This document shows positions 1 through 36,226 of a stretch of 36,226 nt of DNA, one piece after another; position 1 is the stretch's first letter, and each line of letters begins with the position of its first letter. Made by a program: the position numbers and the translations under genes. The DNA is from Actinomycetales bacterium. GTDB lineage: Bacteria > Actinomycetota > Actinomycetes > Actinomycetales > Actinomycetaceae. The stretch is taken from positions 72,612 through 108,837 of the forward strand of contig JAATFD010000041.1 in the NCBI GenBank assembly GCA_015655375.1, written 5' to 3'. The notes beneath the pieces are model-generated. The model searched no databases. It worked only from the letters and a program-made list of their open reading frames with translations, and was not told the DNA's origin.

Positions 1-226
1 TCGCCTCCCTCTCGAGGTCGAGGAAAGGATAGGCATCCGTCTCATAGACCCCGATGGGACCGCCAAGGACAATTACCAGATCCGCCCGGCCGACCTCGTC
101 GGGATCGATGGGGTCGAGCCCCACATCCAGATACGACGTGTGATAGCCCCGCGCCTCGAGCAGGGGCGCCAGAACACCCAGGTCCTCGAAGTGAACGTGC
201 CGGATGGCAACGGCTTCTCTGGGCAT
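1..226 (-). CDS. Class I glutamine amidotransferase, N-terminal fragment
   Basis: The reading frame starts at ATG 226 on the minus strand behind a strong GGAGGAGGT ribosome site and runs off the window edge, so only the first 75 residues are visible. The protein opens with IRHVHFEDLG, followed by LLEARGY and VIVLGGPIGVYE (about residues 52-62) and AYPFL. This is the N-terminal pattern of the GMP-synthase-like class I glutamine amidotransferases that stand alone in actinobacteria. The catalytic Cys-His-Glu lie beyond the edge, so activity and substrate cannot be judged. An unrecognised small ORF ends 24 nt upstream on the same strand. Family assignment is fairly secure; the acceptor substrate is unknown. 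Confidence 0.8.
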   Translation of the reverse strand, partial: MPREAVAIRHVHFEDLGVLAPLLEARGYHTSYLDVGLDPIDPDEVGRADLVIVLGGPIGVYETDAYPFLDLEREA

Positions 227-250
227 GGCCCCGACCTCCTCCGTTCGATG

Positions 251-430
251 TCAGCCTCGTGCCATCACACACCGAAGCCGGGAGGTCGGCAACCGGTCGA
301 CCACGCCCAGCGAAGGCCTTCGAAACTTCATGGTCGTCGCAACAGCGGTGGTGACCGCGGGCAATCCTTCGAACGCCTCGATGAGTGCTTCGCGCTTGGC
401 TCCAGTGGCCTCGAGATTATAGGTGTTCAT
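251..430 (-). CDS. Hypothetical 59-residue ORF upstream of the amidotransferase
   Basis: A small ORF of 59 residues starts with MNTYNLEATGAKREAL and ends 24 nt before the amidotransferase start. Its first 35 residues look like an ordinary amphipathic helical protein, but the C-terminal part is Arg-rich and resembles out-of-frame sequence. No ribosome site is visible before the ATG. I do not recognise a family. It may be a remnant of a longer gene together with the ORF at 446-772, or it may not be translated. Confidence 0.2.
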   Translation of the reverse strand: MNTYNLEATGAKREALIEAFEGLPAVTTAVATTMKFRRPSLGVVDRLPTSRLRCVMARG

Positions 431-445
431 CAGGGATCAACCCAA

Positions 446-772
446 TCAGTCAACCCTCATACGCAGATCGATTGCCTCCAGCGCAGCGCGAGACCCAGCG
501 ATGACGGACTCCAGATCATCCGAAGGCCGCACACCGATGGCCTTCATGCGGGTGAGTTCGGGCTCCGCCACGGCGTGACTCGCCCACGATCCTGCGCCAG
601 TCCCGCTGAGGGATTGCAACTGCGGTGCGAGGGCCGCGGACGTATGAGCGCAGCGACCGGCAACACCAAGGTTCACGATGCACGCCTCTCGCTGCTGACC
701 GAGTCCAGACCTCATCAGACCAGCGAATTCGCAGGTGCAGCTCTCTTGCGTGCACCACAAATCAGGGTGCAC
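446..772 (-). CDS. Unrecognised 108-residue ORF (weak)
   Basis: This minus-strand ORF begins at a GTG and encodes 108 residues with a Cys-rich start (CTQESCTCEF) and a helical end (SRAALEAIDLRMRVD). I do not recognise it. The GTG lies inside a 7-bp inverted repeat (750-772) and has no ribosome site, so either the start is elsewhere or the ORF is not real. It is listed because it is the longest minus-strand frame of the otherwise empty stretch before 814 and ends just 15 nt upstream of the next small ORF. Confidence 0.15.
   Translation of the reverse strand: MHPDLWCTQESCTCEFAGLMRSGLGQQREACIVNLGVAGRCAHTSAALAPQLQSLSGTGAGSWASHAVAEPELTRMKAIGVRPSDDLESVIAGSRAALEAIDLRMRVD
750..772. repeat. Inverted repeat GTGCACC-N9-GGTGCAC
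   Basis: Two perfect 7-nt arms (750-756 and 766-772) flank a 9-nt A-rich spacer. The spacing suits a protein-binding operator or a small hairpin. It lies about 40 nt before the plus-strand helix-turn-helix ORF and at the start of the weak minus-strand ORF. No known operator consensus is recognised. Confidence 0.35.
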
Positions 773-813
773 CTTCGTAGAGAGTTTGAGAACCTTTCCC
801 GGCCCTGAAAACC

Positions 814-1140
814 ATGGTCTCTCGCCTATCTCGGGGTACCTACAAGCGTAGCGAGCGGCCGTCTGAGCCGTCGATCAGTGATGATCGGGGTCGGCTGGTT
901 CGCGCAGTTGGGAAGACTCAAACCTTTCTAAGCCCCGCCCAGGTGGATGAGCTGGTGGCCGTGTATGGCGAGGGGCTGAGCGTCGCGGAGCTCGGCCGGA
1001 GGTTTGGCATCAACAACCGGACGGCCGCCGCTCATCTTGTCCGGAGCTCGGTGCCGCTGCGGCAGCGAGGGCTCGCAGCGGTGGCCGCAGAAGGTGCTGA
1101 GATTCACCCGCATGGCCGCCGACCGCGGCTCGGAATCTGA
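814..1140 (+). pseudogene. Orphan recombinase-type helix-turn-helix ORF
   Basis: The 108-residue product has one recognisable part: about residues 38-80, LSPAQVDELVAVYGEG followed by LSVAELGRRFGINNRTAAAHL. This is the resolvase/recombinase C-terminal helix-turn-helix seen at the ends of actinobacterial serine recombinases and in small stand-alone HTH proteins. No catalytic recombinase domain lies upstream, there is no ribosome site before the ATG, and after the HTH the sequence becomes unlike protein. The likely reading is the leftover end of a mobile-element gene; a small stand-alone DNA-binding protein is the alternative. Confidence 0.4.
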
Positions 1141-1376
1141 GATTGCAGGGAACAGGGAACCGCATGACGCTCGGGCCGGACCGGAGTTATCCGCAACATC
1201 TCGGCGAGAGCACTTGGCATTCCCCATCTGCGAAGCCTCACAGTGCTGACTCTCGGCGCCTGAGACTGGCCGGAAGGATCAGTCCGTGGCGTAGGCGCCC
1301 TGTCGCTACGGCTTATGCGATAAGGCCAGAGGCTGTCTCTCGGACCTTACAGAGCGATTGATCGTGGACTCCCATG

Positions 1377-2534
1377 TCAGCGCAGAAGATCGAAGGTGGC
1401 GCGCATGTCCTCGACGAGGGTGTCGGGTTGTTCGAGGGCGAAGAAGTGTCCACCGTCGGCGGGTTCGTTGAAGAAGATGACGTTCGCGTAGCGTCGTCCG
1501 AGTTGCCTGCGAGACCGGCGGACCGCCTCCTTGGGGGGCATGGTGAATCCAACCGGTGTGGTGATCGGGTCCTCGATGCGTGCCGGGGACGACCACCCGG
1601 ACTGGTTCATCTCCCAGTACAGGCGTGCGGCACTTGTGCCGGAGTTGGGCAGCCAGTAGAGCATGATGTCGTCGAGCATCTCATCGAGGGTGAACGAACC
1701 CTCGGCGTTGCCCGGAGTTCCGCAGGTGTCCTGGAACATCGTGTAGATCCAGGCCGCGAGTCCGACCGGGGAGTCGGCGAGGGAGTAGCCGATGGTCTGC
1801 GGGCGGGTCTGCTGCTCTTTGGCGTAGCCGGAGAGGTTGTCCCAGAAGTCCTTCGCGTCCGCGAAGGCCGCGCGTTCCTCTGGCGTGGCGTCCTGGATCT
1901 CGTCGGGGGTGGGGCCGAACATGGCGAAGTTCAGGTGCGAGCCGATGAACCCGGCCGGCTTGAGTTTCGCGATTTCGTCCGTGACGGCGCAGCCGAGGTC
2001 CCCGCCCTGGGCACCCCACCGGTCGTAGCCGAGGCGGTTCATGAGGACGACCCATGCGCGGGCGATCCGGGGGATGTCCCAGCCGGTCTCGGCGGGCTTG
2101 GCTGAGAACCCGAAGCCGGGGAGATTCGGGATGACGAGGTGGAACGCCTGACGCGGGTCTCCGTCGTATGCGGCAGGGTCGCTGAGCGGGCCGATTACTT
2201 TGCTGAATTCCAGCACTGACCCGGGCCAGCCGTGCGTCAGGATCAGCGGCAACGCGTCAGGCTCCGGGGAACGGATGTGCAGGAAGTCGATGTCGAGGCC
2301 GTCGATCGTGGTGCGGTACTGACCCCAGCCGTTCAGCTCGGCCTCGACTTTGCGCCAGTCATAGCCGTCGCGCCAGTAGTCCGTGAGCGCCTTGAGCTTC
2401 TCGAGGGTGGGCCCCTGGCTGGTGTCGGAGACCGTCGACCCGTCTGGCCAGCGGATGTTGTTCAGGCGCGTCTTCAGATCGGCGAGTTGCTCGTCGGTCA
2501 CGTGCGTGGTGAGGGGGATGATCTGATCGCCCAT
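1377..2534 (-). CDS. Epoxide hydrolase, EHN/alpha-beta hydrolase family
   Basis: A 385-residue protein of the microsomal-type epoxide hydrolase family: an N-terminal EHN lid region (about 1-110) followed by an alpha/beta-hydrolase fold. Visible motifs are the oxyanion-hole HGWPGS (101-106), the nucleophile elbow GAQGGDLG with Asp179, and the catalytic His363 in GGHFFALEQPD. The family opens epoxides to diols in the cytoplasm; the natural substrate is unknown, and in actinobacteria such genes often serve detoxification. The frame is open upstream, but ATG 2534 is chosen because AAGGAGA lies 7 nt before it. It is divergent from a TetR gene, with a palindromic operator between, so it is probably the regulator's target. 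Confidence 0.88.
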   Translation of the reverse strand: MGDQIIPLTTHVTDEQLADLKTRLNNIRWPDGSTVSDTSQGPTLEKLKALTDYWRDGYDWRKVEAELNGWGQYRTTIDGLDIDFLHIRSPEPDALPLILTHGWPGSVLEFSKVIGPLSDPAAYDGDPRQAFHLVIPNLPGFGFSAKPAETGWDIPRIARAWVVLMNRLGYDRWGAQGGDLGCAVTDEIAKLKPAGFIGSHLNFAMFGPTPDEIQDATPEERAAFADAKDFWDNLSGYAKEQQTRPQTIGYSLADSPVGLAAWIYTMFQDTCGTPGNAEGSFTLDEMLDDIMLYWLPNSGTSAARLYWEMNQSGWSSPARIEDPITTPVGFTMPPKEAVRRSRRQLGRRYANVIFFNEPADGGHFFALEQPDTLVEDMRATFDLLR

Positions 2535-2604
2535 GACGGCGTCTCCTTGGTCTAACACGACCACAATCGCGGCCGGTAGGAGTCTTTGCGATCCGTAGCT
2601 CACT

Positions 2605-2625
2605 ATAGTACGATACCGTACTGTA
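2605..2625. promoter_or_regulatory. TetR operator between epoxide hydrolase and tetR
   Basis: A perfect inverted repeat, AGTACG (2607-2612), ATAC spacer, CGTACT (2617-2622), extends by two more matching pairs outward past one mismatch. It lies in the 112-nt divergent gap, 25 nt before the tetR start and about 70 nt before the epoxide hydrolase start. Position, size and symmetry fit a TetR dimer site controlling both genes. The same A/T-rich stretch (TATAGT, TACTGTATAC) could carry the promoter -10 boxes. Confidence 0.65.
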
Positions 2626-2646
2626 TACAAATGACAGGAGCGATTC

Positions 2647-3291
2647 ATGCCATTCATATCGCGCGAAGACACCTCCGCCGGATCGCCGCTGCGCGGTGCC
2701 GCGCGTGAGCAGGCGATTCTGGATGCCGTAATCGAGCTGATCGGCGAGGTCGGCTACGAGAAGGTCACGGTCGACGCGATCGCCGCCCGGGCCAAGGCTT
2801 CGAAGACGACGATGTACCGTCGCTGGGCCGGCAAGAGCGAACTCGTCGCGGATGCGTTACGCCGGCAAGCGCAGGGCCCGGAGCCTGCGGTGCCTGACAC
2901 CGGCACGCTCCGCAGCGACCTCCTGGCCACCGTGCGGGAGATCGCCCAGACCCTCGTCGGCGGCCCGGGACCCTCCCTGATCGGGCTGCTCGAAGCGATC
3001 CGCGACGACGCCACACTCCGTGGCCTCATCGGCTCCCAGATCATCAAGCGCAGTCACGAAGTCGGACACGTCATCTGCGCCCGCGCCAGCGCGCGCGGCG
3101 AGCAGATCGACGGCCATCGGTCCGATGCCGTACTCGACCTCGCGTTCGCGCAGGTTCTCACCGACACGCTCTTCCACGGCGGCATTCCCAGCGCTCCCGC
3201 ATTGGAACGCCTCGTGGACCACGTGCTCCTTCCCCTCCTGCATTGCTCGGCCTGCGCGATGCAGAACCCGCCTCCCACGGAGAGACCCTGA
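2647..3291 (+). CDS. TetR/AcrR family transcriptional regulator
   Basis: A 214-residue regulator. Residues about 18-64 form the TetR DNA-binding domain (AILDAVIELIGEVGYEKVTV, then AIAARAKASKTTMYRRW). The C-terminal half resembles the TetR_C_11 type ligand domain (LIGLLEAIRDD, FHGGIPSAPALERLVDHV). AGGAG lies 6 nt before the ATG. It is divergent from the epoxide hydrolase and overlaps the shared promoter region with the palindrome at 2605-2625, so repression of the hydrolase and of itself is likely. Immediately downstream lies the stump of an MFS exporter, suggesting the locus once also controlled efflux. The inducer is unknown. Confidence 0.88.
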   Translation: MPFISREDTSAGSPLRGAAREQAILDAVIELIGEVGYEKVTVDAIAARAKASKTTMYRRWAGKSELVADALRRQAQGPEPAVPDTGTLRSDLLATVREIAQTLVGGPGPSLIGLLEAIRDDATLRGLIGSQIIKRSHEVGHVICARASARGEQIDGHRSDAVLDLAFAQVLTDTLFHGGIPSAPALERLVDHVLLPLLHCSACAMQNPPPTERP

Positions 3292-3331
3292 CCAACGCCA
3301 GTGTTCTGAAACGTCTGGCGACCCGTGCCGA

Positions 3332-3499
3332 TGGAAGATCCTCACCACGATCGCGATCTGCCAGATCGTGCTCGTGCTGGACTCCTCTATCGTCACCATC
3401 GCGATGCCTGAGGCACCACAGCATGACCTCGGAATCTCCGACGCGAACCGACATCTGGGCGCGACGAGGCTCTACGGCGAGGTTCGAGAACCACCCTAA
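3332..3499 (+). pseudogene. Remnant of a DHA2-type MFS drug exporter (N-terminus only)
   Basis: The frame reads WKILTTIAICQIVLVLDSSI, then VTIAMPEAP and HDLGISDANRHLGATRLYGE. This closely follows the first transmembrane helix and following loop of DHA2 (14-TM) exporters, whose usual text is LDSSIVTIALP and ISDANRQWVVTAYAL. After about 55 codons a stop appears and the rest of the roughly 500-residue transporter is missing. No start codon with a ribosome site precedes it. It follows the TetR gene directly, the normal place for a regulated exporter, so it is best read as a decayed partner gene. Confidence 0.65.
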
Positions 3500-3530
3500 G
3501 TCGAGGCCTCGCACAAGGCTCGAGCTTTCG

Positions 3531-3604
3531 TGCCCCCAGTGGGATTCGAACCCACACTGTGCCGATTTTAAGTCGGCTGCCTCTGCCAATTGGGCTATGG
3601 GGGC
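3531..3604 (-). tRNA. tRNA with UAA anticodon (Leu), short variable arm
   Basis: The minus strand folds into a full cloverleaf of 74 nt: a perfect 7-bp acceptor stem (GCCCCCA/TGGGGGC), a D arm closed by GCC/GGC with AATTGGCAGA in the loop, a 5-bp anticodon stem GCCGA/TCGGC with loop CTTAAAA (anticodon TAA, reading UUA), a 5-nt variable region ACAGT, and a T arm GTGGG/CCCAC with loop TTCGAAT. The discriminator base is A, as leucyl-tRNA synthetase needs; CCA is not encoded. By anticodon it is tRNA-Leu, but leucine tRNAs normally carry a long class II variable arm, which this one lacks. It lies 137 nt downstream of ppx on the same strand. Confidence 0.85.
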
Positions 3605-3741
3605 CACACGGATCCGCACGTGAGCCGACCTCACCGCCGACCGAACCTCGATTCCGTTCCCTGTCATCGTAAACGGCGCCGGCTCGGCCTCGGAACACCT
3701 GATCAGCCCGTTTCGCGGCTCGCACCGATGCCTCACGACCG

Positions 3742-4722
3742 TCACACCTGAGACAGAGCGATTCCGTCGAGGATGTCGTGCTCAGAGGTCAACACGCGAT
3801 CGATGGCATGCCCGCTCTGCGCCGCTCGCTCGACGACCCGGTCGATGATCCGGCTCCAGATCAGCGCTCCCCCAGCGATGACATCCTCGCGGCCCTTCGG
3901 CATGAACCCGAGCGCGGCCTTGACGGCGATCGGCTGATCGACCATGAAACGGATCGAGTCGTCGAACTGCGCCGGACTCAACACGGCACCGTCAATGCGC
4001 TCTGGCTGATAGCTCTCCAGCCCGAGCGCCTGGGCGGTCAGCGTCGTCACGGTTCCGGCCACGCCGACCAACGTTCCCACCCGCGTCAGATCAATCGTGG
4101 CCTCGGCCTCGTCCAGACGCTTGTCGATCCACGCGATCGCAGCGGCCTCGGCCTCCGGTGGAACACCCCCGTCTGCCGAAACAGTGGACAGGAATTTCTC
4201 GGTCACGCGCACCGATCCCATGTTCAACGAGATCGCCTGCTCGACCTCGCCGTCGCCGAGGACGAGCTCAGTCGATCCCCCACCGATGTCGACGACCAGC
4301 AGCGGCCGCGCGGCCGAGGGATCCACCCCGGAGATCGCACCCCTGAACGACAGCCCCGCTTCCTCCGTGCCAGCGACGACCTCGGGAGTGACCCCGAGGA
4401 TCTCTTTCACGCCCTCGACGAACACGTCGCGGTTGGAGGCGTCGCGCGTCGCCGAGGTGGCAACGAATCGCACGGACGTGGCGCCCAGACGATCAATCAT
4501 CTCGGCGTAGTCGCGGGTCGCAACCAGCGTGCGCTCAACGGCCTCGGGGTCGAGGACCCCGGTCCGGTCGACGTCTTTGCCGAGCCGGACGATTCGCATC
4601 TGACGGGTGAGGTCAGACAGACGAACCGTGTCGGTCCCGGAGTCGGAATCGATGTCCTCGGCGTCGGCGACGAGGAGTCGGATCGAATTGGTTCCGCAAT
4701 CAATGGCAGCCACACGTTTCAC
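3742..4722 (-). CDS. ppx: Exopolyphosphatase, Ppx/GppA family
   Basis: A 326-residue single-module Ppx/GppA phosphatase of the short actinobacterial type. Members split inorganic polyphosphate or the terminal phosphate of pppGpp in the cytoplasm. The actin-like ATPase fold is shown by the phosphate loop AAIDCGTNSIRLL (about 5-17), RFVATSATRDASNRDVF (near 85-101), the second loop VVDIGGGSTELVLG (near 142-155) and GVAGTVTTL. The frame is open further upstream, but GTG 4722 has GGGAGGA 7 nt before it and matches where family members begin. It is the last gene of the ftsB-DUF501-ppx run. PPK2 lies elsewhere in the window, so both polyphosphate use and breakdown are represented. Confidence 0.9.
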   Translation of the reverse strand: MKRVAAIDCGTNSIRLLVADAEDIDSDSGTDTVRLSDLTRQMRIVRLGKDVDRTGVLDPEAVERTLVATRDYAEMIDRLGATSVRFVATSATRDASNRDVFVEGVKEILGVTPEVVAGTEEAGLSFRGAISGVDPSAARPLLVVDIGGGSTELVLGDGEVEQAISLNMGSVRVTEKFLSTVSADGGVPPEAEAAAIAWIDKRLDEAEATIDLTRVGTLVGVAGTVTTLTAQALGLESYQPERIDGAVLSPAQFDDSIRFMVDQPIAVKAALGFMPKGREDVIAGGALIWSRIIDRVVERAAQSGHAIDRVLTSEHDILDGIALSQV

Positions 4723-4809
4723 CGGCCCATCCTCCCACACGGGATGAGTCATCAGCCCGGGCCTGTGGACCATTGCACTCCCACCACGACGCGCGACGCG
4801 CCCCCTCAC

Positions 4810-5319
4810 TCAGCAGGCACAACGATCAACGCGCCACAACCCACGCTCGGCCAGGAGGTCCAGCGTCCGGTCTCCCACCGGGTTCACGCCTCGCCCGGCC
4901 GCCAAGGCGTGGCCGACCAGAGCGTGCAGGCACTTCACCCGCGTCGGCATCCCGCCGGCAGACACCTCGGCGATCTCAGGGACCTCGCCGCCAATCGCCG
5001 TGCGTCGTTCCAAGTAGTCGGCGTGGGCCCGAGCGTAGGCGGCGCGAGCGTTCTCGTCGTCAGCCAGCCACGCATGCATCTCGTCCATGACGTGTTCGGC
5101 CTCAAGCGTGGAGCAGCCCCGCACGGCGGGTGGACAGGTCAGGTAGAAGGTCGTTGGGAACGGCGACCCGTCCTCCAGGCGCGGTGCCGTCGCCACGACG
5201 GTCGGACGCCCGCACACGCACCGGGCGGCGATCCCCACGACACCTCGTGGAATCCGACCGAGCTGCTCGCGCACAGTGGCGAGGTCGGTGTCGGTGGCCG
5301 GGTCGAGCGAGGAAGTCAT
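4810..5319 (-). CDS. DUF501 family protein
   Basis: A 169-residue protein of the actinobacterial DUF501 family, whose biochemical role is not established. Typical features are the Cys pair in RCVCGRP near residue 34, the stretch FPTTFYLTCP, and the C-terminal block GMPTRVKCLHALVGHAL with GVNPVGD. Conserved Cys and His residues hint at metal binding, which is inference only. ATG 5319 is chosen by comparison with family length; its ribosome site is weak and the frame is open upstream into ftsB. It lies 26 nt after ftsB and 87 nt before ppx, the order found in many actinobacteria including Mycobacterium tuberculosis (Rv1024-Rv1026). Confidence 0.85.
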   Translation of the reverse strand: MTSSLDPATDTDLATVREQLGRIPRGVVGIAARCVCGRPTVVATAPRLEDGSPFPTTFYLTCPPAVRGCSTLEAEHVMDEMHAWLADDENARAAYARAHADYLERRTAIGGEVPEIAEVSAGGMPTRVKCLHALVGHALAAGRGVNPVGDRTLDLLAERGLWRVDRCAC

Positions 5320-5345
5320 GGCCGTCCTGTCGGTGTGTTGGTGTG

Positions 5346-6056
5346 TCAATTCGTCGCCGCGTCGGCCTCCTGAAGGGAGGTCGCGAAGACTTGCACCCAC
5401 GGGCGCGCGGGGCCTTCCGGCTGAGCCGCCTCGACCTGCGACGTGTCCTGTCCCGGGCCGGGGTCCGTGACAGCATACTGGGTCTCCCCCGGCTTGACGT
5501 AGCCCAGACGACTGCGGGCCTGCGAAGCGATGTAGTCCGGATTGTTCCACTGGTCGAGCTGGTCCTGCATCGACTGGTTGCGTTCCTGAGCGGCTTCCAC
5601 GCGCGCCGTGATGTCGCGCAAATCCTGGTCCTGGCGCCACGCCTGGTAGACGGACGGGATCAGCATCGTCGCAAGGAGCGCGGCGAGAACGGCGATCCCC
5701 AGCAGACGCACCGAAATCGTCAGTCCCCCGAAGCTCAGGGTGCGATGCGGGGCCTTGGACGACGCCGTCGGCTTGGTGCGAGCCGCGCGACGCGCCTCCC
5801 GTGCCGCAGCGCGTTGCTCCGACGAACGAGCGGGGTGCGAGCCGGTCGCTGAGGAGGGTGTGGACCGGCGGCTGGCGGTCGAAGTGGCGGACGTGCGCGA
5901 ACTCGCCGAGGACGACGAACGGCGTGCACCGGCCGCATCGGCTCGTTTGCCACCGCGTCCGCGAGCATGAGGATCATTGCCGCTCTCCGGATCTACACGA
6001 GCGGGGCGCCGCGGGGCGTGCGGGCGGACGCGACGATCGCGGGTGGAGTCGACCAT
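5346..6056 (-). CDS. ftsB: FtsB/DivIC-like septum formation initiator
   Basis: A 236-residue bitopic membrane protein. The first about 100 residues are a basic, Ser/Ala/Arg-rich cytoplasmic tail of low complexity. One membrane helix follows (VRLLGIAVLAALLATMLIPS), then an extracytoplasmic coiled coil (DLRDITARVEAAQERNQSMQ) and the DivIC signature region DPGYI-like NPDYIASQARSRLGYVKPGE. In the family the coiled coil pairs with FtsL/FtsQ in the divisome. The start is uncertain: ATG 6056 has no good ribosome site, and a later start in the tail cannot be excluded. It stands between eno and DUF501, its normal actinobacterial place. Confidence 0.85.
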   Translation of the reverse strand: MVDSTRDRRVRPHAPRRPARVDPESGNDPHARGRGGKRADAAGARRSSSSASSRTSATSTASRRSTPSSATGSHPARSSEQRAAAREARRAARTKPTASSKAPHRTLSFGGLTISVRLLGIAVLAALLATMLIPSVYQAWRQDQDLRDITARVEAAQERNQSMQDQLDQWNNPDYIASQARSRLGYVKPGETQYAVTDPGPGQDTSQVEAAQPEGPARPWVQVFATSLQEADAATN

Positions 6057-6369
6057 GAATCCATGGTGCCCCGTTCTCACGTCCCAGCGCACGAGGAGAC
6101 CCGGCATGTCCGGCGGTGGAGTGCGAGTCACGGCCTTGGTCCGCGAAATCGCACGTGTTGCGCGAGATCGGTGTCAACGCAACGAGGGTTGCCACCACAC
6201 ACGCGATCCGGACGAGAAAACTGGTCCGGGCGCACGAATGCTCCGGCCGGTCTCCCGGTCGGAGCATCCTCGTGCTTCTCGACTCAGTCTGATCCGCCGA
6301 CCCGCCCTCGTCGGTGAACCGGAAGAACTCCGGCTGGCTCAATCCGAATCAGCCGAACACTGCGCCCCC
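6057..6369. other. Intergenic stretch between eno and ftsB
   Basis: This 313-nt stretch has no convincing gene. Its main content is the long hairpin at 6232-6275. The ftsB promoter must lie between the hairpin and 6056, but I could not pick a convincing -35/-10 pair there. Confidence 0.5.
6232..6275 (-). terminator. Long hairpin downstream of eno, probable terminator
   Basis: The arms ATGCTCCG and CGGAGCAT enclose GCCGG/CCGGT (one G-U) around a TCTC loop, giving 13 pairs. Beyond a 2-nt bulge the stem continues with GCACGA/TCGTGC, for 19 pairs overall. It lies about 95 nt past the eno stop. No T-run follows on either strand, as is common for actinobacterial terminators. Confidence 0.6.
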
Positions 6370-7668
<1,299 letters not shown>

Positions 7669-7720
7669 TCAGCGAGACTGCTGTGTCGCAGTCCACGGTA
7701 GTACCGGCGGTGGGTGTCGG

Positions 7721-7740
7721 GCACCCCGTGACAGGGGTGC
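7721..7740. terminator. Small GC hairpin between lipoprotein gene and eno
   Basis: GCACCCC (7721-7727) and GGGGTGC (7734-7740) form a 7-bp stem around GTGACA. A second stem, GGAGGT/ACCTCC at 7828-7848, sits just beyond the lipoprotein stop. Either could end the upstream transcript before the proposed eno promoter; neither has a T-run. Confidence 0.4.
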
Positions 7741-7861
7741 GAATGAGCAGGGGGAGCCTCATGGCCCCCAATCCCGCGTGGAAGGCGACGATGGTCCCCG
7801 TCCGGGTCCCAGACTCGTTGCCATCGGGGAGGTATGGGTCACACCTCCAGGTCTGATGGAA

Positions 7862-8464
7862 TCATTTGCTGTTCTGCTCGGAGTCACCGGAGCCGGAGTC
7901 CGAACTCGAACTGGAGCCGGTGGCCGACGACGACTGCAGGACGTCCCCAATGGTGGAGGCGGTCGGCGTGTTCGTGGAATCGAGAGTCCCGTAGCGCGGG
8001 TTCAGTCTGATGTCGGCGGCCTCTTGGACGGTCGCCAGTTCCTGGGAGAGAGCGGTGGTGTCCGCACCCGAGGCCTGCTGGAGCTCATTGGCGACAAGCT
8101 GGGCGCGCAGGATCTCGTTCAAGGCTGGGTTCAGGTTGTCAGGCGCCGAGGCGATGTACTGCTGCGTGACCTCCTGCTGGATGACAGCAGTGACGTCATC
8201 GTCGGAGACCGTGACATCGTGCTGCGTCCCGAGGTCAACGACATTCGAGGCCGAGACCAATGACCACACGAGGTCCTCGCGACTGACGTCGGACCCGAAC
8301 ATTTCTTTGGCCTGAGCAGCTGCAGTCGTGATGTCCGCCTCTGAATAGCTGGCGTCCCCGACTTGCAGGGCGACTCCCGGCTGGGCGGAGCAGGCACCAA
8401 GGCCGATGGCCGCTCCAACGGCAGCGAGCCCCGCCAGGGCCCTCCTCAAACGGATGCGAATCAC
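7862..8464 (-). CDS. SurA-like secreted lipoprotein
   Basis: A 200-residue exported lipoprotein. A signal peptide (RIRLRRALAGLAAVGAAIG) ends in the lipobox LGAC with acylated Cys25. The middle (residues 30-150) resembles the SurA/PrsA N-terminal chaperone domain (ALQVGDASYSEADI, VSDDDVTAVIQQEV); there is no parvulin peptidyl-prolyl isomerase domain. The C-terminus is a Ser/Gly/Asp tail. It probably acts as an extracytoplasmic chaperone or has lost catalytic function; the role is inferred. GTG 8464 has GAGGAGG 6 nt upstream. It lies 111 nt after mfd and before eno, the spot where other actinobacteria carry mazG and a lipoprotein gene. Confidence 0.75.
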   Translation of the reverse strand: MIRIRLRRALAGLAAVGAAIGLGACSAQPGVALQVGDASYSEADITTAAAQAKEMFGSDVSREDLVWSLVSASNVVDLGTQHDVTVSDDDVTAVIQQEVTQQYIASAPDNLNPALNEILRAQLVANELQQASGADTTALSQELATVQEAADIRLNPRYGTLDSTNTPTASTIGDVLQSSSATGSSSSSDSGSGDSEQNSK

Positions 8465-8575
8465 GTGCGTCCTCCTCGTCCGACCGCTGCGCGGCCGCTC
8501 GGTCAGTCTACGTCAGCCAACGCTTCTGTCTCTCCGCGCGAGGCACGCCGACTCTGGAGGTCGAAGAGTGCCGGG

Positions 8576-11500
8576 TCACTCCGAGAAGGGGACCAGGACC
8601 GCCGTCACCAATTGTTCGGCCCATTCCAGCAACGGACCGTCGCTCAACGGGCGACCGCCAATCCTGGCGGTCGTCGGCAGCGGCACCAACACCTGCCGGA
8701 TCGCCGCCTTGATGACCGCCCCATGGTGCAGCCGCTTGAGCCTCAGGACCTGCGAGTCCCGCAGCTCGACCGGGCCAGTGCGCACGTACTTGCCCTGCAT
8801 CGCGAACTCCGTGATACCGGCGGCGCGCAAGGTCTCGCGCAGGTGTGCGATCCCGAAGAGCAGATCGACCTCGCGCGGCACCGGGCCGTAGCGGTCCGTC
8901 AGCTCCTCACGCACGTCGGTCTCCTGTTCGGGAGTCGTCACCGCCGCAATCTTCGCGTAGACCTCCAGGCGCAAACGCTCACCCCGGACGTAGTCGTCGG
9001 GGATATGGGCATCGACCGGCAGTTCGACGTGGATGTCGGTCTTCTCCGCCGGACGCTCCCCTCGGTACTCGGCCACCGCATCGGAAACCATCCGCACGTA
9101 CAGGTCGAACCCGACGCCCTCGATGTGGCCGGACTGGGCCCCACCCAGCAGGTTGCCCGCCCCGCGGATCTCCAGGTCCTTCTGAGCCACGGCCAGGCCG
9201 GCGCCCAGGTCTGTGTTCGCCGCGATGGTCCGCAAGCGCTCGTGGGCCGTCTCGGTCAAGGTTTTGTCCCCTGGGAAGAAGAAGTACGCGTAGGCACGCT
9301 CACGCCCTCGTCCCACCCGTCCGCGCAGCTGATGGAGCTGAGACAGACCGAAGACGTCTGCGCGGTCGACGATCAAGGTGTTCGCATTCGAGATGTCGAG
9401 GCCCGTCTCGACGATCGTCGTGCACACCAACAGGTCGAATTCATGGTTCCAGAAGTCGACGATGACGTTCTCCAGCTCGTGCTCCGACAGCTTCCCATGA
9501 GCCACGCGGATACGAGCCTCGGGGACGAGTTCCCGGACGTGGGCCGCAACCGTCTGGATCGAGTCGACCCGGTTGTGGACGTAGAAGACCTGGCCGTCAC
9601 GCAGCAGCTCACGCCGGATCGCGGCGCTGACCTGCGCATCCGTGAAAGCCCCGACGAAGGTGAGAACCGGCTGGCGTTCCTCGGGCGGAGTCTGCAGGAT
9701 CGACATCTCGCGGATGCCGGAGACCGCCATCTCCAAGGTGCGCGGGATGGGGGTCGCCGACATCGACAGGACGTCAACGTCGGTGCGCAACGCCTTGAGC
9801 GTCTCCTTGTGCTCGACACCGAAACGTTGCTCCTCATCGATGACGACCAGGCCGAGGTCCTTGAAGCGCACGGTCCCCGTCAGCAGGGAATGCGTCCCGA
9901 TCACCAAGTCAATGCGCCCGGACGCCAGACCCTCCTTGACGGCCTCGGCCTCCTTGGGCGTCGAGAAGCGTGACAATGTCCCGATCTCGACGGGGAAGCC
10001 CGCATAGCGCTCGGTGAAGGTCTCGAAGTGCTGTTGGACCAGCAGGGTCGTCGGCACGAGGATCGCCACCTGCTTGCCGTCCTGGATCGCCTTGAACGCG
10101 GCGCGCACCGCGATCTCCGTCTTCCCGTAGCCGACGTCACCGGTCAGCAGCCGGTCCATCGGCATCGGCTTCTCCATGTCGGCCTTGACCTCGTCGATCG
10201 TCACGAGCTGATCGGGTGTCTCGACGTAGGGGAAGGCGTCCTCCAGCTCGCGCTGCCACGGGGTGTCGGGGGCGAAGGCATGCCCCTTGGTCGCCTGACG
10301 CGCGGCGTAGAGCCGGATCAGCTCCGCAGCGATCTCCTTGACGGCCTTTTTCGCCCGGGCCTTCGTCTTCGCCCAGTCGGCTCCGCCCATCCGTGTCAGC
10401 GTCGGCTGGTCGGACCCCGTGTACTTCGAGACCTGGTCGAGGGAATCCGTCGGGACGAACAGCTGGTCCCCAGGTTGCCCCTTCTTCGAGGGCGCGTACT
10501 CGATGCGCAGGTAGTCGCGCGTCACGGCGTTGTCGCCGCGCCCGACCGTGCGCGAGACCAGCTCGACGAAACGCCCAATGCCATGCTGCTCATGGACGAT
10601 GTAATCGCCGGGATGCAGGGTCAGCGGATCGACACCCTTGCGTCGCCGCGACGGCATGCGCCGCATGTCCCGCGTTGTCGCCCCAGAGCGCCCGGTCAGG
10701 TCCGACTCGGTCAGAACTGCCAGACGCTGATGCGCCATGACGAAACCGACTCCGGCCTGTGCCGTCGTGACGTGGACGACCGAAGGCTCAGGCTCAGCGG
10801 AGACATCGTCGACAACACGCGCCGCGACCCCGGCCTCGTTGAGGATCGACGCAATGCGACGTCCTGGTCCAGGGCCCTCGGTCGTGATGACCAATCGCCA
10901 CCCAAGTCGCGCCAGATGTGCCAGGTCGTCGGCGGCCTTCTGGAAGTCCCCGCGGTAAGGTCGCACCTCGCGCGCGCCGACCCTCATGAGCGTCGAACTG
11001 ACGACGAGGGCGCCCGCTTCGGCTCCCGTCCCGGTCTCTGCACCAAGGGCGACTTCTGCCGCGGCACCGTCCGGTGATTCCTCATCGGCGTCGGTGAGAG
11101 CCTCCGCGAGGTCGGCCGGGGGCAGGGTCGTCAGCTGCCACCATCCGCGGCGCTCACCCGTGCCCCACACGTCGGCGAGGTCGAGGAAGGAGGCGCTGCC
11201 GGCCTCCACCGGAACCTGCCCGCCGCCAGCTGCGACCGACCAGGCGGCGGCGAGGAATTCCTCGGTCGTCGCGATCAGGTCCTGGGCACGCGCCCGCACA
11301 CGCTCCGGGTCGGCCATGAGGAACACGGCGTCTCCCGGCACGAGGTCGACCAGCCGATCCATTCCCTCAACGAGGACGGGGGCGAGCGACTCAACCCCGG
11401 GGCTCGGGATCCCCTCCGAGGCCAGTTCGAGCATTTCCTTGGCACCCGGCAGTGAGTCCACGGCCTCGCGCGCCCGCGCACGCACGGTGGCCGTCAGCAG

Positions 11501-12208
11501 GAGTTCCCGACAGGCGACGGCCCACAGCCCCTGATCAGCGGTCCCCAGGGTGCGTTGGTCGGAGACGGAGAACCAGCGGATCTCGTCGACCTCGTCGCCC
11601 CACAGCTCGACGCGCAGCGGGTGGGCCTCTTGGGGCGGGAAGACGTCGAGGATTCCGCCGCGCACGGAGATCTGACCACGTGACTCGACCATGTCGACCC
11701 GCTCGTAGCCGAGCGTGGTCAACCGCCCGACCAGTTCCGGAAGATCGACGACGTCGCCGACGCGGACCCTGACCGGCTCCAGGTCGCCGAGTCCGTGGAT
11801 GACCGGTTGGAGCAGTGCACGCACGGGCACGACCAACACTCGGATCCGCCCGGTGCGCGCGTCATCGGTCGAGGGGTGCGCCAGCCGACGCAGGACCGCG
11901 ACCCGCCGGGCCATAGTGTCCGCCTGCGGGGACAGGCGTTCGTGGGGCAAGGTCTCCCACGCTGGAAACACCTCAACCGCATCGGTCCATGCTCCCAGTG
12001 CATCGGCGCAAGCCTGGGCGTCACGCCCGGTCGCCGTGACGACCACCGTCGTCGTCATCCCCGGTTTCGTGGCGGCAGCCGCGATGATCGGCGCACGCAC
12101 TCCCGCGGGAGACACGAGCGTGCCCGAGTCCCGCGCTGCCATCTGCAGCACAGCGGTCGAGACCGCGCGGTCCCGCGCGATGAGTCCGCTCAGGCCGGTG
12201 AGCTTCAT
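8576..12208 (-). CDS. mfd: Transcription-repair coupling factor
   Basis: A 1210-residue Mfd, near the family's usual length. It releases RNA polymerase stalled at DNA lesions and recruits UvrA. Domain order: UvrB-like N-terminus (1-350, with FPAWETLPHERLSP at 81-94), a loosely conserved middle with an Ala/Glu-rich insert near 380-400, the CarD-like RNA polymerase-binding domain (LHPGDYIVHEQHGIGRFVEL, 531-550), the SF2 translocase with Walker A GDVGYGKT (690-697), DEEQ (791-794), SATPIPRT (817-824), and the C-terminal UvrA-binding region. ATG 12208 is chosen over the longer frame because GGAGGA lies 6 nt before it and MKLTGL matches family starts. It follows pth by 64 nt. Confidence 0.97.
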   Translation of the reverse strand: MKLTGLSGLIARDRAVSTAVLQMAARDSGTLVSPAGVRAPIIAAAATKPGMTTTVVVTATGRDAQACADALGAWTDAVEVFPAWETLPHERLSPQADTMARRVAVLRRLAHPSTDDARTGRIRVLVVPVRALLQPVIHGLGDLEPVRVRVGDVVDLPELVGRLTTLGYERVDMVESRGQISVRGGILDVFPPQEAHPLRVELWGDEVDEIRWFSVSDQRTLGTADQGLWAVACRELLLTATVRARAREAVDSLPGAKEMLELASEGIPSPGVESLAPVLVEGMDRLVDLVPGDAVFLMADPERVRARAQDLIATTEEFLAAAWSVAAGGGQVPVEAGSASFLDLADVWGTGERRGWWQLTTLPPADLAEALTDADEESPDGAAAEVALGAETGTGAEAGALVVSSTLMRVGAREVRPYRGDFQKAADDLAHLARLGWRLVITTEGPGPGRRIASILNEAGVAARVVDDVSAEPEPSVVHVTTAQAGVGFVMAHQRLAVLTESDLTGRSGATTRDMRRMPSRRRKGVDPLTLHPGDYIVHEQHGIGRFVELVSRTVGRGDNAVTRDYLRIEYAPSKKGQPGDQLFVPTDSLDQVSKYTGSDQPTLTRMGGADWAKTKARAKKAVKEIAAELIRLYAARQATKGHAFAPDTPWQRELEDAFPYVETPDQLVTIDEVKADMEKPMPMDRLLTGDVGYGKTEIAVRAAFKAIQDGKQVAILVPTTLLVQQHFETFTERYAGFPVEIGTLSRFSTPKEAEAVKEGLASGRIDLVIGTHSLLTGTVRFKDLGLVVIDEEQRFGVEHKETLKALRTDVDVLSMSATPIPRTLEMAVSGIREMSILQTPPEERQPVLTFVGAFTDAQVSAAIRRELLRDGQVFYVHNRVDSIQTVAAHVRELVPEARIRVAHGKLSEHELENVIVDFWNHEFDLLVCTTIVETGLDISNANTLIVDRADVFGLSQLHQLRGRVGRGRERAYAYFFFPGDKTLTETAHERLRTIAANTDLGAGLAVAQKDLEIRGAGNLLGGAQSGHIEGVGFDLYVRMVSDAVAEYRGERPAEKTDIHVELPVDAHIPDDYVRGERLRLEVYAKIAAVTTPEQETDVREELTDRYGPVPREVDLLFGIAHLRETLRAAGITEFAMQGKYVRTGPVELRDSQVLRLKRLHHGAVIKAAIRQVLVPLPTTARIGGRPLSDGPLLEWAEQLVTAVLVPFSE

Positions 12209-12272
12209 GGAATGTCCTCCGTGGTGGATCGTTCGGGCAACGAGTGCCCCGGGCCTGAGCCAGGGCGGGTGC

Positions 12273-12875
12273 TCACTGTGAGTGGAGCGTCTGCTGAGCC
12301 TCGAGGAACCCCCGGGTGATGACGTCCTCGACCGCATCCGCGGCTTCCTCGAAGGTGACGTCCCACTCCGGTCGATCCCGGGCTGCAAGTCTCGCGAGCA
12401 CGAAGTCGGCGGGATCCTGACGCCCCGGCGGCCGCCCGATCCCGATGCGCAGACGATGGTAGTCGCGAGTGCCCATCACCTGCGAGATGGACTTCAACCC
12501 GTTGTGACCTCCCTCGCCCCCGCCGCGCTTGAGGCGCAGTTCCTGGGAGGGGAGATCGAGATCGTCATGGATGACAAGCAGATGGTCTACACCGATTCCG
12601 AGGAAGGAGGCGAGCGCCCCGATCGGACCACCGGAAGTGTTCATGTAGGAGTCGGAGACCGCGAACACGACGCGAGGTCCCGGGGCGCCGCCGGGCAGGA
12701 CACCCAGGCGAGTATCCGCGACGTGGGTCCGCGTGCGGTGGGCGTTCAGCGCGGCGCCCGTCCGACTCGCCAGGACATCGACCGTCATGTGCCCCACGTT
12801 GTGGCGGGTCTGGGCATACTCCGACCCGGGATTTCCGAGGCCGACGACCAACCAGGGTCCATCGGGTGAGGTCAT
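12273..12875 (-). CDS. pth: Peptidyl-tRNA hydrolase
   Basis: A 200-residue bacterial Pth, which frees tRNAs from peptidyl-tRNA that dropped off the ribosome. Motifs: VVGLGNPGSEYAQTRHNVGH with catalytic His25, SYMNTSGGPIGAL with Asn79, HDDLDLP with Asp104, and RGGGEGGHNGLKS. The ATG at 12875 overlaps the TGA of the SGNH hydrolase as ATGA, so translation is probably coupled; its own ribosome site is weak, which fits coupling. It precedes mfd on the same strand. Confidence 0.96.
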   Translation of the reverse strand: MTSPDGPWLVVGLGNPGSEYAQTRHNVGHMTVDVLASRTGAALNAHRTRTHVADTRLGVLPGGAPGPRVVFAVSDSYMNTSGGPIGALASFLGIGVDHLLVIHDDLDLPSQELRLKRGGGEGGHNGLKSISQVMGTRDYHRLRIGIGRPPGRQDPADFVLARLAARDRPEWDVTFEEAADAVEDVITRGFLEAQQTLHSQ

Positions 12876-13732
12876 GACCGCGATTGTGCCACCCTCGACG
12901 AGGCCATCTTCCACCCGGGAGCCTGTGAGACATCGATCTCGTCGTGCTCCGTGGCTCGTGCCCACTCGTCGGCGAAGCACTGCGCCCAGTCGGCATACGC
13001 CGCGGAATTCGGATGGAAGAGGTCAGCGGCGTGATACCCGAAGGTGTATTTCGCCATCGAGTGCTCCTGGCTGCGTCCGCGCAGGTCGACGACGTGATGC
13101 CCGTGGTCCAGTGCGATGCCGGAGAGCAGGTCGGACATCTCGGCCGCGCGTGGTTCGGAACGAAGGATCCCGAAGGACGAGATGTTCCCGATCAGGGATC
13201 CGGCGGGCAGCTCCGAGCAGATCGTCTCGATGCGGGCACCGAAGGACTCGATCGACTGGTCCGCCAGTGAGACGTCGTTGCCGCCGACATTGAGGACAAG
13301 GAGGTCGGGGGCGAACCCGCGCCCCGCGAGGTCGAGGCCGCGCAGCTGGGGAAGCTGGGTGACCACGACCGATTCACTGGTTGCCCCTGACATGGAGATG
13401 TTGAGAAGTGCGACCGGTCGCCCCAGCGCCTCCTGGATTGCGGAGGCCAGTCGCGGGACATAGCCCTCCTCGACGTGAGAGGCGCCCAGGCCCTGGGTCG
13501 CAGAATCACCGAGGGCGACGATCACATACGGACGCTCGGCGTCCTCGGTCCCCGGGCCGAGTGACCCGAGCAGGGCCAGGGTGGCGAGGTCGTGATCCTC
13601 CCAGGCATGCCGGTAGTCGCCCCGCTGGCTGTCGAGCCTGAGCAGGCGCCCCACAGCGACGCCTCCCGTGAACAGGCCAGCGCCGCCCGCAACCCCACCA
13701 GCGACCCCCAGGGCCTGCTTCCTGATCCCCAT
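12872..13732 (-). CDS. SGNH/GDSL-family hydrolase, membrane-anchored or secreted
   Basis: A 286-residue SGNH hydrolase. The N-terminus (ALGVAGGVAGGAGLFTGGVAV) is a hydrophobic Ala/Gly segment that could be a signal anchor. Block I is VALGDSATQGLG with Ser77; the oxyanion Gly/Asn block is NVGGNDVSL with Asn152; the last block is DLFHPN with Asp237 and His240. These give a complete esterase/lipase-type triad; the substrate is unknown. ATG 13732 has GAGGAG 7 nt upstream; a GTG five codons earlier is less well placed. Its stop overlaps the pth start (ATGA), so it heads the SGNH-pth-mfd run. Confidence 0.88.
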   Translation of the reverse strand: MGIRKQALGVAGGVAGGAGLFTGGVAVGRLLRLDSQRGDYRHAWEDHDLATLALLGSLGPGTEDAERPYVIVALGDSATQGLGASHVEEGYVPRLASAIQEALGRPVALLNISMSGATSESVVVTQLPQLRGLDLAGRGFAPDLLVLNVGGNDVSLADQSIESFGARIETICSELPAGSLIGNISSFGILRSEPRAAEMSDLLSGIALDHGHHVVDLRGRSQEHSMAKYTFGYHAADLFHPNSAAYADWAQCFADEWARATEHDEIDVSQAPGWKMASSRVAQSRS

Positions 13733-13827
13733 GCCGGGTCTCCTCACATCGACGAACTCACCTACCCTAGCGGCACCACCATGCTCTGTTCCCGACGACC
13801 GCCAGCCCTGACCACACCCCCAGCAGG

Positions 13828-15075
13828 TCAGAGAATTCGCCCGGCGGGGTCCTTGGGCAGGACCGACAGGAAGGCAGGAGCTCGGAAGCCATTGCGCGCG
13901 AAGGACTCGGCAATCGCGCTCGCGATGGCTTCCTTGTCTCCCGCATCGACCAGGGCGATCGCCGATCCCCCAAATCCACCGCCCGTCATCCGGGCGCCAT
14001 GGGCCCCAGCAGAGCGCGCCGCGTCTACGGCGGCATCGAGTTCGGGGGAACTCACCTCATAATCCCCGCGGAGCGATTCGTGCGAGGCATTCATCAGACG
14101 AGAAGCATGGCCGAGCCGATCCCCCACCAGCAGCCCCGATCGCAGCAGGGCGACGAACTCGCGGGTCCGGGCGATCTCCGTGACGATGTGGCGCACGCGG
14201 CGACGCATCTCCGGATCGGGAAGTCGGTCCAGTGCCGCGTCCAGCCCTTCCGGGTCAACCTCGACCAGCAGATCCACTCCGAGGAGCCGGGCTGCGGCTT
14301 CACACGTCGCGCGGCGCGCAGCATACTGGCCGTCGACCAGACGATGCGGCGCCTTGGTATCGATGACGAGAAGCTCCAGGCCCGCGCCCGCCAGGTCGAG
14401 GGGGACCTGGGTCGCCGACATGTCCCGACAATCGAGTTCGAGAGCATGCCCGCGCCGGCACCGCAGGGAGGCGGATTGATCGAGGCCTCCGGTGTTCGCT
14501 CCCGCGACCTCGTTCTCCGCGCTCCGACAGATCTCGACCAGCCTCGCACGGCCCGCGTCGTCACGAGCGGCGTCTCCTCCAATCAGGCAGAGCCCGGCCA
14601 GCTCGTCGAGGGCAACAGCCATCGCGCACTCGACCGCAGCCGAGGAAGACAGCCCCGCCCCCAAGGGCACCGTCGAGGAGAACGCCACGTCAAAGCCCGG
14701 CAAGGCTCCGTATCCGTGCTGCTCCAATGCCCACGCGACACCGAGCGGATAGGCGATCCATCCCTCGACCTCTCCGGAGGTCCCCACCGGTCCGACTGCG
14801 TCAAGATCGATCTCACGCACATCACCCGGTTCGAGGTCGGAGACGAGTCGGGCGATCCGATCCGCACGGGGCCTCACGGCGACATGGACACGGTGTGGCA
14901 GGGCGATCGGAAGACAGAGCCCCCCGTTGTAGTCCACGTGCTCACCGATGACGTTGACCCGTCCCGGCGCCTGCCACACTCCCGTGGGATCTCCCCCGAA
15001 CACCACCCGGAACAGCTCTGTTGCCCGCGCCGCTCCCTCGTCAAGCGACCAGGGTTCCACCCACGTCGTCTCCAT
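13828..15075 (-). CDS. galK: Galactokinase
   Basis: A 415-residue GHMP-family galactokinase that phosphorylates galactose at C1, the entry step of the Leloir pathway. Seen: the galactokinase signature GRVNVIGEHVDYNGG (38-52), the ATP-binding GHMP motif VPLGAGLSSSAAVE, and motif 3 ARMTGGGFGGSAIAL near the C-terminus. The proposed start ATG 15075 gives the usual family N-terminus; a GAGGAGGA run lies somewhat far upstream (11-12 nt). No galT or galE is near. A TAGACT box on the minus strand (15127-15132) is a possible -10, leaving a leader of about 45 nt. Confidence 0.95.
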   Translation of the reverse strand: METTWVEPWSLDEGAARATELFRVVFGGDPTGVWQAPGRVNVIGEHVDYNGGLCLPIALPHRVHVAVRPRADRIARLVSDLEPGDVREIDLDAVGPVGTSGEVEGWIAYPLGVAWALEQHGYGALPGFDVAFSSTVPLGAGLSSSAAVECAMAVALDELAGLCLIGGDAARDDAGRARLVEICRSAENEVAGANTGGLDQSASLRCRRGHALELDCRDMSATQVPLDLAGAGLELLVIDTKAPHRLVDGQYAARRATCEAAARLLGVDLLVEVDPEGLDAALDRLPDPEMRRRVRHIVTEIARTREFVALLRSGLLVGDRLGHASRLMNASHESLRGDYEVSSPELDAAVDAARSAGAHGARMTGGGFGGSAIALVDAGDKEAIASAIAESFARNGFRAPAFLSVLPKDPAGRIL

Positions 15076-15282
15076 GGTTGTCCCGTTCCTCCTCGGTCCG
15101 ACGGCCACGGTGTTGCCGGCACGACGAGTCTAGGGGACACAGATCAGCCCCGGTCCACCCCCGTACCCCCGATGGGATCAGTGGCGTGTGGGCTCAAGAC
15201 CACGCGCCCGGATAGCATGGGGGATTGCGCCCTTCCTTCGGACGGGCCCCGGCACGCCCCCTCGCTCCGATCAAGGTGGTCC

Positions 15283-15825
15283 ATGTTTCTCCCCCAACGT
15301 CTCGCTGGCCAGGATTGGCTAGGCGTCCTCGTGGCGATCCCCGAGCCATGGGTCACCCAGCTCACCGAGCTGCGCCTGCGTCTGGGTGACCTGCAGGGAG
15401 CGATGGTTCCGGCCCACATCACGTTGCTGCCGCCGATCCCGGTCCCGACCGATCAACGCGTCGAGGTCATTCGCCACCTGCGGTCGGTCGCCCAGCGCTA
15501 TCAACCGTTCCGGATCACCCTGCGGGGCGTCGATTCCTTTCGCCCCGCCTCCCCCGTCGCATTCCTCACCGTCGAGGAGGGCGCCGAGAACTGTGCGATG
15601 CTCGCCGAGGACGTGCGGACCGGACCCTTGGATGTGCCGCTCCGATTCCCCTATCATCCCCACGTCACGCTGGTCCAGGACGTCGGGGATCCGGCGATCG
15701 ACCTCGCTCTGGACGCCGCCGCCGGATTCGAGGCGTCCTGGGTGGTCCCGGGATTCCGGCTCGACCGCGTCGAGGAATCCGGGACGTACTCCTCGATGGC
15801 CCTCTTCGACTTCGAGGTCGGCTGA
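15283..15825 (+). CDS. 2'-5' RNA ligase family (2H phosphoesterase) protein
   Basis: A 180-residue LigT-like protein. The two catalytic HxT motifs of the 2H phosphoesterase superfamily are present: AHITLLPP (His45, Thr47) and PHVTLVQDV (His127, Thr129), about 80 residues apart as expected. Members open or make 2'-5' or cyclic phosphodiester bonds in RNA or small nucleotides; the substrate is not known here. AAGGTGG lies just before the ATG. It is divergent from galK (207-nt gap, with a TAGCAT box as a candidate -10) and 107 nt before a membrane-protein gene on the same strand. Confidence 0.85.
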   Translation: MFLPQRLAGQDWLGVLVAIPEPWVTQLTELRLRLGDLQGAMVPAHITLLPPIPVPTDQRVEVIRHLRSVAQRYQPFRITLRGVDSFRPASPVAFLTVEEGAENCAMLAEDVRTGPLDVPLRFPYHPHVTLVQDVGDPAIDLALDAAAGFEASWVVPGFRLDRVEESGTYSSMALFDFEVG

Positions 15826-15932
15826 ACACGCTTGCGACGACCCGCCTCACCGACCTCGCAACGGGGCGAGCCGGGTTGCGACAGGCGGACACCAACGACG
15901 TCCGTGCCCGCTCCACCCGTTAGGTTGGGCAT

Positions 15933-17126
15933 GTGTCCAATCACGATGATCGCGACAAGGTTCCTCCGCCCGCCTTGGGTGTCTCCGCATCGCGCGACGG
16001 CACCGATCCGGTCGTCCCCTCGCTGCGAGACGCGTTGACGACGCAGGGGACCCCGATCGAACGGATCACCGTACTGTCCGCCTGGTGGTCGTACACCCGG
16101 ATCACCCGGACCCTCGCGCGTTACGGTGCACGCAATGGAGGATTGCTCAGCTCCGGCATGGCGTTGACGTCCCTGTTGTCGCTGACTGCGGCGTTGACCG
16201 TGGGGTGGACCGTCCTGATGTGGGTGCTCGGCGATGATCCACGAATGCTCACTGAGGTCGTCGACTCCGTCAACAAGGTGTTGCCCGGATTGTTGACGAC
16301 GTCGTCCTCGCCGGGCCTCGTCGATCCGTCGGCCCTGGTGGCATCCAACGCCTGGTCCTTGACCTCGATCGTTGCGTTCGTCGTCATGGCGTGGTCGGCG
16401 ATCTCCCTGATCGGATCGATGGGGACCTCGATCCGCTCCGTCTTCGGCATCGTCGCGATTCCGGAGAACATGGTCGCGCGCACGGCACGCAACGCCGTCG
16501 GGGCCGTCGGGGTGTCGCTGGCTCTCGTGATCGGCGCCGGGTCCAGCATCGCCCTCGATCTGTTCGGAGGTTGGGCGTTCGGCCTGCTCGGCGTCGGCGA
16601 AGGCATCGGGCAGGTGACGCTGGTCGTCGCCTCCCGAATTCTGTCGATGGCCGTCAATGCCGTCGTCGCGCTGCTGCTCGTCCGGGTCGTGGCCAGCGTG
16701 CGAGTGCCGTGGCGAGACCTCGGCTGGGGGCTCGCCATGTTGGCTCTCGCCTTCGAGATCCTGCGTCAGTTGGGCACCACGGCGGTCGGGTCAGTCACCG
16801 GTCCCCTGCTGACGACTGCCACGACGCTAGTCACTCTGGTCTTGTGGATCAACCTCCAGGTCCGGGTGATGCTCACCGTGTGTGCCTGGATGGCGAACCC
16901 GCCGGCGCCTGTCTCCACGACCGACGCCCGTCAGGTCCATTACCGCGATCGCCCGAACTTCGTGACGATGAGCGACCCGACGACGCTGGCTTGGCCCCAT
17001 CATCCGATCACGGGCGAGATCATTCCCGTCCCGTTGTCGACCTCGACGCCAACACGCCCGACCAGCGACCCGACTCGCGGACCGGTCGATGGAGGAACAG
17101 CCAGTGGCTCGACTCAGAGTGCGTAG
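15933..17126 (+). CDS. YihY/virulence-factor-BrkB family membrane protein
   Basis: A 397-residue integral membrane protein with about six helices: GMALTSLLSLTAALTVGWTV, SLTSIVAFVVMAWSAISLIG, AVGAVGVSLALVIGAG, ILSMAVNAVVALLLVRVVAS, GWGLAMLALAFEILRQL and TTATTLVTLVLWINLQVRVM. This spacing, with RDLGWG before helix five and LVLWINLQ in the last helix, matches YihY/BrkB proteins, whose role is unsettled. A hydrophilic Pro/Thr-rich C-terminal tail of about 70 residues follows. The start is GTG 15933; TAGGTT ends 6 nt before it, so the transcript may be leaderless. Its 3' end overlaps xthA by 13 nt, tail to tail. Confidence 0.8.
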   Translation: MSNHDDRDKVPPPALGVSASRDGTDPVVPSLRDALTTQGTPIERITVLSAWWSYTRITRTLARYGARNGGLLSSGMALTSLLSLTAALTVGWTVLMWVLGDDPRMLTEVVDSVNKVLPGLLTTSSSPGLVDPSALVASNAWSLTSIVAFVVMAWSAISLIGSMGTSIRSVFGIVAIPENMVARTARNAVGAVGVSLALVIGAGSSIALDLFGGWAFGLLGVGEGIGQVTLVVASRILSMAVNAVVALLLVRVVASVRVPWRDLGWGLAMLALAFEILRQLGTTAVGSVTGPLLTTATTLVTLVLWINLQVRVMLTVCAWMANPPAPVSTTDARQVHYRDRPNFVTMSDPTTLAWPHHPITGEIIPVPLSTSTPTRPTSDPTRGPVDGGTASGSTQSA

Positions 17127-17950
17127 TCGATGGTCAATGGCGCGTGGTCGGAGAACCGACCGTCGTAGGTCGCGGCCCGACCGATGGTGAAGTCCTTCGC
17201 CCGCGCGGCCAGCTGCGGAGTCGAGTACTGGTAGTCGATGCGCCATCCCGCATTGTTGTCGAAGGCCTTTCCACGCCACGACCACCACGTGTAGGGGCCT
17301 TGGACATCTCCGGCCAGATCACGTGTGACGTCGTGCCATCCGAGGTCGATCCAGTCCTGGAGGAAGACGATCTCCTCATCGAGGACGCCGGCGCGCTTGT
17401 TGTGGTTCGGTGTCCAATTCTTGATGTCAGCCCGCGACCGGACGATGTTGAAGTCTCCGACGACGAGCGCCTGGCGCCCGCCGGGTTCCTCGGCCCGAGC
17501 CAGGAGCTCGGCCATCCGCGCACCGATCCTCGGCAGATGTGCCATCTTGGCATCCTCCTTGGGGGTTCCGACCTCGCCCGAATGGAAGTATGCGGAGACA
17601 ACCGTCAGCGGGATCTCCAGGTCGAGGTCGACCTCGAGCCACCGCCCGGAGTCGGTGTCGGTCTCGGCATCGTCGAGGGCGCCTCGCCAGGCCAGGGGCC
17701 TCTCCGTCAGACCCGCGAGCGCCCCACAGTCACGTCGCACGGCCACCGCCACACCCGCGCGACCCTTGATCCGGCACGGCACAACCAGGGTGTCCCAGGC
17801 GGGACCCATCAGATCGCGAGTCAGGTCCTCGTCGGCACGAACCTCCTGCATGAGGAGCACATCGGGAGAGGCTTCCTCCAGCCACGCATCGAGCCCCCGC
17901 TTCTTCGCCGCGCGGATGCCGTTGAGATTGACCGTCGAGATTCTCACCAT
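17114..17950 (-). CDS. xthA: Exodeoxyribonuclease III (AP endonuclease)
   Basis: A 278-residue endonuclease/exonuclease/phosphatase-fold enzyme of the Xth family, acting on abasic sites in base excision repair. Motifs in order: TVNLNGIRAA with Asn10, MQEVRA with the metal ligand Glu36, VSAYFHSGE, VVGDFNIVRSRADIKN (catalytic Asp/Asn), YTWWSWRG and the final SDHAPLTIDY with catalytic His. ATG 17950 gives the standard start MVRISTVN; no ribosome site is visible. It is convergent with the YihY-type gene and its stop lies inside that gene's last codons. Confidence 0.94.
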   Translation of the reverse strand: MVRISTVNLNGIRAAKKRGLDAWLEEASPDVLLMQEVRADEDLTRDLMGPAWDTLVVPCRIKGRAGVAVAVRRDCGALAGLTERPLAWRGALDDAETDTDSGRWLEVDLDLEIPLTVVSAYFHSGEVGTPKEDAKMAHLPRIGARMAELLARAEEPGGRQALVVGDFNIVRSRADIKNWTPNHNKRAGVLDEEIVFLQDWIDLGWHDVTRDLAGDVQGPYTWWSWRGKAFDNNAGWRIDYQYSTPQLAARAKDFTIGRAATYDGRFSDHAPLTIDYAL

Positions 17951-18047
17951 GGCAACAGTGTGCCCGAGGCCGCAGGCATCTGCGTTGTTCCCGGTTTCGC
18001 GTGTTCGCGTCCCACACCTCCGCGCCATGTCCCTCGACCCCGGCCTC

Positions 18048-18076
18048 TAGACCCGCGCTCGTCTTCGCGCTATCGT
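18048..18076 (+). promoter_or_regulatory. Candidate promoter of the CDF exporter gene
   Basis: TAGACC (18048-18053), a 17-nt spacer and TATCGT (18071-18076) form a good sigma-70-type promoter. Transcription would start near 18083, eight nt before the CsoR-like palindrome. Confidence 0.5.
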
Positions 18077-18090
18077 GAAGGCCCAACAGG

Positions 18091-18107
18091 ATACCCCCTG
18101 AGGGTAT
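18091..18107. promoter_or_regulatory. CsoR/RicR-like palindrome before the CDF gene
   Basis: ATACCC-CCTGA-GGGTAT is a perfect 6-5-6 inverted repeat. The TACCC-N5-GGGTA pattern is the known operator type of the CsoR/RicR/RcnR-like repressor family, which sense copper, nickel/cobalt or sulfur and aldehyde species. It lies just after the proposed transcription start and 15 nt before the start codon, a good place for repression. No CsoR gene is in the window. Confidence 0.6.
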
Positions 18108-18122
18108 ATGAGAAGGATTGTC

Positions 18123-19238
18123 ATGAACAAGAACGAGCCGCCCACCGACCGCGTGACACACTGCGGGCCCTTGGATGTCCACGATGCCGCTTCTGAGTGC
18201 GCCAATTCCGCGACCCAGACCGGGATCACGGGCGCATCGGCGTCGTCTGTCGGCGTCGACTCGGGTCCCCTTCCGTCAGTTTCTTCCGGATCCGCCTCCG
18301 GCCCCGACGACCACGACCACGACCACGCACAGTCCCATGAGCACTCCCACTCGAGCGCCACGAACTCGCGCACGCGCCTCACCCTCGCTCTCCTCGTCAC
18401 CGCGACCGTCCTCGTTGCGGAGCTGATCGGCGCCGTCGTCTCCGGGTCCCTCTCGCTGGCCGCCGACGCCGGTCACATGCTCGTCGATTCGGCGGGATTG
18501 ATCATCGCGTTGATCGCCGCCCATCTGATGACCCGGCCGCGCGACGACCGCCACACCTGGTGCTGGGCACGCTCCGAGGTCATTGCCGCTGCACTCCAGG
18601 CCGGCATGCTCGCCGTCATCTGCCTGATGGTTGCCTTTGAGGCGGTCACGCGCCTGCTGGAGCCGACGACACTCGAACCCGTTCCCATGCTCATCATCGG
18701 CATCATCGGACTCGTGGCCAATGCGCTGTCACTGGCGATCCTGGCGGGCGGGCGCGGGGAGTCGCTGAACATGCGCGCCGCCGTCCTCGAGGTCGCCAAC
18801 GACGCGCTCGGATCGGTTGCCGTCATCGCAGCGGCGCTCATCGCGATGGCAACGGGATGGGGTGGCGCGGATGCGATCGCTTCTCTGTTCATCGCTGCGT
18901 TGATGGCGCCCCGCGCCTTCGCTCTGCTGCGCAAGTCCGTGCGGATCCTCATGGAGGAGACCCCAGAGTCGCTCGACCTGGAACTGGTGCGCCAGCACAT
19001 CCTCGCCCTGCCCGAGGTCCGCGACATCCATGACCTCCACGTGACGACCATCGCCTCCGGCGTGATCTCCTTGACCGCCCACATCACCGTCGACGAGGAC
19101 GCGACCGAGCATGAGCGCCGTGACCTCGTCCACACCCTGCAGGACTGCGTCGCCACGCACTTCGCCGTGCCGGTGGATCACTCGACCTTCCAGATCGACT
19201 CCCCCGAGCATCGCGACCACGAGCTCCTCGCCCATTGA
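18123..19238 (+). CDS. Cation diffusion facilitator (CDF) metal exporter
   Basis: A 371-residue CDF transporter, a proton-coupled exporter of divalent metals. The N-terminal about 80 residues carry a His-rich segment (DDHDHDHAQSHEHSH, 62-76) and scattered Cys/His. Six membrane helices follow; helix 2 has AADAGHMLVDSAG with the site residues His118 and Asp122, and helix 5 has EVANDALGS, giving Glu223 and Asp227 where zinc exporters usually have His and Asp. The C-terminal cytoplasmic domain (EETPESLDLE, LPEVRDIHDLHV, HITVDED) is typical. ATG 18123 has AGAAGGA 5 nt upstream. Metal choice is open: the upstream operator points to a CsoR-type sensor rather than a zinc regulator. Confidence 0.9.
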   Translation: MNKNEPPTDRVTHCGPLDVHDAASECANSATQTGITGASASSVGVDSGPLPSVSSGSASGPDDHDHDHAQSHEHSHSSATNSRTRLTLALLVTATVLVAELIGAVVSGSLSLAADAGHMLVDSAGLIIALIAAHLMTRPRDDRHTWCWARSEVIAAALQAGMLAVICLMVAFEAVTRLLEPTTLEPVPMLIIGIIGLVANALSLAILAGGRGESLNMRAAVLEVANDALGSVAVIAAALIAMATGWGGADAIASLFIAALMAPRAFALLRKSVRILMEETPESLDLELVRQHILALPEVRDIHDLHVTTIASGVISLTAHITVDEDATEHERRDLVHTLQDCVATHFAVPVDHSTFQIDSPEHRDHELLAH

Positions 19239-19261
19239 GCCGCGTCGCGATGAGCTCACTG

Positions 19262-19279
19262 TGCTTCACGCGCGAAGCA
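19262..19279 (+). terminator. Small hairpin after the CDF gene
   Basis: TGCTTC and GAAGCA pair around ACGCGC, 23 nt after the CDF stop. It is short and lacks a T-run, so it is only a possible terminator. Confidence 0.3.
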
Positions 19280-19306
19280 TAAGACTCGGCCCAACTCCCC
19301 ATGGTG

Positions 19307-19336
19307 TGACGTCACCCGCCTTCACCGCGCTACCCT
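19307..19336 (+). promoter_or_regulatory. Candidate promoter of the yjdF-like gene
   Basis: TGACGT (19307-19312), an 18-nt spacer and TACCCT (19331-19336) form a plausible promoter. The perfect 10-nt palindrome GTGACGTCAC (19306-19315) covers the -35 and could be an operator. Transcription from about 19343 would give a leader of about 160 nt. Confidence 0.4.
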
Positions 19337-19342
19337 GGACGC

Positions 19343-19504
19343 ACTGACGCCCCAAACGCACGGCCCGGCCGGAAGTCCGGGTGGTGCGACCGCGAAGCGA
19401 CCTCGATCACGACGGGCCGCGGACCACGGCGCTCCCGTCACCACCGCCGAGGTGGAGTCCAGAGGTCGTCAGGCATTTGACTATGCCTGAAGGAGACCCC
19501 GACC
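19343..19504 (+). ncRNA. Structured 5' leader, candidate riboswitch, of the yjdF-like gene
   Basis: The leader folds into a compact branched structure. P1 pairs CGGCCCG (19361-19367) with CGGGCCG (19413-19419). Inside it are P2, CCGG-AAGT-CCGG (19369-19380), and directly adjoining P3, GTGGT/CGA (19381-19389) with TCGATCAC (19403-19410), capped by CGC-GAA-GCG (19391-19399). A competing helix GACGGG (19411-19416) with CCCGTC (19434-19439) cannot coexist with P1. Further on, a stem around GGCG/CGCC forms at 19421-19460. A 7-bp hairpin CAGGCAT/ATGCCTG (19470-19489) abuts the ribosome site AAGGAG (19490-19495). In Firmicutes, yjdF genes are often preceded by the azaaromatic-binding yjdF riboswitch; I cannot tell whether this RNA is related to it. 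Confidence 0.6.
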
Positions 19505-19933
19505 ATGTCCACCACATTCACTCTGTTCCACGACGGCAGCTTCTGCGTCGGTATGCTCGAGATCCACGAGGACGGTCTCGTGCGCGCCGCCCGGCATGTC
19601 TTCGGCGCCACGCCCACGGACGCGCACCTGTACGAATGGCTGCTCACCCACGGGATCGACCTCGTCAATGCGGCTGACGATGCCGTTGCCGTACCGGAGA
19701 GCGCGCGGCAAAGTGTCGGGGCGCCCCGCAACCCGAAGCGGGCCGCGCGGGAGGCTGCCCGACAGGCGAAAGTCCGAGGCCCTGCGACAACGGCGCAGGA
19801 GTCCGTGAAGGCCTCGATCGCCGAACGCGCCGACCAGCACCGACGGCAATCCGCGGAATCACGCGACGAGGTCGCCGAGCACCGCCGAGAGATGCGGATC
19901 GCTCGCCAACGAGCCCACCACCGCGGACGCTGA
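19505..19933 (+). CDS. YjdF family protein (DUF2992)
   Basis: A 142-residue protein of the YjdF/DUF2992 family. The N-terminal about 55 residues match the family pattern: TLFHDGSFCVGMLEIHEDG, then RAARHVFGATPTDAHLYEWL. The rest is a highly charged Ala/Arg/Glu-rich helical tail (NPKRAAREAARQAK, EHRREMRIARQRA), also usual for the family. The function is unknown; in Bacillus relatives it is induced by diverse aromatic compounds through an RNA switch. AAGGAG lies 9 nt before the ATG. The long structured leader in front suggests post-transcriptional control. It is convergent with folD, only 4 nt apart. Confidence 0.85.
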   Translation: MSTTFTLFHDGSFCVGMLEIHEDGLVRAARHVFGATPTDAHLYEWLLTHGIDLVNAADDAVAVPESARQSVGAPRNPKRAAREAARQAKVRGPATTAQESVKASIAERADQHRRQSAESRDEVAEHRREMRIARQRAHHRGR

Positions 19934-19937
19934 CCAC

Positions 19938-20891
19938 CTACTCCGCGACTTCGTGAGGATCCGACTCGGCCGGCAGATCTGCCGGAGCATTCCGCTTGCC
20001 CACGCTCCGCTCGGCGGCCTCGACCACGTTGGTCAACAACAGCGCGCGCGTCATCGGACCGACGCCCTGGGGATTCGGCGACAGCCATGAGGCCACGTGA
20101 TCGACTCCGTCCGCAACGTCGCCCTGCAGGCGCGCCTTCCCGTCCGAACCCACGACACGCGACACCCCGACGTCGAGCACCACGGCTCCCGGCCTGACCA
20201 TCTCCGCGGTGATCAACCCCGGCGATCCGGCGGCGGCGATGACGACGTCGGCTGCCTCGACCTTCGACGTCAGATCACGCGTTCGCGTGTGGCACAGAGT
20301 CACCGTCGCGTTGATGTCCTTGCGGGTCAGCAGCAGTCCGATCGAACGGCCCACGGTCACCCCACGACCGACGACACACACGTCGGCGCCCCCGAGGTTG
20401 ATCCCGTTACGCTCGATCAGTTCGATGACGGCGCGCGGTGTGCAGGGCACGGGCGTGGAGATCGGCCCCGCACCCCTCAGCACGAGCCGCCCGAGATTCA
20501 TCGGATGCAGCCCGTCGGCATCCTTGGCCGGATCGATCCGCTCCAGCACCGCATTCGTGTCGATCCCGAGCGGCAACGGCAGCTGAACGATGTAACCCGT
20601 GCAGACCGGATCGGCATTCAGCTGATCGACAGCCGCCTCGATCTCGGCCTGAGTCGCGCTGTCCGGCAGATCGATCCGGACGGACTCCAGCCCGACCTCG
20701 ACACAATCGCGGTGTTTGCCCGCCACATAGGACACAGACCCGGGATCCTCCCCCACGAGGATCGTCCCCAGTCCAGCAACGACCCCATGCGCGCGCAAAG
20801 CAGAGACCCGCTCGCGCAGCTCGTCCTTGATCGCACGCGCGGTCGCCGCTCCGTCCAGGACTCGAGCGCTCCCCGGCCAGGGGGTCCTCAC
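19938..20891 (-). CDS. folD: Bifunctional methylene-THF dehydrogenase/methenyl-THF cyclohydrolase
   Basis: A 317-residue FolD that interconverts 5,10-methylene-, methenyl- and 10-formyl-tetrahydrofolate. Seen: SVSYVAGK with catalytic Tyr55 and Lys59, GYIVQLPLP (99-107), [10 protein letters not shown] (123-132), the NADP-binding loop [11 protein letters not shown] (173-183) and the closing [14 protein letters not shown]. The usual PGGVGPMT has Gln in place of the first Gly. The C-terminus runs about 25 residues beyond the core. The start is GTG 20891, overlapping the glyA stop as GTGA, so the pair is translationally coupled. It is expressed with glyA under the ZTP riboswitch. Confidence 0.96.
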
Positions 20892-22183
20892 TGAGGCAAT
20901 CCAGCGTAGAGCGGATGCGCATCGGTCAGCTTGGCCACGCGCGCCCGCAATCCGTCGACGTCCACCGCTGAGCTGCTTGCTGAGCCCTGGACCAACGCGG
21001 TCGCAATGATGTCGGCGACCTCGGCGAAGTCCTCCGAGTCGAAGCCACGCGTGGCCAGGGCCGGGGTGCCGATGCGCAGGCCGGAGGTGACGGCCGGCGG
21101 TCGCGGATCGAAGGGAACAGCATTGCGATTGACGGTGATCCCGACCTCGTGGAGCAGGTCCTCCGCCTGCTTGCCGTCCAGCGACGAGCTCACGAGGTCG
21201 ACCAGGACCAAGTGCACGTCGGTGCCACCGGTGACCAGCCGGATGCCGGCCTCCCGCGCATCGTCGGCACCGAGGCGCTCGGCCAGTCGCTGAGCGCCCT
21301 CGAGCGTGCGGACCTGGCGGTCGCGGAACTCCTCTGTCTGGGCAATCTTCATCGCGATCGCCTTAGCGGCAATGACGTGCATGAGCGGCCCACCCTGAGT
21401 GCCGGGGAAAACGGCGGAGTTCAGCTTCTTGCCCCATTGCTCCGTGCGCGAGGATAGGATCATCCCGGAACGGGGCCCGCCCAGCGTCTTATGGACAGTC
21501 GTCGAGACGACGTCGGCCCACGGGATCGGGCTGGGGTGGAGGTCGGCGGCGACCAGACCGGCGAAGTGCGCCATGTCAACCCACAGCGCGGCCCCGACCT
21601 CGTCGGCGATCTCTCGGAATGCCTGGAAGTCGAGCTGGCGCGGATAGGCGGACCACCCAGCGATGATCACCTTCGGGTGCTCGCGCAGGGCGATCGCGCG
21701 CACCTTCTCCGGCTCGATGCGCTGGGTCTCGCGGTCCACTTCGTAAGCGGTGGCGTGGTAGTTCTTGCCCGAGAAGTTGACACGCATCCCGTGGGTGAGG
21801 TGTCCGCCGTGAGCCAGGGACAGGCCCAGGATGGTGTCGCCCACGTTCGCCAGCGCCATCAACACCGCGGCGTTGGCCTGGGCACCGGAGTGAGGCTGGA
21901 CGTTGACGTAGTCGGCACCGAAGACGGCCTTGGCCCGTTCGATCGCCAGGGATTCCACGACGTCGACGAACTCACATCCGCCGTAGTAGCGGCGCCCGGG
22001 ATACCCCTCGGCGTACTTGTTCGTCAGGACCGAGCCCTGGGCCTCGAGGACGGCACGCGGAACGAAGTTTTCCGACGCGATCATCTCGAGGGTGGTGCGT
22101 TGACGCTCGAGTTCGTTGTCGAGAGCCGCCTGGATCTCGGGATCCAGCTCGGCCAGTGTCATGTCATTGAGGGAATCGCTCAT
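20888..22183 (-). CDS. glyA: Serine hydroxymethyltransferase
   Basis: A 431-residue PLP enzyme that converts serine and tetrahydrofolate to glycine and 5,10-methylene-THF. Seen: [14 protein letters not shown] (35-48), [15 protein letters not shown] (55-69), [12 protein letters not shown] with Asp203 and His206, and [13 protein letters not shown] with the PLP lysine Lys232. ATG 22183 is preceded by GAGAGG, which lies inside a small GGAG/CTCC hairpin. It is followed by folD with a 4-nt overlap; together they supply and process one-carbon units, the classic target of ZTP riboswitches. Confidence 0.97.
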
Positions 22184-22229
22184 GGAGCCTCTCCAGATCA
22201 GGTTCGCGCACCGGTTTCCCGGGTGGCGC

Positions 22230-22312
22230 CTCGGCCCAGGCGGGCGGCCGCAGCGTCCGATCGATCGCTCCCCGGTGGTCCCCCACCTATGCGCCAGTCA
22301 CGACGCCGCCAG
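22230..22312 (-). ncRNA. ZTP riboswitch (pfl motif) controlling glyA-folD
   Basis: Read on the minus strand, the leader contains the conserved first half GTCGTGACTGGCG, then hairpin GGTGG-GGGA-CCACC, then CGGGGAGCGA, and after a variable linker the conserved second half CCGCCTGGGC. This is the pfl/ZTP aptamer, with the GGCG of the first half able to form the pseudoknot with CGCC of the second. ZTP (or ZMP) binding signals 10-formyl-THF shortage and turns on one-carbon genes, here glyA and folD. Downstream, a GGAG-AGG-CTCC hairpin covers the ribosome site, suggesting translational control. Confidence 0.9.
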
Positions 22313-22316
22313 AATA
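22311..22316 (-). promoter_or_regulatory. -10 box of the glyA leader
   Basis: TATTCT on the minus strand sits directly upstream of the ZTP aptamer, placing the transcript start near 22304, at the first aptamer bases. A matching -35 is not obvious. Confidence 0.45.
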
Positions 22317-22371
22317 TCGCAGTGGTGCGCCATCGCGTGACGCGCGTCCGGTTCCCGACTTCTGCCCAGAC

Positions 22372-22413
22372 GGTGAGGAGCCGCTCCCCGTCTCCGGGAA
22401 ACGGCTCCTCACC
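22372..22413 (-). terminator. Strong hairpin downstream of mdh
   Basis: GGTGAGGAGCCG (22372-22383) and CGGCTCCTCACC (22402-22413) are perfect 12-nt arms; inside, CCCG-TCTC-CGGG pairs again. It lies about 95 nt past the mdh stop and upstream of the glyA promoter. There is no T-run. A terminator for mdh is the best reading. Confidence 0.7.
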
Positions 22414-22507
22414 AGCAAGACGACGGGAGAATGCCCCCCGACGGCCTCCGTCAGCGACTCGGTGCATCGACGCTCATCGCGTCAACGTCTGAAGTCGTGC
22501 CACGGCC

Positions 22508-23608
<1,101 letters not shown>

Positions 23609-23763
23609 TCACAGGCAGTGCCTCCAGTCCCAGGACCTTCCCGCTCACCGCATGACGTGAGCAATAGCACTAAGTTGGAATCACAGAAGTACCCGACGGT
23701 CCGGCAACCGGCGATCGGGACGCAGACCGAGCGCCAGTGGCGCGAGTCGATGGAGGAGTGCTG

Positions 23764-25263
23764 ATGGGGCGCACACGTGAACGCAAGCGTGCTGAGGCCG
23801 AGGAGAAGGCGCGCCGCAAGGCGATCAAGCGGGCTCGCAAGGCCGCCACCGAAGCCCGCAAGGACCACGATCCCGTCACGTCTCACAGCGAGGGGGACCG
23901 CAATCTCATCAATGAGGGATGGGAATCCGACCCCCGGATCCTTCTGCGCGTCGGACCGGACTTCTCCCTCGAGTCGGTCGTGCGCGATGCGACCCCCGGG
24001 TGGACGGCCGGACGCAAGCAGGCCGACCGCACCGTGAGGCATCGGGGCGGACTTCTCTCAGAACTCCAAGAACGCCTCTTCGCCTCGGCGAAGGGGGACG
24101 CCACCGACGCAGTCCTCCTGGTGCTCCAGGGACTGGACACCGCGGGCAAGGGCGGGATCGTCCGTCACGTCATGGGACTCGTCGACCCCCAGGGAATCTC
24201 CGTGACAGCCTTCAAGGCTCCGACGGAGGAGGAACGCGCCCACGATTTCCTCTGGCGCATCCGTCCCCATCTGCCCGCACCGGGACGCATCGGGGTCTTC
24301 GACCGCTCGCACTATGAGGACCTCCTGGTCCCCACCGCCCAGGCCCTGACCGGACGCACCGACGAGAACGGTCAGTCCTGGGTCGTCGGCGAGGGCGAGC
24401 TGAACCGACGCTACCGCGACATCTATGCCTTCGAGACGGAGGCCGCCCGTTCCGGGATCCGGATCCTCAAGATCTGTCTGCTCGTGTCCTACGAGGAGCA
24501 AGGCCGCCGACTGCGCGAGCGGCTGGACCGACCGGAGAAGAACTGGAAGTTCTCCCCCTCCGACCTCGACACCCGCGACGACTGGGCCAACTACCAGACG
24601 GCCTACTCGGAGGTCTTACGGCGCACGTCGACGCGGGTCGCCCCCTGGTACGCAATTCCGGCCGACGACAAATGGTACGCCCGCCTGGCCGTCACCGAGA
24701 TCCTCACCCGGACGCTCGCGCAGATCTCCCCACGGTGGCCTGCCGCCAACTTCGACGTGGAGGCTGCCCGCGCTCGCCTCGACCTCTCAATGACCCCCGA
24801 AGCTCTGCTCGAGTGGTCGCAGGAGAAGGAAACGAGGCAATCGGAGTGGATCGCCGAGGACACCGCCATGCGCATCGCGGTCGACGCACTCAACACGCAG
24901 TCCGACGAGGATGCCGAGGTCGCCCGCGACGAGGCCGTATCTGCCACAGCAACGGATTCCGCGGACACCGACACCACGGCAACGATCGACGAGGGTGCTG
25001 GGCCAGCTCCGACCGGTCCAGCAGCATCTGAAGGCGAAACGGAACCGGAAGCGCCCCAACAGAACGCTTCGGCCGTGGGTGCGTCCCTCGGCTCGGCGGC
25101 CACGCAGTCAGAACCGGGTCCGACGCTCACGGCCGCCTCGGCTGCCGAGGCCAGTCGTCTTGGGGTCGGTCGAAGCAAGTCTGTCGGCCTCGGGGGACCG
25201 CGGAAACCTGGGAATGCTCATGGGGTGTCCGAGAAGTTCGATCTCGGCGAAGATCAGGCTTGA
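23764..25263 (+). CDS. ppk2: Polyphosphate kinase 2 family protein with acidic C-terminal tail
   Basis: A 499-residue PPK2-type polyphosphate:nucleotide phosphotransferase. An N-terminal basic coiled segment (RERKRAEAEEKARRKAIKRA) precedes the kinase core: Walker A LQGLDTAGKGG (121-131), the Walker B region FDRSHYEDLL (179-188), and the lid with WKFSPSDLDTRDDW. Family members move phosphate between polyphosphate and nucleoside mono- or diphosphates; direction and substrate cannot be told here. From about residue 375 to the end runs an Ala/Glu/Asp/Thr-rich low-complexity tail of some 120 residues, not part of the usual about 270-residue core. ATG 23764 has GGAGG 7 nt upstream. ppx at 3742 is the opposing activity. 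Confidence 0.9.
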   Translation: MGRTRERKRAEAEEKARRKAIKRARKAATEARKDHDPVTSHSEGDRNLINEGWESDPRILLRVGPDFSLESVVRDATPGWTAGRKQADRTVRHRGGLLSELQERLFASAKGDATDAVLLVLQGLDTAGKGGIVRHVMGLVDPQGISVTAFKAPTEEERAHDFLWRIRPHLPAPGRIGVFDRSHYEDLLVPTAQALTGRTDENGQSWVVGEGELNRRYRDIYAFETEAARSGIRILKICLLVSYEEQGRRLRERLDRPEKNWKFSPSDLDTRDDWANYQTAYSEVLRRTSTRVAPWYAIPADDKWYARLAVTEILTRTLAQISPRWPAANFDVEAARARLDLSMTPEALLEWSQEKETRQSEWIAEDTAMRIAVDALNTQSDEDAEVARDEAVSATATDSADTDTTATIDEGAGPAPTGPAASEGETEPEAPQQNASAVGASLGSAATQSEPGPTLTAASAAEASRLGVGRSKSVGLGGPRKPGNAHGVSEKFDLGEDQA

Positions 25264-25310
25264 GATCGAGGGTGTGGAACACTCGCCTGTCGAGAAACGT
25301 CGATCTCGGC
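25226..25310. repeat. Pair of imperfect direct repeats at the 3' end of PPK2
   Basis: Two copies of about 23 nt lie at 25226-25248 and 25288-25310: TGT, then CGAGAA, then TCGATCTCGGC, differing by small insertions. The first is inside the PPK2 coding end and the second is intergenic. The first copy's CGATCTC (25239-25245) also pairs with GAGATCG (25262-25268) across the stop codon, a possible terminator stem. Confidence 0.5.
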
Positions 25311-25495
25311 CGGAATCGGTGCTGGCTTCGACGACAGGGAACAGAACAGACCCACCCTCGACACCTCGTGGTGCGGCAATCTCATCCCGGTGCGCCGGGA
25401 GAGCGCCGCACTGCGATAGAAAAGCCACATCTCGACGAGCACTGGAACCGGGAAGCCGGTCGATGCGCACCAGATCCCACGCGGCGCCCTCGTTC

Positions 25496-27181
25496 TCAGC
25501 TCCGGTGGCTCCGGTAGTACTCGATGAGCGATCGGGTCGAGGAATCCTGGATCTCCAGGACCTCGGTGTCCCCTGTGATCGCTGGAAGGATCCCCGTCGC
25601 TAGGGCCTTGCCGAGCTCGACGCCCCATTGGTCGAAGGAGTCGATGCCCCACACGGCCCCCTCGACGAACGTGATGTGCTCATAGAGCGCAATGAGCTGA
25701 CCGAGCACCGATGGCGTGAGTGCCGGAGCCATGATCGAGGTCGTCGGACGGTTGCCATCGAAGACTCGCGCCGCAACGATCGACTCGGGCGTCCCCTCGG
25801 CGCGGACCTCGTCGGAGGTCTTACCGAAGGCCAAGGCCTTCGTCTGGGCGAAGAAGTTCGACAGGAACAGCTCGTGCATGTCGGCGTCCCCGTCCTTGAG
25901 TGCCCAAGTCGGAGTCGCGAAAGCGATGAAGTCAGCCGGCACCATGCGGGTACCCTGGTGGATCAACTGGTAGAAGGCATGCTGACCGTTCGTGCCGGGC
26001 TCGCCCCAGAAAACCTCTCCCGTGTCGTAGGTGACAGGAGCGCCGTCCCAGCGCACGGACTTACCGTTCGACTCCATCGTCAGCTGCTGGAGGTATGCCG
26101 GGAAACGGTGCAGATACTGCGAATATGGCAGGACCGCATGGGTGTCCGCACCCAGGAAGTTCGAGTACCAGACGTTGAGTAGTCCCATCAGCAGGGGCAC
26201 GTTGTAACGCGGAGCGGCCGTCGCGAAGTGCTCGTCGACGGTATGGAAGCCGGAGAGGAACTCCTCGAACCCGTTCGGCCCGATCGCGATCGCCAGCGAG
26301 GTCCCGACCGCAGAATCGACCGAGTAGCGTCCACCGACCCAGTTCCAGAATCCGAAGGCGTTGGCGGGGTCGATCCCGAAAGCCTCGACCTTCTCCAGCG
26401 CCGTCGACACGGCAACGAAGTGTTTCGAGACGGCGCGGGTCTCGGCCTCGGCATCTCCCTCGGCGAGGATCCCCCGCGAACGCAGTCCGCCGAGCAACCA
26501 GTCGCGAACGATCCGGGCGTTGGTGATCGTCTCCAGCGTCGTGAAGGTCTTCGAGGCGACGATGACGAGCGTCGTCTCCGGATCGAGGTCGCGGGTCTTC
26601 TCCCCGGCGTCCGTCGGATCAATGTTGGAGATGAATCGGCAGTTCAGACCGCTCTTGACGAAAGGCTTGAGCGCCTCGTAGGCCATGACGGGACCGAGGT
26701 CGGACCCACCGATCCCGATGTTGACGACGGTCTCGACGGGCTTGCCGGTGATCCCGGTCCACTCCCCCGAACGCACCCGCTCGGCGAAGGCGTAGATCTT
26801 CTCCAGCTCGGCGTGCACGTCACCGATGACGTTCTGACCGTCGACGGTCAGGGAGTCCGAGGCCGGGCGCCGCAACGCCGTGTGCAGCACCGCGCGATCC
26901 TCCGTGATGTTGATGTGCACACCGGAGAGCATCTCGTCGCGGCGCGCCACCACACCCGTCTGCTCGGCCAGCGCGAGGAGGTCAGTCAGCACGTCCTCGT
27001 CAATGAGGTTCTTCGACAGGTCGACGTGGAGGTCACCGACCTCGCGACTCCAGCGGGCCGCGCGATCCGGATCGGAGGCGAACCACGCCCGCAGGTCCGG
27101 ATCGAAGGTGTCGGCGCGGGCGTCGAGCGACTCCCAGGAAGGGGTCTTCGTGGGGTCCACGGGGGCCGTGGTGTCGGTCAT
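25496..27181 (-). CDS. pgi: Glucose-6-phosphate isomerase
   Basis: A 561-residue phosphoglucose isomerase, of normal length, interconverting glucose-6-phosphate and fructose-6-phosphate. Seen: [20 protein letters not shown] with the phosphosugar loop at 155-163, [13 protein letters not shown], and the signature stretch [19 protein letters not shown] near 385-405, with the catalytic Glu and His. The C-terminal GVELGKALA is typical. ATG 27181 has AAGGAGA 4 nt before it. It follows the phosphofructokinase gene by 24 nt on the same strand, so the two consecutive glycolytic steps are co-transcribed. Confidence 0.97.
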
Positions 27182-27205
27182 GACTTCTCCTTGTGCATAC
27201 GGACG

Positions 27206-29578
27206 TCAGTGAACGCGAAATGGGGTCACGGGTTCTCTGCCCACCACCGGGTGGGCCGGGGCGATGGTCACGGGGGCGAGGTCGGCATCTGCGTTCTCCA
27301 TCGACACGGCCTCGAGGACCGGGTGGAGGTCCATCCACCACTGGTCGTAGGGCCGGCGGTTCGACGCATCGAGGTCCTCGTCCATGTGCTCGACGGGGCG
27401 TGCCCCGGTGGTGGAGCCGACCGTGCCGATGTAGACGGCGCGAGTATCCCCAGCCTCGAACTGGGAGGACAGCTGGCCCAGCGCCGCGTGGACGAGGCGC
27501 GTGGCGAGGAGGCGGTCGAAGGGCGAGGGCGCCCCGCCCTGCTGGAGGTGGCCGAGCGCCGAGTTCCGCACGTCGTAGAGACCGTGGCTCTCGGCCTCGA
27601 AGACAGTCGCGAGGAACTCCCGGTCGTAGTAGGGCGAGGCTTCCTCGTTGACGAGGACGAGGAAAAGGCGGCGCCCGCCCTCGAAGGTGGCGCGCAGCCG
27701 GGCGGCGTCCTCGTCGATCTGAGACAGCGTCTCCGGCAGCTCGTTGAGGTAGGCGTATTCTGCTCCGCACGCGATACCGGACATCAGCGTCAGGTACCCA
27801 CATTTGCGACCCATGACCTCAGCGACAAAGCATCGCTTGGAGGCTGCGGCCGATTCCTTAATGCGGTCCAGGGCCCATACGGCATTGTTCAGCGCGGTGT
27901 CGGCCCCGATCGAGAGTTCCGAACCGGGAAGGTTGTTGTCGATGGAGGCCGGGACCAGAATGATCGGGATACGGAAAGCCGGATAGCGGTCGACTTCACC
28001 CACGAGGTCGCGCACGGCCAAGTAGGCGTTGAGGCCACCGATGACGAGCAGCGCGTCGATCTCGTTGCGCTCGATCGCCCGACCGATCGCGTAGTACTGC
28101 TCAACCGTGGGGACCGGGCGGCGAGTGCCGAGTTCTGCTCCGCCGTGGAAGGCCCAGCCCTCGACGTCGGACCAGGACAGCTCCCGGACCTGGTTCTCCC
28201 CCAGGCCGGACCAGGATCCCTCGACGCCGAGCATCGTCCATCCGCGCGCGATCCCCAGACGCACCGCCGCCCGGGCAGCAGTGTTCATCCCCGGGGCGAG
28301 TCCTCCCGCGTGAAGGATGGCCACACGCCGGTCCGCGCCCACGGAGGACGCAGAAGGATCGGCGGCGTCGATCGCCTCGGCCTGGGGCGGAGAGGACAGG
28401 ATGTCGTGGATGCGGACCATCGTCGTGAAGCTGGCCCCGCGGGCTGCCTGCGCTGCCTCGTAGTCACCCGCCGCGATGAGATCCTTGACGGCGCGGGTCT
28501 CACGCACCGCGCGCATCAGCGGGATCCGGGTGACGCGGTTGTTGCGGACACCGAGGATGCAGGCCTCGTCCTCGGCCGTGGCGGAGAGGATCTCCTGGAC
28601 GGCCGCGTATCCCAGCAAGGTCGGCATCCACCGGTCGTAGGCCGAGGGAGATCCGCCACGTTGGACGTGGCCGAGGATCGTGATGCGGGGGTCTTCATCG
28701 GTGCGTTCGCGGAGGGCCTCGGCGATACGCTGAGTGTCCAGGCGCTCCCCGTCGCGATCGGTGGCGCCCTCGGCGACGAGGATGATCGACTCACGCCGAC
28801 CGGCGTCCCGACCTTGGCGCAATTTCGTACACATGTCGTCCTCCCACCCGGGGCCCACTGGGTCCTCCGGGGTGAAGACGTAGTCGGCGCCGCCAGCGAC
28901 CGCACCCATCAGGGGCAGGTAACCGCAATGACGTCCCATGACCTCGACGATGAAGGTCCGCTGGTGGGAGGCCGCGGTGGAGGAGATCTGGTCAATGGCG
29001 TCGACGATGCGATGCAGGGCGGTATCGGCGCCGATTGTCATGTCGGTGCCGACCATGTCGTTGTCGATCGATCCGACCAAACCGACGACGAAGAGGGAGG
29101 GGTGACGGTCCGCGGTCTCCTGGCTGATCGCACCCTCGGCGAGAAGCTCACTGACATGGCGAGCCCACTCGCCCCGGAACTCGTCGGTCCCGGACAGGGA
29201 ACCGTCCCCGCCGATGACAACGAGGCGGTCGATGTCATGTTCGAGCAGGTGAAGGGCCGCGGCATGGCGTCCCTCGTAAACGCGGAACTCCGGGCATCGG
29301 GCCGTCCCGATCACCGTGCCTCCCTCGGCGAGGATCCCGGAGGAGTCCGACCACGTCACCTCCCGAATGGCATCACCACCCGTGACCGCGCCCGACCAAC
29401 CTTCCCGGATTGCATAAGGGCAGGCCCCGTGGGCCAACGTCGTCCGCACGACCGCTCGCACCGCGGCATTCATCCCCTGTGCGTCACCACCCGAGGTGAG
29501 GACCCCGATGCGCACGCCGGAGAGATCCCGACGGTGCGACACAGTGATGGTTGGCCCCAGAGCACTCTCGCCCAACAT
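27206..29578 (-). CDS. pfkA: Eukaryote-like double-domain 6-phosphofructokinase
   Basis: A 790-residue protein made of two fused PFK modules, like eukaryotic PFK-1 and twice the usual bacterial length. The N-half (about 20-400) keeps the catalytic set: TSGGDAQGMNAAVRA, GGDGS (123-127), GSIDNDMVGTDMTIG with Asp172, VEVMGRHCGYL and GHVQRGGSPS. Gly at GGDGS and Gly169 point to ATP rather than pyrophosphate. The C-half (about 418-770) has HAGGLAPGMNTAARA but GGLNAYL for the ATP loop and PASIDNNLPGSELSIG, losing the second acidic residue, as in eukaryotic regulatory halves. ATG 29578 is preferred because GGAGGG ends 6 nt before it. A TAGACT box (29611-29616, minus) may be its promoter -10. pgi follows. 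Confidence 0.93.
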   Translation of the reverse strand: MLGESALGPTITVSHRRDLSGVRIGVLTSGGDAQGMNAAVRAVVRTTLAHGACPYAIREGWSGAVTGGDAIREVTWSDSSGILAEGGTVIGTARCPEFRVYEGRHAAALHLLEHDIDRLVVIGGDGSLSGTDEFRGEWARHVSELLAEGAISQETADRHPSLFVVGLVGSIDNDMVGTDMTIGADTALHRIVDAIDQISSTAASHQRTFIVEVMGRHCGYLPLMGAVAGGADYVFTPEDPVGPGWEDDMCTKLRQGRDAGRRESIILVAEGATDRDGERLDTQRIAEALRERTDEDPRITILGHVQRGGSPSAYDRWMPTLLGYAAVQEILSATAEDEACILGVRNNRVTRIPLMRAVRETRAVKDLIAAGDYEAAQAARGASFTTMVRIHDILSSPPQAEAIDAADPSASSVGADRRVAILHAGGLAPGMNTAARAAVRLGIARGWTMLGVEGSWSGLGENQVRELSWSDVEGWAFHGGAELGTRRPVPTVEQYYAIGRAIERNEIDALLVIGGLNAYLAVRDLVGEVDRYPAFRIPIILVPASIDNNLPGSELSIGADTALNNAVWALDRIKESAAASKRCFVAEVMGRKCGYLTLMSGIACGAEYAYLNELPETLSQIDEDAARLRATFEGGRRLFLVLVNEEASPYYDREFLATVFEAESHGLYDVRNSALGHLQQGGAPSPFDRLLATRLVHAALGQLSSQFEAGDTRAVYIGTVGSTTGARPVEHMDEDLDASNRRPYDQWWMDLHPVLEAVSMENADADLAPVTIAPAHPVVGREPVTPFRVH

Positions 29579-29686
29579 TGACATCCCTCCGATGATCGCG
29601 ATGCAGGTCCAGTCTATTGTGCCCAGGCCCACGACCTGACACCCGAACCGAGGTCGCGCTCGGGCTTCCCGGACCGGCGCGCGGGA

Positions 29687-31330
29687 TCAGACGCTTGACG
29701 CGCCGTTCTTCACGCGGAGGTCACGCTCGACCTCTTCAAGGGACTTGTTCGCCGTCTCCGGCATGATCGCCGCAAGGATGACGAACCAGACGAGGTTGAT
29801 CACCGCGAAAACCAGGTAGGACCACCCACCGCCGATCGCCTCCATCATCACGGGGAAGGCAAACATCGTGCCGGCGCTGGCCAACCATCCGATCGCGATG
29901 ACGGCACCGCTGGCAACCCCACGGATCCTGCTGGGGAAGATCTCCCCCAGCATCGTCCACACAACCGTGCCGTTGCCGCCCTGGACCACGAGCATGAAGA
30001 TCGCCATCAAAGCGAGCACGCCGAATGCCGCCTCAGCAGGTGGAGTCTGCCCAGCACGGATGTGCGGCTCGATCGAGCAGAAGAACAGTGCAGCGATCGC
30101 CCCCAGGCAGGCCATCGAGATCACGAGAGTCGACAGGAGGACCTTCCGGCGCGGCAGCTTCGACATGACGAGGATCCCGACACCTGCGCCGATGGCGCCA
30201 ACCACTCCGTTGACCACCTGCAGGGTGATCGAATCGCCACTGCTCATCCCCGCATACGTGAGGACCTTCGGCGCGTAGAACATCACGGTGTCCACGCCGC
30301 TCGTCTTGTTGGCCAGCGACAGGGCGAGACCGATGAGGAAAATCCGACGCATCCATGGAGTGGTCAGGATGTCTCTTAGGCTGGCACCGGTCGGTCGACC
30401 CTCGAGCTCACGCTGGAACTCGATCGTGTCGGTGGCTTCCTCGACGAGCTCCGGTCCGGCGCCGTCACGGAGCTGCTTGAGGGAGGCGACGAACTCCGTG
30501 TAGCGCCGGTTCTTGGCGAACCAACGTGGGGACTCCGGCATCCGACGCATGAACACCCACAGCGCAATCGCCGGGATCGAGCACATGACGATCATCATCC
30601 GCCACGCCCCACCGTTGCCGGCGGACACGCTCATCTGGGAGACGAGAGCATTCCACGCGTCCATCGACAGGGCGCCGCCATGATCCGCGCGCAGGGCCAG
30701 GACATCGTCCCAGTGGTGCACACCTGGGGTCAATGCGCCGGAGGGGTCCGACGTGATGGTCAGTTCCGGCCCGCCACTGATTTTCGCGATGATCCCATTG
30801 ACCGTGAACGCAATGAGCTGGCCGAGGACGATCATGAACTGGTCGACCGAGACGATCGACCCCCGGATCCGGCGTGGAGCCGTTTCCGAAAGGTAGACGG
30901 GGACCGTCGCGGAGGCGCCGCCGACGGCGAATCCCATGATGAATCGGAAAACATAGAGCCACCACACGTTGGGTGACAGCGCAGCCCCGAGGGCGACCCC
31001 CAGGAAGATGAACGACAGGAGCAGCAGGTTGTGCCGCCGCCCGAAGCGATCGGACAGCCGCCCGCCGACCACGGCACCAACGGCCGCACCGACGGCGAGG
31101 ACCGCGGTGACCCCGCCTTCTTGGGCCGAATCGATGCTCAGACCATGGGCGCCCTCCGGCATATACATGTAGGGCAGCGCACCCGAAATGACGCCCGTGT
31201 CGTAGCCGAAGAGAATCGATCCGAGCGTCGCCGACAGAGCGACGGCGACCATTGCCCGCCGTTTGCCCGCTGGCGGGGTGCTCGCGCAGAGCCGTTCGAT
31301 GTCGGCCGCGCCTGTGGGTCCATCGGTCAT
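29687..31330 (-). CDS. Sugar porter family MFS transporter
   Basis: A 547-residue, 12-helix major facilitator of the sugar porter (XylE/GLUT-like) family. Seen: LGSILFGYDTGVISGALPYM in helix 1, GGRLSDRFGRRHN in the loop 2-3, VYLSETAPRRIRG after helix 4, RMPESPRWFAKNRR, and the closing PETANKSLEEVE. The loop between helices 5 and 6 is enlarged by about 55 polar residues. These transporters are usually proton-coupled importers of hexoses, pentoses or polyols; the substrate is unknown. ATG 31330 gives a normal N-terminus; a GGGGGA run lies upstream. It stands 108 nt before pfk-pgi, suggesting sugar uptake linked to glycolysis. Confidence 0.9.
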   Translation of the reverse strand: MTDGPTGAADIERLCASTPPAGKRRAMVAVALSATLGSILFGYDTGVISGALPYMYMPEGAHGLSIDSAQEGGVTAVLAVGAAVGAVVGGRLSDRFGRRHNLLLLSFIFLGVALGAALSPNVWWLYVFRFIMGFAVGGASATVPVYLSETAPRRIRGSIVSVDQFMIVLGQLIAFTVNGIIAKISGGPELTITSDPSGALTPGVHHWDDVLALRADHGGALSMDAWNALVSQMSVSAGNGGAWRMMIVMCSIPAIALWVFMRRMPESPRWFAKNRRYTEFVASLKQLRDGAGPELVEEATDTIEFQRELEGRPTGASLRDILTTPWMRRIFLIGLALSLANKTSGVDTVMFYAPKVLTYAGMSSGDSITLQVVNGVVGAIGAGVGILVMSKLPRRKVLLSTLVISMACLGAIAALFFCSIEPHIRAGQTPPAEAAFGVLALMAIFMLVVQGGNGTVVWTMLGEIFPSRIRGVASGAVIAIGWLASAGTMFAFPVMMEAIGGGWSYLVFAVINLVWFVILAAIMPETANKSLEEVERDLRVKNGASSV

Positions 31331-31481
31331 CGTGGGTGTCCCCCTATATCCTCTCAGTGCCGGAACCCCACGGGTACCGGGCGTGGCCACGCACCATGCG
31401 GCTTCGCGGCCGGAGTGCCCACGTTCCGGCACGCCGTTGACTCCCACCCGGGGCAGTGGGTGGGCTCGTCAGACGACACAT

Positions 31482-31525
31482 GGGAGTTCGCTCCTGCGAG
31501 GCTACTCCCACAGGAACGAACTCCC
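31482..31525 (-). terminator. 15-bp hairpin downstream of the YhgE/Pip gene
   Basis: GGGAGTTCGCTCCTG (31482-31496) pairs with CAGGAACGAACTCCC (31511-31525) with one mismatch around a 14-nt loop. The loop holds another ACTCCC (31504-31509) that could pair with the same GGGAGT. A separate CCCACCC/GGGTGGG stem lies at 31443-31464. These lie 37-119 nt past the Pip-like gene's stop, so termination is the likely role. Confidence 0.65.
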
Positions 31526-31561
31526 GGTGATCCTCAGCTCGGTGGCGTCGACCGCGGTCGC

Positions 31562-34447
31562 TCAGGCGCTCCCGGCTGGCGCACTCCCGCCAGCGATCTC
31601 CTCGCGAACGCGGGCGGATTCCGCTCTCACCCGCGCCTCTTCCTCCATCGAGTCGCCGAGCAGGGCGTTGTCGCGCGGAAGCGGCTTGGCCCCCGACCTT
31701 GCGTAGGCCGCAATGAAGATGCCGGCGATCGCAATCACGAAGTAGAGCGCAAGGATCAGCAGGCAGTTACGGATCGCATGGCTCGCCCCGGCCCCCGCAA
31801 TCATGTCGCGGAAGGCCAGCTGTGTGTAGGACATCGGCAGGAACGGGTGGATCCACTGGAAGAACTTCGGGGTCGTCTCGATCGGGAACGTCGCCCCCAT
31901 CGAGGTGATCTGCAAGCACAGCAGGAAGATCGAGAGGAAACGACCTCGATAGGCCAGGATCGCGACGAACATCTGGTTGAGGGCGACGAAGGTCAACGAG
32001 GACGCAATTCCCATCGCGACCAGACCCGCGATGTTGGCGGCCTTGAGCTCGACGAGTCCGTTGGTCAACACCATCAACAGGACGGCCTGGGCAATCCCAA
32101 AGATCGTTGCCGTGGTCGCTGGGCGCAGCGGCGCCATCCACCAGCGCTCGGTGGGCCCTGGGCGCCGGTCAAGGGCAGGCAGGACCAGGAAGATCGCGAT
32201 ACCGCCGATCCACAGGGCCAGCGAGAGGAACATCGGAGTGAAGCCCGCGCCGTTGTTGACCACCGCATGATCACGCACCGCGTCGACCGAGACGGGATCG
32301 GAGATCATCGTCGAGATCGAAGAGGCATCCGAGTCGGAGTAGTCCGGAATGCGGTCCACTCCCTCGTCGACGCCGGAGGCGAGCTCCGTCGCACCGGTGG
32401 CGAGTGCCGAGGCGCCGTCCTTCGCGGAGGTCGCGCCAGTGTCCAGCTGCGTCAAGCCGGTGGCGAGGGCTCCTGTCTTGCTCGCCAGAGTCGCGGTTCC
32501 GTCGGCAAGCTCGCGCAGGCCGGCCGTCAGCTGGGTGGAGCCGTCGGAAAGCTGATCCGCTCCACTGGCGGCCGCTGCCACTCCGGAACGGAGCTCATCC
32601 GACTTGGAGGTGAGCTGTTGGGTTCCGGTGTCGATGGCGCTGGCTCCTGACGTCAGAGCCGCGGAGTTCGAATTCAACGTGGTCAGGCCGGAGCTGAGCT
32701 GGGATGTTCCGCTGATCAACGTGGTGGACTTCGATGCTCCGTCGCGCAATTCTTGAGATTGCGACGACAGAGTGTTGAGAACACCCGCCACTGTCTCGTG
32801 CGCCCCCGTCGTCGCATCGTAGACATCTGATGGTGAACCGACGCCAGCAGCAATCTGTTGCGCACCCGCGTTGAGAGCGGGGACACTCTCATCAGACGTC
32901 GCATCGTTGGCTTGCGCGAGAGCAGTGGCAATCTCTTTCGCCCCGGTGGCAACCCTGCCCGCAGCTGCATTGAGCTCGATCGACGACGTTTCCAAGGCAC
33001 TCGCCTGTGCTACGACTCCTTCGCTGCCATTCACTCCCCCGTCGACTCCCGAGGCGAGCTGATTGAGACCGCCTGAGTCCTGGGAGACCTTCGTGAGTTG
33101 CGTGCACAACGCTGCAAGGGTCTGATCGGTGTCACCCGTCGAGCAGTATGCCGACACGATCTTGTCGACGGAGCCGGTGTAGTCCTCCGTTGAGTCTGCG
33201 AGTTTCAAGCTTGCCGCGCCCAGCGTCTTCACGGACGAGACACTCGATTCGGCAGCGCTCTGCAGTTGCCCAGTCCCATCAGCAACAGCCTTCGCGCCAG
33301 CGACGAGGGTCGGATTCCCATCGTCGGAACTCGCCGCGTCGTCCGAGGCTGTTCCAACGCTCGTCCCGGCTTCCGCAAGTGTGCTCTGGAGCTTCGCGGT
33401 CCCTGCCGCCAGCTTCTGCGCGCCGGTCGCCAGAGCAGCGGTGTCGCCACTGCCGTCGACCACGCTCGTTTTCAGTTGATCAACTCCGTACGAGTACTGC
33501 GTGATGCCGTCGCTGAGAGTTGTCAGCCCGGATGCGCCAGCGGCCAGCTGCTGAGCCCCGCTCGCCGCAGTGCTCACGCCTGCGGTGTAGTCATTCACCC
33601 CCGACGCAAGAGCGCCGGCTCCCACAGCCGCCGTGTCGACACCGCTCGTGTATTGGTCGATGCCCGCCTTGAGAGTCGGAGCTCCCGCCGCCAGCTCATC
33701 GATGCCAGCCTGCAGCGCGTTCGCCCCGGTAGCGGCGGTTGAGGCCCCGTCGGCCGCCGCCGTCGCGCCATCGGCCAGTTGGCTGGCACCGTCCGCTGCG
33801 GTAGCGGTTCCGTCCGACAGCGTCGAGAGTCCCGACTGCAAGGTGTCGGAGCCCGAGGCTAGAGCGGTGGCCCCGGATTGGGCATCCTCCATGCCAGAGC
33901 GGATCGTGCCGAGCGACATCAGGATGTTGTCGACGTATGTGTCCGCGCCCTCTGCGGTGAGTTGGTTCTCGAGCTCGCTGGCGACGCTCTTCGCGAGCGT
34001 CCCGGCCAAGTAATTGATGCCGTCGTCGGTGCGCAGTTCAAGTCTTTGCTGAGCGACTTGCGCGGCGTCAGCGGTCCCGACCGTGGTCGCGGCCTGTGTG
34101 AACCCCGCCGGAATGACCAGCTCAGCGCGAATGTCCTGGTTGCCCATCGCGGTCTCGGCCTCGTCGGCGCTCATCGAGACCCAGGTGAACCCGACGTCCT
34201 GTCCTCCCTCGGGAGCGGTCAGTCGCTTCTCGAGTTCATCGCCGAGGGCGAAGTGCTCGGTGCTTCCCGTCGCCAGCTCGACGTCCGCCGCGGAATCCTC
34301 GTTCACGACCGCGGCCTTGATCGTGGAGACGCGGTTCGTGGGGTTCTGGTACGCGGAAGTCAGCAGTCCTCCGTACATCAGCGGCACCACGGCGATGGCA
34401 ATGACGACGATGACGTTCCAGAACGTCGATCCAGTCAGCTTCTTCAC
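31562..34447 (-). CDS. YhgE/Pip-family membrane protein with long repeat ectodomain
   Basis: A 961-residue protein with the YhgE/Pip (phage infection protein) plan. One N-terminal membrane helix (NVIVVIAIAVVPLMYGGLL, 11-29) is followed by a very large extracytoplasmic region (30-735) and five C-terminal ABC-2-like helices (about 739-760, 777-795, 805-828, 835-850 and 895-916). The ectodomain holds two stretches (about 185-360 and 560-715) of heptad-like repeats with a recurring Gly (ALASG, QLADG, ALQAG). Cys435 and Cys448 could form a disulfide. In other bacteria such proteins serve as phage receptors or belong to export-related systems; the role here is unknown. GTG 34447 with GAAGGA upstream gives the family start; the longer frame covers the promoter. 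Confidence 0.85.
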   Translation of the reverse strand: MKKLTGSTFWNVIVVIAIAVVPLMYGGLLTSAYQNPTNRVSTIKAAVVNEDSAADVELATGSTEHFALGDELEKRLTAPEGGQDVGFTWVSMSADEAETAMGNQDIRAELVIPAGFTQAATTVGTADAAQVAQQRLELRTDDGINYLAGTLAKSVASELENQLTAEGADTYVDNILMSLGTIRSGMEDAQSGATALASGSDTLQSGLSTLSDGTATAADGASQLADGATAAADGASTAATGANALQAGIDELAAGAPTLKAGIDQYTSGVDTAAVGAGALASGVNDYTAGVSTAASGAQQLAAGASGLTTLSDGITQYSYGVDQLKTSVVDGSGDTAALATGAQKLAAGTAKLQSTLAEAGTSVGTASDDAASSDDGNPTLVAGAKAVADGTGQLQSAAESSVSSVKTLGAASLKLADSTEDYTGSVDKIVSAYCSTGDTDQTLAALCTQLTKVSQDSGGLNQLASGVDGGVNGSEGVVAQASALETSSIELNAAAGRVATGAKEIATALAQANDATSDESVPALNAGAQQIAAGVGSPSDVYDATTGAHETVAGVLNTLSSQSQELRDGASKSTTLISGTSQLSSGLTTLNSNSAALTSGASAIDTGTQQLTSKSDELRSGVAAAASGADQLSDGSTQLTAGLRELADGTATLASKTGALATGLTQLDTGATSAKDGASALATGATELASGVDEGVDRIPDYSDSDASSISTMISDPVSVDAVRDHAVVNNGAGFTPMFLSLALWIGGIAIFLVLPALDRRPGPTERWWMAPLRPATTATIFGIAQAVLLMVLTNGLVELKAANIAGLVAMGIASSLTFVALNQMFVAILAYRGRFLSIFLLCLQITSMGATFPIETTPKFFQWIHPFLPMSYTQLAFRDMIAGAGASHAIRNCLLILALYFVIAIAGIFIAAYARSGAKPLPRDNALLGDSMEEEARVRAESARVREEIAGGSAPAGSA

Positions 34448-34506
34448 TCCGACAAGTCCTTCCCCAATGGCTATCGGACACCCTTCAAACCGCCTCAAAC
34501 GGGGAC

Positions 34507-34556
34507 GATACAGGTATGTATTCAATCAGTCGGTTCAGACGATACAGAGGTGTATC
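34507..34556. promoter_or_regulatory. Two TetR operators between the Pip-like gene and tetR
   Basis: Operator 1 is GATACA-GGTA-TGTATT (34507-34522) and operator 2 is GATACA-GAGG-TGTATC (34541-34556). The arms are identical apart from one base, and the centres are 34 bp apart, about three helix turns. They fill the divergent gap, so the adjacent TetR protein probably binds both and represses both genes. Confidence 0.75.
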
Positions 34557-34649
34557 CTGTTGTGCAACACCTCCTACCGGAGCTGTTCTCCATGTCACCC
34601 GTGTTCCGAGCGGGCACACTGCACTCCTCATCAGATCGGAGATCTTCTC

Positions 34650-35648
34650 GTGCCATCGTCGGATGTCCACTCACACCGGACTGGCACGACGCTCACGTCC
34701 GAACAGCCGAAGGACGGGAACGTCGCGCGCGCTCTCTCGGCTCGCAGACTCAACGTCCATCGCCTCGCTCGCAAGCCGCCGACCGATCGGCGCGCCGACA
34801 CCCAGCGACGACTTCTCAAGGCCGGACGCCATATCATCGCCACCCATGGGATCGGCGCCGCGTCCGTGGGGTTGATCTGCAAAGAAGCCGGATTCAGCCG
34901 AGGCGCGTTCTATTCGAATTTCTCCGACATGGACCACTTCGTCCAGCGCGTCGCCGAGCAGGAATGGAAGCAAGTCCTCGCCGCCATTGGGACCTCGCTG
35001 CAGGCATCCCTTGGAAGACCCGCGACGGCCGCCCCTGACGAGGGAGAGAACGCGGACGGTGACGGTGCCTCGAACGATCCCGCCGAGGACGCTGCCAGAG
35101 GAACGGAAGCCGCCCCCGATGGCCCCGGTTCCGCCTCCTGGCTCGCCGCGAATCTCATGCAGAGCACTGGCCCCTTGCTTGATGCGGCACCGTCGTTGCT
35201 GGAGGCCCCCGTTCCCAGCACCATCGGAGAGGCGTCCCTGCGCCCCAACTACGTCGAGCAGCTGACGATCTTCGCCCGCGCGCTCCTCGACGCGATCCCC
35301 CGCGACCGGGATTTCTATCTGCTGTGGGCGGAGCTGGCGAATTTCATCGTCCGCTACCCGGAGAACTCGGTGAACCTTCGTGCCGCGTTCACGACTTTCC
35401 GCGCCGGAATGGCCCAGTACGTCGTCGAGGCGCTCGACGAGTTGGGATTGGTCGCCAGGATCGAACCCGCAGACCTCGTCGATCTCGTCATCGCCATTGG
35501 ATCACGATCGAACCGCGTGGCCCTGGGCGAAAGCGACGACCGCTCCGGTGAGCTCATCGATCGTGTCCTGCCCCAATTGCTCCCCATGCTCGCCGGACCC
35601 GCAGAAACTCCCACGGAGAGTCCTATAGAACCTGTGACCGAGACCTGA
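34650..35648 (+). CDS. TetR/AcrR family regulator with acidic linker
   Basis: A 332-residue TetR regulator, longer than the usual 190-220. Residues 1-45 form a basic N-terminal extension; the DNA-binding domain spans about 46-95 (TQRRLLKAGRHIIATHGIGA, then GLICKEAGFSRGAFYSNFSD). An Asp/Glu/Ala/Gly-rich insert (about 121-162) interrupts the ligand domain, which continues with FYLLWAELANFIVRYPENS. The start is GTG 34650, with GGAG 7-8 nt upstream; the frame is open further back but crosses the operators. Divergent from the Pip-like gene, it is its likely repressor. The inducer is unknown. Confidence 0.85.
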   Translation: MPSSDVHSHRTGTTLTSEQPKDGNVARALSARRLNVHRLARKPPTDRRADTQRRLLKAGRHIIATHGIGAASVGLICKEAGFSRGAFYSNFSDMDHFVQRVAEQEWKQVLAAIGTSLQASLGRPATAAPDEGENADGDGASNDPAEDAARGTEAAPDGPGSASWLAANLMQSTGPLLDAAPSLLEAPVPSTIGEASLRPNYVEQLTIFARALLDAIPRDRDFYLLWAELANFIVRYPENSVNLRAAFTTFRAGMAQYVVEALDELGLVARIEPADLVDLVIAIGSRSNRVALGESDDRSGELIDRVLPQLLPMLAGPAETPTESPIEPVTET

Positions 35649-35772
35649 TCCCGCCGAAGCATGCCCTCTTTCGGTCTCGAGACGCGTTCGCTTGCGGTGG
35701 GGGGCGGGGCGGCGTCTTCCCGGATGCGCGACGCGGTCTGGGTGGTGCGCCGGTGCGCTTGGAGGAATCAAC

Positions 35773-35850
35773 TGCACATGAAGGTGCTGATCGCACATGG
35801 AGGTACTCGCATGCCGGTACCTTCATGTGCGATGAATTCCTTCATGTGCA
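35773..35850. repeat. 78-nt nested palindrome between tetR and icd
   Basis: Outer arms TGCACATGAAGG (35773-35784) and CCTTCATGTGCA (35839-35850) are perfect 12-nt complements. After symmetric 5-nt spacers, inner 17-nt arms (35790-35806 and 35817-35833) pair with one mismatch around a 10-nt loop. The core GCACATGAAGG or GCACATGGAGG thus occurs four times, twice in each direction. It lies between convergent genes, so it may act as a bidirectional terminator; its construction also suits a dispersed intergenic repeat. The rest of the 266-nt gap holds nothing recognisable. Confidence 0.75.
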
Positions 35851-35914
35851 TTCGGCACCGCGATCCAGCAAACCAAGGCTCGCCCCTCGGCGTCCTTACC
35901 GGCTGCTCACCAAG

Positions 35915-36226
35915 TCACCCCTTCAGTCGAGCCTCGAGGTTCTCGTCGAGGGCGCCGAAGAATTCCTCGGTCGTCAGCCACTCCTGGTCCGGCCCGACCA
36001 ACAGGGCGAGGTCCTTCGTCATCTTCCCGGACACCACCGTGGAGATGACGACCTCCTCCAACGCATTCGCGAAGCCAACGACCTCGGGCGTTGAATCCAG
36101 CTCGCCACGATGGGCCAGGCCCCGGGTCCATGCGTAGATGGAGGCAATCGGGTTCGTCGATGTCGGTTTGCCTGCCTGATGCTGACGATAGTGACGTGTG
36201 ACAGTGCCATGGGCGGCCTCGGCCTC
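35915..36226 (-). CDS. icd: NADP-dependent isocitrate dehydrogenase, C-terminal fragment
   Basis: The minus-strand frame is open to the window edge and gives the last 103 residues. It begins [20 protein letters not shown], then [20 protein letters not shown], and later [17 protein letters not shown]. This is the end of the homodimeric, eukaryote-like (IDH1-type) isocitrate dehydrogenase; the HGTVTRHYR stretch carries the NADP-binding His/Arg pattern of the group. It makes 2-oxoglutarate and NADPH in the TCA cycle. The substrate-binding half is outside the window. It converges with tetR. Confidence 0.95.

Follow-up and report, generated by a model that had tools for sequence, protein, structure and literature searches.

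The YjdF-family gene of this Actinomycetales bacterium raises the question of whether the leader in front of it is a riboswitch and, if so, of which kind. We analysed a window of 36,226 nt (assembly GCA_015655375.1, contig JAATFD010000041.1), in which the leader (19343-19504) sits between a cation-efflux gene (18108-19238, +) and a coding sequence of 142 amino acids (19505-19933, +) that matches Pfam PF11208 (DUF2992) over the full profile (E 2.7e-28); genome-wide, this gene is the sole match of its kind. A sequence-only reading had described the leader as a structured, switch-like RNA and had proposed either a diverged version of the azaaromatic-sensing yjdF riboswitch (RF01764), which it took for a Firmicutes system, or a different RNA doing the same job. 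Most known copies indeed occur there, as 1060 yjdF RNAs were reported mostly from Firmicutes, but Actinobacteria are named as well (Li 2016, PMC4793209), and RF01764 scored over its gathering cut-off of 45 bits in 17 of the 396 genomes sampled from the phylum, all from other families, and additionally in L156, whose genome belongs to the same class but to a different family. The natural ligand of this riboswitch is described as unknown, the known RNA being too promiscuous to reveal it (PMC4793209, PMC7266159). Comparison with a related group whose pocket is rebuilt can narrow the search for this ligand.

Folded as a single sequence, the leader reached -73.2 kcal/mol (z -2.14), a value equalled by 4 of 200 shuffles; this is modest on its own, and the case for a structured leader is strong once relatives are added. 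Searching positions 19239-19560 against Rfam at a lax threshold aligned the whole RF01764 model (1-101) to 19342-19479 with 21.0 bits. This was the best of three matches at E up to 10 (E 0.24 over 4227 families, about 6e-5 for RF01764 alone). Matches to sul1 and mir-1228 in the leader region were rejected, lying far under their cut-offs. The alignment with the Rfam model is end to end, but its score stays under the gathering cut-off. At gathering, RF01764 likewise missed all 27 related loci of variant or intermediate type (13, 6 of 12 and 8 of 9 in three batches), so that the standard cut-off was reached by none of the 28 such copies tested, window included. We then used a covariance model, R1, that was trained on 18 further leaders of actinomycetes and on neither the window nor its nearest relative (L043). 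R1 gave the window leader 45.5 bits (E 2.3e-10), against 13.4 bits for the second-best match in the window. The same model recovered the Rfam-type yjdF RNA in place in 5 of 20 phylum loci, as well as in L112 and L124, and missed it in the other 15 of the 20 (E up to 1). By these comparisons, the stretch 19342-19479 is a conserved RNA and a homologue of the azaaromatic (yjdF) riboswitch.

Altogether, 40 leaders were located, of which 36 remained after dropping L039 and L045 (duplicates) and L098 and L101 (truncated). For the covariation analysis, 26 of the 36 (near copies thinned, L050 left out) were aligned with MAFFT, i.e., blind to structure, and P1-P4 were drawn from the Rfam alignment and by eye. 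Standard pairs filled 87.5% of the cells of P1-P4, compared with 79.7% in shuffled alignments and at most 46.2% when the helices were slid; the covariation score was 0.354 vs 0.223 in shuffles (0 of 500 as high) and 0.041-0.117 in slid positions. Both sides change in 12 of the 22 pairs of P1-P4, and the number of further pair types showed no excess (26 vs 25.9 in shuffles). P1 appeared as the weakest helix, with 68-75% of cells paired, because MAFFT misplaced it by one column in some of the rows. RNAalifold recovered P2 and P3 from the leader alignment and did not find P1 and P4. When strands were paired directly, the cognate combination was stronger than one swapped between groups 511 times for P1, 441 times for P3 and 349 times for P2, out of 598 comparisons each. 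With one leader per group, swaps were weaker in 128 of 156 cases for P1 and in 102 of 156 for the P1b:SD arm (SD, Shine-Dalgarno), and the cognate strand was the best partner in 3 of 13 and 2 of 13 groups, respectively. The absence of covariation among orthologous leaders had been named as a refutation, and this test did not refute the riboswitch. The aligned sequences place P1 as the closing helix of a four-helix junction, with P2, P3 and P4 following in this order (Table 1); P1 had been recognized correctly in the single sequence, but with two inner hairpins where the relatives show three.

Table 1. Elements of the leader in the window, with pairing partners and corresponding crystal positions
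Element	Position	Strand	Remarks
-10-like TACCCT, inferred promoter	19331-19336	+	first base 13 nt before P1; fits predicted start near 19343
P1 5' strand	19344-19351	+	pairs with 19464-19472, U19466 bulged
J1/2	19352-19362	+	C G C A C at 19357-19361 = crystal positions 14-18 (cmscan alignment)
P2 hairpin	19363-19382	+	stems 19363-19368/19377-19382
L2 CCGGAAGU	19369-19376	+	crystal 51-58; C in place of U51, A in place of U55
P3, long insert in end loop	19383-19435	+	about 19383-19392 with 19427-19435; U-U mismatch, bulged A
Free-state helix 5' strand, excludes P1	19397-19404	+	with 19462-19469; pair probability at least 0.97 in 7 of 8 pairs
Competing strand GACGGG of the sequence-only reading	19411-19416	+	with CCCGUC 19434-19439; blocks P3 and J3/4
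J3/4	19436-19440	+	GUCA 19437-19440 = crystal 95-98
P4 hairpin CCACC/GGUGG	19441-19455	+	longest complement to the SD stretch 3 nt
J4/1 AGUCCA	19456-19461	+	C19459, C19460 = crystal 117, 118
P1 3' strand	19464-19472	+	19470-19472 common to SD hairpin
SD-abutting hairpin, 7 bp, proposed expression platform	19470-19489	+	19470-19476 with 19483-19489
Shine-Dalgarno AAGGAG	19490-19495	+	9 nt before ATG; hairpin 19470-19489 adjoins

The -10-like element upstream of P1 recurs at the same place in L043 (TAACAT) and as TATAAT in L014; over the 36 leaders, its mean score was 5.47 vs 4.15 in shuffled sequences, and no good element was found within the scanned range in the L010- and L011-type leaders.

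How would such a leader act on its gene? What is called canonical here is based on RNAs of other Actinomycetota (L015-L034 from other families, and L156), the printed Rfam consensus and the crystal paper. The canonical actinomycetotal RNAs share the gene and the junction with the variants but score over the Rfam cut-off, and they differ in P4. For B. subtilis, a stretch of P4 complementary to the SD has been published (PMC4793209); likewise, P4 of the canonical leaders had at least seven (7-9) contiguous SD-complementary pairs in 19 of the 20 compared (out of 23), with a duplex energy averaging -12.7 kcal/mol over those 20. The complement averaged 4.7 nt (-8.2 kcal/mol) in 35 variant leaders, 8 of which had 7 or 8 nt, and measured 3 nt in the window. 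The variants instead carry the SD in, or directly next to, a hairpin whose 5' arm shares nucleotides with the 3' strand of P1, which makes P1 and this hairpin mutually exclusive in 30 of 31 distinct leaders; in the exception, L002, an AUG inside the hairpin had been taken as the start. The 7-bp hairpin noticed in the window at the ribosome site is borne out as this element (-9.6 kcal/mol, z -4.71; equalled by 1 of 200 shuffles). P1b:SD pairing occurs in canonical leaders, too (-7.3 vs -10.0 kcal/mol in the variants), so that the change of platform is a shift of weight and not all-or-none. The folds suggest that the variants have for the most part handed SD masking from P4 over to the P1 3' strand, and that a single aptamer fold serves two expression platforms.

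In 34 leaders, P1 and P2 were constrained to stay closed, and J1/2 and the L2 core to stay unpaired. Under this constraint the SD hexamer became more accessible in 31 of the 34 (mean 0.55, compared with 0.24 unconstrained), and the surrounding stretch did so in all 34 (0.61 vs 0.23). The window was among the three leaders without a gain for the hexamer, together with L002 and L067: its value went from 0.70 to 0.67, and that of the wider stretch from 0.53 to 0.75. Its constrained fold cost 18.3 kcal/mol relative to the free one, a wider gap than in any other of the 34 (mean 10.0; L043, 11.5), in a model covering secondary structure alone, without co-transcriptional folding, tertiary contacts or ligand energy. 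Considering the named helices alone, the P1 state of the window (-41.4 kcal/mol) was better by 3.0 than the hairpin state (-38.4). In the free fold, P1 and P3 had zero pair probability, P1 being excluded by the SD hairpin together with the free-state helix whose 5' strand begins at 19397. The prediction of an ON switch is weaker for the window than for most relatives. A further helix, formed by the strands at 19411 and 19434, had been proposed to compete with P1. It does form in the free RNA, with pair probabilities of 0.988-0.999, but the nucleotides it occupies belong to the 3' part of P3 and to G95-U96-C97 of J3/4, not to P1. No counterpart was seen in the sequence or fold of L043, and we rejected this helix as a conserved switch element; the conserved exclusion is that between the P1 3' strand and the SD hairpin.

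The ligand pocket was read against the Ruminococcus gauvreauii structure (PMC10987639) by gapless anchoring on C16-x-C18 and the GGxAG loop, in 22 of 23 canonical RNAs (L034 is off-pattern) and in 35 of the 36 variant leaders (L050, which reads A14 A15 C16 G17 C18 U55 C58 by eye, was set aside by hand). The window leader keeps most of the core, namely C16, A17 and C18, G53 and G54, A56, G57 and U58, G95 and U96, and C117 and C118, so its letters permit the crystal contacts 16-95, 17-58, 18-57, 53-118 and 54-117. C16-G95 was kept in all 57 RNAs, and 17-58 was A-U in 56 of them and G-C in L009. What is replaced in the window are U51 and the letters of two pairs, the A14-U55 floor on which the crystal ligand stacks and the A15-A97 contact: it has C14, G15, A55 and C97 instead of the canonical A14, A15, U55 and A97, and C51 and also C52 in L2. 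The floor was A14-U55 in 22 of 22 canonical RNAs, whereas the variants read C14-A55 (16), U14-A55 (16) or C14-U55 (3; n = 35); the ligand-stacking pair is thus exchanged to C/U14-A55 in 32 of 35. Pair 15-97 was AA in 19, GC in 2 and UA in 1 of the 22 canonical RNAs, and GC in 32, UU in 2 and UA in 1 of the 35 variants. The two canonical copies with G15-C97, L112 and L124, combine it with A14-U55, i.e., this pair changes on both sides within the canonical set as well, which supports the same tertiary fold. The variant leaders supply natural covariation that backs the published crystal contacts. As many of the rows are close relatives, the substitutions do not count as independent of each other. 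All 35 variants read C at position 94, where, however, the Rfam alignment has a deletion, which leaves the register unsure.

The P1-P2-P3-P4 order, the core nucleotides, the place before yjdF and the predicted translational ON switch all liken the window RNA to RF01764, from which it departs in score, pocket letters, platform and its long P3. The full-length Rfam alignment, the R1 match, the covariation, the crystal contacts that are kept or covary and the link to DUF2992 agree with the proposed relationship, and we consider it very probable that the azaaromatic (yjdF) riboswitch has a diverged homologue in this leader, which most likely acts as a translational ON switch for yjdF. In the mechanism that we infer, a planar aromatic ligand would stack in the pocket between J1/2 and L2 and stabilise the junction and P1; the closed P1 would take 19470-19472 out of the SD hairpin, and the hairpin would open, easing ribosome access and turning translation on. 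Whether the ligands have stayed the same is a question on which we see even chances: the leader may be a plain azaaromatic riboswitch, a sub-case overlapping the main reading, with the changes at 14/55 and 15/97 being neutral sequence drift. An A opposite a pyrimidine is retained at 14-55 in 32 of 35 variants, the other core contacts are kept and the gene partner is the same, but drift of this kind has to be reconciled with the constancy of A14 and U55 across all 22 canonical RNAs read and with an expression platform that differs, too, in most variants. More tentatively, and with some doubt on our part, the leaders could constitute a distinct variant class with altered ligand preference, in which the floor changed from A14-U55 to Y14-A55, the wall contact to a possible Watson-Crick pair G15-C97, and control from a P4 anti-Shine-Dalgarno to P1-strand exchange; the planar compound sensed by such an RNA may then be a narrower or different one than those accepted by the promiscuous canonical RNA.

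Three further explanations were weighed. The window RNA could be a decayed copy, trapped in its alternative fold with switching lost, as its largest fold gap, the unchanged SD-hexamer accessibility and the broken-looking yjdF loci among relatives might indicate. We regard this as unlikely, since the core nucleotides are kept, the gene matches the entire Pfam profile, the design is retained, with a smaller gap, in the nearest relative L043, and the energy model includes neither co-transcriptional folding nor tertiary contacts nor ligand energy. It is still less probable that YjdF, whose C-terminus is Arg-rich in sequence and whose gene accompanies the RNA, binds its own leader and autoregulates without a small ligand, given that the homologous B. 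subtilis RNA answers small molecules also in cells lacking YjdF (PMC4793209). A chance fold of GC-rich sequence, for which only the modest single-sequence z-score speaks, appears exceedingly improbable beside the covariation, the independent R1 match and the kept crystal contacts.

Returning to the diverged riboswitch, how widely is it distributed? The YjdF protein was present in 14 of 151 genomes of the bacterium's own family and in 3 of 296 genomes of the class sample (own genome included), and R1 matched in 40 of 213 family genomes and in 3 of 394 class genomes, again including its own. All 32 loci fetched from the family and class R1 searches, a set that contains the window's own locus and excludes ten further family matches, had a DUF2992 match downstream, in pieces or partial in L130, L149 and L150. 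Starting from the protein, PF11208 was found in 12 of 35 genomes of the genus. R1 matched in 11 of these as well, and G132, the remaining one, has a partial gene without such a leader (L046). A loose seven-base motif of the P2 loop stood upstream in all 56 distinct leaders with a DUF2992 match reaching the profile start, but as many of these loci were fetched by their RNA and the motif is short, the genus set gives the fairer count. A DNA-pattern scan of named genomes returned 74 stretches, 30 of them with a DUF2992 match within 1500 nt downstream, and brought in more Actinomyces species, two Rhodococcus, a Tsukamurella and a Micropruina MAG. The variant group is present in records of Actinomyces, Schaalia, Rhodococcus and Tsukamurella. 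In a protein tree of 55 rows, the YjdF proteins of the class Actinomycetes were split from the other group with support 100/99; the canonical-type L156 and L050 fall inside the class group, and thus the variant state is not one clean clade. We did not find a description of the actinomycete variant group in the accessible portions of the open-licence literature, and the RNAs of Li 2016 may include Actinomyces examples.

Among the 44 pattern stretches without a DUF2992 match, we examined 14. Two of these are RF01764 RNAs over the cut-off: L112 (2349-2455, -) from Streptomyces sp. NRRL F-6131 and L124 (1074-1179, +) from Kitasatospora purpeofusca. No DUF2992 match was found within 1500 nt downstream of either, and the ORF there looked glycosyltransferase-like by eye. 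This arrangement was first taken for a clue to the ligand, but the next start codon in L112 opens a short frame resembling, by eye, the start of yjdF, which makes a leftover leader of a lost yjdF gene more likely. Of the 12 others, those tested (L085, L083, L120) had no match at gathering, and the rest looked like coding or unrelated sequence; from the remaining 30, L059 had no Rfam match. L085 (3774-3861, -; Streptomyces sp. man185) has a weak R1 match of 19.9 bits upstream of an ORF that appears glutaminase-like by eye.

Several yjdF loci look broken or partial (L098, L101, L045, L130, L149, L150 and L046), taking the form of an aptamer core running into other sequence, a split gene or a leaderless partial gene. 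One genome carries two yjdF genes about 3.3 kb apart, each with an R1 match (L041 and L047; G550:C2:1037111 and 1040451). In the window itself, the Rfam matches at gathering are a tRNA and a ZTP riboswitch (RF01750, 50.9 bits; 22227-22311, -), the latter upstream of an ORF resembling glyA by eye (20888-22183, -), which is followed by a folD-type gene according to Pfam (19938-20891, -).
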